A stretch of 54,785 bases of DNA from a virus. The position numbers were made by a program, and so were the translations under genes. The stretch's first letter is position 1; every line of letters starts with the position of its first letter. A model generated the notes under the pieces. The model worked only from the letters and a program-made list of their open reading frames with translations. It was not told the origin of the DNA and searched no databases. The stretch is taken from positions 1-54,785 of IMG/VR virus record IMGVR_UViG_3300032241_002057; one strand, 5' to 3'. This document shows, piece after piece, positions 1 to 54,785 of this stretch.

Positions 1-108
1 CTGATTAGCGGGATTTGAAACTCTAGCTGCATAAGCTATAAAATCTTCAGCCGTTTCAATTCCATCGATAAGAGGCTTAGTAATTGCGATTATTTTTGCT
101 GTGTTCAT
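1..108 (-). CDS. thyX: ThyX, flavin-dependent thymidylate synthase (N-terminus only)
   Basis: Only the first 36 codons lie in the window; the gene continues beyond base 1. The product would methylate dUMP to dTMP using FAD and methylenetetrahydrofolate, supplying thymidylate for phage DNA. The visible part begins MNTAKIIAITKPLIDGI and ends AYAARVSNPANQ. The AARVSNP-N segment is a hallmark of the N-terminal region of phage ThyX proteins, especially in marine T4-like phages. The ATG at 108 has a strong ribosome site (AAGGAG) seven bases upstream. The catalytic and FAD-binding motifs fall outside the window, so the assignment rests on the N-terminus alone. Confidence 0.8.
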   Translation of the reverse strand, partial: MNTAKIIAITKPLIDGIETAEDFIAYAARVSNPANQ

Positions 109-128
109 AATAGCTCCTTGTGAACTTA

Positions 129-158
129 ATGATACACAGTATAAATGATATCAGTCAA
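129..158 (-). promoter_or_regulatory. sigma-70-type promoter before thyX
   Basis: On the minus strand TTGACT (158-153) is followed after 18 bases by TATCAT (134-129). The position fits early or middle expression of thyX by host polymerase. It overlaps the 3' end of the upstream gene by a few bases. Confidence 0.45.
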
Positions 159-522
159 TTTTTTTAGGAGGAGTTTTTGATCGAGGACGTTTTTTACGTT
201 GAGATTCAATCTCTTCAACCATTTTAGCCGCTTCTATTTCTATATTTTCTATAAACTTGTTAGTCCATCGATTTACATCACGTTTAATGCGAGTGAAATC
301 TATATTAAGAGAGCAACTAAAAATATCACTATTTTCAAATCCAATTTCTTTTTGTTGTGCTACCATTGCTGTAAAATCTTCAGCACTTACTTTGAATCTA
401 GAACCGCTCTTGGTAACAATTATAGCATCTTTTATGTATTTTGTCGGAGGCGGTTCAGATTCTAGTATTAGATCGTCGAATATCATATCCCAACCGTCTG
501 AGTTTTCTTTGTACCTAGACAT
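151..522 (-). CDS. Small phage protein of unknown function
   Basis: 123 residues, not recognised. I chose the ATG at 522 (MSRYKENSDGWDM) because a GAGGTGG ribosome site lies just upstream; a longer reading from a TTG at 570 has none. The N-terminal half is acidic with a PPPTKYIKDAIIV stretch. The tail is basic and Pro/Lys rich (SQRKKRPRSKTPPKKID), as in small nucleic-acid or polymerase binding proteins, but no known motif is visible. A late-type box lies 29 bases before the start and a sigma-70-type promoter further up. It sits just upstream of thyX, reading the same way. Confidence 0.65.
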   Translation of the reverse strand: MSRYKENSDGWDMIFDDLILESEPPPTKYIKDAIIVTKSGSRFKVSAEDFTAMVAQQKEIGFENSDIFSCSLNIDFTRIKRDVNRWTNKFIENIEIEAAKMVEEIESQRKKRPRSKTPPKKID

Positions 523-551
523 AATTACCACCTCTTCAGTTGTTACGTTGA

Positions 552-559
552 TATTTATC
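552..559 (-). promoter_or_regulatory. T4-type late promoter box GATAAATA
   Basis: Minus-strand GATAAATA ends 29 bases before the ATG at 522. This is the common spacing of late boxes ahead of genes with a ribosome site in this window. Confidence 0.45.
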
Positions 560-634
560 AGTTTGTGCAATTAAAAAGATGATCAGCAATAATAATTCTT
601 AAATTTCTTCTTAAACACTGGCAAAATTTGTATG

Positions 635-663
635 ATATTATCAAAAATTCCTAATAATTTCAA
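635..663 (-). promoter_or_regulatory. sigma-70-type promoter
   Basis: Minus-strand TTGAAA (663-658), 17-base spacer, TAATAT (640-635). It would start transcripts near 627 toward the small gene at 522 and thyX. Close to consensus in both hexamers, though in AT-rich DNA. Confidence 0.45.
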
Positions 664-686
664 TGTGGTAAAAACATAATTTTGTA

Positions 687-698
687 GTGTGTACACAC
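687..698. promoter_or_regulatory. Perfect 12-base palindrome GTGTGTACACAC
   Basis: An uninterrupted dyad in the 160-base gap between the small gene at 522 and the glycosyltransferase cassette. It lies upstream of the sigma-70-type promoter at 635-663 and could be a protein binding site. No function can be assigned from sequence. Confidence 0.2.
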
Positions 699-730
699 GC
701 TATTGAATATATTAATTCAACGAAATTTTG

Positions 731-2167
731 TCAGTCTTTGTAGTTATTATGAAAATAGAGTTCTAGCCATTCAAAATCATTTATCTTATTTAGAAATTCT
801 GGAGAATCATTATGCCATTTCACAGCATCTTGATATCCAATTTTGGCCCAATTTGCAAAAGGTACGTCTAAAAACACGGTTGACCAAGTTTGCAATCGCG
901 CAACTGATTCTAAATCATCAGGATTTTGTTCAATATTTTTAATTAATTTGATACTTTCTCTTAATGAACTTTTCCATGTTTCGTATGGACTAGTATTGAA
1001 TCGAGTTGTAGCAATAGTACAATTTACAATTTTAATTTCGCCTACGCTTGTTGTGTAATCAAACCAGTTACCGTTGTAATCTAAAACTTTTTGTTTTGGC
1101 CATAATTTAATTGCACCGTATCCATATTCTAAGTTGTTAATAGGATTTTTACTGTACCAAATATGAATATAATCTTTATCGAATTTAGTTACATGATATT
1201 TGAATTGCCAATCATAATTTGGTATTGTATCACCGTCGATGGTCCAAAACATTTCGGTATCTGACAATTCTGCACATCGTCTATGAGCATTGTTAATTCC
1301 TTTGATTCCATGAACACGCTTGGCTCGGGGGAATTTTTCTTTTATTACATACCAATTTTCGTTGGCATTTATCTCGTTATACGAAACAAAAAATATATCA
1401 AAATTGGCTGCGTATATTGCAGCAGTGTTATCATGTATTTTAAGTTTTCCAGATAAATTTTTTGGATCAAAATCTGATCCAACAGTCTTTTTTGCTAAAC
1501 ACGTAGGCCAGAGTTGTATACATAGGTCATACTGTTCAATAAGATTTTTTGAATCTAGCTTTTGTACAGGCCAAATATGAATATAATCAGTGTCGTACAA
1601 CGACATTACTGTTATAAACTCCCAATTTGGTAAAAATTCGACTGTATCAGGTATTACCCAAAACATTTTTGTCATCGAAAGCTCTGCGCAATCTTTATAT
1701 GTGTTTTTCGTATGTACCTTTTTGATATGTGGATATTTTTGCCGATATAATTGATAAGTTGATTCATTGCCACCTGTGTAAAAAATATCATACGGAACAT
1801 ATGTAGCCGCAATATTTTGGTATAATTTTATGTTAGAAAAATCTATATTACATCCATTTATGTTTCTAGCGTTCTTGCGTGATATCAGTTGTATAGAAGA
1901 ATCGACTAAATCTAATTTTTTACCATCCGGCGAAGCTATTGGCCATATATGGATATAATCAAAATCATAATCTGGTATAGTCAATTCAAAATCCCAATCG
2001 AACAAAAAATCTACGTAATCAGATATTACCCAAAACATTTTTGTGAAAGATGCTGCTGAACATGATTGATATGGATTATCACTTTGCACACGTTTTGCAT
2101 GCGGATATTTTTTTTTATAATGCTCCCAAGTTTGGTCGTTCTCACCTATATAGAAGAAATCATACAT
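731..2167 (-). CDS. Glycosyltransferase-like protein with three tandem domain copies
   Basis: 478 residues built from three copies of one domain, at about 2-125, 126-255 and 256-478. Each has a YDIFY/FDIFF start, a KYPHAKRV or KFPRAKRVHGIKG segment, a C-A-LS-TKMFW strand, and a DYIHIWP motif. Only the third copy keeps TIDGD (residues 309-313), a DXD-like metal and nucleotide-sugar binding motif; copies 1 and 2 have VISDYVDF and VIPDTVEF there. I infer one catalytic domain and two possible recognition domains. The gene overlaps the preceding one (2160-3074), a single-copy relative, by eight bases. The acceptor sugar or protein is unknown. The family call is by motif resemblance. Confidence 0.55.
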   Translation of the reverse strand: MYDFFYIGENDQTWEHYKKKYPHAKRVQSDNPYQSCSAASFTKMFWVISDYVDFLFDWDFELTIPDYDFDYIHIWPIASPDGKKLDLVDSSIQLISRKNARNINGCNIDFSNIKLYQNIAATYVPYDIFYTGGNESTYQLYRQKYPHIKKVHTKNTYKDCAELSMTKMFWVIPDTVEFLPNWEFITVMSLYDTDYIHIWPVQKLDSKNLIEQYDLCIQLWPTCLAKKTVGSDFDPKNLSGKLKIHDNTAAIYAANFDIFFVSYNEINANENWYVIKEKFPRAKRVHGIKGINNAHRRCAELSDTEMFWTIDGDTIPNYDWQFKYHVTKFDKDYIHIWYSKNPINNLEYGYGAIKLWPKQKVLDYNGNWFDYTTSVGEIKIVNCTIATTRFNTSPYETWKSSLRESIKLIKNIEQNPDDLESVARLQTWSTVFLDVPFANWAKIGYQDAVKWHNDSPEFLNKINDFEWLELYFHNNYKD

Positions 2168-3074
2168 GTTTAACAGCCATAAAATGATCGATCATTTCAT
2201 TTGCTATCCACGGTCTAGGAGGATTCATATAAACTCTTTTGAAAAATTTAGATTCGTCTGGTCGCATCATACAAATATCAAGACCTATTTTAGATTTAAG
2301 AATTGGCTCTAGTCTTGCACATTCTGTAGCTGGATCATTATCTTTAACTGATTTCCATAAGTCTTGCATTGTTTCATAATTGCTTATAGCGGTGTGATCA
2401 TTATTCTCTATCATTGTGTGATAGACTCCAAGTCGAGCACCATACATAGCCCATAAGCCGTTTTCGACATCTGACCCTATACTACACCAAATACATAAAC
2501 GATTTATATTACCATACCATATTTTCTTATGAAAATCGGCAATTGATACAACTGCACCTCTTTCTAAACACATTTTTACACCTTCTCTAAATCCGCTTCT
2601 CCATGCTTGATATTCGCTGGCGTTTATGTGACTTGTACTGTAACATCCTTGCACCTCGTGATATTTGTTATCCCAACAAAATTCAACAGCCTTTCTAGGA
2701 TCTTCTGCATTTTCGTGACTTTTCATCGATTTAACAAATGCTTTACTCCACAATTTAAGTCCACCGTTTCCATAAACTAATCCGTTGACAGAATTACGTC
2801 CGGCCCATGTCCATGCATGATCGGCGTGATTTTCTTTGATATCAATATCAATATCTAAAAAATTTGGATAAATTTCATTATCGCCGTCAATTGTAACAAA
2901 GAAATCAGTGTCGCTGCTGTCTGCACAAGCTAGGTGAGCACTATCAAAGCCTTTGACACCGTGCACACGTTTGACCCAAGGTATTAAATTTGTAGCATGG
3001 GAATATAGTATTTCTGCGTTAGGTTCGTCGTAACTGAGAAAAATAAAATCAAAACTATCTAAACGGTGTTTCAT
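2160..3074 (-). CDS. Glycosyltransferase-like protein, single domain copy
   Basis: 304 residues, a single-copy relative of the third domain of the neighbouring 478-residue protein. Shared features are the FDFIFLSYDEPNA start, VKRVHGVKGFDSAH, and FFVTIDGDNE with the DXD-like DGD at residues 63-65. The later part (SEYQAWRSGFREGVKM) also matches the third copy (PYETWKSSLRESIKL). The start overlaps the stop of the upstream gene as ATGA, with an AGGA ribosome site, so the pair is probably translationally coupled. Likely transfers a sugar onto a phage or host surface component, or possibly DNA; the substrate cannot be read from sequence. Confidence 0.55.
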   Translation of the reverse strand: MKHRLDSFDFIFLSYDEPNAEILYSHATNLIPWVKRVHGVKGFDSAHLACADSSDTDFFVTIDGDNEIYPNFLDIDIDIKENHADHAWTWAGRNSVNGLVYGNGGLKLWSKAFVKSMKSHENAEDPRKAVEFCWDNKYHEVQGCYSTSHINASEYQAWRSGFREGVKMCLERGAVVSIADFHKKIWYGNINRLCIWCSIGSDVENGLWAMYGARLGVYHTMIENNDHTAISNYETMQDLWKSVKDNDPATECARLEPILKSKIGLDICMMRPDESKFFKRVYMNPPRPWIANEMIDHFMAVKHV

Positions 3075-3523
3075 GAATTCGATCCTAAAAAGTAACTATA
3101 GGTGTTTGCAGACGATAGTGGCAAAAAATATTTTCCATCTCGTCTCATAAGTGTATCAAGTGGAATAGTTTTAATTAGCCAACTTGGGTCGTTTTTTAAA
3201 GTGATGTACAAAACCGTTGCATCTTTAGCATATTTTATACTGAATTCTACAATGTCGGTATTGTATTTCAACTCTGAAGTTTTATCTTTCTCTAAATTGA
3301 TCAATTGCGAAAATTGCTTACACGGCATTTGGTTAGTTTTTTTGAATAAAACTGGTTGACCTTCAATAATATCTACTCGCCAATCTATAAATTTTTCCTT
3401 ACCATGCATAAAATCTTCGGCTAATTGTGAAGAAATTGACAAGGTTTCTCGGTCAATCTCTTTCCATACAATTTTTTTAATCTTCCCTGTTGTAGGATCG
3501 TAATCAACATATGCGTTTGACAT
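3071..3523 (-). CDS. Unknown protein in the glycosyltransferase cassette
   Basis: 150 residues, not recognised. It begins MSNAYVDYDPTTGKIKKIVW, which reads like a short beta hairpin with a turn, and ends with a mixed segment containing PSWLIKTIPL and RDGKYFLPLS. No membrane segment or signal peptide is seen. The start lies inside the end of the upstream gene (20-base overlap) and the stop overlaps the next ATG, so it is part of one coupled transcript with the glycosyltransferase-like genes. Confidence 0.6.
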   Translation of the reverse strand: MSNAYVDYDPTTGKIKKIVWKEIDRETLSISSQLAEDFMHGKEKFIDWRVDIIEGQPVLFKKTNQMPCKQFSQLINLEKDKTSELKYNTDIVEFSIKYAKDATVLYITLKNDPSWLIKTIPLDTLMRRDGKYFLPLSSANTYSYFLGSNS

Positions 3524-4391
3524 CTTTTATCAGCTCTTCATAAATTTTTAGAATATCGTCTGTTATAAATTCTTTAATGTTGTAATGTAATGGATAAAAC
3601 TGTCTATGGTTTCCGAGGTTTAATGACCCAAACGGTGTCATAAAACATGGCAAAAATTCTCTCCAATCAGTTGGCAAAACAGTATCCAAACCTTGTAGTT
3701 CACTTTTCATATGAGTAAACACAGGTGCTAGGCGTGTTCTATTACAATTTTGATCTAAATCTAGAATTTTCATAGCTAATCCAAACGCAACATCTGTGCT
3801 AAACATTTCAGGTCTATGATTTGGCTCTAAAAAATTATCAAAAAATGTTTGCCAATTCCACGTTATAATTTTAACCAATTCGAAAAATTCAAATGCTTCT
3901 GCTGATTTATTAAAATAGGTAAATGCTGAATATACATTTGGCAAATTATTAGCTGTAAAGGTCTTACGACAAAAATCACTTTCGATAACTGATCCTCGCC
4001 AATCTAACACTTTATTGCATGCTATTACAGGTTCATTCAATTCTTCAAATTGTTTCCACCAAGAAGAAATATCAGAGAGGAAAAGCATATCTGCATCAAG
4101 CTTAATGGTTTGATCATATGGACTCATCCAAATACTTTTCCATTCATTTTCAAGTTTCCACAATGAATCTGCTGCTTGATCTCCCCATGGTATTTCGACT
4201 ATTTTATCAAACGCCCATGCATATCTATCTTCTATTATAGTTCCTGGGCTAACACATATGGTCATGTTTGACCATTTTTTTTGAGAATGTTTTAGACTTA
4301 ATGCAAGTGCATAAGCTAATCTAACATAATCAACATTGTTATTGTTTTGTGCAATGGTCAAGAAGCCTTTTGTATATTCAATTGGTTGCAT
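3504..4391 (-). CDS. Glycosyltransferase, GT8-like
   Basis: 295 residues. It contains SPYDQTIKLDADMLFLSDIS, with D99-A100-D101 as the DXD motif that binds metal and nucleotide sugar in GT-A fold enzymes; the following LFLSDI fits GT8-type enzymes. The N-terminal FLTIAQNNNNVDYVRLAYAL is the usual first strand and helix. The ATG at 4391 has an AGGATT ribosome site and overlaps the upstream gene by 14 bases. A paralog lies directly upstream (4378-5256). Donor and acceptor are unknown. Modification of virion proteins or of the host surface is an inference from the location behind tail genes. Confidence 0.65.
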   Translation of the reverse strand: MQPIEYTKGFLTIAQNNNNVDYVRLAYALALSLKHSQKKWSNMTICVSPGTIIEDRYAWAFDKIVEIPWGDQAADSLWKLENEWKSIWMSPYDQTIKLDADMLFLSDISSWWKQFEELNEPVIACNKVLDWRGSVIESDFCRKTFTANNLPNVYSAFTYFNKSAEAFEFFELVKIITWNWQTFFDNFLEPNHRPEMFSTDVAFGLAMKILDLDQNCNRTRLAPVFTHMKSELQGLDTVLPTDWREFLPCFMTPFGSLNLGNHRQFYPLHYNIKEFITDDILKIYEELIKDVKRIC

Positions 4392-5256
4392 ACTCTATAA
4401 TCCTTTGACTCATTCTACCTATAGACCATTTATTCATCAAATGTACATTGGTGCAAACTTTATGCAATTTGAAATTTCCTTGCTCAGCTTCACTTACAAA
4501 AATAGCAGTTCCATTTGCAAAGTCTATTAGGTCATCATGCTCTGTTGCAAACATTAATTGAGGTATTGGTAATGATTTGACAGTGTTTTCTTCTAGTTGT
4601 GCATTCATCATATGAATTGCAATGCTTAATGCATAGTCATTACGAAAATAACCACTGCTATTGAATTTATAGAGTTGTTGGTAGTATCTATAATTTTGTT
4701 TTATAAATTTCATTAGAGAGAATAGATATTTTGCGCGTTCTGTCTTTTTAAAATACATGCATGTGGCCCAATAAAGTGGTATGCTTGTGTCGCTAAATCT
4801 TTTATCAAAACCTTTTAGATTTTCGATATGATTTAAATCTCGAACTGATTTGTTTACAAGTATATCCTCTGCAGAATTCCACACACAATCTAAGCTGTTA
4901 TCTAGTACTAGAAAATCAGCGTCAAGTAATACAGTTTCGTCAAACGGGCTTATTGTAAAACTATCTGATCGATTGGTGTTATAATATGGTACCTTTTTTG
5001 AAGTGTATCGTGAATCATGAAATAAACGAGCCGAAGAATTTTCTGGATTATGTGTTATTATTAACTTATCAAATGCCTTATCAACAAGATATTCACCGTG
5101 AGTTTTGATCATCCAATCTAATGTAGCTTGATTAGTTGCCAATGCAGTAGTATTGATTTTAAGATGTTTTTTGATTAATAGACAGCAAACAATTGACATA
5201 AGACCGTAGTCAATTTCTTCATTATTATATGCATACACTAGATAACCTTGAGTCAT
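4378..5256 (-). CDS. Glycosyltransferase, GT8-like, paralog of the next gene
   Basis: 292 residues with the same plan as the downstream neighbour: N-terminal GYLVYAYNNEEIDYGLMS and a SPFDETVLLDADFLVLDNS motif with D112-A113-D114 as DXD. Identity to the neighbour is low outside these motifs, so the duplication is old or the two were acquired separately. The ATG at 5256 shares its A with the upstream stop (TAATG) and has an AGAGG ribosome site. Substrates are unknown. Confidence 0.65.
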   Translation of the reverse strand: MTQGYLVYAYNNEEIDYGLMSIVCCLLIKKHLKINTTALATNQATLDWMIKTHGEYLVDKAFDKLIITHNPENSSARLFHDSRYTSKKVPYYNTNRSDSFTISPFDETVLLDADFLVLDNSLDCVWNSAEDILVNKSVRDLNHIENLKGFDKRFSDTSIPLYWATCMYFKKTERAKYLFSLMKFIKQNYRYYQQLYKFNSSGYFRNDYALSIAIHMMNAQLEENTVKSLPIPQLMFATEHDDLIDFANGTAIFVSEAEQGNFKLHKVCTNVHLMNKWSIGRMSQRIIEYATN

Positions 5257-5618
5257 TATGCCTCTTTCATTATTTCAGCAAATTGTTCTGTAGTAGATCT
5301 AGCTCGTTTTAAACGAGTGTATTCGCTATTATAAAAATTTGTTGCTTGAAAGTATTTGTCAAGCAAATCTTCGAGGAAGTTTTCTAAATCTTTTATTTCT
5401 ATCGGATTATCATTTTCGTCAATTAGTACAATTGATGTACTGCCTTTGTTTATTACCAATTGTACAAATGTGATTAATTCTCTAGTTGCTTTAAAAAATC
5501 CACCATTGATTGCAACTGTGATCATAGTATCAAATTTGATTTTCAAATTTTCTTTTGTGTTCAATAGATTCAAACGGAAATTTGAAGCCTCTAATGCTTT
5601 TTGTATACGTTCGTCCAT
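5256..5618 (-). CDS. Small helical protein of unknown function
   Basis: 120 residues, mostly predicted helix by composition, with a short beta-like middle (STSIVLIDENDNPIEIKDLE). The last third (LLDKYFQATNFYNSEYTRLK) looks like a coiled-coil segment. The ATG at 5618 has a strong GGAGG ribosome site. First gene of the glycosyltransferase cassette and coupled to it by TAATG. Not recognised; a structural or chaperone role for the cassette or for the tail fibre upstream is possible but unproven. Confidence 0.6.
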   Translation of the reverse strand: MDERIQKALEASNFRLNLLNTKENLKIKFDTMITVAINGGFFKATRELITFVQLVINKGSTSIVLIDENDNPIEIKDLENFLEDLLDKYFQATNFYNSEYTRLKRARSTTEQFAEIMKEA

Positions 5619-5667
5619 GCGGTAACCTCCATAATAATTATTATTAATAGTAGATTACTTTGCAATT

Positions 5668-6609
5668 TTAAAGTGATATAGTAGTGGTATAAGTTGGACT
5701 CGTTACTGATAAAGTGTCGGCTATGAGCTGTTGCACAGTACTGTTGGTATTACCGTCTACTGTATCGTAAGGACTACTAAGATTTGTTGCAAAAATAGCC
5801 TGCGTTCTTACAACTGTGCCATTACCACCGTTTAATCCTACAACGTTCTCAACTCGTGACTGTATTGTATAGCTTATTCCGGTATATCCGTAAGCACTAC
5901 CGTAATGAGTAAACAGTGTTTGAAACGTACCGGTTAAACCATAATAACCAATTGGATAGACTGTCCCACCTGTACCAGTATATGTAGTGGCCACAGCTCC
6001 AATTTTTATCGTACCCATTTGACTGAGCAACGCAGCAAATGCTACATCTAAATGAGAGCCAGAACCTTCAGTGAGGCTACCCGAAATATAAATTTGGCCA
6101 CCTGTATTGTAAAAGTAGCGAGCTGCATCTTCACTTGAAAACGTCTGTGTAAACTCGTGGGTTATCGTATTGATCCATGAAGTTGACCTAGTGTCAGACA
6201 GTTCTGCATCAACACTCATTTGTGTGATATCATAATTCAGTCTATTAGAATCTAAAGTTGATATTAGATTAGGCAAGTTAGGTCTTGCTCCTCCCGTATC
6301 GGCTTGGATGACACTAACGGTGCTAACATTGCTAGGTAATGTAAGAGCACTGCCGGTTTGAGTATTAATAATAGCCATTGCAGCAAAAAGATCATTCCAG
6401 GTAGTAGCTAAAACAACATCAACTGTAGCTACAGCCGGCAATGTTACTGTTGTTTGTCCATATCCTCTAGATCCGTATCCAACACCAACTAGCGCTGCAA
6501 CAGCGTTTGTAGCAGCAGAACTATTTGGGTAAGCAGTTCCGGGACTTTGTGCTCCTCGGAAACCCATAAAGTCTGTTGCTGCTATGTTTTGACCAACAGC
6601 ATATGTCAT
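5668..6609 (-). CDS. Probable tail fibre or other virion surface protein
   Basis: 313 residues, rich in Gly, Ser, Thr and Tyr with few charged residues, typical of phage fibre and adhesin parts. It starts MTYAVGQNIAATDFMGFRG, a form seen at the start of small virion proteins in T4-like phages. No enzymatic motif is seen. The ATG lies one base past the stop of the tail-fibre gene at 6611-7750 and lacks a clear ribosome site, suggesting coupling. Function inferred from composition and neighbours. Confidence 0.5.
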   Translation of the reverse strand: MTYAVGQNIAATDFMGFRGAQSPGTAYPNSSAATNAVAALVGVGYGSRGYGQTTVTLPAVATVDVVLATTWNDLFAAMAIINTQTGSALTLPSNVSTVSVIQADTGGARPNLPNLISTLDSNRLNYDITQMSVDAELSDTRSTSWINTITHEFTQTFSSEDAARYFYNTGGQIYISGSLTEGSGSHLDVAFAALLSQMGTIKIGAVATTYTGTGGTVYPIGYYGLTGTFQTLFTHYGSAYGYTGISYTIQSRVENVVGLNGGNGTVVRTQAIFATNLSSPYDTVDGNTNSTVQQLIADTLSVTSPTYTTTISL

Positions 6610-6610
6610 A

Positions 6611-7750
6611 TCAGTTTTTGCCTACCACTATCTCTATTGTTTCTATATCTGCAGATGTTTTTTCTACTAATGAACGCCCTAAAATAGCTAACAAACCTGC
6701 TTCTGCAGACCACGCACATGCACAACCTGCAATTGCAGATGACATTAATCGTTCACCTTTTTTTACTGGGCCAACTACTTTACACGGTACTCTACCTGCT
6801 AATGCAACAGCTGGATGTGTATCATCTGTACCAGCTTCGGCATTCATAAGATGCGCTGGATTTGTTGAAATAACACCAAAAATATCATGCGTTCCGAGAG
6901 TGTTGCTGGCTGTTATTTCGGCAGAACCTCCTAAACATACAATTGTACCTGGATCATATTTGGCATCAGCATGATAACGTTCTGCCAAGTCTGCATACAG
7001 AGCTGAGGTTGCTTGTCCATTAAATTGCACAGCATACATATTTGAAAATCTATACGATGCACTTCCCATATTATAGGTATTATCAACAGATGGTAAATTA
7101 GTCTGTAGACTTGTGAAATTATTAGTAGATGTTACACCGGCCGAAGGGATATTAGAATTAAAATTAAGTCCTGGATTGATTGTTGTAAATCCGCTTAATG
7201 TTGTCGAGTATGTTGAATCTTTGCTAAAGATTGCTAATAAAGCACCACCGATTATTATTTCCCAAGCTTGGTGCAGATTTGCACTTGTATCGGTTAATCT
7301 AACTGCACTTATTTCACTAAATGTTGGTAAATCTGGATTAACAGGGTCTGTGTTAATAGCGCTGCCGAGTGGTCCTACAAGTAACCATGCTGTACCTGAC
7401 CATACAAATAATTGTTTATTGGTACTATCGAACCACAGAGATCCTTGTGACGTACCCGAGCCAGGATTAGTACCTGATATAATTGCTCCGCCAGCTGATA
7501 CCCATGCAGATCCAGTATACATATTGAGTGTGTTTGCAGTGGTATTATACCATAATTGGCCAGTTGTTGGGCTACTAGGAGCACTGCTATTGGCAAAATT
7601 CTGCATAATCCATAACATATCTTGATTTACTGGCTCGCCGTAGTTTAGAAATCCTCGGCCAGGCATAGCAATAGAGGTAGTATTATCAATTGCTCCGTCG
7701 GCAATGGTAGTAGCTAATGTACCATTATAGTTGTAGATATTAGTAGCCAT
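6611..7750 (-). CDS. Tail fibre protein with a conserved C-terminal domain
   Basis: 379 residues. The first about 90 residues (YNYNGTLATTIADGAIDNTT, QNFANSSAPSSPTTGQLWYN) match the start of another fibre-like protein at 47316-48455. The C-terminal third begins YADLAERYHADAKYDPGTIV and continues with GVISTNPAHLMN and ALAGRVPCKVVGPVKKGERL, a module common at the ends of phage fibres. I read it as an N-terminal virion-attachment region, a variable middle, and a C-terminal tip or chaperone-like domain. A canonical late box lies 37 bases upstream and an AAGGAC ribosome site precedes the ATG at 7750. Confidence 0.7.
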   Translation of the reverse strand: MATNIYNYNGTLATTIADGAIDNTTSIAMPGRGFLNYGEPVNQDMLWIMQNFANSSAPSSPTTGQLWYNTTANTLNMYTGSAWVSAGGAIISGTNPGSGTSQGSLWFDSTNKQLFVWSGTAWLLVGPLGSAINTDPVNPDLPTFSEISAVRLTDTSANLHQAWEIIIGGALLAIFSKDSTYSTTLSGFTTINPGLNFNSNIPSAGVTSTNNFTSLQTNLPSVDNTYNMGSASYRFSNMYAVQFNGQATSALYADLAERYHADAKYDPGTIVCLGGSAEITASNTLGTHDIFGVISTNPAHLMNAEAGTDDTHPAVALAGRVPCKVVGPVKKGERLMSSAIAGCACAWSAEAGLLAILGRSLVEKTSADIETIEIVVGKN

Positions 7751-7787
7751 TGTTGTCCTTGTTTATTATGATGCTGTATTCGATAAG

Positions 7788-7795
7788 TATTTATA
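7788..7795 (-). promoter_or_regulatory. T4-type late promoter, TATAAATA
   Basis: Exact consensus TATAAATA on the minus strand, 37 bases before the tail fibre start at 7750. It overlaps the stop of the upstream gene. Confidence 0.65.
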
Positions 7796-8399
7796 CCGTT
7801 TGAATGCGTATTGTGTAGACAATTTCTATTTGACGGTTTAATGATTTTTGAACTGGAGAAAATATCACATGCGTTAGTAGTAATCCGTTAGCATCAGTAC
7901 CAGTTGCAGCGTCTGTTGCATTATAGGCTTTTAATCCTAATTCGTTGAATACATAATTTCCAGTTATATTAGTTGTATTGTCAAAAGCTTCCTGCCCGGA
8001 TGGTTGTCCTAGTCCAAGAGTACAGGTGACTATAACATCACTATAAGTTGTACCAGAAACATGAGCAGTGGTTATGTAATTTTGCGATGGATTTGGATTA
8101 AGAGGACTTAAATCATCTACACATTGAAAATATGTTTCATTGTACAATTCAGCTGAGGTTCCTACTACATTAGGTGGTAGATATGTAATGGTTCCTGTAC
8201 CACTAACAGTAGCAGCTCCGTTACCAAAACACATATTTTGTATCCAACCATCTGGTCGATTTGAAATAGTTTGTGCTAGGGCTATCGAGAATGTTTCGTA
8301 GTTAATTGCATTCATTTTATCGACTAAAATTTCTTTAGAATCTAAGTCACGGATCAATACATGACCTTGTATCCAACTCTTTGAATTATCTTTAACCAT
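7791..8399 (-). CDS. Virion structural protein, unassigned
   Basis: 202 residues. The start contains a small domain (GHVLIRDLDSKEILVDKMNAIN) also found in the 45-codon gene just upstream. The rest has NRPDGWIQNMCFGNG, YNETYFQCVDDLSPLNP, YSDVIVTCTLGLGQP, FNELGLKAY and LTHVIFSP, a beta-rich pattern seen in conserved tail or baseplate proteins of T4-like marine phages. It lies between the giant baseplate-region protein and the tail fibre, which favours a baseplate-to-fibre connector. An AAAGGG ribosome site lies upstream of the ATG at 8399. Confidence 0.6.
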   Translation of the reverse strand: MVKDNSKSWIQGHVLIRDLDSKEILVDKMNAINYETFSIALAQTISNRPDGWIQNMCFGNGAATVSGTGTITYLPPNVVGTSAELYNETYFQCVDDLSPLNPNPSQNYITTAHVSGTTYSDVIVTCTLGLGQPSGQEAFDNTTNITGNYVFNELGLKAYNATDAATGTDANGLLLTHVIFSPVQKSLNRQIEIVYTIRIQTV

Positions 8400-8406
8400 T
8401 TCTATA

Positions 8407-8544
8407 TTATGCCCTTTGGTTAACTAATATTTTACCTGTATCGATATCTCGTATTTTGATATTACCGTATATCATTATTCCTAAATTTTCGTCTCTAGGT
8501 TTATCATCAGGGTTAACGTTAACTTGCTTTGTGTTTGTTGTCAT
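8407..8544 (-). CDS. 45-residue protein, paralog of the next gene's N-terminus
   Basis: A short reading frame, MTTNTKQVNVNP to GKILVNQRA, filling the gap between the giant protein and the 202-residue protein. Its core GIMIYGNIKIRDIDTGKILV aligns with GHVLIRDLDSKEILV of the next gene, so it looks like a stand-alone copy of that domain. It starts at ATG 8544 (or ATG 8547, one codon longer). No ribosome site is seen, but a GATAAATA box lies directly in front. It stops eight bases before the next ATG. The sequence similarity to its neighbour argues it is real. Confidence 0.55.
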   Translation of the reverse strand: MTTNTKQVNVNPDDKPRDENLGIMIYGNIKIRDIDTGKILVNQRA

Positions 8545-8548
8545 CATC

Positions 8549-8556
8549 TATTTATC
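8549..8556 (-). promoter_or_regulatory. Late-type box GATAAATA abutting a start codon
   Basis: Minus-strand GATAAATA at the very end of the giant gene. One base separates it from ATG 8547 and four from ATG 8544. If used, the message would begin at or within the start codon. Confidence 0.4.
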
Positions 8557-11500
8557 AGGATCCCGAATGTTCTAAAAGGAATATTCCCAGCTCGCTATTG
8601 CTATATTGTAATCCGTTTGGTGTTGATACCCAGGAATACCCACCTGGTATTTGCACCTGTATTCCTGCATCAATCACAGTAGAGCCGCTAGCGTGACTTA
8701 ACTGAGTAGTATAGCTTATATTTGTCAATGAGGTTATTTGTATATTTTTAACTCCGTTATCTGGGGGATTATTAAAGATCACATATGTAGGTTGCTCTAA
8801 ATTTGGAGGTCCAAAACTATAATCAATTGTTTCTACCTGTATAACTCCGTCTACAAATATAGTAGTTGATATAGCAGGTGCTGCAGAATCAATAAAAAAT
8901 TCTCGTGTACTGCCATCGCCATTATACCATGTTGTGCTATACATGGTTTCTGGAGATCCACTGGTCCCCAAACGGTTTCTAGCGATGCCAACTAGGAATG
9001 CACGATTTGGATTATCAATGGTTGGAGCAATTTGTATTTGTGTGAAGCTTATCAGTTCGTTATTGATATACACTAATCCTGGGACACTTTGAATAGGAGG
9101 TGTTATTACCGTAACATCTGCTATCTCTATGCTATTGCTATACGTGTAAACGTTGCTGAGTAGAGTAGTTTCTCTTGTCGGATCTAATGCAGTTGACAAT
9201 GTTGCATCCCATCCAGTTGTTGTACGCCATGCAATTGCAGGAGCCTCTGGTAATCCTGCCATATAGGATATGACAATTGGGGTATTAGTTGTCCAACCAG
9301 ATTGATTTGGTATATAGACTTGTAATTGCTTTGGAAGTTCAATATCCCATGCATTTGTGCTCCATGAACTTTTTTCCCAGCCGCTAGAATCAGGCAATGT
9401 TATTAATTTATAATTCACTTGCGGAGTCTGAAGTGTATTATTGTACCAAACTTGAATGGTACCGGTATCTATCGGATAATCTGCTAATATATATGTACCT
9501 TCGTTATTAGCTACGAATTCTTCGGTACGGAATTCGTAATCTATATCTTGCGAATAAGTGGTAATTATTATTTGATCATCTACTTGTATAGAACCTGATA
9601 AAAATGTAATTGTAGAGCCAGACAATTGATACTCGGTATCAGAATTTACACATAGAATAACAATTGCTGCACCATTTAATATTGGATTTGGAACAATTAC
9701 AGGTGTATCGCCTACAAGTATAGTTTTTATGAAATTTATTGTTTTTGCAGATAAATCTAAAATGTAATCAGTGTCTGAGGTTAACAAGCAACTGTCAACA
9801 TAGACCTGCGGATACCCACTAGATGCACCGGTTAAGTCTATATCTATAATGAATTCAGCTTGATATCCGTTACCAACCCATGTTTCCATTAAAGGAGGTT
9901 GCATAATTTGACCATTTTTTCTCACTAGAGTAGATACATACGGTGGTTCCGTGCCAACTGGAGCTGTAGTGATATTGTATGTTAATATTGAAGAATTTGT
10001 AAAGGTGATCATAGTCTCGGTAACTTGAGAAAAACTGCTGTTATCAAATGTTGCAACGATTATTGTCGATCCATATGCAGGCGGCGGCACTATATCTATG
10101 CCTGGTGACGGATTGCTAAAATATGTGAAACCTGGAGTACCATTAGGTATAACAACGCCATCTATTACCACCATAACACTATTATTGGTAATATTTAAAT
10201 TTGGTATAACCTTGTGAAACGAAATTCCGTCTCCTACAAAATTGTACAAATTCAAGTTGTCTGTAAATGACAAATTAAACTTTGCATCTACACCATACCC
10301 GTAATCCCATGCATAATCATCCCATTTTCCTGTATCCCAATATGCACCGTTGTTTTGAACTCCGCTGATATCTGATTGTGAAACTGGCTGTATTGGTAAC
10401 TGAGGATATAAACCGGGGTCATATATACTTACAGTCAATATATCATTTTGATCACCGACTGATTCTACTTGAATCTTAGCAGGTCTAACAGTACCAATTG
10501 TTTGAAATGGTATATTAGCACCTAATGTTATGATGTCTCCTACACTATATCCACCGCCGCCTGATACTATATATGCATTAGCTACTGAACGACTACCGCC
10601 GCCGAACCCAATACAAGTAATATAAAGTATTTGACCTGCAGCAGGTGTTTCGATTAATACCAATCGTTTTGTGTCAAAGTTAACAACGGCATCGCCCCCT
10701 GCACCTATACTTAACAGAGTACCGTTAAGATACGCTAGCACAGATTGATTGCTCTGAGGAACTATTAATAGATCAAACTGATCTGTTACACCATCGGTTT
10801 GATATACACGGGTGCTAACAAGAGGTCTCCCGCCATTTTTTATAGAATATGTATCCATGATTAAACAATCGCGGGGTAACATAGGATACAATTCTTCTGG
10901 ATGATTATCATCTACATATGGTTGTATAAATTGATAACCGTCGTATATAGAATCACTGAGATCGTATGACGGTTCTTGGAAGGTAGTACCTATATAAAGA
11001 ATATAAATGTTTGGAGTAGAGCTGCTCGCAGGCGGTGTAAAGAATTGTATATAGCTGCAATCCCATACTATACCTATAGTAGCATTTGTTCCGCTACCCG
11101 GATATACTGATGGGTAAACAGTTTGATATGGTCCCGGGGTTACAGTGTTATATGAGCCTTTACCGAGTATTTTAACAGACGTTATACTTCCATGGCTCAC
11201 CGACAATACCTGCAATCTAACAGGTACAAGTCCAGATCCTGCTACTACATTGATTTGATCTCCAACGGAATAACCTGATCCGCCATTAACAACATATGCA
11301 TCTAGTGCATATGTTGGTATGATCCAATCTACGCCATATAATTTTAATGATCCGTCTGCCCAAACTACTAAATTGTTTGGATTTTGTGCACCAGGTAATA
11401 ATGGAAATGATATGCTGCTGCCGTTGCCTATAGCTGTATTATAATTTGGAATCTGACCGCCTTGTATAATTTGATCGAGATATGCGTCTATCACAAACTG

Positions 11501-14500
11501 ATTTGCATCCCATCCAATTAATCCTCCCCACGGACCGGCTGACCAACCTGGTTCAGTTTGGAAGCCTAAATTTCCTATAGTCTGACCTTTGTATAAAACT
11601 CCTTGCATTAGATCTGAAATAATATTTGGTATCATACCTGGTGTTGGCGCATAATATTCGGCTATTCTTGTCTGTGCTCCAAAGTTTTCATTGATGCGTT
11701 CAGCTGACCAACCAAAAATTGACCAACTATCTCCCCAACCCGGAACTAGTGCAGGTGTACTAATTCTATCAAATATTATTTTAGTAGAAAGTTGTCTAAC
11801 TAAGGATGGGTCAATATATTGTTGCACTGATATAGATGTTGAAGCAGCATAGTTATTGAACCATGCTTGATACGTTTCGTAATATGATGTCCCTTCTAAA
11901 TTAGAAGATTCTACGGCTATATTTCCGGGTAATACTGCAACATTTGGCGTATTTGTTGTTAGATACGCATATGGGACATCAAAATCAACTACCGATACAT
12001 TACCATAATTTAAAGCAGAATATCCGTTTGTGTAATTTTCTATTTGTGCGTGATACGGTTTAGCTTCATTAATAAAATCGAGTATACTCTGCGTATTATC
12101 AACTGCAAGTAATGGCGGTTGTCCAAGATTCTGATTAAATCCTGTAAAGACCATATTGCTTGTTTTGAATATCCAGTCTGCTTGCAATTGTTCTGAAACA
12201 ACATAATTAGTCATTGCAAAAAACAACGTATTCAGTTCGATGCTGTTTGGACCCGGATATATTGCATAATATATGCCGTCAATGATATTCGCGAATTCTG
12301 TAGAAGCATTGTCATCAAAACTTGGAGTAGGATTGAAAATATTTCCAGTTCCTGCACTGTCAAATGGTGCTCCGTCAAAGCCGCCAAAATTCTCGGCCCA
12401 TTGATATATTGAAGGTAATATTTCAATACTACCGTTCTGTTGAGCAACCAGCGCCCAACTACCACCTAAAAATGCATACCATTGATAATTTCCATCGCCG
12501 CCGTTAACTACTTCGACAATCTGCCCTGCAGAAGGATTGATAATGGTATCTAATGCTGCAATTGTTGGTACACTTTGAGTTGGAGTATTTGTATTATTAT
12601 ATCCGGCTGCATACCAAGTTACATAATTCCAATATCTCGATGTATTATATGCTTGAATTTGAGTTATTGTCCAAATTTCATTACCAAGTGGTGTATATTC
12701 CCATATAGTCCATAAACTTAAAGTTGTGCTATTTGAATCAACTAAGATTAATTGCCCGGGTATTATAGCCCCAATTAATCCGTCTCTCTGTGCAAGGTCT
12801 GCTACCTGATAGTCCCAATTAGTAATGGTCTGAATTGCTGTTACATTGATAGATTGAACAGCTATTGATATGCCATTGATTTCTCCGTCGCTAACAGTTG
12901 TTACAACTGGTCTACCATTTATGCTTGTTGATAGTTGGAATGTTGTTATGGTAGGTGTACCAATGACATAATATGTGGTTCCAGACGTATATCCAACAAT
13001 ACTTCCGCTCGAAAATGTACCTGTTATAACAACTGCTTGTCCTACAGCTAAAGGTGATATTAAAGTTGCACAAGAAAAAATACCTGTTACTGTAATAATA
13101 GCAGGAGACGAGATAGCAACATCAGAATTTGCAAATGTGTTTAAAATCACAGGTAGATATTGATAATTAGAGTAAACATTAAATGTTGTTTGACTTAAAA
13201 TATCGAGAACGTAATATGTATTACCGGCTATTAATCCGCCAACAGAATTGGAAAAAACAATTGGTTGACTAGGCTTCATACCTAATGTACTGTTTACGCT
13301 GATGTAACTAGTAGAAGTACCTATAATATAATACAATGTATTATTTGTGATATTTGTTGCAACAGTATCTGACACAACAGATGTTGTAAGATTTATTGCA
13401 TATCCACCTGGAGTATCAGATATAGTAAATTGAGTTTTGCTGATAATTGATAGTACGTAATATATGCTATCTTTGTTTATCTCACCAAATGAATTATTGA
13501 ATTTTATTTCGTCGTTGATTGCTAGATTTTCTGTGGTTACAGTTGTCACGCAACTATGAGTAATTGATGTTACATTTAACGAAATAGACGTGTATTGAAC
13601 AGGTAGCGGCTCGGCAGCATCAAAATAATTACGCCAACTTGATTTTGCAGGATCATATACTATAGGAGTTGTGCTAGATGCAACTAGACTATTAAATGTA
13701 TCAACAAATAATGCACTAGCACTTTCTCTGTTAACAAACCATGTTTGACGTGGTCTAATAAACGTTCCGTATCTATTATAGACATTGAGATGATAATCTG
13801 GTACATCATTACCTAATCCATCAAACGTAACAAGGCTGACTTTTAATCGAGACCAAACGGTTGGATTAATTGGACTAGTAGGATCTCCCTCACGTATCAA
13901 TTGCCATTCACTATAAATGTTTTCGTTGTTAGCTTTAGATGTGTAATTAATACGTTGCGATATTTGCACCCCATTGAGAAGATTTTTAATATTGCCTAAT
14001 ATTATGCTATTATTACTGATAGCAGCATACCATGGTACATTTGTTAAGCTTGGATTTTGTATTAGATTAGATATACCTTGAGTAGATAGAGATCTTGAAA
14101 TAACAGCTGGCGGCATCGTACTATTGCCTACCCAGAAATAATAATATGTTGTTGGATTATTTTGTGAATCATATTGATTTATTTGTGACCAATTAAACGT
14201 ACTGATCACAATACCAGATGGTACAAGTTGATTACCGTTTACAGTAATCACAGTACCGTTTGCTACAGCAGTATCCCATTCAGTAGGGGGAATACTGCTT
14301 TGTATCCATTCATATACTATTACGGTAGTACCAGGTGCTATTTGTCCCCAAGTGTTGATTCTATAAGACTCGTCGCCTTGTTCATAATCTATGTATCTTA
14401 CTTGTGAAACATCCCACCATGTTTGCCCAAGTTGAGCACTGCTCCATGCTAATGTAGGATTGACTAAAAATCCAGATGTATCTCCGCTATTATATGTTGC

Positions 14501-17500
14501 TGGATCAACGTCTGTTATATAGTTTAGTTCTTGCTGTGCTTGACCTGGTATTCGTCCTTTTACAGGATCAAAATATTCTAAACTTGCTAAATTTTCCCCG
14601 GTATTTAAATTGAAAATTTGACTAGATTGTATTAGATTGGTATCTACTTGTAAAGGTTGTTGCCTATATGCAACAAATCCATTTTGTGTATAATTGTATA
14701 CGGTCCATGCATTTGGTACGATACCTCCTTGATCAACATACACTAAATTACCTGGCATGTATCCGCCTGGAGGAGCACTGGTATCTCTATCAAATATACT
14801 AGCAAATCTCATAGGTCTATAAACCCAGATAGTTCCACCGGTACCTGGGACAAAGGTGCTAAGGTCGATATTAAATGTTGTGGGAGTAACAGAGTTAATA
14901 ATGTAGGTATTATTAATTTCTGGAACGCCGTTTACACCGAATATCACACATATATCACCATTAAGAAGACCGTGGGGCTCGTTGGTCACTATTGTAGTAG
15001 GTTCACCAAACACTTGACTTTGTATAGTATACGACGGTTGACTTATTGCAACAGCTAGTATCCACATCATCCATTCGCCGTTATCGGTTATAAATTGCCA
15101 AACAGTGTTGTAAGGATTTAGCGGATTATTAGTTGTACTTTGTTGCAAATATAATCCTAATAAATCATTAGTATTCACTGCATAAAAATTTGATTCACCT
15201 AATTGAGCATATCCTGCTGTTGGAATATCAGATGAAGGGTCGCTTGCATATGACGATCTAAGACCAAATATGTTTGTGGTATATGTAGCAGGAGGAGTAA
15301 TGAAAAGCGGATCGTTAGCAACTAAATCAAAAACATTAGAGAATTGATTATTGCTGGTTGCACTGAAAAATCTTATCCATTGCGGATCATAATTTATATC
15401 TGCTTGAGGAAGAATATATTCCATTTCTACATTCAGTGCTGTAGCACCATAAGTACCAACTCTTATCATCCATTCATCGTAATAATTAAAGGTACTACCT
15501 GTAGGTATTACAGTACTACTACGTAACAATGCATTAACTGTTGCTAGAGTTCCTTTTTGACGTATAAATCCTTGATAAAATTGAAATTCAACTGACTCAT
15601 CTAATAATAAATTTTCTAAATAATTTCGAGGTTGGTATCCAATTAAATGCTTTGAAAGATTAGCTATATCTTGATCATCTATTGCACCAAGAGTGGTAGA
15701 CGATGTTATTGTATTTGTACCACCGTATGTGATTTTTTCGTAATTTTTCGGCTCATCGATATTGAAATATCTAGTAAAATCGCTAGCAGTTTTTTCAAAA
15801 TTGTTGGTCATTGTCCATGTATTTGACGATATTGTTTGGCCGTTGACCGTTACGTTGTTTTGTATTACTATATAACCTGGAGCATCTATTGTACCATCCC
15901 ATCCGTTAGCACGATATGTATAGATTTTTATACGTTGCTGTTGTAGATTATAAAGAGGTTGATATATTACATCTCCAAATGCTGTTAAATTATCGAAAAA
16001 TACCGCATGTTCCATAGTTGTAGTAAACAACCGGAGGCCATATACACCTTGATCGTTGTTTGGTTGTATTGTGATTGTGCCATTGTCTCTCAAAACATTG
16101 AGATTTTGCGATTGAATTGGATTACCAGCTTTATCGACTACAGGGTATGTACCTGCAATAATTCCGTTTACATATTGTATCATACCTACGGATTGAAATA
16201 GCTGCGTAGATCCTGCACTTGGGCTCAACGCGATTATAGTACCGTTAGCCCAAGATCCCTGTGCCCAAAGTAAGAATTCTTTTGCGCTTTGGCTCCAATT
16301 TAAGACAGCACCAGCATTAACGTCGTATTGTTCAAATACCCAACCTTGGCTAGTGAGCCATCTACCATAACTGATTAGAAAATCATAAACTTGTTGATAA
16401 CTTGTCATTACGGTGTTGTATAACACTACATTAGTAACGTTGATTTGGCCAGATTGATATTCAGTAACCTGTTGATTACCGATAACAATGTTAACCTTAG
16501 GTCCGGCTGTATTTGATGGTATGGTTGTGAAATATGGATTAACAGCGTCATACCCATATACTGTCCAACCGCCGTTGATTTGCTGAATAACAACTCCGCT
16601 ATAAACATATGTTCCGGTACTGGTGCTTCTATAGAGATAAGTGCTGATATTTTCGGATGGTACTATTTGACTGTTATAACCAAGCTGTCCAAAACTATCA
16701 ACTACAGCTCTAAAATTGGTAGTATTAATATAACCTGCCATTCGATGAGCCAATTGAACATTGCCACCTCGAATTATGCTACCGATATAATTGGTCACAG
16801 CTAGACCTTGAGATACGATATATTCGGTTATCCATACTTCAAAACCTGCACTAGCAAAATATGCCAAATTAGATTCGTTGGGAACATTTACTCCTGTAAC
16901 TAGAGTATTAGGTGTTTCTCTATTGATGTAGAATTGATTGCTAGCTCGTCTAGTGTTTGTATCGATATAAATCCATTGACTTTCTGCGGTATCCGAATAT
17001 ATTTGTTCAGTTCGTAAACTATCCCAGGTATATTCAATAAATGCAGCAGGTTTCATCAAGTACCCGGTAACAGATTGAACAAATGGATAATATTGAGAGT
17101 GTATCCATGCTGACTCAACCGGTCCTCCGTCACCAAATACCCAAGGAGCTTGCGCTGCATGAACAGTTGGTAGGTAACCAGCGCATCCTGCTTGAACTGG
17201 AGGTAGCAAATTGCCTTGAGTATCAACTGGTATGCAGCTCAATAACCCAGGACGAGCCCATACACTATATGTTCCTGCTCTAGGTCCTTGGCGTATAATG
17301 CCATTAGCTAAGTCTTGCCACAATGCTGTGTTACCACTAGTATAAGGCGCTGCGCCGTATTGAGATGTCCACCACGATGGTTGTTGAGAAAATCCAAGCA
17401 TTTCCCACGGGCAAATATGCGGACGATCAGTATCATAGAACCAACGGTATATTCCTTGCCATCCTCCTGGAATAGGATTTCCTTGCGGATCAGTAACTGT

Positions 17501-20368
17501 ACTATAATTGTAACTAAATGGGTCATCAGAATTATAGCCGGTATTTGATTGCCAATCTACCTGATTGTTTATTGCCCATTTATCAAATGCGCCTCTCTGT
17601 AATTGAATGTATTCAGCAGCGGTATAATCAGTTGTTCTCCAGCGACCCGGTTTATACGTTGTTATATCAAAAACTAGAGTTGTTTCAGGATTACTATATT
17701 GAGGTGGTAAGTTGTTAAACATGTTTAACTCAAATTGTAACCAAGCTGCTGCAACTGGATTTGTTAGTTGCTCTGGGTTATCAGTCATCTGCTGATTGTG
17801 AAGTATTGTTCCTAGCTGATTACCTTGATTATCTACCATAACAATACGTGCACCGTCGTGAGTTTGTATTGTTAGCTGAGGGGTTAGATAGCTGGTATCA
17901 AAGTATACCATAGGTTGAAAAGCAGAGGTAATACCTAATCTAGTAGCAGTTGCTGGGATATATAAAGGCGTAGACGCTTGGATCTGTCCATATGCACCGG
18001 GATATCCTCCATACCCTGTATTTGCCCACGGAGATGCAGGAGTTTTCCCAATATTAATTTGATTGAGAGCTGTTGTTAGCCACAGTGCGGTATTGTACGG
18101 ATCACACACAGATGGATCACTGTTTGCTGAAAAACCTTGCTGAGTAGCAATGTTAAACAACGCACGAATTAGTCGATTATAAAATCTAGTATAACTATTT
18201 TCTGCATATTGCATAGATTGAACAGGATCAGTTGGTGCAGTTGTTAGGTTAACATTTGACAACGGAACTGAGTTAAGCAAACTCAATTTGATCATTGGAG
18301 CTCTATGTTGTAGAATACTAAGGCCTAAACCTCTTTGCTGTGCAGTATCTCTATAATTGTTTACACCTAATGCCGAGCCAACTATACCAGTTTGATTTTC
18401 AATAATTTCTTGAAATTGTTGCAAAAACTGACTTCTACTAACTGTTGTTATTGGTAGATTATTTGGGTTTGCGCTGATGTTCAACGGAATTTGATAGTAC
18501 CCCGTTATATTCTCAGGTGCAACAGGATTCCACGATGCAATTTCGACGATGCTCCCTGCTGGTGCAGGAGATGTAAGAGTCACTACATTATTGTTTATAG
18601 TATAATCGATGCCGTTTATTAATAATGTCTCTGTTTGGTTGATATTAATATAAACGAATATTGTAGGTAATGTATTGATTTCTTGTACAGCTGGGGTTTG
18701 GTCTATAGTGAATACCGATGTTGCAGCTGAAATTACAAATTCATTTATGATATATTGTCTGCTTAATTGCGGTGCGGTATACCAACTATCAATATATGTA
18801 GTTGAATTGTTTACTCCTACTTTTGCAAACAGATACCCGTTATATTGAACTCGCTGAGAATTGTTAACATATGTAATGATATCTGTTTCTAGATTGTTGT
18901 TGAATACCCAATCACCAAATTGGTCAAGTTCTAATGATTGACCTATATAAGGATCAATTGGTTGATTAGGGTCTATTGCATATGAAAATACCTGGCTTCC
19001 TGCAAAATTACTACTTGGGTATATGCTAGGATCATTCAATGAGTTCCCGTCTACATCGTATAGTTGGAACAGAGGTGGTGTTAAACCTATCAATTGTTGA
19101 CAATTAGTAGTCCATTCGCTGTTATTGTATAAGATGTTAAGACCTTGATATTTTCCAAACAATACAACAGCTCTGTCCCCTTGCGACGGATCTCCGTTTG
19201 GTAATTGACATCCAAATGTGTCAACTGTTAATTGTATAGCACCGTTAGACACACCACTTACAATTAAAATTTTGCCTGCTACATCTGGGTGTTGATCAGC
19301 GATACCCAATATTCTCATACCATCTTGCAATGGTATTTGATTTATTGACCAAAACGGCTGTCCTACAATTGTACCGAATAAATTTGTATTTGTGTTGTCG
19401 ACTATTGTTATAGTACCGCGATTGTTTGTTCCGTAATTCCACAATTGAGTATTAACATCAAATTGCAATATAGGACGTTGTGCTTGAATTTCTGACAAAT
19501 TAGATACAGAAGAATTAGAGATAGCTATGACTTCTATGTGAAACCAGCGATTTCCTGCACTCCACTGATTATTGTCGACACATCCTCTGGCAATAGTTGC
19601 ATATAATGGTGATGATTCTAAATCACCTCCCCAACCATAAAGATCCCAACCTCCGAGATCCCAATTAGTTGATGCGGTATCAGTAAAATTAATTAATTGA
19701 ATGGATCGCCCAACGTTTCCAATAATAAATTGCTGTCCGTTTAATGATAAGGTGAGATCATTAGTTGGTATAATTTTAAGACCAGTTGTAAAAATTAGAG
19801 GTTTATCGGGTGTAAATGTAGCTAATGTGTTTGTAGATGTGTATAAAGCTGTACCTACGTAAGAAAACGATACCTGCCCTACCGCTGTGTTCTCTAAATC
19901 GGTTGTATCATACAACACTATGGCATCGGGTCCATTGGGTAACCAATAATAGTTTGAGTAATTAACAAACATGTCTAGGTCTATTGGCGGACTCCAAGAA
20001 TAATATTCTTGACTAAAAAGACGACTATGATTATTGGTTAATGCCCCTTGAAATGCCAGTTGTCCAATTAAATCCTCATAAAACATAGCGTTAGTGAGTT
20101 CTGGATTATTATAAGGATTACTCACAACCGTAGGGTCTAATTGGTAATTCTCTCTATTTGAATCTGGTTCAGGAATGTAAAAATCAGTTGATGAATTATA
20201 CCAAGGAGGTATATGTCCTACATAACCATCGAGAAATTCGACGCTTTCTGGTTGAAAGAGATGATTAACGGTTGCATTAAAAACCTTTTTTAATGCGTCT
20301 GTTTGCAAATACCCTGGTAGAAGTTCTATTGGGTATCTTTTGATATACGTATTATCGATGTTAGCCAT
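8555..20368 (-). CDS. Giant 3937-residue baseplate-region virion protein (gp7 position)
   Basis: It occupies over a fifth of the window and the slot after gp6 that gp7 (1032 residues, baseplate wedge) holds in T4. The N-terminus (KRYPIELLPGYLQTD, FLDGYVGHIPPWYNSST) and a middle part near residue 1600 (NYLENLLLDESVEFQFYQGF) look like baseplate or tail structural sequence; I see no clear gp7 match. Much of the rest is beta-rich modules: repeated DG-or-NG, DY, PPA-G units near residue 590 and from about 2970 on, four related Y-YV/F-I units around 2280-2500, and two GG-GYSVGD units near 3030 and 3265. The ATG overlaps the gp6 stop by eight bases. It probably forms a large wedge or peripheral baseplate structure. 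Confidence 0.7.
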   Translation of the reverse strand: MANIDNTYIKRYPIELLPGYLQTDALKKVFNATVNHLFQPESVEFLDGYVGHIPPWYNSSTDFYIPEPDSNRENYQLDPTVVSNPYNNPELTNAMFYEDLIGQLAFQGALTNNHSRLFSQEYYSWSPPIDLDMFVNYSNYYWLPNGPDAIVLYDTTDLENTAVGQVSFSYVGTALYTSTNTLATFTPDKPLIFTTGLKIIPTNDLTLSLNGQQFIIGNVGRSIQLINFTDTASTNWDLGGWDLYGWGGDLESSPLYATIARGCVDNNQWSAGNRWFHIEVIAISNSSVSNLSEIQAQRPILQFDVNTQLWNYGTNNRGTITIVDNTNTNLFGTIVGQPFWSINQIPLQDGMRILGIADQHPDVAGKILIVSGVSNGAIQLTVDTFGCQLPNGDPSQGDRAVVLFGKYQGLNILYNNSEWTTNCQQLIGLTPPLFQLYDVDGNSLNDPSIYPSSNFAGSQVFSYAIDPNQPIDPYIGQSLELDQFGDWVFNNNLETDIITYVNNSQRVQYNGYLFAKVGVNNSTTYIDSWYTAPQLSRQYIINEFVISAATSVFTIDQTPAVQEINTLPTIFVYININQTETLLINGIDYTINNNVVTLTSPAPAGSIVEIASWNPVAPENITGYYQIPLNISANPNNLPITTVSRSQFLQQFQEIIENQTGIVGSALGVNNYRDTAQQRGLGLSILQHRAPMIKLSLLNSVPLSNVNLTTAPTDPVQSMQYAENSYTRFYNRLIRALFNIATQQGFSANSDPSVCDPYNTALWLTTALNQINIGKTPASPWANTGYGGYPGAYGQIQASTPLYIPATATRLGITSAFQPMVYFDTSYLTPQLTIQTHDGARIVMVDNQGNQLGTILHNQQMTDNPEQLTNPVAAAWLQFELNMFNNLPPQYSNPETTLVFDITTYKPGRWRTTDYTAAEYIQLQRGAFDKWAINNQVDWQSNTGYNSDDPFSYNYSTVTDPQGNPIPGGWQGIYRWFYDTDRPHICPWEMLGFSQQPSWWTSQYGAAPYTSGNTALWQDLANGIIRQGPRAGTYSVWARPGLLSCIPVDTQGNLLPPVQAGCAGYLPTVHAAQAPWVFGDGGPVESAWIHSQYYPFVQSVTGYLMKPAAFIEYTWDSLRTEQIYSDTAESQWIYIDTNTRRASNQFYINRETPNTLVTGVNVPNESNLAYFASAGFEVWITEYIVSQGLAVTNYIGSIIRGGNVQLAHRMAGYINTTNFRAVVDSFGQLGYNSQIVPSENISTYLYRSTSTGTYVYSGVVIQQINGGWTVYGYDAVNPYFTTIPSNTAGPKVNIVIGNQQVTEYQSGQINVTNVVLYNTVMTSYQQVYDFLISYGRWLTSQGWVFEQYDVNAGAVLNWSQSAKEFLLWAQGSWANGTIIALSPSAGSTQLFQSVGMIQYVNGIIAGTYPVVDKAGNPIQSQNLNVLRDNGTITIQPNNDQGVYGLRLFTTTMEHAVFFDNLTAFGDVIYQPLYNLQQQRIKIYTYRANGWDGTIDAPGYIVIQNNVTVNGQTISSNTWTMTNNFEKTASDFTRYFNIDEPKNYEKITYGGTNTITSSTTLGAIDDQDIANLSKHLIGYQPRNYLENLLLDESVEFQFYQGFIRQKGTLATVNALLRSSTVIPTGSTFNYYDEWMIRVGTYGATALNVEMEYILPQADINYDPQWIRFFSATSNNQFSNVFDLVANDPLFITPPATYTTNIFGLRSSYASDPSSDIPTAGYAQLGESNFYAVNTNDLLGLYLQQSTTNNPLNPYNTVWQFITDNGEWMMWILAVAISQPSYTIQSQVFGEPTTIVTNEPHGLLNGDICVIFGVNGVPEINNTYIINSVTPTTFNIDLSTFVPGTGGTIWVYRPMRFASIFDRDTSAPPGGYMPGNLVYVDQGGIVPNAWTVYNYTQNGFVAYRQQPLQVDTNLIQSSQIFNLNTGENLASLEYFDPVKGRIPGQAQQELNYITDVDPATYNSGDTSGFLVNPTLAWSSAQLGQTWWDVSQVRYIDYEQGDESYRINTWGQIAPGTTVIVYEWIQSSIPPTEWDTAVANGTVITVNGNQLVPSGIVISTFNWSQINQYDSQNNPTTYYYFWVGNSTMPPAVISRSLSTQGISNLIQNPSLTNVPWYAAISNNSIILGNIKNLLNGVQISQRINYTSKANNENIYSEWQLIREGDPTSPINPTVWSRLKVSLVTFDGLGNDVPDYHLNVYNRYGTFIRPRQTWFVNRESASALFVDTFNSLVASSTTPIVYDPAKSSWRNYFDAAEPLPVQYTSISLNVTSITHSCVTTVTTENLAINDEIKFNNSFGEINKDSIYYVLSIISKTQFTISDTPGGYAINLTTSVVSDTVATNITNNTLYYIIGTSTSYISVNSTLGMKPSQPIVFSNSVGGLIAGNTYYVLDILSQTTFNVYSNYQYLPVILNTFANSDVAISSPAIITVTGIFSCATLISPLAVGQAVVITGTFSSGSIVGYTSGTTYYVIGTPTITTFQLSTSINGRPVVTTVSDGEINGISIAVQSINVTAIQTITNWDYQVADLAQRDGLIGAIIPGQLILVDSNSTTLSLWTIWEYTPLGNEIWTITQIQAYNTSRYWNYVTWYAAGYNNTNTPTQSVPTIAALDTIINPSAGQIVEVVNGGDGNYQWYAFLGGSWALVAQQNGSIEILPSIYQWAENFGGFDGAPFDSAGTGNIFNPTPSFDDNASTEFANIIDGIYYAIYPGPNSIELNTLFFAMTNYVVSEQLQADWIFKTSNMVFTGFNQNLGQPPLLAVDNTQSILDFINEAKPYHAQIENYTNGYSALNYGNVSVVDFDVPYAYLTTNTPNVAVLPGNIAVESSNLEGTSYYETYQAWFNNYAASTSISVQQYIDPSLVRQLSTKIIFDRISTPALVPGWGDSWSIFGWSAERINENFGAQTRIAEYYAPTPGMIPNIISDLMQGVLYKGQTIGNLGFQTEPGWSAGPWGGLIGWDANQFVIDAYLDQIIQGGQIPNYNTAIGNGSSISFPLLPGAQNPNNLVVWADGSLKLYGVDWIIPTYALDAYVVNGGSGYSVGDQINVVAGSGLVPVRLQVLSVSHGSITSVKILGKGSYNTVTPGPYQTVYPSVYPGSGTNATIGIVWDCSYIQFFTPPASSSTPNIYILYIGTTFQEPSYDLSDSIYDGYQFIQPYVDDNHPEELYPMLPRDCLIMDTYSIKNGGRPLVSTRVYQTDGVTDQFDLLIVPQSNQSVLAYLNGTLLSIGAGGDAVVNFDTKRLVLIETPAAGQILYITCIGFGGGSRSVANAYIVSGGGGYSVGDIITLGANIPFQTIGTVRPAKIQVESVGDQNDILTVSIYDPGLYPQLPIQPVSQSDISGVQNNGAYWDTGKWDDYAWDYGYGVDAKFNLSFTDNLNLYNFVGDGISFHKVIPNLNITNNSVMVVIDGVVIPNGTPGFTYFSNPSPGIDIVPPPAYGSTIIVATFDNSSFSQVTETMITFTNSSILTYNITTAPVGTEPPYVSTLVRKNGQIMQPPLMETWVGNGYQAEFIIDIDLTGASSGYPQVYVDSCLLTSDTDYILDLSAKTINFIKTILVGDTPVIVPNPILNGAAIVILCVNSDTEYQLSGSTITFLSGSIQVDDQIIITTYSQDIDYEFRTEEFVANNEGTYILADYPIDTGTIQVWYNNTLQTPQVNYKLITLPDSSGWEKSSWSTNAWDIELPKQLQVYIPNQSGWTTNTPIVISYMAGLPEAPAIAWRTTTGWDATLSTALDPTRETTLLSNVYTYSNSIEIADVTVITPPIQSVPGLVYINNELISFTQIQIAPTIDNPNRAFLVGIARNRLGTSGSPETMYSTTWYNGDGSTREFFIDSAAPAISTTIFVDGVIQVETIDYSFGPPNLEQPTYVIFNNPPDNGVKNIQITSLTNISYTTQLSHASGSTVIDAGIQVQIPGGYSWVSTPNGLQYSNSELGIFLLEHSGS

Positions 20369-23300
20369 TGCTATTAGTTATTCCTAAGACCGAATCGTTT
20401 AAACTTTGAACAATTTGTACGTTATTAACCGTTGCACAACTAATTGGTATTTGATCCGGACCGACTTGAATTTCAAATAAATCGCCAAATACAGCCTGTG
20501 CACTTATTGGCCTCATTACAATCGAACCTATTATTGTTGCAAGATTTTGATGTACATATGCAGCCATTTCTGTAAAGAAAAAACTATCACCAAAATCCCA
20601 ATTGCTAAGTGCAAAATATTGATTTATTGATTGTATAACCAAACTTTGTATTTGATTGTTTGTAAATGTGGTTCCTGGCACTGGTACAACAAGAAAATTT
20701 GCCTGTAATTCAGGCGCTGCTTGCGGCCCGAACAACAATACATAGGTCACTGGATGCCATACCATTTGATCTGTCATCATAGCATATTGATCTAAATTAC
20801 TAAAATTGGCTGCAAGTTGTGCACTGGTCTCTGGTACCGGTAATGTTGATAAACTTCCGTTGGTAGCAATCCAGTTTCTAAGGTTTGTATCGTATGCAGA
20901 TGTTAAAACGTACATATCTATTACGTTTGTAACAGCAGGATTAATTCTTTGGTCAGTCGGTGCATAATGTACCCATAAGAAGCTTAGATTATTACGACCG
21001 ATTCTAATTTTATAATTAGAGGTTACATCTACGAGTGTTCCAACTACTTCAGCTGAAATACTTTGATATTGATACATAATACCTTGACCAAATGTTTGAT
21101 TGGTTATATAAACTATTTTTCCTGGAGTCCAATATGTGTTGATCACAGTTTGGCCATTGATTATAACAGTGATCGGCGGCAATTGGTTTACATTTTGAAA
21201 TATTTGTGTTAGTGGTATTTGTATAGGTTGCCAATATTGGTATCCACTGGAATCGGTAGTATTAACCCAAAATAATAACAGTTGTGGTGTGTAACTTGGA
21301 TTTACTACCTCGTTATACTCTGTTGGATCATTTGGTACGCCATAATTATTACTTTGCCACATGGTAACACGTACACTACTTGGATCAGTATAGCCGTCGG
21401 GGTCTATTTGTTGACCTATAATTTGCCACAAATAGTCTTGTCCTAACGATGGCGCTGGGTAAAAACTCAAAACAGCATTATATTGTGTTGATGTAGCTGC
21501 ATTATTTAATGTTATGGTATTACCCATAACATTTAATACAGTTGTTGCTACTGGTATACCAACACCTATGACAATTTGTCCTTGAGTAATGCCAATGGTC
21601 GAGTCAAGAGTTATTGTGTAGCTTCCTGTTGATAAAACAGGCGCAGTAGAAGTTACAATTTCGGTTTGACTATTCGAATTTGTACCTAATATATTTATAG
21701 AATCATAATTTGCTGACCCTGTATTAGGGTTAAATGATTTTTCAAAATTATCAAAATAAAATTGATTTTGCGATGCACTTTCGAAAATGTATCTAGATGC
21801 TCTGCTGTTAACGACCCATCCTGCACCGTTCCATGTTACCAGTAATAGCCAACTGTTGTCTTTATTTGTGTTACTAGTATCGCCTGCATATTGCATACTA
21901 AAAGTATCAGACGAATTGAGGTCTGCAGTTGGTATTACTATCCAAAAATCTAAAGTTCCTGAACTATTTGGTATACCAGCTTGTGCATAACGTATACCAA
22001 ATGTTGTTTGCAATGCCATTGCTGCTGCAATAGAATTAACTGATGTAGGAGTTAATGTAGTATTGAATTCTGGTATAATTTGTATAGGAATATCATTACT
22101 AGCAACTGGAATACTCAATGTAATAGCTCCAGGCCCTGCATTTGGTCCAACTGTTATACCGTTGGTAGAGCCTGTTAAATTTATACCGGTTCCGTTTCCA
22201 ATAATACCTACAACCGATGCATATATTCCGCTGGCAAATTTGATTATCGAGCCTTTGTTTATGTACGCCAATACACTATTCACAGGGGCAGAATTACCAA
22301 CTTGAACTGCTACGTCTCCTACATAAAATGCTCCAGTACAAGTTTTAGTTGAGCTTGTAATACTGGTCCAGCTATATTCGCTTGGTATATTGATTGTTGG
22401 GTAGTAATAATAGTAAAATTGCTTTAATTCTGTAGCCGTTGTTTGATCGCCCAAACTACCATTTATCATAGGTTGTATTTGAGTATTGACTATGATTTGA
22501 TAATTTATTCCTGCATAATTTGATATTATATTGGTATTGAGGTCAGTTTCGCTGTAAAAAATACCGTCTGTGCAAACTACATTTAAATCATTATAATTGC
22601 CAGTAGGGTCGTTTATATTCAGATATCTACTTTGGCCACTATAAAATCTATTCACAGCTTTGACTTTGAGTATAGCAGCCTCTGATAATGGGAACAAATT
22701 GTAATCCTCGCCGTTCGCCATTCTATCTTGCGTGTAGTAAGTTTGAGGAGCATTCAACGCTATTTGTTGGTCAGGTTCACCGGCTTGCGCATTTGTAACG
22801 GTATATTGAAGATTTACCGCGAAAGCAACGTTCCAAATATTGTTTAAATTATCTGCATAGCCAAATGCAAAAACTTGGTTTAAAATATCATTAGGGGTAA
22901 TTTGATATGTTAAATTATTACTGACTCTGTACCACACACGAACAATTCCAACAGGTACATTACCAAATGTACCGTCAGCAAACCTTATGCTTATTTGGTC
23001 GTTCCCTGCAACGTTTCTGCTTATTACACTGTATATATTGCGTATGCTATTAGCTAGACTGTTATAGATAATGTTATTACCTACTACAGCCGGTACCTGC
23101 GTCCATTGACTAATAACAAGACCGTTATTATCTATAAGTTGCACCCAAACATCTGTTTGATTAACGTTATCTGCATTTACATCGATTATACGATTAGCTA
23201 TTGGTTGATCACATGCGTAATCTTGATATTGCATGGTCCCTTGCTTGAAGTAGAAAAAGAATCCGGTATTAGGGCTAGCGAACCCATTTCCGTCGTTTTG

Positions 23301-24050
23301 ATAAATTATACCCCAACTGTTTAACGGATTCGGCGATACCTCGTAAAATGATCCTGCATTAAGTAAATTGGTTGTTGTACCAGAATCAAAACTAACATTT
23401 ATTAATTCACAATTAATTGTGTTACCGGCTGCTGTTGCTATAAAAGGTAGAACACTGGTTGGTATAGATGTGTTATTCATTTCATAAAGTTGGGTTTGAA
23501 TACCGTTTACTACGCCAGACTGTGTTGGCTTACCAAATGTGTTGGTGCTGTTCAAAGTAGCATTCAATACCAAGATGAATTGCTCATACCAATTTGGGTT
23601 ATTTAGATCATTCCAATTGATTCGAATATTTTGAAGATTATTACCGTCAGCATCTATGATAGGTTGATCTGATATAATAGAAGTGATCTGAAGTAATCCG
23701 CTGGCTGGAATGCTGCGTTGCGGTTGATAAGATAGCATTCTAGCCAAACGGAATATGCTATCTCTGCGAGTAGCAGTTTCAATAAAATTTTCGCGAGTGT
23801 TTAGATCCATTCTAAACGCTAGACTTTGACCAAGATACGCTAGAAGATCAATTAATGCAACAAATTCGCTGCTTTCGATCCAATCAGTAAAATCCTCTGG
23901 ATAGTTGAGCCTAATGTAATTAATCATAGCTGTACGAATTGTAGAGAAATCGTATGCACTAAAATTTATTTGTGTATATGCAGTATAGATAACTTGCCAG
24001 TCTTGAGCAGCAAATAATTGGCTTTGTCTGACTTGTTGTGTAGTAGCCAT
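20361..24050 (-). CDS. gp6: Baseplate wedge protein gp6, enlarged
   Basis: 1229 residues, about twice the 660 of T4 gp6. The first 120 residues carry the best conserved part of the family: YDFSTIRTAMINYIRLNYPE, DWIESSEFVALIDLLAYLGQ, and RMDLNTRENFIETATRRDS. In T4 gp6 forms the ring of wedges joined to gp25, gp53 and gp7. The middle, roughly residues 480-900, holds inserted beta-rich, Ser/Thr/Asn-rich sequence that probably accounts for the extra length. The ATG at 24050 has an AAAGGAAA ribosome site 14 bases after the gp25 stop, and the 3' end overlaps the giant protein gene. Confidence 0.85.
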   Translation of the reverse strand: MATTQQVRQSQLFAAQDWQVIYTAYTQINFSAYDFSTIRTAMINYIRLNYPEDFTDWIESSEFVALIDLLAYLGQSLAFRMDLNTRENFIETATRRDSIFRLARMLSYQPQRSIPASGLLQITSIISDQPIIDADGNNLQNIRINWNDLNNPNWYEQFILVLNATLNSTNTFGKPTQSGVVNGIQTQLYEMNNTSIPTSVLPFIATAAGNTINCELINVSFDSGTTTNLLNAGSFYEVSPNPLNSWGIIYQNDGNGFASPNTGFFFYFKQGTMQYQDYACDQPIANRIIDVNADNVNQTDVWVQLIDNNGLVISQWTQVPAVVGNNIIYNSLANSIRNIYSVISRNVAGNDQISIRFADGTFGNVPVGIVRVWYRVSNNLTYQITPNDILNQVFAFGYADNLNNIWNVAFAVNLQYTVTNAQAGEPDQQIALNAPQTYYTQDRMANGEDYNLFPLSEAAILKVKAVNRFYSGQSRYLNINDPTGNYNDLNVVCTDGIFYSETDLNTNIISNYAGINYQIIVNTQIQPMINGSLGDQTTATELKQFYYYYYPTINIPSEYSWTSITSSTKTCTGAFYVGDVAVQVGNSAPVNSVLAYINKGSIIKFASGIYASVVGIIGNGTGINLTGSTNGITVGPNAGPGAITLSIPVASNDIPIQIIPEFNTTLTPTSVNSIAAAMALQTTFGIRYAQAGIPNSSGTLDFWIVIPTADLNSSDTFSMQYAGDTSNTNKDNSWLLLVTWNGAGWVVNSRASRYIFESASQNQFYFDNFEKSFNPNTGSANYDSINILGTNSNSQTEIVTSTAPVLSTGSYTITLDSTIGITQGQIVIGVGIPVATTVLNVMGNTITLNNAATSTQYNAVLSFYPAPSLGQDYLWQIIGQQIDPDGYTDPSSVRVTMWQSNNYGVPNDPTEYNEVVNPSYTPQLLLFWVNTTDSSGYQYWQPIQIPLTQIFQNVNQLPPITVIINGQTVINTYWTPGKIVYITNQTFGQGIMYQYQSISAEVVGTLVDVTSNYKIRIGRNNLSFLWVHYAPTDQRINPAVTNVIDMYVLTSAYDTNLRNWIATNGSLSTLPVPETSAQLAANFSNLDQYAMMTDQMVWHPVTYVLLFGPQAAPELQANFLVVPVPGTTFTNNQIQSLVIQSINQYFALSNWDFGDSFFFTEMAAYVHQNLATIIGSIVMRPISAQAVFGDLFEIQVGPDQIPISCATVNNVQIVQSLNDSVLGITNSNG

Positions 24051-24064
24051 TAATACATTTCCTT

Positions 24065-24448
24065 TTAAGCCATTGCGGCACTTCGATTATCAAAATTTAT
24101 TTCAAACGTACCGATGGCCTGCCATGGCACGTAGAACAGAGTCATTTGAATACTGAGACCAAATTGTTGTTGTGTGACGTTAATTGACTGTAATTGTACC
24201 CTCGGATCATTATTAACGACTTGTTGAGCTTCTGATATGATCAAATCTCTGACTTGATCGATTGGTTCAAATAGATAATCCCACCCCCCAAAACCGTATC
24301 CGGGCATCATTACTCTTTCATTTTTTTTGGTGTAAAATTCATTCAACAGATCTTGATTAACGATCGCGATGTCGGCTAATTGCTGACTACCGAAGGTATT
24401 AACCGTCGAATAGCCGACGAACATATTTTTACTAGTTAAAGTTGCCAT
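24065..24448 (-). CDS. gp25: Baseplate wedge protein gp25
   Basis: 127 residues, close to T4 gp25 (132). The PGYGFGGWDYLFEPID segment and the following VRDLIISEAQQVVNNDPRV are typical of the gp25/GPW family, whose members sit in the inner baseplate and help start sheath contraction. A longer reading from a TTG at 24499 has no ribosome site and no extra conserved sequence, so I chose ATG 24448. That start also lacks a ribosome site but has a CATAAATA late box five bases upstream. First gene of the long minus-strand tail transcript. Confidence 0.85.
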   Translation of the reverse strand: MATLTSKNMFVGYSTVNTFGSQQLADIAIVNQDLLNEFYTKKNERVMMPGYGFGGWDYLFEPIDQVRDLIISEAQQVVNNDPRVQLQSINVTQQQFGLSIQMTLFYVPWQAIGTFEINFDNRSAAMA

Positions 24449-24453
24449 AATGG

Positions 24454-24461
24454 TATTTATG
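24454..24461 (-). promoter_or_regulatory. Late-type box CATAAATA five bases before gp25
   Basis: Minus-strand CATAAATA, then CCATT, then ATG 24448. Placing the box at the usual -10 position would put the transcript start at or next to the A of the ATG. Confidence 0.5.
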
Positions 24462-24487
24462 CAAGTCAAAGATGGTATTTTTGCATG

Positions 24488-24516
24488 TTGACTGATCAAA
24501 TATTTTATGTTACAGT
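24488..24516 (+). promoter_or_regulatory. sigma-70-type promoter for the acyl carrier protein gene
   Basis: TTGACT (24488-24493), 17-base spacer, TACAGT (24511-24516). The predicted start is about 20 bases before the ACP ATG. It lies back to back with the late box of gp25. Confidence 0.4.
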
Positions 24517-24542
24517 TAATTCAGTTCTAAAAAGGATCGAAC

Positions 24543-24797
24543 ATGTCGACCATGACAGTCTATGATGTAATTATGGAGTATTTCAAAGAGAATTTTGACA
24601 CATCTCTTGAAATAACTTTAGAATCAAAATTAATAGAAGATTTGGGATGCGACAGTCTTGATGTTGTTGACTTAATTGTAAATTTAGAAAATAAATTAGA
24701 TCTTTCTGGAGAAAGTTTTGATTTAGCATTTGCATATGAAGCTGTTACAGTCGGAGATTTAATATCTGCTATCAAGAGAGAATATTCCATTGAATGA
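24543..24797 (+). CDS. acpP: Acyl carrier protein
   Basis: 84 residues with the ACP fold pattern: a helix, then EDLGCDSLDVVDLIVNLEN with Ser38 in the DSL motif, where host holo-ACP synthase attaches phosphopantetheine. The acidic helix II that docks partner enzymes is kept, and length matches bacterial AcpP. The ATG has an AAGGA ribosome site seven bases upstream. In a phage it could redirect host fatty-acid or lipid-A synthesis, or carry acyl groups for a phage enzyme. No acyltransferase or ketosynthase lies nearby, so a host pathway is the likelier partner. Confidence 0.88.
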   Translation: MSTMTVYDVIMEYFKENFDTSLEITLESKLIEDLGCDSLDVVDLIVNLENKLDLSGESFDLAFAYEAVTVGDLISAIKREYSIE

Positions 24798-24807
24798 TAA
24801 AAAAGAT

Positions 24808-25257
24808 TTAGTTCTTCGCCGCGTAAGCCTGTTGTGTCTTTAGACCAACAGATAGGCGCAGCGTTCTCCCTTGATTGTTAATATATTGTTCGATAATTAA
24901 TCTGTCAACGTCGCCCACTGAACTAATAAATGAACTACGATTCCAAAATACATGTCGTTTCCAGAATTGCTTTCGCAGATCAGCTTCAAATTTATTCCAT
25001 AGTTCGTAACTGGTTTGTTGTTTAATTACCTTAACAATTTGACTCGGACTTATATCAGGTCTAGCAGATACTAGTATATGAATATGATCTTTGTCGTGAT
25101 TAATTGTATCTATTGAAAATTTATGTGAAGTAGTTAATTGATTTATAATAGATATTATAAAATCACCATAGGTATTCATTAGCGGTTTTCGATATTTTAT
25201 AGTCAATACAATGTGATATTTGATCGAATATATAGAATTTGTTGTTTTTTGATACAT
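24808..25257 (-). CDS. tnpA: TnpA, HUH-Y1 transposase of the IS200/IS605 family
   Basis: 149 residues, the usual size for single-tyrosine HUH transposases. H58-I-H60 in KDHIHILVS is the metal-binding HUH motif and Y125 in IIEQYINNQG is the nucleophile that forms the 5' phosphotyrosine. The protein excises and inserts the element as single-stranded DNA by recognising the end hairpins. I chose ATG 25257 (MYQKTTNSIYSIKYHIV), where family similarity begins, rather than upstream codons. Its last codons form part of the left-end hairpin. A CATAAATA box lies 32 bases upstream, overlapping the tnpB start. Confidence 0.9.
   Translation of the reverse strand: MYQKTTNSIYSIKYHIVLTIKYRKPLMNTYGDFIISIINQLTTSHKFSIDTINHDKDHIHILVSARPDISPSQIVKVIKQQTSYELWNKFEADLRKQFWKRHVFWNRSSFISSVGDVDRLIIEQYINNQGRTLRLSVGLKTQQAYAAKN
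24829..24851. repeat. Left-end subterminal hairpin of the IS element
   Basis: CTGTTGTGTCT, TT, AGACCAACAG: an imperfect stem that TnpA would recognise on single-stranded DNA. Its right arm is identical to the right arm of the hairpin at 26539-26560. Confidence 0.6.
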
Positions 25258-25289
25258 TAAAGTGCTCTTTTTGACATCTGAACTAAATA

Positions 25290-25297
25290 TATTTATG
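25290..25297 (-). promoter_or_regulatory. Late-type box before tnpA
   Basis: Minus-strand CATAAATA, 32 bases before the tnpA start. On the plus strand the same place reads ACTAAATA five bases before the tnpB ATG. It would tie transposase expression to the phage late sigma, but could be chance in AT-rich DNA. Confidence 0.25.
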
Positions 25298-26563
25298 ACA
25301 ATGATTGCGTACAAATATCGTATCTATCCAACAGCAAAGCAAGAAGAACAGCTTGTTGGCTGGTTAGGACAACTGCGATTTGTATGGAATAAGCTACTAT
25401 CTGACAACCAAACCCAATACGCGGCAACCAAAACATTCGCATTTTTGTTTGAAATGAAGCGCAAATTACCTCAGATGAAGAAAGATTATAACTGGATTGA
25501 CGCTCCGTCACAAGCACTTCAGAATAAAGTGTTTGACCTAGATCAGGCGATGAAAAATTGCTTCAAATTTGGACGCGGGTTTCCGAAGTTCAAATCAAAA
25601 CACTATGATAACTCGGGTATTGAAATATCACAGGTTGCGCAAATAGACAAAGATACTAACCAAGTTACTTATAGACAAATTAGGTGGGATGACCAAACCA
25701 TAAGTATACCAAAACTTGGCAAAATGAAGTGGGTGTATCATAGACGAATTAAAGGTAGATTGCTATCAATTACAATCAAACGCGATGTAGACCAGTGGTA
25801 TGTATGTTGTTTGGCAAAACAAGAAGCAAATAAAAACAACGCAATAGTAGTTGATGAAAAAGATTGTGTTGGGTTAGATCTAGGCCTAAAGGATTTCTTC
25901 GTATCAAGCGATGGTCCAGTAGCACCAACACCAAAAATATATCGAAGTAAGCAAGAAAAACTAAAGCAAAGACAACGTAGGCTGTCACGAAAGAAGAAAG
26001 GCAGCGCAAATCGCAACAAAGCACGAATCAAAATTGCTCGGTTGCACAGAACTATAAGAAATACGCGACTAGATTGGCACCACAAATTAAGTAATTTGAT
26101 AGCCAAGAATTACTCCGTGGTACTGGTCGAAGACCTCAATATCAACGGGATGATTAAAAACAGGAAGCTGGCCAAGGCCATCCAAGATCAGGGCTGGGCT
26201 CAATTCGTTACACTGCTATCATATAAATTAGAATGGAATAATGGGTTGTTGCACAAGATTGATCGATGGGCTGCTAGCACTAAGACCTGTAACTGCTGCG
26301 GATCAAAGAAAACATTAACGTTAAGTGAAAGAACATATGTATGTTCCAATTGTGATAATGTGATGGATAGAGATCTAAATGCAGCAATCAACATCAAGAA
26401 TTGGGGAATAGACGACATCAATACCGCAGGAACTGCGGGAATTTACGCCTGTGGAGATACCGCTGTCGGGGATATATCACGTGAAATATCTAGACATGTA
26501 TCGTTTGAAACAGGAACCATTCCTTCGTTGGAAGGAAGCTGTTGGTCTTCAGACCAACAGTAG
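25295..26563 (+). CDS. tnpB: TnpB, RNA-guided nuclease of the IS605 family
   Basis: 422 residues from ATG 25295, the normal size. The RuvC active site is complete: D195 in CVGLDLGLKD, E279 in SVVLVEDLNINGM, and D360 in DRDLNAA. Between the last two lies the zinc ribbon with C332, C335, C350 and C353. TnpB uses an RNA made from the 3' end of its own gene to cut DNA matching the flank, helping retain the element after TnpA excises it. The C-terminal tail after NTAGTAG is variable and lies over the hairpins of the presumed guide RNA. No ribosome site is visible before the start. Confidence 0.92.
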   Translation: MTMIAYKYRIYPTAKQEEQLVGWLGQLRFVWNKLLSDNQTQYAATKTFAFLFEMKRKLPQMKKDYNWIDAPSQALQNKVFDLDQAMKNCFKFGRGFPKFKSKHYDNSGIEISQVAQIDKDTNQVTYRQIRWDDQTISIPKLGKMKWVYHRRIKGRLLSITIKRDVDQWYVCCLAKQEANKNNAIVVDEKDCVGLDLGLKDFFVSSDGPVAPTPKIYRSKQEKLKQRQRRLSRKKKGSANRNKARIKIARLHRTIRNTRLDWHHKLSNLIAKNYSVVLVEDLNINGMIKNRKLAKAIQDQGWAQFVTLLSYKLEWNNGLLHKIDRWAASTKTCNCCGSKKTLTLSERTYVCSNCDNVMDRDLNAAINIKNWGIDDINTAGTAGIYACGDTAVGDISREISRHVSFETGTIPSLEGSCWSSDQQ

Positions 26564-26578
26564 TTCACTTGAACTAAT
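26424..26578 (+). ncRNA. Probable omega (right-end) guide RNA of TnpB
   Basis: The tnpB 3' end and the element's right end contain a run of hairpins: CCGCAG-GAA-CTGCGG (26424-26438), TTCCTTC-GTTG-GAAGGAA (26520-26537), CTGTTGGTCT-TC-AGACCAACAG (26539-26560) and TAGTTCA-CT-TGAACTA (26561-26576). TnpB guide RNAs are cut from this place and carry the flanking DNA as guide. The limits given are approximate and no RNA evidence is at hand. Confidence 0.45.
26539..26560. repeat. Right-end subterminal hairpin of the IS element
   Basis: Perfect stem CTGTTGGTCT, loop TC, AGACCAACAG. It matches the left-end hairpin and overlaps the tnpB stop codon region. Confidence 0.65.
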
Positions 26579-26582
26579 AGCA

Positions 26583-26741
26583 ATGGCTATATATTGTGAC
26601 AGTTACAGACAATACGGAACATGCAGCAACGATAATTGGAAAAAAACCAGTGAAACTCAGCGAGAATTTTGCCGAGGACAAGCCAAGGCTGCATTAGACG
26701 TGCTTAAACGCCATAATTTGCTAGTCCAATCTATTTTTTAA
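26583..26741 (+). CDS. Small protein of unknown function, possibly cut by the IS element
   Basis: 52 residues from ATG 26583 (MAIYCDSYRQYG to NLLVQSIF). It begins within about ten bases of the right end of the IS element and has no ribosome site. The open frame extends upstream into the element, so the original N-terminus may have been lost at insertion. It has two Cys residues in the first third and a basic helical C-terminal part. It may equally be an intact small phage protein. Not recognised. Confidence 0.4.
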   Translation: MAIYCDSYRQYGTCSNDNWKKTSETQREFCRGQAKAALDVLKRHNLLVQSIF

Positions 26742-26758
26742 GAAGCTGTTTAAACCAA

Positions 26759-26787
26759 TTGACACTAGCTTGGCTACGTGCTAATAT
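26759..26787 (+). promoter_or_regulatory. Near-consensus sigma-70 promoter
   Basis: TTGACA (26759-26764), 17-base spacer, TAATAT (26782-26787). The best match to the bacterial consensus seen in the window. It would start transcripts near 26794 for the small Cys-rich gene at 26847. Confidence 0.65.
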
Positions 26788-26846
26788 GACCATGACAATT
26801 AGTAAATAATTGTAAAATTTTGAATTTAATTTAGGATTTGGCAAAA

Positions 26847-27134
26847 ATGGATTTGGATCAAAAAAATATGGACGAAACAATTAGATCTGCATTGATAGAT
26901 TTTTTTGTAGAGTCTCCTATAGCTCATGGTGAAATTTTTGACGATGGACGTAGATGGTGTACCTTTTGCCAATCACCGAGATTTACATGCGAACCAATCT
27001 CTGAAGATTTCTGGGCTGATAAAATGTGCTGGGCCTGTCAAAGCCTTTGGCCAGAATACATTGAAATGGTTGTGAATGGCATGATAACGGATGATGATTT
27101 TTCTGATACCATACCTACTATACTACTAAATTAA
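26847..27134 (+). CDS. Small acidic protein with two Cys pairs
   Basis: 95 residues from ATG 26847; an AGGA sits ten bases upstream, whereas the TTG at 26838 is too close to it. CTFC and CWAC, about 27 residues apart, could hold one zinc ion. The rest is acidic (MDLDQKNMDET at the start, ITDDDFSDT near the end). With its strong sigma-70 promoter it is likely expressed early, and small acidic zinc proteins of phages often bind host polymerase or other host proteins. That role is inference; the protein is not recognised. Confidence 0.6.
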   Translation: MDLDQKNMDETIRSALIDFFVESPIAHGEIFDDGRRWCTFCQSPRFTCEPISEDFWADKMCWACQSLWPEYIEMVVNGMITDDDFSDTIPTILLN

Positions 27135-27161
27135 TCAAATTTATGATATCCGTGCTAAGAA

Positions 27162-27188
27162 AACCGCGTGTTTTTTGGACACGCGGTT
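27162..27188. terminator. Strong hairpin between the Cys-rich gene and rimK-like gene
   Basis: AACCGCGTG and CACGCGGTT form a nine-base-pair stem with loop TTTTTTGGA. Read on the minus strand, the stem is followed by TTCTT, so it suits minus-strand termination better than plus. The rimK-like late box begins four bases downstream. Confidence 0.45.
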
Positions 27189-27191
27189 CTT

Positions 27192-27199
27192 CATAAATA
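27192..27199 (+). promoter_or_regulatory. Late-type box CATAAATA seven bases before rimK-like start
   Basis: CATAAATA, seven bases, then ATG 27207. No ribosome site is present between them. Confidence 0.45.
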
Positions 27200-27206
27200 T
27201 GGTAGC

Positions 27207-28091
27207 ATGGCAGATATATGGATCCTTAGCAGGAAAAATGACGAAGAATATGAAAATCGTCGTCTTTTAGAATCATTTTCAACTCAAAATATCGATAGTA
27301 TATTAGTTCATCCAGACACCTTAGATTTAGTCGCGAATAGAAAAGATTTACCAAATGTTTGGTTAGATGGCAAACGAGTTGAAATGCCTAAAGCAGTTTT
27401 GGCTAGAACAGGTAGCGGATCGAATTATTTTTGTTTAGCCGCTATGAGACAACTAGAAAATATTGGCATACCAGTTATTAACTCTAGTGCAAGTATCAAT
27501 CGGGTTAAAGACAAATTAGAAACTAGTCAGCTTTTAGCTAGGCATGGTATTCCGATACCTAAAACCATGCTTGTACGATGGCCAATCAATGAGGATATAG
27601 TTGACAACGAAATTGGATGGCCGTGCGTGGTAAAGGTAATAACAGGGAGTCACGGTAAGGGAGTGTATCTTTGTAAAGATCGAAATAGTTTTGCAGAGCT
27701 TATGGAATTAATTAATAGTCTCAGTACCAATAAGAGTATAATTATACAAGAATATATAGGGTATAGAGTGGGAACTGATCTTCGTGTATGGGTCGTAGGA
27801 GGCAAGGTTATAGGAGCAATGCAGCGAACCTCTGCTAACGATTTTAGGGCTAATATATCAAACGGAGGCACAGGCGAGCCATATATTTTAACGCCTGAAA
27901 TCGAATTTATATCTCGAGAAACTGCTCGAATACTTGATTTAGACATAGCTGGCGTTGATTTATTGTTTGATAAAGACGGTTTCAAAGTTTGCGAAGCAAA
28001 CTCTAGCCCGCAATTTTTCGGCATCGAAACCTATTGCAATATGGATGCTGCTCGAGCAATAGTTGACTATATCAATTTTCGTATGTCCTGA
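27207..28091 (+). CDS. rimK: RimK-family ATP-grasp ligase
   Basis: 294 residues. The ATP-grasp pattern is clear: CVVKVITGSHGKGVYL is the nucleotide loop, IIQEYIG with GTDLRVWVVGGKVIGAM is the central part, and GVDLLFDKDGFKVCEANSSP supplies the metal-binding Glu and Asn. RimK adds glutamate residues to the C-terminus of ribosomal protein S6; relatives make other amide bonds. In a phage it may modify the host ribosome or a phage protein. I chose ATG 27207 (MADIWILSRKND); the open frame upstream runs through a hairpin. No ribosome site is seen. It converges on gp5. Confidence 0.85.
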   Translation: MADIWILSRKNDEEYENRRLLESFSTQNIDSILVHPDTLDLVANRKDLPNVWLDGKRVEMPKAVLARTGSGSNYFCLAAMRQLENIGIPVINSSASINRVKDKLETSQLLARHGIPIPKTMLVRWPINEDIVDNEIGWPCVVKVITGSHGKGVYLCKDRNSFAELMELINSLSTNKSIIIQEYIGYRVGTDLRVWVVGGKVIGAMQRTSANDFRANISNGGTGEPYILTPEIEFISRETARILDLDIAGVDLLFDKDGFKVCEANSSPQFFGIETYCNMDAARAIVDYINFRMS

Positions 28092-28102
28092 TAAGAACCT
28101 AG

Positions 28103-31100
28103 TTACTTGTTAGGTAATATTTTCGTTATTATACCAGACGGCGCTTGGCCAAGTTTGTTTGTTATCGATGATATTGTAGGTGTTGCATTAGATACCACTG
28201 GTACAACGTCTGTAAATGGCGCCGACATAAATTTAGTAACTTCAGCAAGACGCCTCTGAATAAGTTGTGGTACAACTTGGTTATTACCGTTAAGTGTCCA
28301 TTGCATCCACAAATTTGGCACATTTTGTAGATTTTTAGCTTTTAGCTGTTTAATTACCTGACTATTGGTAAAATTATTTTGTCCTATATTAAATGCTAGA
28401 CTACACAACATGTCGTATTGTGTTTGTGTAACTGATACATTTGCGATTGCAGGCCTCATCCATGATTGAACGGTTACCATATCTTGTTGAAACAATTGAC
28501 CGATTAATTGTTGGCTTAAAGGAAAATCCAAAGAATACTGCGATCCATTTATAGATACTTGTCCGGTACTGATCTCAACTGGTGTTAAATTATGTCCGTA
28601 ACCTATCTGAGAAACCGGTGGTGATCCTACGACAATTGGTATATAACTTCCATTTTCGAATCCAACCATAAATTGTGCACCTGCAGACGACAACTGTAAA
28701 CTTGCAGAGGATTGTACAGCCGTATTTGATACTGGTCCTTGATAAGCATATACTGGCTGATTTTGATTATTATAACCAGCACCCTGATAAATGCCTGCAG
28801 GCATGTTAGCTAGAGGAGTACCGATAAGATTCAGAGGTTTACTACTGTTTACTATTACTTCACCGGGGCGCAATCCAGTCTTCGTATTAACTGATGTTGC
28901 ATTTTGGATACCGTAAGAATTTCTTCCCCCGTGATCGTCATATGGTTCGTGATAAGGGAGATGATAAACGATGGTTTCAGTAAGAACAGGTATAACATTA
29001 CCAAGAGTATCTAAGATCCCATCTTGTTGATTAATACTAATAGGTGTACAGGCTTGAACCGCCGGGACCGCCGGCGTTGGTTGTGCACCATTTAAATCTA
29101 TACGTGTACTATATAAATTAATACCTCCTCCTGCACCTACTGAGTAATCTTGCCCTGCACTGGTATGCAAATAACCGCTGGCAACTTGATTAAAATTAGA
29201 ACCAGATGTGTCAAAAATACTACTACCAACATATCTATGATGACATGCACCAGATGTTAAAAACATAGATTGGCAAGTCCATAAATGCATACTATTAACC
29301 GCTTGAATCTTAATATAGCCATTATTGGTATTTGAGCTGCAACCTGCTACAGATTGCGGAGCAAACTGACTATCTCCTGTTCCGGGTGTTGGTGTTGGAC
29401 CTCCAGAACCAAGAAGATCTGGTCGTTCTAAATACAAGTTTGATTCTTTAACTCTTCTAGAAGCAACACTTGCCGGTCCAGCTTGGGCAATAACGTTAGC
29501 TGCACCTTGAAGATCTTTGTTGATTATAAAATTGGTAATACCTGATCCTATCATACGCGATAGAGTAGCAGGACTATTATAATACACACTTGTTAGAGCA
29601 GCTTGTTGATATGGACCTAATAGATCCCACGCGCCGCCGAGTAAACCGTGTGCTCCTGCCATATAAGTTTGAACGTCTATGTTAAGCAATGCCGTAGCTT
29701 GTGCATCAGATATTGTACCACTACCAGGTGGATTTGCACTTGAGTTAGGTCTTGTTACCGGTACTCTTCCTGCTGTACCAGTATCAATATATCCTTGGGC
29801 ATATTCGTTTTGTTTGATTTGATGGCCGTATCCTATACTAACCAATGTTCGTTGACTTGCCGCATCCCAATATGCATTGTTAGATTTGCCTTCTACGCTT
29901 TGTAAAAATGGTACCAATACACTTGTAGTGGTAACACCCGGGCTAATTGGTCCGGTTGGTCCTGTTGTAGCAGTTGTTGTTGCAGCAGCAATTGGGTTAC
30001 CTGGACCTGTTGGGCCTGATGGTATCGAAGGTGCAGGAGATCCTAACGAATTTGATGACGAAAAGAGATTACCAATGCTAGATGATATGCTTGATGTTGA
30101 AATAAATGTTGAACCGCTTTGCGCATTTGTTGATGTAGCCGATCCCGACGGTATGCCCCCGTTTGAACCTGTTTGTTGGGGAGTTGTACCGGATGGGTTA
30201 GCAGGTTTTAATTTAGACTGCACATCGTTTGAAAGAACATTGTAATCTCGAGGTATAATGTTATTGTTTGTTGGGTAATTACTTAACGGTATTATTTGAT
30301 CACCCTTTGCTGTAGCAAAAGTCTTTATTGTAGTTGCAGATGTTGAATTATAAGGTAATATCCACACGTAATTAGATGCAGCCAACGTTGATCTAATAGC
30401 TGTTATATTTGCAAGCAATAATGTCTGATCAGTATCGTTCGATCCTACACTGATAACACCATTTACAATGCCACTAGATCCGTTAGAATTACTTTTAACG
30501 GCTTGTAATGCGTCGCTTGATGACCATCCAAGTTGTGCAATGGTAGTTGATCCCGGTATACGTTGTGCGATTGCGGCTGCTGTACCATCTCCTATCATTG
30601 CAGCTGGACCAACAACTGGAGGAGTAGGTTGAGGTACATTAGCACCCGGATTTACTATCGGTGTCAACGCGGTAGTACCTTTAGCTTTGATATTGATATT
30701 TTGCCCTGCTTCGATATTTACATCTTGGTCTGCACGCAAATTCAAACTTCCTTGACTTCTAAGACTAATATCCCCGTATGCATACACGTCAATTTTGCCA
30801 CCTGCATCCATGCTTATCCAGTTTTTACCATCAACTGAATTTAGATAAATGCACCCAGTTGTATCGTTAAGTAATATCTGTACACCGTTAGCAGTTCTTA
30901 ATCTTATATAAGTATTGCTAGGGTCTTCGTCGAAGACAAATTGACTACCGCCTGGAGTTAAAATACCAGAAACACTATTTGGCGGATCAACCCGGCGAGC
31001 GCCTGCACTAGATACCCCCCTGATTATGTCGTTGTTCAACCCTTGTTGAACAAGTTGTCCAGCTAATGGGTACAATGGACGATTTTGAGGTTGACCATTT

Positions 31101-31570
31101 TTTTGCGTAATTTTTTTATTGTATTCTGCTGTCGGTAATGTTGCTTGAGAGTTATCACCAGGTATTCCAGGAACCATCTGGTTCATATTTTGTTGAAATA
31201 AACATCCTAGCCAAATACCTCTTGCAGGGTCTCCATTGATAAATGCTACCACTACTTCGTTGTTAATATCTGGAGGAACAAACCACATTCCGTAACTGCG
31301 TTGAGTACTTGGCTCTGTATTATCGTTTTTATTATCCCATACATTGCTGGCACCAGCAAAAGGTGCACAATAGTTTACAGTAAACCATGTTTTTGGGTCG
31401 TTTGGATCTGCAGACAATTCTGGAATCCAGACTTTTAAACGTCCCATGTATAGTCCGTCGGATGCATCTTTTACAAACCCGACATATATTTTATCCTGAA
31501 GTGTTGCTCTGCCAGTTGGTTGTAAAGAATAACCAGGCGGAGAATCTATGTGTCTAGACCATGTTACCAT
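28103..31570 (-). CDS. gp5: Baseplate hub protein gp5 with two lysozyme-like domains and a degenerate SGNH-like domain
   Basis: 1155 residues, twice T4 gp5 (575). Residues 20-130 are the OB-fold hub domain (DKIYVGFVKDASDGLYMGRL, GDPARGIWLGC). Residues 200-300 form a beta-helical part. Residues 322-450 look like an SGNH hydrolase, but the nucleophile motif reads GDG (327-329) instead of GDS and the last motif has lost its His; GSND (376-379) is kept. A Gly/Pro-rich linker precedes lysozyme-like domain 1 (E560, D569, IGYGH at 579-583). Domain 2 (E972, IGYGHN at 989-994) ends near 1117 and lacks the usual Asp. In T4 gp5 the lysozyme digests peptidoglycan during injection. ATG 31570 has no ribosome site. 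Confidence 0.85.
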   Translation of the reverse strand: MVTWSRHIDSPPGYSLQPTGRATLQDKIYVGFVKDASDGLYMGRLKVWIPELSADPNDPKTWFTVNYCAPFAGASNVWDNKNDNTEPSTQRSYGMWFVPPDINNEVVVAFINGDPARGIWLGCLFQQNMNQMVPGIPGDNSQATLPTAEYNKKITQKNGQPQNRPLYPLAGQLVQQGLNNDIIRGVSSAGARRVDPPNSVSGILTPGGSQFVFDEDPSNTYIRLRTANGVQILLNDTTGCIYLNSVDGKNWISMDAGGKIDVYAYGDISLRSQGSLNLRADQDVNIEAGQNINIKAKGTTALTPIVNPGANVPQPTPPVVGPAAMIGDGTAAAIAQRIPGSTTIAQLGWSSSDALQAVKSNSNGSSGIVNGVISVGSNDTDQTLLLANITAIRSTLAASNYVWILPYNSTSATTIKTFATAKGDQIIPLSNYPTNNNIIPRDYNVLSNDVQSKLKPANPSGTTPQQTGSNGGIPSGSATSTNAQSGSTFISTSSISSSIGNLFSSSNSLGSPAPSIPSGPTGPGNPIAAATTTATTGPTGPISPGVTTTSVLVPFLQSVEGKSNNAYWDAASQRTLVSIGYGHQIKQNEYAQGYIDTGTAGRVPVTRPNSSANPPGSGTISDAQATALLNIDVQTYMAGAHGLLGGAWDLLGPYQQAALTSVYYNSPATLSRMIGSGITNFIINKDLQGAANVIAQAGPASVASRRVKESNLYLERPDLLGSGGPTPTPGTGDSQFAPQSVAGCSSNTNNGYIKIQAVNSMHLWTCQSMFLTSGACHHRYVGSSIFDTSGSNFNQVASGYLHTSAGQDYSVGAGGGINLYSTRIDLNGAQPTPAVPAVQACTPISINQQDGILDTLGNVIPVLTETIVYHLPYHEPYDDHGGRNSYGIQNATSVNTKTGLRPGEVIVNSSKPLNLIGTPLANMPAGIYQGAGYNNQNQPVYAYQGPVSNTAVQSSASLQLSSAGAQFMVGFENGSYIPIVVGSPPVSQIGYGHNLTPVEISTGQVSINGSQYSLDFPLSQQLIGQLFQQDMVTVQSWMRPAIANVSVTQTQYDMLCSLAFNIGQNNFTNSQVIKQLKAKNLQNVPNLWMQWTLNGNNQVVPQLIQRRLAEVTKFMSAPFTDVVPVVSNATPTISSITNKLGQAPSGIITKILPNK

Positions 31571-31575
31571 ATCAA

Positions 31576-31583
31576 TATTTACC
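31576..31583 (-). promoter_or_regulatory. Variant late box GGTAAATA five bases before gp5
   Basis: Minus-strand GGTAAATA, then TTGAT, then ATG 31570. The same octamer stands 31 bases before the gp26-like gene, which supports it as a usable variant. Confidence 0.3.
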
Positions 31584-31606
31584 AGTATTTTTTTGAAGGT
31601 GTATAA

Positions 31607-34099
31607 TCACAACCCTGTAATTATTCCGGCTCCGGTTACACCATCTGCTGTTGGTGTAACAATTTTTGAAAAATTTGCACTAACTGCAGATGCTGCCGCA
31701 GAGATAGCCGTTGATGCTGTCGTCGGTGGATTAGTGGGCGGATTTGACAGTAGATCTCTTTTTGAATCTAGTTTTTGTATAAAGGTTCCGTTTTTAAAAA
31801 TGCTTTTGACTTTTATTACTTTCCAAAAACCATTCCACATAACTGTTTTATCGTTGAAATTCATCAATCCCGTCGACTCGGCATAAGAGGTACCAGTCCT
31901 TAATGTAAAAACATATCCAACATCACCACTATAAAACCACGCTGACGATAATCTAGCTGCTGCCGGCGGAGAATTACCGCTATTGATATAATTAAGTTCG
32001 TCTATATTACTAAAACCTAACCAATACGGATCTCCACGTATTTCCAATTCCATACGTGCTAGGCTCTGTGATTTTGCTTCGTTGAGTATACTTGCCATTA
32101 TAGAACGAGTTGGCGGTGTATTATCAACAGTCTCGCCAGATGTAGCAGTTTGTTGTTTACCGTCTCCCCCTTGTATAGTTTGCTGATTCAACGGTTCACC
32201 AGATCCTCTGCCGCTAATTGGGAAAGGATTTGGAGCAAATAATGGGGTGCCAACATCCTCTAGATAGCTAGCTTTTCTAGCTAATGTTACGGGAATAGGT
32301 AAATTACCAGAGTTGTTTCCTAAACCTAAAGAATTTTCTAATTTATTAACTCCACTGACAAATGCTCCTTTAACGTATGTTATAGCTGTATTTGGATACG
32401 ACGGAATTTGACCAGCTGCTGCTGTTGCCGCAGTTTGACCTGGGCTCTGATTAACAGGAGTTACCGATGCTTGTTGAGATGACGAAAATAATTGACTAAC
32501 CGAATTGTTAGGACCTAATATCTGGTTAGTTTGAGATTGTGCAGCACTCCCGGCTATAGCAGCAGCACTGGTTAGTGCACTAGTAGACGAATTTATCAAT
32601 CCAAGTAAATTTGTCCCAGAATTATTTGATTGTGCCGGGACCGTAGCTTGTTTCTGAATGTTAGTTTGAGTTTCTGATTGAATAGCAACTCCTGCATTGT
32701 TCAGTTGTGGGCCTACGGTAAAATTAGAATATGTATTTTTACCAAGTTGTTGAACAATAGCTAATTGGTCTTTGATGCTTAGTTTTAATTCAAATTTATT
32801 GATGTCTAGATTTTGCCCAGTGTATGTCCAAAAATAATGTTTTATAAAATTGTTAGATTGTGCTAATGATAATTGTCGTGCTTGTTGTACAGTCGGTTGT
32901 CGAGTATTAGCAGCATTTTGTAAATCTATGATAGCAACACTAGTCGGATATTGTACAAATGTATATGTAACAGTTCTAGGATAGTCATTGAGTTGAGTAT
33001 CAAACGGACCGTTGATCTCTGACCAACCGTAAATGACAATTAGATTTGCCATACCGTTTGCTTTTAATGACGCAGCACCAATTGTGCCTGCCGAATTATT
33101 TGCATTCCCGCTACCAGATGACCAATTCTGCCCATCCTGTGTCATACTGGTAACAAAATTGACAATATTATTAACATCCATACCTTGACCAAGTTGTATC
33201 GTTGGATTATTAACATTTCCGTTTGTTGAAAATTGTCTCTGGCTATTCACCGGAGCTGTATCGAACTTCCAATTTTTAGCAAAAGACGTGTTAAATTTAT
33301 AGGTAATTTTAGGTTTTTTACCTTCGTATAAGTTTGCATTCTGATTTGTCATTTCAACTGCAAGTTGGTCGAAAAATTGACCTATGGTAGAAACTGGACC
33401 TATATTCACTGCCTTGTTTAATACCGCTACATGGTCTGCAGTGGTATACATGTTATGCACTAAAAATTTAATCTTATAAGTTGTGCCTGATTCTGTAGTA
33501 GTACTTTCGATATCTTTTATATCGACTTGCCACACTTTATAGATATTATTTAGATTTGAATTTGTAACACCGTTTTCGTCATATCCGTTAAACCAAATTT
33601 CTAAAAAATAAGAATGACATTGCAGATAATTAGATATACCGATATTACGTGCTGCATTGTATAAATTATCCATGAGAGTAATACCGTATGGTTCAACGAC
33701 CGTCATGTCTGCAGTTATTTCATTTGTTTGTGGAGTTTTTTCATATCCTGGTAATAAAGTAGTTATCTCTAGATCAATAATGTTATATTGACTGGTTACT
33801 CCGCTTTCGGCAATTATTATTTTTCCAACACCATTGCGAAATGTTGATGATGCTGATGATACACCGCTTTTGGTAATAGCTGTTGCATCGTTGTCTGATG
33901 TCATGCTCCATCTAATATGATATGTATAATTTGCATTTGAATCTAATATATTCGGTTTAAAATTAAATGTAACATTCTGAGAGACTAATCCATTTTGTAT
34001 AACAGATGATCCGATGTTAGATTGTGCACTTACTGGAGCACCAACTGCTATTTGTGCTGCTGCTGAATTAATATTAACACTAGCTGATTGGTCTGCCAT
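31607..34099 (-). CDS. Large baseplate-region virion protein, unassigned
   Basis: 830 residues between gp53 and gp5 in the hub operon. The N-terminal 350 residues are beta-rich and conserved-looking (YFLEIWFNGYDENG, YKVWQVDIKDIES, KIKFLVHNMYTTADH). The centre from about 480 to 560 is low-complexity Ser, Ala and Gln. The last 150 residues contain MELEIRGDPYWLGFSNIDEL and a hydrophobic GYVFTLRTGTSY strand, reminiscent of hub proteins that bind the tube. A role in the baseplate hub, as gp27 in T4, would fit its place directly before gp5, but I see no certain gp27 motif. The start has an AGGATC ribosome site. Confidence 0.6.
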   Translation of the reverse strand: MADQSASVNINSAAAQIAVGAPVSAQSNIGSSVIQNGLVSQNVTFNFKPNILDSNANYTYHIRWSMTSDNDATAITKSGVSSASSTFRNGVGKIIIAESGVTSQYNIIDLEITTLLPGYEKTPQTNEITADMTVVEPYGITLMDNLYNAARNIGISNYLQCHSYFLEIWFNGYDENGVTNSNLNNIYKVWQVDIKDIESTTTESGTTYKIKFLVHNMYTTADHVAVLNKAVNIGPVSTIGQFFDQLAVEMTNQNANLYEGKKPKITYKFNTSFAKNWKFDTAPVNSQRQFSTNGNVNNPTIQLGQGMDVNNIVNFVTSMTQDGQNWSSGSGNANNSAGTIGAASLKANGMANLIVIYGWSEINGPFDTQLNDYPRTVTYTFVQYPTSVAIIDLQNAANTRQPTVQQARQLSLAQSNNFIKHYFWTYTGQNLDINKFELKLSIKDQLAIVQQLGKNTYSNFTVGPQLNNAGVAIQSETQTNIQKQATVPAQSNNSGTNLLGLINSSTSALTSAAAIAGSAAQSQTNQILGPNNSVSQLFSSSQQASVTPVNQSPGQTAATAAAGQIPSYPNTAITYVKGAFVSGVNKLENSLGLGNNSGNLPIPVTLARKASYLEDVGTPLFAPNPFPISGRGSGEPLNQQTIQGGDGKQQTATSGETVDNTPPTRSIMASILNEAKSQSLARMELEIRGDPYWLGFSNIDELNYINSGNSPPAAARLSSAWFYSGDVGYVFTLRTGTSYAESTGLMNFNDKTVMWNGFWKVIKVKSIFKNGTFIQKLDSKRDLLSNPPTNPPTTASTAISAAASAVSANFSKIVTPTADGVTGAGIITGL

Positions 34100-34102
34100 A
34101 GA

Positions 34103-34417
34103 TTATGATCCTGCAAGAGGTAATACAGATTTATCCGGTAGATATATGTTTATACCAGCAATGAGATCGTATATTGGATCTTTTATAATATCTGGATTTC
34201 TCATAGCAAATACCCACCAATATCCGGTTGTTCCGTATAAGTCAAAACTTAAAAGATCAGGCCGATGTTGATAATTAGCTGTTACCTGATAATACGTGTC
34301 GTTCTGACTAGGTATAATTTGAACACTATTATCCCAACTATCTAGATACGGCAGATAATTATATATCTGCGGAGTAGTGGCATATGGGCTAGTGGGATTA
34401 TATACGCTTTGACTCAT
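34103..34417 (-). CDS. gp53: Baseplate wedge protein gp53
   Basis: 104 residues. YQHRPDLLSFDLYGTTGYWW followed by VFAMRNPDIIKDPIYDL is the gp53 signature, including the LysM-like part. T4 gp53 (196 residues) clamps the wedges around the hub; this one is shorter at the N-terminus. I take ATG 34417, which overlaps the upstream stop as ATGA and has AAGGA eight bases before it; the ATG at 34423 is too close to that ribosome site. Confidence 0.85.
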   Translation of the reverse strand: MSQSVYNPTSPYATTPQIYNYLPYLDSWDNSVQIIPSQNDTYYQVTANYQHRPDLLSFDLYGTTGYWWVFAMRNPDIIKDPIYDLIAGINIYLPDKSVLPLAGS

Positions 34418-35460
34418 ATCCATGTTCCTTGAGTTAACAGATATCCACTCCTAAATTGTCCAAGATTAAATGCTCTGAGCCGTTGAGGTGTATTTTGTAC
34501 CACCAGCTGAACCGTTATATTAAACACAGCAGGAAGCCAAGCATACCCTACCCAATTGGCTGGATTTCCAGCTACATTAGCAATTGCAGGATTGTATTGT
34601 GAAAATTGATTTTGATTGATATTAGCAAATGCTTGTGCAGCAGCTTGCGGTGTTATAGGTTGTGTTGTTTGTGATAAAAGCTGACTTGGCGGCGGCGGAA
34701 TTATAAAACTGGTATTTTGTAAAGCACTTGCTTGTATCGCAACATAATCCACATCTTTTGGTAAAGTAATTGTAAATTGCGTAACAATCACAGGCAATGC
34801 ATTGAACATATATTGTCCATACGCATCAAAAAGCAAAACAGGTGGTGGAGTACCTGCATTTGGGTCATTTTGACCGAAATTCATTTTTGATACAGTACGA
34901 AGAAAATGTATGCAACCTAATGCATATAGTCCTTCGGTTTGATTTTGTACTGTAAAATCACCTTCTACAGAGAATTTTAATGCAGGAGTTTTGCTATACG
35001 AATAAAAATCTTGGTTGGTATGTACAGTTTCTAAATTAGTATAGTTAATATCTTGGCTCCAAGTTATTGTCGGTTGATACGGAAATAGCATGCCACTGGT
35101 GTTGATTAGCGGAGTCATTAATCCGTTACCTAAAATCTGAGACAATACTGCAGGTTTTGGTCGTAATCTAACTCTGCGACCGGCTGTATCGTTTAAATTT
35201 TGTTGAGCCGGTAACGGGTTAGGTATAGCAACAGGTTGTTGACTAGCAGATACTGTGTTTAACGCAGATGCTAATAAATTTGGAGCAGAAACAGTAGAAC
35301 CAGCGCTAACTCCTTGTGTACCAGCAGCATTGGTAGTCGACGATCCAGCGCTACTCCAAGTAAATGGATTATACCATTCGAATCCGCCTGGTTGAGGAGG
35401 TTGTCCTGCAGGTCCTGCTACTGGGTTAACTTGAGCCGATTGAGAAACTGAGCCAGACAT
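34414..35460 (-). CDS. Baseplate tail-tube cap protein, gp48/gp54-like
   Basis: 348 residues. After a Ser/Ala/Gln-rich first hundred residues comes RRVRLRPKP, then MLFPYQPTITWSQDINYTNL, HTNQDFYSYSKTPAL, EGDFTVQNQTEGLYALGCIH, PPPVLLFDAYGQYMFNALPV and LPKDVDYVAIQ. This pattern is that of the proteins that sit on the hub and start the tail tube in T4-like phages. Whether it corresponds to gp48 or gp54 cannot be settled by eye. It is the first gene of the hub operon, with a canonical TATAAATA 30 bases upstream. Confidence 0.7.
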   Translation of the reverse strand: MSGSVSQSAQVNPVAGPAGQPPQPGGFEWYNPFTWSSAGSSTTNAAGTQGVSAGSTVSAPNLLASALNTVSASQQPVAIPNPLPAQQNLNDTAGRRVRLRPKPAVLSQILGNGLMTPLINTSGMLFPYQPTITWSQDINYTNLETVHTNQDFYSYSKTPALKFSVEGDFTVQNQTEGLYALGCIHFLRTVSKMNFGQNDPNAGTPPPVLLFDAYGQYMFNALPVIVTQFTITLPKDVDYVAIQASALQNTSFIIPPPPSQLLSQTTQPITPQAAAQAFANINQNQFSQYNPAIANVAGNPANWVGYAWLPAVFNITVQLVVQNTPQRLRAFNLGQFRSGYLLTQGTWI

Positions 35461-35490
35461 GTAAAATCACCGTTGCATTTGTTAATTGTA

Positions 35491-35498
35491 TATTTATA
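35491..35498 (-). promoter_or_regulatory. T4-type late promoter TATAAATA of the hub operon
   Basis: Exact consensus on the minus strand, 30 bases before ATG 35460. It probably drives the gp48/54-like, gp53, 830-residue and gp5 genes. Confidence 0.7.
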
Positions 35499-35534
35499 GT
35501 CAAAATTAACCTGTTGATTTGCAAGAAATCTTTT

Positions 35535-35563
35535 TTGACGAATTACTCATAAATCATTATATT
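35535..35563 (+). promoter_or_regulatory. sigma-70-type promoter of gp55
   Basis: TTGACG (35535-35540), 17-base spacer, TATATT (35558-35563), 32 bases before the gp55 ATG. It fits expression of the late sigma factor by host-type polymerase before late genes come on. Confidence 0.6.
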
Positions 35564-35594
35564 ATTTACTAATACATATTTGTAAAGGAATTTA

Positions 35595-36956
35595 ATGTCT
35601 ATTGCACCTCCAGCTACTAAAATAAAATACTTAACAAATAAGGATTTACTAGAAGAAATACACCGTAGCAAGCTATCATACTGTAGCTTTGTTGACCCTA
35701 TGCACGCAAAGTATGATTTTATAGTTGCGAATATATCATTAATTACTCAGAAACGAATAGATGATGCAAGAAAAAAGAAACTTGCTGAAATTCAAGCCGT
35801 TGAAAAAAAAGAACATATCAATCGTGGGATCAAAGATTTTAAGAGTAAATGGTCAATCGATGATATACCTGCCGAAAGCATCGTGGTTAGAGTTATGACA
35901 TATGATCATATACCTATCAATCCAGAAAAAGTTGGCAAGGCTAAAACCGAAGGTGAGCGTCATATACGTTGCAATTTTCCGCCATTTCAACATTATATTA
36001 TGCAAGATGATCAATTAAAATGTGTATTAAAAAGTCACTGGCAAGGTGGATTAGAAAATGGTTATTTTTCAAAAGATCACGGCAAAATGACCAACAAACT
36101 AGCAATGATGTTTATGAAACTGGTTGATCGTTATGGTCATAGAGGGAACTGGCGCGGTTATTGTGTTGATACCGAGACTGAGGCTTTGACTACAAAGGGG
36201 TTTTTACGTCATGATCAAATAACAGAAAATGATACGATCTTGTCGTGTTGTAACGGTGTTCTCACGTGGTCTAAAATTAAAAGTATCTATCGTGGAGAAT
36301 TTTCCGGAAAAATGTTTTATCTAACTTCTCCTGGTATGGATGCACTTGTAACACCTAAACATAAATTCCTCACCTTATCGGGATTAAAAGAAGTAGAGCA
36401 TATTGATCATACAGATACCATTGTACTGTTGGGCAAAGGTGTTTCTGATTTGTCAGCTCTTCAAATAGATGCTATACCAAGACAAGATCTGTATGATATT
36501 CTTAATATTTGTAACGGAGAAATGAATCAAGGATTACCAAATAATGTAAGTGCCGGTGGAATAGACTTTCACGGAGGCTGGAGAGGTTATGGTCCGGAAA
36601 ATTCTCCTGTGGTAGCATACACTGGTATAGTTTGGTGTCCTGAAACAGAATATGGGTGTTTTGTTGCTAGGCGCAATGGAACTATATATTTAACTGGAAA
36701 TTCATATCTTGAGGAAATGAAAAGTCAAGCATTGTTACAGCTCAGTCAGGTTGGTTTACAATTTGACGAAAGTAGAAGTGATCAACCGAATCCGTTTGCA
36801 TATTATACTCAGACTATCACTAATTCTTTTATGCGTATATTACATGTTGAAAAGAAAAATCAAACAATACGAGACGATATGTTAATAATGCATGATTCGT
36901 CTCCTAGTTGGACACGACAAACTGATGATGCAATCAAACAACAAAAGGATTCATAA
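35595..36956 (+). CDS. gp55: gp55, late-transcription sigma factor, interrupted by an intein
   Basis: 453 residues as translated; 273 after removal of an intein at residues 190-369. The exteins join as NWRGY and SYLEEMKSQALLQLS, continuing LQFDESRSDQPNPFAYYTQ, TNSFMRILHVEKK and PSWTRQ. This is the sigma region 2-like core of gp55 in T4-like marine phages, and gp55 directs polymerase to TATAAATA late promoters through the sliding clamp. T4 gp55 is 185 residues; the longer N-terminus (YLTNKDLLEEIHRSKLSYC) resembles the cyanophage form. The start has an AAAGGA ribosome site and a sigma-70-type promoter upstream. Splicing would be needed to rebuild region 2. Confidence 0.85.
   Translation: MSIAPPATKIKYLTNKDLLEEIHRSKLSYCSFVDPMHAKYDFIVANISLITQKRIDDARKKKLAEIQAVEKKEHINRGIKDFKSKWSIDDIPAESIVVRVMTYDHIPINPEKVGKAKTEGERHIRCNFPPFQHYIMQDDQLKCVLKSHWQGGLENGYFSKDHGKMTNKLAMMFMKLVDRYGHRGNWRGYCVDTETEALTTKGFLRHDQITENDTILSCCNGVLTWSKIKSIYRGEFSGKMFYLTSPGMDALVTPKHKFLTLSGLKEVEHIDHTDTIVLLGKGVSDLSALQIDAIPRQDLYDILNICNGEMNQGLPNNVSAGGIDFHGGWRGYGPENSPVVAYTGIVWCPETEYGCFVARRNGTIYLTGNSYLEEMKSQALLQLSQVGLQFDESRSDQPNPFAYYTQTITNSFMRILHVEKKNQTIRDDMLIMHDSSPSWTRQTDDAIKQQKDS
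36162..36701 (+). mobile_element. Intein (180 residues) in gp55
   Basis: Residues 190-369 of the gp55 reading frame. It starts with Cys190 in CVDTETEALTTKGFLRHDQI (block A), has the T-x-x-H block B as T253-P-K-H256 in VTPKHKFLT, and ends CPETEYGCFVARRNGTIYL-TGN (blocks F and G) with Asn369 before Ser370. The penultimate residue is Gly, not the usual His; similar TGN endings occur in other phage inteins. About 90 residues between blocks B and F lack LAGLIDADG or HNH motifs, so it looks like a mini-intein without its own endonuclease. The reading frame is open through both borders. Confidence 0.88.
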
Positions 36957-37164
36957 TACAGGAATTAAAGTTTTTGATTCAAATAGAGTTGTTTGTATCG
37001 TAAAATCTATTATACCTCAAATTTTGAATTACTTTGGCTGTGGTGCACGCTTCTGTTTATTATTTGGTATAATTGAAGTAAGTTGCTAACAATGAATTAT
37101 AAATTTGTTGTCAGTTACTGATATGTATTAAAATTGCATCATACACGCATTTAGAGAGACAATA

Positions 37165-38184
37165 ATGTCTAAAGATCCAGATTTTTCACACGTTTCTATT
37201 TTCACTGACATCCATTATGGATTAAAAAATAACAGCAGAGAACATAACGATTCTTGTGAAAGATTTATTAAATGGATGATCGAACAGTCAGAAGATCGTA
37301 ACATAAAAACTTGTATTTTTGGAGGGGATTTCCATCATGTTAGATCTGCGATTAACATATCAACATTAAATTATTCTGTAAGTGGGTTGAAATTATTAAA
37401 TGATTATTTTGATCATACAATATTCATACTAGGAAACCATGATTTGTTTTACAGAGACAAATATGAGATTCATAGTTTACCGTATATCACGCAATTCCCT
37501 AAAATTACAGTTGTCGATTCTATGAGGGAAATTGGTGATGTTGCGTTCGTTCCGTGGTTAGTAGCAGACGAATGGAAGAGCGTACCCAAGTTGAAAGCTC
37601 CTTATATGTTTGGGCATTTTGAGCTTCCTCGGTTCAAGATGAACGCAATGGTCGAGATGCCGGACCATGGTTTATTAAATGCTACACATTTTGTCAATCA
37701 AAAACAGGTATTCTCTGGACATTTTCATAAACGTCAAAATTCAGGAAAGATATGGTATATTGGTAACGCATTCCCGCATAATTTTGCAGATGCATGGGAT
37801 GATGATCGCGGAGCAATGTTTTGGAAACCAGGAGAAACTCCCGAATTTTTAGCTTGGCCAGATGCACCAAAATATCGTACATTAACTTTAAGTCAAGTTG
37901 TTGCTAATCCAACCAAATATATTGACGATAAGACTTTTGCTAAGATAACAATTGATATTGATACCAACTATGAAGACGTAAATTTTATACGAGATTTGCT
38001 AGAGCATGATTTAAATGCTAGAGAAATACAAATGATAACTGCTAAGGTAAACGAGTTAGATCAGTTAGACGAAGAAGATATCAATTTTGAAAGTGTTGAT
38101 ACCATTGTAATCAGCCATTTACAAAGCATCGAATCTACTGTAATGGATAAAAATGAACTTATACGCATTTATCAGGAGATTTAA
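37165..38184 (+). CDS. gp47: gp47, recombination nuclease subunit (Mre11/SbcD-like)
   Basis: 339 residues, the same as T4 gp47. The calcineurin-type phosphoesterase motifs appear in order: FTDIHYG (D and H near 12-14), GGDFHH, LGNHDLFY, and GHFHKRQ. With gp46 it forms a two-metal nuclease complex that processes DNA ends for recombination-dependent replication. The ATG has an AGAGAGA ribosome site. A 208-base gap separates it from gp55, in which I see no further gene or clear hairpin. gp46 follows at once. Confidence 0.92.
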   Translation: MSKDPDFSHVSIFTDIHYGLKNNSREHNDSCERFIKWMIEQSEDRNIKTCIFGGDFHHVRSAINISTLNYSVSGLKLLNDYFDHTIFILGNHDLFYRDKYEIHSLPYITQFPKITVVDSMREIGDVAFVPWLVADEWKSVPKLKAPYMFGHFELPRFKMNAMVEMPDHGLLNATHFVNQKQVFSGHFHKRQNSGKIWYIGNAFPHNFADAWDDDRGAMFWKPGETPEFLAWPDAPKYRTLTLSQVVANPTKYIDDKTFAKITIDIDTNYEDVNFIRDLLEHDLNAREIQMITAKVNELDQLDEEDINFESVDTIVISHLQSIESTVMDKNELIRIYQEI

Positions 38185-38187
38185 GTC

Positions 38188-39963
38188 GTGCTAACTTTGA
38201 AAAATGTGACCATGAGAAATTTTATGTCAATTGGTGCAGTAACACAAACTGTAGAGTTAGATAAAAATGGTTTAACACTTGTTCTTGGTGAAAATTTAGA
38301 TCTAGGTGGTAATGGATCTCGTAACGGTGTAGGTAAGTCGAGTTTGTTGCAAGCAATCTCATATGGGTTGTACGGACAAAGTCTAACCAATATTAAAATC
38401 AATAATCTCATCAATCATATTAATCAAAAGAACATGATGGTTGCTATCGAATTCGAAAAAGATGGTCACAATTATCGAATTGAACGAGGCAGGAAACCAA
38501 ATTTTTTCCGTTATGTAGTAGATAATGCCAATGTCGACGAAAGTACTGACGAAGCTCAGGGAGAGAATAGAGAAACTCAAAAAGAAATTGATCAATTGCT
38601 TGGTATGAGTCATTCTCTATTCAAACATATCGTTGCATTAAATACATATACTGAACCATTTCTTAGCATGGGTGCTCCTAAACAACGAGAAATCATCGAA
38701 GAATTATTAGGTATAACTCTTCTAAGTCAAAAAGCAGAAAATCTTAAAGAATTAATCAAAACTACCAAAAATGCTATAGAACAAGAAGAGTTTCGTATTA
38801 GAACTATAAAACAAAGTAATGATCGAATAAGAACGCACATAGAAGATATTGCTCGTAAAGCTGATGATTGGGATTTCAAACAGAACAAAATTATTAATGA
38901 TCTAGGTAACGCTATTGCAAATCTCGAAACTCTAGATATAGATATTGAATTACAATCTCATAGGGATTTAGAACTTTACAATAAACTTGTGGCATCTAAA
39001 ACTCAGGTAACCAGAGATTTATCTATGAAAAATCGTCACTTACAGCAAATAACGCAACATCTTACTAGCGCATTATCTAATTATGACCGCACAATTAATC
39101 ATGAATGTCCCACGTGCGGCCAAGAAATACATGACGACGAACACAACAGAATACGTAATGATTTAGAATGTAAAATTGTAGAATTAGACGCACAAGTAAA
39201 TGCTGAGCAATCAGAAGTCAACGCTAGCAAAGCGCAGCTTGACGAAATAGAGTCGACGTTAATCGCAATGTCTAAACCAACTACAGTTTATTCTAACTTT
39301 GAAGAAGCGTTAAACCATCGTAACACGCTTGATCAATTGATTAAAGAGTTAGAACGAGAACTTCAAAGTGTTAATCCATATAGGGATCAAAAAAATAGCT
39401 TGTCCGATACTATGCAAGAAGTTGCATATGACAACCTCAACAAGATGGTTAAAAATAGAGAACATCAAGAATTCCTGTTGAAATTATTAACAAACAAAGA
39501 CAGTTTTATACGTAAAAGGATTATTGATCAGAATCTAGCTTATCTCAATATACGACTTAATGAATATCTTGATAAGCTTGGTCTACCGCATCAAATTAAA
39601 TTTGTTAATGATTTGTCAGTTGAAATTAGCTTGCTTGGCCAAGATTTAGATTGGGGAAATTTATCGAGAGGTGAATCTACAAGATTAGTTTTAGCTCTTA
39701 GTTGGGCTTTTAGAGATGTATTCGAAAATATTACACATGCAATCAATTTAGTATTTGTGGATGAATTGTTAGACAGCGGAATGGATCCACAAGGGCTCGA
39801 AGGATCTGTTGGTGTACTTAAAAAAATGGAACGCGAGCGTAATAAGAATGTATTTGTAATATCGCATCGAGAGGAATTATCAAGCAGAGTTTCTAATATC
39901 TTGACGGTTTTAAAAGAGAATAGTTTCTCTTCGTTTAGCTGGGATTATACTCCGACTGTTTGA
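38188..39963 (+). CDS. gp46: gp46, recombination nuclease subunit (Rad50/SbcC-like)
   Basis: 591 residues (T4 gp46 has 560). Walker A is NGSRNGVGKSSLL near 42-54, a zinc hook CPTCGQ lies at about 307-312 between two long coiled coils, and the ABC signature LSRGE and Walker B NLVFVDELLDSGMD are near the C-terminus. It is the ATPase partner of gp47. Translation begins at GTG 38188, three bases after the gp47 stop, with a CAGGAG ribosome site inside gp47. The 3' end overlaps the reverse-strand nuclease gene by 19 bases. Confidence 0.92.
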   Translation: MLTLKNVTMRNFMSIGAVTQTVELDKNGLTLVLGENLDLGGNGSRNGVGKSSLLQAISYGLYGQSLTNIKINNLINHINQKNMMVAIEFEKDGHNYRIERGRKPNFFRYVVDNANVDESTDEAQGENRETQKEIDQLLGMSHSLFKHIVALNTYTEPFLSMGAPKQREIIEELLGITLLSQKAENLKELIKTTKNAIEQEEFRIRTIKQSNDRIRTHIEDIARKADDWDFKQNKIINDLGNAIANLETLDIDIELQSHRDLELYNKLVASKTQVTRDLSMKNRHLQQITQHLTSALSNYDRTINHECPTCGQEIHDDEHNRIRNDLECKIVELDAQVNAEQSEVNASKAQLDEIESTLIAMSKPTTVYSNFEEALNHRNTLDQLIKELERELQSVNPYRDQKNSLSDTMQEVAYDNLNKMVKNREHQEFLLKLLTNKDSFIRKRIIDQNLAYLNIRLNEYLDKLGLPHQIKFVNDLSVEISLLGQDLDWGNLSRGESTRLVLALSWAFRDVFENITHAINLVFVDELLDSGMDPQGLEGSVGVLKKMERERNKNVFVISHREELSSRVSNILTVLKENSFSSFSWDYTPTV

Positions 39964-40457
39964 ACTAATTCAAATATTTCGTCACGATTGTCTGTAAAAA
40001 ATTTCTCAAAATCGGTAATTATGTTTGTTTGATAACGAACATGATCGTCAATTTTAAATTTATCTAACAATAATTTGTCAAATACAACAAAACTACCTTT
40101 GTGATTGATACGAAAGACTACTACCCAAAAATCTCCATCATCTGCACTGGTTTTTGCTTGCTCTATCCATTTATCTAATAGCGGTACTGCAACGTTTTTG
40201 AATAAATTATGAAATGGAAAATCTGAATAAAATTTAGATTCAATTACAAGTTTACGCATATTACTAGGAGGTATTAGATCTGCTTTGAATGTTGCTATTT
40301 GTCCTTCATCTAGAGATGCCTTACGGAAACGATTAGAACCTCCCAAAAATGCTCCACTGTTAGGCACACGAATAAATTTTGATCCATATAGCTTTGTTAG
40401 AAAATCAGCAATCTTTCTTTCGCCGTTATTCCCTTTGGCCTTACCTTTGGTACTCAT
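39945..40457 (-). CDS. PD-(D/E)XK-type nuclease
   Basis: 170 residues. GNNGERKIADFLTKLYGSKF gives E13, FKADLIPP gives D60, and VIESKFY gives E73 and K75: the order and spacing of a PD-(D/E)XK active site as in archaeal Hjc-like resolvases and VRR-type nucleases. The segment IRVPNSGAFLGG is typical of the same fold. It lies tail to tail with gp46 and may act in recombination or junction cleavage, or in degrading host DNA. The exact family cannot be told by eye. Confidence 0.6.
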   Translation of the reverse strand: MSTKGKAKGNNGERKIADFLTKLYGSKFIRVPNSGAFLGGSNRFRKASLDEGQIATFKADLIPPSNMRKLVIESKFYSDFPFHNLFKNVAVPLLDKWIEQAKTSADDGDFWVVVFRINHKGSFVVFDKLLLDKFKIDDHVRYQTNIITDFEKFFTDNRDEIFELVQTVGV

Positions 40458-40506
40458 GTGTTCTCCTACTTATCATTTTTGTATTTAAGCAACATTTAAC
40501 TGCCTG

Positions 40507-40535
40507 TTGACTTTTTATTATGGTAACATTACACT
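40507..40535 (+). promoter_or_regulatory. sigma-70-type promoter
   Basis: TTGACT (40507-40512), 17-base spacer, TACACT (40530-40535). The predicted start lies within about four bases of ATG 40545, which has no ribosome site. Confidence 0.4.
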
Positions 40536-40544
40536 TAATATATT

Positions 40545-41351
40545 ATGAAGCAGCAAACAAAGAGAACATATTCTCGTAACACTAACGACCTAAAGCCGAA
40601 GATAGTATATCCGAAAAACTTTGAAATTGACATCGAGCCTAAACTGGCTGCCGATCTTTCTTATTTTATAAAGCAAGAATTAGGTTATTATAATTCTTTG
40701 ATCGATTTGCTTTCACCTCGTTTACGTGCATATCCAAAAGATATTCTGAATATAAAAGAGAGAGAGAAGAGTCTCTGGGACTCGTGTGCAGAATACGCAA
40801 TTGATCCTCAGAAATTACTTGATCAACCGTTTGAAACCTGGCCGAAACATCTGCATCATATGCATCATATGTTATATGACATTAACGAGAAAATCAAAAT
40901 TTCACCAGCACATATAAACATTTGCAGTATCGCATCTACACCTGCGAGATTGCATGCTGTAGTTCGCAAGGCAATTGCGTCTGAAATATTAAAATACATG
41001 GTTAATCAAGCTGATATATTATTATCTGCAGTGAAAACTGATGTTATGCGAGCTCCGATGCAAATGTTGCAAACGCATACAATTGATACTAAACGGCATT
41101 TACAAATACCAAAGAGTTTGATAAAAATTACCTATAACGAGTCTGAAAATTCATCAGATATCAGTATTCCTTATAGTAAAACTGCAATTACGGTGCCATA
41201 TTATGATCTCAGGCCAGTTGCATTCAAACTTTTAATTATTCGTGCTCCTCATCCTACATCAACTAATCAAAAATGGCAACTTGATTTTAGAGACAGTCCT
41301 GCCGCATATTTATTGTCTATAACTGATCCAGTAGAACGTAAACGTAGATAA
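40545..41351 (+). CDS. Phage protein of unknown function
   Basis: 268 residues, not recognised. The start is basic (MKQQTKRTYSRNTNDLKPKI). A helical middle has a His-rich HLHHMHHMLYDI stretch around residue 105 that could bind metal. The C-terminal part (KTAITVPYYDLRPVAFKLLI) is beta-like and ends VERKRR. No ribosome site is seen at ATG 40545. It stands alone between the PD-(D/E)XK nuclease and a terminator hairpin. Confidence 0.6.
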   Translation: MKQQTKRTYSRNTNDLKPKIVYPKNFEIDIEPKLAADLSYFIKQELGYYNSLIDLLSPRLRAYPKDILNIKEREKSLWDSCAEYAIDPQKLLDQPFETWPKHLHHMHHMLYDINEKIKISPAHINICSIASTPARLHAVVRKAIASEILKYMVNQADILLSAVKTDVMRAPMQMLQTHTIDTKRHLQIPKSLIKITYNESENSSDISIPYSKTAITVPYYDLRPVAFKLLIIRAPHPTSTNQKWQLDFRDSPAAYLLSITDPVERKRR

Positions 41352-41380
41352 TAGAAGCTGATACATCATATCAGCTTCTA
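41352..41380. terminator. Bidirectional terminator hairpin
   Basis: A 12-base-pair perfect stem TAGAAGCTGATA / TATCAGCTTCTA with loop CATCA, lying exactly between two convergent genes. Its T-rich flanks are modest on both sides. Confidence 0.65.
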
Positions 41381-41572
41381 TTATAACATACCGCCTTTTT
41401 TCTTTGGATCCATTGATTCATAATGTTTTTGTATAACTTTTGACAATATTTCTCGTTGTTCAAACGATAACATATGAGCTTCATTAAAATTTAATCCGCC
41501 TTGCATATAAAATGCTAGCATCGCAAGTTCATGAACAATTGCCTTGCGATTTTTTTCCATTGTATCTAGCAT
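41381..41572 (-). CDS. Small protein next to gp26
   Basis: 63 residues, helical: HELAMLAFYMQGGLNFNEAH then LSFEQREILSKVIQKHYESM and a basic KKKGGML tail. Proteins of this kind stand beside gp26 in T4-like marine phages, and gene 51 (hub assembly) takes this place in T4, but I cannot claim homology to gp51. It follows the gp26-like gene by 26 bases on the same strand and ends at a terminator hairpin. The ribosome site is weak. Confidence 0.6.
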   Translation of the reverse strand: MLDTMEKNRKAIVHELAMLAFYMQGGLNFNEAHMLSFEQREILSKVIQKHYESMDPKKKGGML

Positions 41573-41598
41573 TTTCGTTATTAATTCTGGATCGCCCG

Positions 41599-42453
41599 TT
41601 AAGAGCGTTTGCCGAAAAAACTTGATGGATCAAATGCCAATACATCCTCCCATACATGTCCGCAGCTATTACATTGAATAGTTAGTTGTTTTGGTACACC
41701 TATCTTATTGATTTTATCTACTGCTTCGATTACCATATCTGCTTGAGATTTACTGATACCCATTAACCATTCATTAATATGGTCTCTATCGGTAACCGTG
41801 GTGTTACTTTTAATTAAAACAATTTTCTCAATGCTGCGACTAACAAGGGAAAAGGTTAATCTACTTAACCTTTCGACACTTTCTGCTAAAAGACTTGCTT
41901 TGTCTATATCATCGATATTTTCGCCTTGAGCATTTATTGCGCGAAACGCCTTCTCTTCTTCAAATTCTCTTCTAAGAAAAATTTGACGCATTTCAAAATC
42001 ATAAGGAGTCACGTACACTACAAGATCGTCTCCGAATCTTATAGTTAACTCGCTCTCGTCAATATATGTCATCGTATCTAGCAATGCTTGACAATTCATT
42101 TCGAATGTATTTTCTGCTTTGCATGCAGGACAAATTCTGTCATAGTCCATTTTACCGCCATTGCTAGCTGATTTAATAGCAACAAACAACGCTTCTAAAT
42201 CTGGTAACATAAATCGTTTTACATTTTTAATACTTGGTGCACAATCGGTTACAACCTTTTCTAATGCTTGTCCGTTTAACATAGCATCTGGAGTGTTCAG
42301 CATAATATCATTTAATGCATTTAGCGGATATACCGCTATTTGTTTGTCATCGGTTGTTTCTACAACTTCGGAATTATACCAGCGACCCTGAGTCGGTAAA
42401 TTTAAATAAAGCGCCGGTTGCCGGAAAAATTGTTGAAGCGGATTCTGAGACAT
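41599..42453 (-). CDS. gp26: Baseplate hub protein, gp26-like
   Basis: 284 residues (T4 gp26 has 208). The N-terminus FFRQPALYLNLPTQGRWY, then YPLNALNDIMLNTPDAMLNG and CAPSIKNVKRFMLPDLEALF, is typical of the gp26 family in T4-like phages. Two Cys pairs (C108/C111 in ICPACK and C261/C264 in CNSCGH) look like a split zinc ribbon. In T4 gp26 takes part in hub assembly. The ATG has a GAGGTAAG ribosome site and a GGTAAATA box 31 bases upstream. Confidence 0.7.
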   Translation of the reverse strand: MSQNPLQQFFRQPALYLNLPTQGRWYNSEVVETTDDKQIAVYPLNALNDIMLNTPDAMLNGQALEKVVTDCAPSIKNVKRFMLPDLEALFVAIKSASNGGKMDYDRICPACKAENTFEMNCQALLDTMTYIDESELTIRFGDDLVVYVTPYDFEMRQIFLRREFEEEKAFRAINAQGENIDDIDKASLLAESVERLSRLTFSLVSRSIEKIVLIKSNTTVTDRDHINEWLMGISKSQADMVIEAVDKINKIGVPKQLTIQCNSCGHVWEDVLAFDPSSFFGKRS

Positions 42454-42462
42454 TCTTACCTC

Positions 42463-42470
42463 TATAAATA
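42463..42470 (+). promoter_or_regulatory. T4-type late promoter TATAAATA of the tape-measure-like gene
   Basis: Exact consensus on the plus strand, 63 bases before ATG 42534. It lies back to back with the variant box of gp26. Confidence 0.55.
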
Positions 42471-42484
42471 TAAATGTATATGCA

Positions 42485-42492
42485 TATTTACC
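42485..42492 (-). promoter_or_regulatory. Variant late box GGTAAATA for the gp26-like gene
   Basis: Minus strand, 31 bases before ATG 42453, the standard spacing for late boxes in this window. Confidence 0.4.
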
Positions 42493-42533
42493 ACTATTAA
42501 AATGGTGCTTAGTTAAGTGTTGAAAGAAAGTTT

Positions 42534-45122
42534 ATGACTCAAGATGTAAACATTGCAAGCGTAGCCGGTCGCGGATATCCTCCAGCATGGGCAACTGAAA
42601 ATACCTTAGCAAATATCGCAAATTCATCTGATAAGAGTATGCAATATTTGAAAATTATCGGCAGAGAGTTAGCATCAGATAGCGACCATTTGTTAGCAGA
42701 AATTAGAAAAATAGCCGGAGAATTAAAAGACGGGCATGAAGAGAATAAAAAAACTGATTTAGATGATAAAAACAATTCAGAAGAAAATATAAAGGAACTA
42801 AGAAATCTAAATAAAGCTCAACGCGACAGTATTCTAGCACTACGTTCAACGACAGATAGTAAATCACTTTTCGGTAATATTAAAGCTGGTTTAAACTCAG
42901 TTGGATATCAAATGAAATTTATGAACCATCCTTTAGCCGACATGATTACAGGATTTGGTGTAGTTGCTGGTGTTGTTGACGAGCTTTGGCATAAAATAGT
43001 AGATTTGAACAAATCATGGGAATCGTTGTATGCTACAGGATTGATATTTGATAATGGCATGAACGGATTAATTTCTGCAGCTAACAATGCCGGAATGACT
43101 GTTGAAAATTTTTCAAAAATGCTTACAAAATTTGGAGCTGTTGCTGGTACCTTGGGGGTAAAAAGATTATCAGATCTCAATAAACAATTTCTTGACAATA
43201 CTAAAAGTGGATCAGAACTTATGATGACACAAGAAGAGGCTAATGAAGCCTTTCTTGGAACTGTAGAATTAATGAGAAGTTCTGGAAAATTAACCTCTAT
43301 GAGCGACAAAGAAATAGTCGAAAGTGGAAAAAATTTACTAAAAAATTATAATGAGTTGGCAGAAGCAACAGGGCGTAACCGAGACGAAATTGCAAAAAGT
43401 ACACAGGATATTATTCGAGAATCAAATGTGAATGTATTATCGAGATTAATACCTAAAGAACAACAGGAACAATTTCAAAAACAAATAGCAGGTTATGCTG
43501 CTGCATTTGGAGATAGCGGCAAAGAATTAGCATCAGCGTCGGCGCAAATTCGTCTAGCTGGCGGCAGTATGGGTACACTGACAGGTGACATGGCAACCAT
43601 TGTTAATCAAGTCCCGGGTTTATATGATGCGTTAAATGCCACCGACACTGATGCACCTAAACGGGCTGCAATGGCATTTGGTCATATGGATCCTCAAGCA
43701 GTTGCCGATTTAATGGTACAATTTCCAGAAGCAGGTAAATGGATCAACGAAATGACTCAAAAAGGTCAAGCTTTGGTCGAAATACAAGATTTACAAGCAA
43801 AGCAAGATGCAGGTACATTGACTGAAAAAGAAAGACAACGAAAATTAGATTTAGAATCTCAACAAAAAATATTAGAAGCACACAGCAAAGTAAATGCTGC
43901 TATGGCCAATTTTCAAAATTCGATTGGCCGTGTTGCTATGTCGTTCTCGCATTTATTGATGCCGGCGATCAAGTTATTATCAACAACATTTGATGCAATC
44001 TCGTGGACAATTGACAAGGTATCTGACTTGTTTGACGGGATTTCCAACACAATAAGTGGTTGGTTAAAAAGTCTCAATATCGATGACAATGCTGCAGATA
44101 TCGCAGGATCAGCCGGTGCTGCAATTGGTATTGGAGTAATTGGCACATCAGTTTTAAAATGGCTTATGGGGGCAGGCGGCGGCCTTTTTACCCGTATGCT
44201 ATCTTGGGGTCCATTTGGGAAAATCAGTGGATTATTGTCTAAGACAGCAGGAGTTGCCGGAAAAGCAGGCGGCGGTATACTAGGGGGTATTGGCGACGGC
44301 ATAGGAAAAATAGGAAAAGGTTTAGGGGGTTTAGGAAAAGGTGTAGGTGTAGTTATAGAATCGATATTAGGGGGGTTAGCAGCAGGTTTAATAGCATTTG
44401 CTAATCCTGAAATACTTTTAGGTGCTGCGATTCTATCTGCATCTATAGCAATATTAGGAGCGGGTATATCTGGTGCAATATGGATAATAAGTAAATCATT
44501 GCCGTCGTTAGCAGATGGCATGCAATCTTTTGCAAATTTAGATGGTTCTGCATTGATATTAGCCGGAAAAGGTATGGTTGCAATTGGTGCAGGACTCGTT
44601 GCTATGACTGCTGGTACTGTGATTGATGGTTTAGGAGGCTTGATAACGGGTATAACTGGTTTATTTAAAGAAGATCCTATTGATAAGCTCAAAAAATTTG
44701 CAAGTGTCGGCGAACCGTTAAAATTAGCAGCAGATGCTTTGCAATTGCTTGCAGATTCTATGCCAAAAGCAATCAATGCAATTTCTAGTCTTAATAATGT
44801 AGATTTTTCTGGTATGGATAAATTGCGTGCATCTTTAGCACCTATTCCTACTCAATCTACTGGATTTTTATCGTCGCTGTCTAATTTGGTATCAGGAACC
44901 GCACCTATTAACAATGCTGGTATAGAATCTCCTACAGTTCCTACTACAAATATAGATCGAGCTGCTATTGATTACTACGAAAAAAGCACCAAACAGTTTG
45001 CTAGAATGATAGAATTGTTAGAAATTGCAAATGGTCATGCGTCTAAATTAGTAGATGTGAATCAGGACGGACATAGCGACGTAGTTGATGCTATAACAGC
45101 GGCAAGCGGATCGATATTCTAA
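42534..45122 (+). CDS. Tape-measure-like tail protein
   Basis: 862 residues. Residues 1-130 are helical and charged. The next part has FNMEM-like helices and SWESLYATGLIFDNGMNGL. From about residue 520 to 730 there are Gly/Ala-rich hydrophobic stretches (GVIGTSVLKWLMGAGGG, GGGILGGIGDGIGKIGKGLG, LLGAAILSASIAILGAGISG), as in phage tape measures that insert into the host membrane. T4 gp29 (590 residues) measures the tail and sits next to gp26 and gp51, which fits this place. No peptidase or lysozyme domain is seen. A GAAAG ribosome site precedes the ATG. Confidence 0.6.
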   Translation: MTQDVNIASVAGRGYPPAWATENTLANIANSSDKSMQYLKIIGRELASDSDHLLAEIRKIAGELKDGHEENKKTDLDDKNNSEENIKELRNLNKAQRDSILALRSTTDSKSLFGNIKAGLNSVGYQMKFMNHPLADMITGFGVVAGVVDELWHKIVDLNKSWESLYATGLIFDNGMNGLISAANNAGMTVENFSKMLTKFGAVAGTLGVKRLSDLNKQFLDNTKSGSELMMTQEEANEAFLGTVELMRSSGKLTSMSDKEIVESGKNLLKNYNELAEATGRNRDEIAKSTQDIIRESNVNVLSRLIPKEQQEQFQKQIAGYAAAFGDSGKELASASAQIRLAGGSMGTLTGDMATIVNQVPGLYDALNATDTDAPKRAAMAFGHMDPQAVADLMVQFPEAGKWINEMTQKGQALVEIQDLQAKQDAGTLTEKERQRKLDLESQQKILEAHSKVNAAMANFQNSIGRVAMSFSHLLMPAIKLLSTTFDAISWTIDKVSDLFDGISNTISGWLKSLNIDDNAADIAGSAGAAIGIGVIGTSVLKWLMGAGGGLFTRMLSWGPFGKISGLLSKTAGVAGKAGGGILGGIGDGIGKIGKGLGGLGKGVGVVIESILGGLAAGLIAFANPEILLGAAILSASIAILGAGISGAIWIISKSLPSLADGMQSFANLDGSALILAGKGMVAIGAGLVAMTAGTVIDGLGGLITGITGLFKEDPIDKLKKFASVGEPLKLAADALQLLADSMPKAINAISSLNNVDFSGMDKLRASLAPIPTQSTGFLSSLSNLVSGTAPINNAGIESPTVPTTNIDRAAIDYYEKSTKQFARMIELLEIANGHASKLVDVNQDGHSDVVDAITAASGSIF

Positions 45123-45177
45123 TCGTTTAAGCTAAAACCTGTTAAATATTGTACAGAATTTGTGTTGTCATATATCT

Positions 45178-45197
45178 CTCTTTGGATTAATAAAGAG
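45178..45197 (+). terminator. Weak hairpin in the gap before gp20
   Basis: CTCTTT / AAAGAG with an eight-base loop, followed shortly by TTTTG. It may slow transcripts from the tape-measure-like gene. The rest of the 166-base gap holds only the gp20 late box. Confidence 0.3.
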
Positions 45198-45256
45198 GAT
45201 TTTGATCCGTAATTTTGTCAGATTAACAATCTCATTTATCATTTACTCGATTTAAC

Positions 45257-45264
45257 GATAAATA
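45257..45264 (+). promoter_or_regulatory. Late promoter box GATAAATA of gp20
   Basis: GATAAATA 24 bases before ATG 45289, with an AAGGAAG ribosome site in between. Confidence 0.6.
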
Positions 45265-45288
45265 CCAGTTATATAAGGAAGTTTGTTT

Positions 45289-47067
45289 ATGTCAACATGG
45301 AAAAAATATTTTTCTGCAGTACCAACTCAATCAAAGTTGAATCAACGATTATCTAATAGCAATACCAATGCAGGAACAAATGCCGGTTCCGGAGCAAAAT
45401 ATTCCAGTTTTCTGCCAGAGGTATATAGTGGTGCGCCTAATAGAGTTGAAAGATATATTTCTTATGAGCAAATGGACCTCGACAGCGAAATTAGTAAAGG
45501 TTTAGATATAATTTCCGATTATTCTGTTCAAAATTACGAAGCTAATGAACAACCGTTTCAAATTATATACAACGATAGTATGACGGAAACAGAGATTACT
45601 TTATTGAAAGATATGCTAAGACAATGGTGCAAACTCAATAGATGGCATCAAAGGCTTTGGCGTGCATTTCGCAATACGTTAAAATACGGTGATCAGATTT
45701 TTATTAGAGATCCGGAAACCTTCAAATTAATTTGGGTAGATCCTGCAAAAGTTGAAAAAATCATAGTAAATGAAGATAAAGGTAAATCAGCCGAACAATA
45801 TGTAATAAAAGATATAGATTTGAACCTACAAACTCTTGTTGGTACAAATATGCTAATTCATGACCAATATAGCTTCCCAGGCGGTTATCCTCGTAGTTCA
45901 AATCCTGCCGCGGGAGCCGGAACTGTTAATTACGGAATATCTAGCAGTCCTGGTAGTAGAACAAGTAGATTTGATTTACAGCCAAATCAATTGGCGATTG
46001 ATTCTACCCATATAGTACATTTGAGTTTAAGTGAAGGTATGGATAGCCAATGGCCGTTTGGCACTTCGATATTAGAAAGCATTTATAAGGTTTATAAACA
46101 AAAAGATCTTCTTGAAGATTGTATTTTGATTTATCGTGTTGTTCGAGCACCAGAACGCAGAGTCTTTTATATTGATACAGGAAGTTTAAGTGGCCCTCGT
46201 GCTCAGCAGGTTATTGAGCGTATGAAAAATGAAATTTATCAACGTAGAATTCCAAATAGAACTGGCGGTGGTCAATCAATTTTGGATGCAGCATACAGCC
46301 CTATTGCTATAAATGAAGATTTTTTCCTTGCAACTAATAGCGAGGGTAAAGGAACAAAGATCGAAACATTACCAGGTGGTGAAAATCTTGGTCAAATCGA
46401 TGATTTAAAATACTTTAATAATAAAATGATTAGAGGTTTAGGTATTCCCAGTAGCTATCTACCAACAGGACCAGAAGATGGTACAACTGCTTATGTAGAT
46501 GGTAAAGTAGGTACCGCATATGTACAAGAATTTCGTTTTGCTAAAGTATGCCAACGTTTACAAAATCTCATGGATCCAGTTCTAGATAAAGAATTTAAAT
46601 TATATGTTAAGTCGCGAGGCATCGAGATTGAAAGTGATATGTACGAATTAAAGATGTGGGAACCTCAAAGTTTTTCACAATACAGGCAAATGGCACTTGA
46701 TTCGGAACAAATCACAGTTTTCACCAGTCTTATGCAAACAGAGGCAGCAAAATATATCAGTAAGAGATTTGCATTAAAAAGATATCTTAGCTGGACAGAC
46801 GAAGATATACTTGAAAACGAAAAAATGTGGAAAGAAGAAAACACCAAAAAGGTTAAAGATAAACTTGGTGTCAAAATGGGCAGCGACAATGCTCCGGGAT
46901 TAAATGCAGTTGGCATTCGTCCGCCGCCAGAGGAAGCAGTTCAAACACCAGAGGAAGTACCTCCAGAGGAAGGTGCCACCCCTGCAACGCCAGAAACACC
47001 AGCTGCTCCAGCAGCAGGAGGTGTTGCTGCCACCCCTGCTAATGCATTAGGCGAACCAACAACATAA
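45289..47067 (+). CDS. gp20: Portal protein gp20
   Basis: 592 residues (T4 gp20 has 524). Typical family sequence includes RYISYEQMDLDSEISKGLDI, FKLIWVDPAKVEKI, QWPFGTSILESIYKVYKQKD, RVVRAPERRVFYIDTG and DGTTAYVDGK. Twelve copies form the portal at the capsid vertex through which DNA enters and leaves, and around which the prohead starts. I chose ATG 45289 because AAGGAAG lies seven bases upstream; a TTG two codons earlier is too close. The last 60 residues are Pro/Ala/Glu-rich and probably disordered. Confidence 0.95.
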   Translation: MSTWKKYFSAVPTQSKLNQRLSNSNTNAGTNAGSGAKYSSFLPEVYSGAPNRVERYISYEQMDLDSEISKGLDIISDYSVQNYEANEQPFQIIYNDSMTETEITLLKDMLRQWCKLNRWHQRLWRAFRNTLKYGDQIFIRDPETFKLIWVDPAKVEKIIVNEDKGKSAEQYVIKDIDLNLQTLVGTNMLIHDQYSFPGGYPRSSNPAAGAGTVNYGISSSPGSRTSRFDLQPNQLAIDSTHIVHLSLSEGMDSQWPFGTSILESIYKVYKQKDLLEDCILIYRVVRAPERRVFYIDTGSLSGPRAQQVIERMKNEIYQRRIPNRTGGGQSILDAAYSPIAINEDFFLATNSEGKGTKIETLPGGENLGQIDDLKYFNNKMIRGLGIPSSYLPTGPEDGTTAYVDGKVGTAYVQEFRFAKVCQRLQNLMDPVLDKEFKLYVKSRGIEIESDMYELKMWEPQSFSQYRQMALDSEQITVFTSLMQTEAAKYISKRFALKRYLSWTDEDILENEKMWKEENTKKVKDKLGVKMGSDNAPGLNAVGIRPPPEEAVQTPEEVPPEEGATPATPETPAAPAAGGVAATPANALGEPTT

Positions 47068-47073
47068 TAAATA
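47066..47073 (+). promoter_or_regulatory. Late-type box AATAAATA after gp20
   Basis: AATAAATA overlapping the gp20 stop, 18 bases before ATG 47092, with an AGAGGA ribosome site in between. Confidence 0.4.
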
Positions 47074-47091
47074 TCATCTGAGAGGACCATT

Positions 47092-47316
47092 ATGAACGCT
47101 AACGAGCTAGACCCAACTTATAGAGATGATAATAACGACAAAATCATGCAACGTAATGTTAATGATTCACGCAAGCCAACTATCACCCTTGTACATCTCA
47201 ACAAATTGAAAAAGATGAGAGCTGCAAAAGATCTTGAAAATTTAATGCGAGGTGATTTCTTAGAAATTATCTACGGTGCACCAGAAGAGGCCGGCGGCGA
47301 AGTAGGTGGTATCTAA
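47092..47316 (+). CDS. Small prohead-region protein, gp67-like position
   Basis: 74 residues. The core RKPTITLVHLNKLKKMRAAK is basic and helical and the end is acidic and Gly-rich. Small proteins with a LTLRHLNKLRKMR-like core stand between gp20 and gp21 in T4-like marine phages, where T4 has the prohead core proteins gp67 and gp68. The product probably joins the assembly core. The ATG has an AGAGGA ribosome site; the stop shares its last A with the next ATG. Confidence 0.6.
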   Translation: MNANELDPTYRDDNNDKIMQRNVNDSRKPTITLVHLNKLKKMRAAKDLENLMRGDFLEIIYGAPEEAGGEVGGI

Positions 47317-48455
47317 TGCCCTATAATATTAACAATTATGATGGTACATTTCTTGTGAGCGTACCAAACAGTACAATTTGTACTACATCAACAAGTCTTG
47401 GATTAATAGGTCAAAATGCTGTTAATTTTGGCCTAACTATGAATGAAAACTTTGTGTATTTACTGCAAAATTTTTCTAGTAGCACACCACCAGCTAGTCC
47501 TATTGAAGGACAAGTGTGGTATAACTCAGTTACTTCTGTTATGAATTTTTATGATGGTACACAATGGCAAACCTTATCGCCGCCATTTGACGGTGATGCG
47601 GGAACAGCACAAGTGCTGATAACGGCTGTAAATCCGCAGGTCGAAGTAACCGTGATGTTCAGTGCAGGTCTTATTGTTGCCGCTGTTAGTCACTTCTCTC
47701 TATCTCCGTCTCAATTACCGTTGTATGCACAAGTAGGCGACACAACCTTCCCGTTTCAATCAAGATTCCCTGAAGGAATTTCGCCCGGTATAACCTTAGC
47801 AACTATACCAAGTAGTACTGGTAATCAGTCTGGATACCTTTTTTATGGTACAGCTACATCGGCTAATGTTCTGGCATCAAGTAGATGTATCATATTGTGC
47901 GGTTCTGTAACAGGAAATGTAAGCTTTAACGGTAGTAACGATGTTGTTATTAATACCACATTAATAAATGCATTACAAGGTAATGTTATTTCAAACGCTA
48001 ATGTTACAACTCTTCCTGCATGGTTTACAAATGTATATGTAAATTCAAACGGAATAGTAACAGATGCAACAGCTTTAAATAGCTGTGATATATTTACGGC
48101 CTTACAATATCAACCACCTCAGTATATGACATTCACAGGTAATGTAAACGGTAATACAACAGCTAACGGTACAATCTATACAGCTAATATATATCTAAAT
48201 TGCCAACCGGCTATTACTCCGGGATATTATAGCAATGTTTATGTTGGGCAAAATGGTTTAGTAGTATCAGCGAACAATGATAATTCTGTTCCTCCCCAAG
48301 GAATAATAGTGTGGGGAAATCCAGGACAAATACCAAATGGATGGGTCGTTGCAAACGGGCAGTCAGTTATGTTACCTAACGGTAATACAATTAATACCCC
48401 TGATATTGCCAATTCTGCCCCGTCTTGTACCACATATATAATGCGAATATCTTAG
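47316..48455 (+). CDS. Second tail fibre protein, inside the capsid gene cluster
   Basis: 379 residues. The first 90 (NINNYDGTFLVSVPNST, LLQNFSSSTPPASP, GQVWYNSVTSVMNFYDG) match the start of the fibre at 6611-7750. The C-terminus PPQGIIVWGNPGQIPNGWVV followed by LPNGNTINTPDI is a phage tail-collar domain, which in T4 gp12 binds the host surface. The middle is Asn/Thr/Gly-rich beta sequence. It starts with TAATG coupling to the gp67-like gene. The place between portal and core genes is unusual for a fibre and suggests insertion of a movable gene. Confidence 0.7.
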   Translation: MPYNINNYDGTFLVSVPNSTICTTSTSLGLIGQNAVNFGLTMNENFVYLLQNFSSSTPPASPIEGQVWYNSVTSVMNFYDGTQWQTLSPPFDGDAGTAQVLITAVNPQVEVTVMFSAGLIVAAVSHFSLSPSQLPLYAQVGDTTFPFQSRFPEGISPGITLATIPSSTGNQSGYLFYGTATSANVLASSRCIILCGSVTGNVSFNGSNDVVINTTLINALQGNVISNANVTTLPAWFTNVYVNSNGIVTDATALNSCDIFTALQYQPPQYMTFTGNVNGNTTANGTIYTANIYLNCQPAITPGYYSNVYVGQNGLVVSANNDNSVPPQGIIVWGNPGQIPNGWVVANGQSVMLPNGNTINTPDIANSAPSCTTYIMRIS

Positions 48456-48561
48456 TTGGAAATCACAAAATTACTATTTTTACCGTTGATTCTCAACAAT
48501 ATAGTTATCTGAATTAAATAAATCTGAGTCTGTCTTAAACTTTTGACAAAGGAGCAATTAA

Positions 48562-49566
48562 ATGACTAATAATCCTAAACTATCAAAGGTTCTTGAATAT
48601 CTAATCAAGAACGATGATGAGAAAGCACGTGAGCTTCTCCATCAAGTATTTATAGAAAAAGCTCGTGCCATACACGAAGATATGATGCAGCACGACGAAG
48701 AAATGGAAGAAGAAATTGGCGGTAGTGGTGATATGGGTAAAGATTTCCGCGACGAGATCAACGCTCGTGGCCATCACGATGCACACGCCGATGCTGTTGA
48801 TTCAGAAATCGAAGCTATGAAAAACGAAATTGATTTTGAAGAAACAATGAGCGAAGATAGCGAGCTTGACGAATTTAAAAAAACTACCGACGACGAAGAT
48901 GAAATGCAGCTAGACATCGGCGACGACGAAATGGATATGGATGTATCAGACAATGATAGCACCGAAGATCATGTTGATCACGAAGAGATCATGGATAAGA
49001 TGGGCGATCTAGAAACCGCATTAGCTGAGTTAAAGGCTGAATTTGAAAAGTTAGAAGCCCAAGAAAATGGTGAAAATCCTGGAGAAGAAGAAGGTAAAGG
49101 AGAAGGCGAAGGCGAAGAAGAATCTTGGGAAATGGACGAAGATTTCGACGACATTGCAGAAAGCCTTGACCTAGAAGTTGTGACCAAAGACATGGAAAAG
49201 ACTGTTCCGGCTAAAGATGTTGGTGCAGTTCAGAGTGGAATGAGCGACGGTAATAATGCTCGTAGTCCGTTACCACCAAGTCAAACTACACGTTTTGGTG
49301 CTAAGCCAGTTGATATTGGTGCAGGGCCTGATCATAGAGGTTATGAGCTAGAATCTGCTCCAAAGAGTACAATGGATGCAATGAAGATTGCTGATCCAGC
49401 TATGAAAGCCGACAATCGTCGTAAATCATTTGATAGTGGTATGTCTAAGCAAAGCAAAGAAGGCAACAAGCCAGGTGCAGCTCTTAATACAACTGCTAAA
49501 GAATTTGGTGCCGATACAGTTGGCAAGATGAGCCCATTAAGTAAAGGCGGTCAGAATCTTAAGTAA
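48562..49566 (+). CDS. Acidic prohead core protein
   Basis: 334 residues. The N-terminus NPKLSKVLEYLIKNDDEKAR with ELLHQVFIEKARAIHEDM is conserved among proteins encoded just before gp21 in T4-like marine phages. Residues about 70-220 are extremely acidic with runs of Asp and Glu and a coiled-coil segment (LETALAELKAEFEKLEAQ). The last 110 residues are less acidic with repeated short motifs and look like a processed tail. The role is likely the scaffold core that gp21 later cleaves. AAAGGAG ribosome site; a strong terminator follows. Confidence 0.65.
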   Translation: MTNNPKLSKVLEYLIKNDDEKARELLHQVFIEKARAIHEDMMQHDEEMEEEIGGSGDMGKDFRDEINARGHHDAHADAVDSEIEAMKNEIDFEETMSEDSELDEFKKTTDDEDEMQLDIGDDEMDMDVSDNDSTEDHVDHEEIMDKMGDLETALAELKAEFEKLEAQENGENPGEEEGKGEGEGEEESWEMDEDFDDIAESLDLEVVTKDMEKTVPAKDVGAVQSGMSDGNNARSPLPPSQTTRFGAKPVDIGAGPDHRGYELESAPKSTMDAMKIADPAMKADNRRKSFDSGMSKQSKEGNKPGAALNTTAKEFGADTVGKMSPLSKGGQNLK

Positions 49567-49575
49567 ATTATAGAT

Positions 49576-49609
49576 AAAAATGCTGGAGATTTATTTCTCC
49601 AGCATTTTT
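49576..49609 (+). terminator. Strong intrinsic terminator after the acidic core gene
   Basis: 14-base-pair stem AAAAATGCTGGAGA / TCTCCAGCATTTTT with loop TTTATT, ending in a T-run. It is symmetric and could work in both directions. Confidence 0.85.
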
Positions 49610-49650
49610 GGCAATTATTACCCCTAATAAACTAATAATTGCAACAATTT

Positions 49651-49658
49651 ATTAAATA
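49651..49658 (+). promoter_or_regulatory. Possible variant late box ATTAAATA before gp21
   Basis: ATTAAATA, 24 bases before ATG 49683. The terminator just upstream implies gp21, gp22 and gp23 need their own promoter; this is the best candidate I see. Confidence 0.3.
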
Positions 49659-49682
49659 TTTCTACGCCAAGAAGGTAATGAT

Positions 49683-50330
49683 ATGACAAACCATAATATT
49701 TTGATAGAGCATTTGAATTATGATGCAGCACAAGCTGAGGTAATTACAGAGAATGATTCTGGTCAAGGTGGGGATAAGAAAGTCTACATGAAAGGTATTT
49801 TCATTCAAGGAGATTTACGTAATCACAATGGGCGTGTTTATCCTCTACATGAGATACGGCGTGCTGTCGATAATATCAGAGAAGCTATTCAAAAAGATTC
49901 TGGAGTATTAGGTGAATGTGATCATCCACAAGAACTTCAGATTCATCTCGATCGTGTTAGTCACAAAATCACTGATATGTGGATGGATGGTGCCAACGGA
50001 TACGGTAAATTACAAATCCTACCGACACCGTGTGGTAACATCGTAAAAACGTTGTTAGATTGCGGGGTTAAGCTGGGTGTCAGCTCTCGCGGATCAGGCA
50101 ATGTCGATGATAATGGACGCGTGTCAGATTTTGACATGTTGACTGTTGATATCGTAGCAAAGCCAAGTGCGCCAAATGCTTACCCTACACCTATGTATGA
50201 GGCAATCATGAACCGCAAACACGGCTACAAGATTCATGATCTAGCTGAAAGTATGAAACATGACGCAGTTGCTCAAACGCATCTGAAGAAAATTCTACTA
50301 AGCTGGGTCGATGAATTGAAACTTATTTAA
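49683..50330 (+). CDS. gp21: Prohead protease gp21
   Basis: 215 residues (T4 gp21 has 212). ECDHP with H81 and GVSSRGSG (S134/S135) are the catalytic His and Ser regions of the herpesvirus-like capsid maturation protease; the third residue is likely an Asp in DFDMLTVDIV. The protease degrades the core and trims gp23 in the prohead. GIFIQGDLRNHNGRVYPLHE is also typical of the family. An AGAAGG ribosome site precedes the ATG. gp22 and gp23 follow in order. Confidence 0.95.
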   Translation: MTNHNILIEHLNYDAAQAEVITENDSGQGGDKKVYMKGIFIQGDLRNHNGRVYPLHEIRRAVDNIREAIQKDSGVLGECDHPQELQIHLDRVSHKITDMWMDGANGYGKLQILPTPCGNIVKTLLDCGVKLGVSSRGSGNVDDNGRVSDFDMLTVDIVAKPSAPNAYPTPMYEAIMNRKHGYKIHDLAESMKHDAVAQTHLKKILLSWVDELKLI

Positions 50331-50343
50331 GGAGTAGTGTCCT

Positions 50344-51561
50344 ATGGAAAAGGAAATAAAAGACCTCCTGGAAAACGAAGTACTTGGCGAAGATGTCAAG
50401 ACTGCTCTTCAGGAAGCCTTTAACAACAAGGTAAAAGCCGCGGAGCAAAAACTCCAGGAAGATTATGCTGTTCGTTATTCTAACGACAAAGCAAAGCTTG
50501 TTGAAGCCATGGATGCGATGCTGAGTGATACAATTCGCGCTGAATTAACTGAATTTGCAGAAGATCGTTCCGCAATGATTCGTCAGCGTGCAAAAATGAG
50601 TAAAGCAATTCAAGAAGCCAAGACGCAATATAAATCAAAGATGGTTGAGCATGCTAAAATGCTCAACAGCTTTGTTGCAAAGCAACTCAAAGCTGAAATT
50701 GCAGAATTCATCGAGGATCGCAAGACCCTTGAATCACAGCGTCGTGAATTAGCTCAAGAACTGCAGACTGTAAAAGAAAGCAGCAAGCGTGAGCTAGCTA
50801 ATCGCGTCAACAAACTTGAAGGATTCGTTCTCAAACAGCTCAGTGAGGAAATTGCTGAGTTTCATGCTGACAAAAAGGCATTGGTTGAGCAACGTGTTAA
50901 GCTGGCACAAGAAGGCAAGAAAAAGATTTCTGAGGCACAGAGTAAGTTCATTAATCGCGCAGTTGTAGCAGTCGATAAGACTCTAAACGAAGTGATTAAG
51001 AGCGAGCTAGTTCAATGGAAAGACGATATCAAAAAAGCACGTGAAAACAATTTTGGTCGTCGCATCTTCGAAGCAGTGGCAGCTGAATATATGGCTAGCT
51101 ACCTTTCTGAAGGTAGTCAGGTTAAGAAGTTAGATAAACAACTTCAACAACAAAAGGCTGCATTAGCCGAAGCACAAGCAAAACTCGCAGAGCAAAAGAC
51201 GCTCATCGAATCAGCTAACGCTAAAGTTCGTGCTGCCAATGATCGCTTACTACGTGAGGAGACATTAAAAACACTCCTTTCACCGTTGGCACGCGACAAA
51301 AAGGCCGTAATGGAAGATATGTTAAAAGATATCAAAACACAAAATTTGAAAGAAGCTTTTAACCGTTATCTACCTGCAATAGTAGGCGGCGCACCTAGTG
51401 GTAATCAAAGCAAGGTTGCACTTGCTGAATCTACCGCACGTTCAACCCCTGTTGCTGTAACTGGCGACAGAACTAACAAACTTGCCCAAGCAGTGATTGA
51501 AGAATCCCAGGACGACCTCGGCCTTGGTAAACTACTTCACCTTGCCGGTATTAAGCATTAA
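50344..51561 (+). CDS. gp22: Prohead scaffold protein gp22
   Basis: 405 residues (T4 gp22 has 269). Highly helical, charged, Ala/Lys/Glu-rich, with two related internal segments: KSKMVEHAKMLNSFVAKQLK then AEIAEFIEDRKTLESQRREL, and KRELANRVNKLEGFVLKQLS then EEIAEFHADKKALVEQRVKL. The C-terminus (DDLGLGKLLHLAGIKH) resembles that of other gp22 proteins. It forms the scaffold inside the prohead and is cut up by gp21. AAGGAG ribosome site, 13 bases after the gp21 stop. Confidence 0.9.
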   Translation: MEKEIKDLLENEVLGEDVKTALQEAFNNKVKAAEQKLQEDYAVRYSNDKAKLVEAMDAMLSDTIRAELTEFAEDRSAMIRQRAKMSKAIQEAKTQYKSKMVEHAKMLNSFVAKQLKAEIAEFIEDRKTLESQRRELAQELQTVKESSKRELANRVNKLEGFVLKQLSEEIAEFHADKKALVEQRVKLAQEGKKKISEAQSKFINRAVVAVDKTLNEVIKSELVQWKDDIKKARENNFGRRIFEAVAAEYMASYLSEGSQVKKLDKQLQQQKAALAEAQAKLAEQKTLIESANAKVRAANDRLLREETLKTLLSPLARDKKAVMEDMLKDIKTQNLKEAFNRYLPAIVGGAPSGNQSKVALAESTARSTPVAVTGDRTNKLAQAVIEESQDDLGLGKLLHLAGIKH

Positions 51562-51576
51562 GGAGCTATATTAAAA

Positions 51577-52776
51577 ATGACAAAGAACCTCTTCGAAACA
51601 CATTGGTCGGCTGCTAAGACCGCCCTCTGCGAAGGTCTAACCGGCAATCGCAAGAAGGTAATGGAAGTCGTACTAGAAAACACACGCAAGGATTTACAGA
51701 GTAAATCAGGAATACTTTTTGAAAGTGCAACACCGGGTGCTACCAGCGCTGGTAACGTTGCTACATTGAATAAGGTTATTCTTCCAGTAATCCGTCGAGT
51801 TATGCCGACTGTTATTGCTAACGAAATCATCGGCGTACAGCCAATGAGCGGCCCTGTTGGTCAGATCCACACACTACGCGTTCGTTACGCTGATACATTT
51901 GGTACCCCAACTCCAGTAGTTGCTGGTAGCGAAGCACTCAGTCCGTTCGATATCGCACGTTTCTATTCTGGTAACGGTAACAGCACTTATCCTGCTGCTG
52001 CACCAGTAAGCGTGCTTGAAGGAACTGCTGGTAAGCGCTTGAACATCCAGATCCTCAAGGAAACAGTCGAAGCCAAGACACGTAAGTTGTCAGCTCGTTG
52101 GACCTTTGAAGCTGCTCAGGATGCACAGGCTCAGCAAGGCATTGATATTGAAGCAGAAATTATGGCTGCACTAGCACAGGAAATTACCGCAGAAATTGAC
52201 CAGGAAATCCTAGTTTCTCTGCGTACACTTGCTGGTACTACACTTACATATGACCAGGGTGCCGTTAGCGGTACTGCAACATATGTTGGCGACGAACATG
52301 CTGCTCTAGCAGTACTCATCAACCGTGGTGCAAACTTGATTGCTGCACGTACACGTCGTGGTGCTGGTAACTGGGTTGTTGTTTCCCCAACTGCTCTTAC
52401 CATCCTACAGAGTGCTACAACTTCAGCATTCGCTCGTACCACAGAAGGTACCTTCGAAGCCCCAACTAACACCAAGTTCGTTGGCACACTAAACAACAGC
52501 ATGAGAGTGTATGTTGATCAGTATGCTGCTGACGATACAAACGTACTTGTTGGTTATAAGGGTCCCGGTGAAATTGACGCTGCTGCTTATTATTGCCCAT
52601 ATGTGCCACTAACAAGCAGTGGTGTTATCATTGATCCAAGCACATTCGAACCAGTTGTATCATTCATGACACGTTATGGTTATCTTGAACTGAATAACAC
52701 TGCGTCGAGCTTAGGTAACGCAGCTGACTATCTAGCTGGAATTGCTATAAATACGTCTCATTTAAAATTCCTATAA
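51577..52776 (+). CDS. gp23: Major capsid protein gp23
   Basis: 399 residues, shorter than T4 gp23 (521). Family sequence includes VIRRVMPTVIANEIIGVQPM, SGPVGQIHTLRVRYA, LSARWTFEAAQDAQAQQGID, AEIMAALAQEITAEIDQEIL, and TTEGTFEAPTNTKFVGTLNN. The protein forms the hexamers of the HK97-fold capsid; gp21 would remove about the first 50-65 residues. An AAGGAG ribosome site lies 12 bases before ATG 51577. The gene uses noticeably more C-ending codons than its neighbours, as usual for very highly expressed genes. Confidence 0.97.
   Translation: MTKNLFETHWSAAKTALCEGLTGNRKKVMEVVLENTRKDLQSKSGILFESATPGATSAGNVATLNKVILPVIRRVMPTVIANEIIGVQPMSGPVGQIHTLRVRYADTFGTPTPVVAGSEALSPFDIARFYSGNGNSTYPAAAPVSVLEGTAGKRLNIQILKETVEAKTRKLSARWTFEAAQDAQAQQGIDIEAEIMAALAQEITAEIDQEILVSLRTLAGTTLTYDQGAVSGTATYVGDEHAALAVLINRGANLIAARTRRGAGNWVVVSPTALTILQSATTSAFARTTEGTFEAPTNTKFVGTLNNSMRVYVDQYAADDTNVLVGYKGPGEIDAAAYYCPYVPLTSSGVIIDPSTFEPVVSFMTRYGYLELNNTASSLGNAADYLAGIAINTSHLKFL
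52746..52753 (+). promoter_or_regulatory. T4-type late box TATAAATA within the gp23 end
   Basis: Exact consensus on the plus strand, 31 bases before the gp23 stop. No plus-strand gene follows until 54717, so it is either chance or was left without its gene when the 52866-54575 gene entered. Confidence 0.35.
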
Positions 52777-52780
52777 AATC

Positions 52781-52821
52781 TTTTATTTTCAGCAGGTTAC
52801 AAAGATTTGTTGAAAATAAAA
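52781..52821 (+). terminator. Hairpin after gp23
   Basis: TTTTATTTTCA / TGAAAATAAAA, 11 base pairs with a 19-base loop, directly after the gp23 stop. The stem is AT-rich and may protect the message end more than terminate. Confidence 0.4.
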
Positions 52822-52837
52822 ATTTAAAAGGCATTAA

Positions 52838-52867
52838 AGAAAACCCAGGAGAAATCTTGGGTTTTCT
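52838..52867. terminator. Bidirectional terminator between gp23 and the homing endonuclease-like gene
   Basis: AGAAAACCCA / TGGGTTTTCT with a ten-base loop, followed by ATTTTG on the plus strand. It sits over the stop codon of the convergent reverse gene. Confidence 0.75.
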
Positions 52868-54575
52868 ATTTTGTGCTCGTTAGCTGTAACTCCCATTTGA
52901 TTTTACCGCAGTCCCAAATCCTGTCATACCCTAATTCCTGTAAAATTTGCCATTCCGTTTTATCTAAATCGATATCTGGATGTAGTTGTTGTAATTTCAC
53001 TTTATTAAGACTTAATTTATGATGTTTTATTGTGTAGTTCTCTACATATTGTTGCATAGGGGGTACTGTACCAACTTGCACAAATCCTAATTTTTTATAT
53101 AAATCACCTTGGCTATATCTGTTATCACTGAAACTAATGATTGATACTGGGTGATATGTATCAACAAACGAAGTTAACAACCTACTGGCACCACCAGGTA
53201 TCATGTTTTTTGATGCAAATCTTATAAGCTCGTAACGATGGTTAGAATCCTTTACAAAGCTCATCAATGCTACTAGCTCGCCTTGATGCTCTAATCCAAT
53301 ATTAATAGGAAGTTTTGTGGGAGATCCTAATAAATGATATGAGTTATAAAAATCAATGCTAGATTGACGAGATGGAATAACTACCCTGCACTTGCGTGCA
53401 CCGATATTCCTCAACCCTGTGCCAAGCTTGGACCTTATGATATTTTCAACTATTGTCCTTTGATGTAACCATTCGTCGCTAAACACGGTGATCAATTCAA
53501 TTCCTACATTCCTAGCTGCTGCCCATTTTCTATAATGATAATTCCAGCTTTTTTTCCCGCTACGCTCGCTATGCCAATATAGTCCGCAGTATTCGATACC
53601 AATATTTAAATCTGGTATGTATATGTCTATTTCGTATGGATATATGACTGCTCGATCACCGCTTATTACATTACACTTGATTTGTGTGTTGACAAAATTC
53701 AACAAATCCAGTTCTTCTTTGCTTTTGTAACTTGTGTCGGTTGGATAGCATATCTTGCATTTAGGTAGTGATGCATAGTCAAACCTTTTGTCAAATGTAT
53801 TTCCGCATGAAATGCATTCGAATGATATAACTGGTCTAGTTTGTACACTTATGTACTGCTCTTCGGTAACCAATGCATTCAAATTGAAATTTTCGCGTAT
53901 CATCTGGATGAATCTTTTATGATTTTTCTTAGCCAGATGATGCGGCGAATATTGTTCTAATTTGGTCAGTTTGGCTTTGTTAGCAACTCGTTGGAGTTGC
54001 ATTGGATTTTCTACACCATATTTTTCTAAATTGGTCACCTTGCGTTTTTTCTTTACTTCATCCAGTTGTGCAACGTTGTTTACTCCATATTTTGCAAGTA
54101 TGGTTGCTTTCTGTTTATCTAGTTGATTGTTGATATTTTCTTGATTTGAATAAAAATTTTGATGTGCAAGTTTAGCTACAGGTGTTTGACCAGAATTAGT
54201 AACTCCGTATTTTAGAAGATTAGTGTTTGCACGTTTTTGATTGATTGTGATTTTTTTCTCATCACTAAGAGAGTTGTGTGCATCAGAGATTTTTTTTGAT
54301 ACAGATTCACGCATACATTGGCATTCTTTAGCGTTACCGCAAAATCCATAACCTTTGACTATGCTAACAAATCTTTTTGGTTTATTTGTTATAACGCAGC
54401 AATTTGACTCAATACCGTTTATTATCAAAAATGCACGTTCTGTTAATGACAATGATGGTGACAAATAATCGGTCGTGCTACATATCCATCGTAAAAGTTC
54501 TTTGTCTTTTTTGATATTATTCCCTAACGATTTAGGTGAAGTTTCCTTTACCAATCTCTGCAAACGTTCCAGCAT
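52866..54575 (-). CDS. Homing endonuclease-like protein (EDxHD/Vsr-like nuclease) with a C-terminal acetyltransferase-like domain
   Basis: 569 residues. Three short repeats (LLKYGVTNSGQ, AKYGVNNVAQ, LEKYGVENPMQ; residues 118-193) are DNA-recognition repeats common in phage homing enzymes. A zinc pair C254/C257 with C273/C276 follows. Residues 281-380 are a Vsr-like nuclease: SKEELDLL, EIDIYIPDLNIGIEYCGLYW with D317 and E328, H335, and VFSDEW. Residues about 390-510 look like a GNAT or Mom-like domain (LIRFASKNMIPGGASRLL, KKLGFVQVGTVPP). Freestanding homing genes often sit beside gp23. AAGGAAAAG ribosome site. The nuclease call is firmer than the C-terminal one. Confidence 0.7.
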   Translation of the reverse strand: MLERLQRLVKETSPKSLGNNIKKDKELLRWICSTTDYLSPSLSLTERAFLIINGIESNCCVITNKPKRFVSIVKGYGFCGNAKECQCMRESVSKKISDAHNSLSDEKKITINQKRANTNLLKYGVTNSGQTPVAKLAHQNFYSNQENINNQLDKQKATILAKYGVNNVAQLDEVKKKRKVTNLEKYGVENPMQLQRVANKAKLTKLEQYSPHHLAKKNHKRFIQMIRENFNLNALVTEEQYISVQTRPVISFECISCGNTFDKRFDYASLPKCKICYPTDTSYKSKEELDLLNFVNTQIKCNVISGDRAVIYPYEIDIYIPDLNIGIEYCGLYWHSERSGKKSWNYHYRKWAAARNVGIELITVFSDEWLHQRTIVENIIRSKLGTGLRNIGARKCRVVIPSRQSSIDFYNSYHLLGSPTKLPINIGLEHQGELVALMSFVKDSNHRYELIRFASKNMIPGGASRLLTSFVDTYHPVSIISFSDNRYSQGDLYKKLGFVQVGTVPPMQQYVENYTIKHHKLSLNKVKLQQLHPDIDLDKTEWQILQELGYDRIWDCGKIKWELQLTSTK

Positions 54576-54605
54576 TTATCTTTTCCTTATACAACAATAA
54601 TAACT

Positions 54606-54613
54606 TATTTATG
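54606..54613 (-). promoter_or_regulatory. Late-type box CATAAATA before the homing endonuclease-like gene
   Basis: Minus strand, 30 bases before ATG 54575, the usual spacing. Confidence 0.5.
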
Positions 54614-54640
54614 TCGATACAACAAGCTTTGTACTTGTTG

Positions 54641-54648
54641 TATTTATA
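54641..54648 (-). promoter_or_regulatory. Second late box TATAAATA, in tandem
   Basis: Exact consensus on the minus strand, 35 bases further upstream than the box at 54606-54613. Confidence 0.5.
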
Positions 54649-54704
54649 ATACTTATCATCTAATGTAAAAGTATTTGATACTTAATGCTATACACGCTAT
54701 CTTT

Positions 54705-54712
54705 TATAAATA
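54705..54712 (+). promoter_or_regulatory. T4-type late box TATAAATA four bases before the last gene
   Basis: Exact consensus, then TTGC, then ATG 54717. No ribosome site can fit between them. Confidence 0.5.
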
Positions 54713-54716
54713 TTGC

Positions 54717-54785
54717 ATGCGAATATTTGACGTTATAAATTTAATAGAAAACGGGGTTCACTTAGACGAATACCGTGCCCAAGAA
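54717..54785 (+). CDS. Start of a gene running off the window
   Basis: 23 codons from ATG 54717, beginning MRIFDVINLIENGVHLD and open to the window end. Too short to identify. A consensus late box stands immediately in front, so the gene is probably late, perhaps a further virion gene downstream of gp23. Confidence 0.45.
   Translation, partial: MRIFDVINLIENGVHLDEYRAQE

Follow-up and report, generated by a model that had tools for sequence, protein, structure and literature searches.

Inteins, mini-inteins and inteins in essential phage genes are well known, and a penultimate His is usual in class 1 inteins without strictly defining them. The gp41-1 intein, which is of phage origin, is split, resides in a DNA helicase and has this usual His. 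It is a class 1 intein whose block G has Thr where the gp55 intein reported here also has one (PMC7664689), and its structure (PDB 6qaz) is a fold match. The archaeal TFIIB (Mvu) mini-intein (PDB 5o9i) also sits in a transcription initiation factor and matches the HINT fold, although its host is archaeal, the factor is unrelated and the similarity is only distant.

The inteins in the phosphoesterase recombination directionality factors (RDFs) of mycobacteriophages Bethlehem (gp51) and Switzer (gp53) share Cys1 and the block B His with the gp55 intein (PMC5050341), and that of Switzer gp53 also has VWC in block F and a TGN↓S end with penultimate Gly (arrows mark junctions). They differ in host protein and in carrying an endonuclease, and their similarity is modest (85 bits to the gp55 intein family HMM; L193). 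In experiments, the Bethlehem gp51 intein, which has a penultimate Gly, spliced to completion (Kelley et al. 2016, PMC5050341), and a His put in place of this Gly made it slower (PMC5050341). Portal-protein inteins of Gordonia phages Woes and Hail2Pitt and of Caudovirales GX15bay have the same VWCP...TGN↓S pattern, Cys1 and full-length architecture, and score 119-149 bits against the family HMM over their best stretch. In contrast to the gp55 intein, they occupy a portal protein and have a Trp in block B, with the full WCT motif of class 3 inteins (Trp B:12, Cys F:4, Thr G:5; positions from PMC5050341, definition also in PMC7664689) present in Hail2Pitt and GX15bay.

An intein also occurs in the same gene of a cultured phage, Synechococcus phage B23, at the homologous site NFANY↓C...TGN↓SYKEDL (371 bits to the family HMM; L191). 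It differs from the intein described here in its 340-aa length and its endonuclease, and the B23 gp55 is much shorter and diverged. The intein is absent from the annotation of this gene (gp289; MN695335.1 174984-176498), whose record gives the product as 'hypothetical protein' with the note 'phage T4-like gp55'. A search of the literature, in which few subscription journals were covered and absence is not proof, found no intein in gp55 or in any other phage sigma factor. Within that coverage, no earlier account seems to exist of the gp55 intein, of the homing series there or of a second gp55 site seen in two relatives, and the gp55 junction counts as a new, well-populated intein site.

The gp55 gene and its insert

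The window analysed here is the whole 54,785-nt stretch of viral DNA. Its ORF at 35595-36956 (+) is stop-free over 453 aa and encodes a T4-type late sigma factor gp55 with an in-frame insert at residues 190-369 (180 codons beginning with Cys and ending with Asn; the next residue is Ser). The features of the locus are as follows.

35595..36956, + strand: gp55 gene carrying the intein; 453-aa precursor, expected spliced product 273 aa
35595..36161, + strand: N-extein, residues 1-189, ending ...GNWRGY (phrog_12791 best stretch 8-190; empty-site alignment)
36162..36701, + strand: mini-intein, 180 residues, Cys1 to Asn180 (empty-site alignment, family, predicted fold)
36162..36200, + strand: block A, CVDTETEALTTKG (Cys1); Cys1, Leu9, Thr10 and Gly13 invariant in 47 relatives
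36333..36374, + strand: block B, GMDALVTPKHKFLT (T64-x-x-H67); T64, P65 and H67 invariant in 47
within 36333..36374, + strand: Phe69, by alignment at the class 3 Trp position (H+2) of block B
36441..36602, + strand: residues 94-147, scar at the position of the relatives' LAGLIDADG endonuclease (alignments; IDFHGG relic)
36618..36665, + strand: block F, YTGIVWCPETEYGCFV, with Cys159 at F:4 and without the block F His (family alignment)
36681..36701, + strand: block G, TIYLTGN, with Thr178 at G:5, penultimate Gly179 and Asn180; Gly and Asn invariant in 47
36702..36956, + strand: C-extein, residues 370-453 plus stop, Ser+1 then YLEEMKSQ... (phrog_234 stretch 370-449; T4 gp55 alignment); its start aligns with the sigma-R2 helix that docks on the RNA polymerase (RNAP) clamp helices (PDB 7d7c alignment; PMC7892883)
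37165..39963, + strand: gp47/gp46 (SbcD/SbcC-like) genes, directly downstream of gp55 (PHROG matches)
7788, 35491, 42463 and 54641, right strand: TATAAATA late-promoter-like octamers, 38-73 nt upstream of genes

Both flanks are gp55 by profile: phrog_12791 ('sigma factor for late transcription') aligns at E 1.7e-78 in two stretches, the best of which aligns residues 8-190 with profile positions 5-190, and phrog_234 ('late sigma transcription factor') matches residues 370-449. In aligned empty-site relatives, nothing lies between the equivalents of Y189 and S370, and NWRGY↓T/SYIDEM is continuous. The initial annotation had read a mini-intein without endonuclease at 36162-36701 and expected gp55 continuity upon its removal. 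The alignment with insert-less relatives gives exactly this join, and the coordinates are correct to the base; family alignment, predicted HINT fold and the lack of a LAGLIDADG motif agree with the mini-intein reading.

The insert had also been placed just before the sigma region 2 core; it lies instead inside the sigma-R2 homology domain. The window extein shows a sigma-R2-like core related to T4 gp55, as seen in the PHROG matches and in the match of an empty-site homologue (L013), whose sole PDB match is T4 gp55 (7d7c, E 0.02). This alignment puts the junction between T4 Y63 and T64. In T4 gp55, residues ~42-122 form the sigma2-like domain (PMC2988020), and helix H3 holds the RNAP β′ clamp helices through E70, D74 and E77 (PMC7892883); the junction is 6-14 residues ahead of these contacts. 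Taken together, the T4 alignment and structure papers position the intein inside the sigma2-like domain, a few residues before the docking contacts, and by this alignment the insertion point is where the RNA polymerase-docking helix begins. An unspliced gp55 precursor would presumably be inactive. Since 180 residues sit just before the RNAP-docking helix positions, every late gene of the window phage would, on a fair reading, depend on gp55 splicing.

Within the insert, the intein motifs are strongly conserved. V157, W158, C159, P160 and T162 of block F are invariant in the 47 aligned members, as are D24, S28, W36, S37, G49 and M51 elsewhere, while Cys1 and the C-terminal Asn are found in 70 of 70 distinct inserts, with Ser or Thr at +1. 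Searches of Pfam, NCBIfam and, by sequence, the PDB with the single window insert gave intein matches that were all sub-threshold (Pfam Intein_splicing, E 0.009, 16.3 bits against a curated cut-off of 35.8; NCBIfam TIGR01445, E 0.09, cut-off not reached). This weak single-sequence Hint signal is resolved by the family alignment and the predicted fold. An AlphaFold2 model built on the family alignment reached a mean pLDDT of 93.0 and a pTM of 0.88, superseding an earlier five-sequence model (pLDDT 60.5). The best 50 PDB matches listed for it are all inteins or intein-like (BIL) HINT domains, with Ssp DnaB M86, AceL NrdHF, Mtu RecA, MchDnaB1, gp41-1 and others at the top (Foldseek probability ~1.0). 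The window insert is thus predicted to have a HINT fold; a Hint-domain match at residues 190-369, proposed earlier as a check, is obtained at the level of fold and not at the curated profile cut-offs. A Toxin_trans Pfam match (E 0.0012) in one of the 47 relatives was taken as chance.

The gp47/gp46 genes adjoin gp55 in Synechococcus phage B23 as well. Overall enrichment of the TATAAATA late-promoter octamer in the window was rejected (8 found vs 10 expected); four of the eight sites precede genes on the right strand by 38-73 nt, which ranks first among 56 octamers of the same composition. One such box stands 73 nt upstream of a free-standing 569-aa ORF (52866-54575, -) that matches phrog_3339 'homing endonuclease' (E 5.7e-106) and Pfam DUF7487. 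The window also contains an IS200/IS605-type element at 24808-26563, with a Y1 transposase (-) and a divergent TnpB/OrfB (+), beside baseplate genes; a RimK-like ATP-grasp ligase gene at 27168-28091 (+; PF08443, E 5.1e-46); and a 3937-aa ORF at 8555-20368 (-) between tail-fibre-like and baseplate genes.

Distribution and endonuclease loss at the gp55 junction

Scans of IMG/VR found the same junction occupied in many other gp55 genes, from dozens of uncultured large phages, and every delimitable insert recovered by intein-based patterns occupied this junction of a gp55-like protein. Of the 151 distinct gp55 alleles that span the site, 81 are empty and 70 occupied, a de-duplicated and search-biased sample that does not measure prevalence; a set recruited on intein-free gp55 added 26 distinct alleles, none with an intein. 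No cellular relative of the gp55 intein was confirmed in the genome collection.

On the gp55 extein tree, intein presence and absence require at least 16 changes, of which at least 8 are forced by well-supported branches, and one occupied allele (L004) sits among empty-site sisters. The inteins of L125 and of L004/L002 share 90-95% DNA identity, while their exteins share 64-66% (N) and 70-74% (C). For L125 and L004, the values are 90% in the intein, 66% in the N-extein and 74% in the C-extein, with extein identity peaking beside the intein at 77% and 82%, the pattern that co-conversion would leave. Another pair, L184 and L185, is 99% identical in the intein against 68-76% in the exteins. This identity ranking was filtered against misaligned divergent pairs. 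In pairs of relatives with enough substitutions, dN/dS was 0.03-0.12 for splicing domains and 0.13-0.40 for endonuclease domains, indicating that splicing is strongly selected and the endonuclease less so; no close relative of the window intein was found, and these figures concern its relatives. The patchy presence, the incongruent intein and extein identities and the low splicing-domain dN/dS argue for homing together with selection for splicing, and by these patterns the gp55 inteins are distributed as a homing element.

Most same-site inserts are 311-346 residues long and include a LAGLIDADG endonuclease. LAGLIDADG_3 is matched by 18 of the 47 family members at E 0.01 or better, and both endonuclease motifs (x-GWIVTEG and TMIDGDGW) are visible in most relatives; neither is present in the 180-residue window intein. 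It retains IDFHGG and an Asn-x-Pro stretch, which in relatives both belong to the segment after the endonuclease. Because this relic remains, the window intein is a mini-intein derived from a full-length intein by endonuclease loss. Endonuclease motifs are altered in five relatives (L001, L002, L118, L160 and L190), and short inteins in the same register occur at 147 aa (L113) and 236 aa (L036). Divergent gp55 proteins carry 255-aa mini-inteins (L167-L169), and a further intein of ~150 aa is cut by a contig end (L051). On the splicing-domain tree, whose deep branches are unresolved, the four mini-inteins tested need four separate changes. The branch of the window intein is long (0.84 changes per site), and the intein's parent lineage is left unnamed because the tree does not resolve its placement.

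Two gp55 genes (L174:4135-5085, + and L188:4144-5115, +) are interrupted a second time, in the C-terminal half at (R/K)N↓CF, by inserts of 317 and 324 aa, respectively. These inserts start with CL(A/G)GD and contain FLRGW(F/V)A(A/T)DG, and that of L188 ends in Gln, not Asn; apparently they mark a second gp55 intein site. Two contigs of 360 and 204 kb (L172:2755 and L173:2755) encode a reduced, gp55-like ORF with a very short part before an endonuclease-bearing intein.

Predicted splicing chemistry and alternative readings

The class 1 features of the window intein comprise Cys1, the block B TxxH (T64 and H67 in 47/47), Asn180 followed by Ser+1, and a clean in-frame insert. A penultimate Gly is found in all 47 family members, and the block F His is likewise missing. 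The Gly had been regarded as an oddity of this copy; its presence is confirmed, and its invariance in the family makes it the rule. Because of that invariance, and because an RDF intein with Gly splices fully, the penultimate Gly is no defect. Two of the three class 3 residues are common in the family, with Cys at F:4 in 47/47 members and Thr at G:5 in 45/47; the third, Trp B:12, occurs among gp55 inteins only in L149 and is Phe69 in the window copy. With Cys1 present and the WCT motif incomplete, the window intein is, judged by these residues, class 1 by definition. Some otherwise near-invariant residues are replaced in it (R12 by K, W14 by F and Y29 by C), and these changes, with the long branch, make slow or impaired splicing conceivable.

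The insert is very probably a protein-splicing mini-intein, left after deletion of the endonuclease from a gp55-specific homing intein. The ancestral intein would have spread as its LAGLIDADG endonuclease cut empty gp55 genes of co-infecting phages. In the present precursor, the HINT domain would fold out of the sigma-R2 domain, Cys1 would attack the Tyr-Cys bond, and the N-extein would then pass to Ser+1. Asn180 would cyclise with help from residues that stand in for the missing penultimate and block F His, and the product would be a 273-aa gp55. The splicing half would survive because the phage needs gp55 and the insert interrupts its RNAP-docking core, and we infer that the window intein itself splices.

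A class 3-like route, in which the invariant block F Cys159 rather than Cys1 makes the first attack, is unlikely: the family-wide Cys F:4 and Thr G:5, the Trp of L149 and the portal inteins of Hail2Pitt and GX15bay, which match the family HMM and combine the full WCT motif with Cys1, all speak for it, but Cys1 is invariant (47/47, and 70/70 across the larger sample), which would be expected only of a residue that matters, the B:12 Trp is Phe in the window intein, and the RDF intein, which is similar, is placed in class 1. That the insertion is dead, with gp55 either non-functional or working as a long protein, is very unlikely. The long branch and the few substitutions at near-invariant positions would fit such a loss, whereas no splicing residue has been lost, the frame runs open through 453 codons, and positions that are invariant in relatives are conserved in the exteins, with up to 78% identity to the nearest one; moreover, gp55 is presumably in use, since TATAAATA late-promoter-like sites precede several window genes. 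There is next to no probability that the insert is an ordinary extra gp55 domain, such as a Hint-like accessory domain that stays in place. The weak Pfam score of the single sequence would be in keeping with this, yet 81 distinct alleles have a clean empty site, and the homologues bear endonucleases, the fold is that of an intein, and Cys1 and Asn are invariant with Ser or Thr at +1.

The initial annotation had further suggested that splicing speed, redox state or temperature could time late expression. That the mini-intein is kept as such a switch, with slow or conditional gp55 splicing setting the timing of late transcription, is distinctly improbable. There is precedent for conditional splicing in the endonuclease-free DnaB intein 1 of M. 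smegmatis (PMC6195587), the site in the RNAP-docking core makes an inactive precursor plausible, and several mini-inteins occur at the site (147, 180 and 236 aa, 255 aa in divergent gp55, and the truncated one of ~150 aa). Against this, close relatives have an empty site or endonuclease-bearing inteins, gains and losses are scattered over the tree, the Gly-penultimate RDF intein splices readily, no regulatory features were found, and homing explains the presence of the intein without any benefit. A timing or redox role for gp55 splicing is possible and not supported, because sister phages whose gp55 is the same lack the intein, and homing and the cost of losing gp55 account for its presence. 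We likewise give little credence to the idea that phages keeping a gp55 intein free of endonuclease have co-opted gp55 splicing, with its noncanonical active site (Cys1 plus block F Cys, penultimate Gly), as a post-translational gate on late transcription.

Implications for phage late transcription

The mini-intein described here extends the range of intein hosts to a pivotal T4-type phage regulator, the late sigma factor. Intein-bearing gp55 genes can be mislabelled, as with the 'hypothetical protein' of phage B23. A single gp55 codon junction emerges as a homing hotspot at which empty sites and intact, damaged and deleted endonucleases are found side by side. The family offers ready material for tests of the homing cycle, of splicing when both usual histidines are missing, and of a possible splicing gate on a viral transcription programme.
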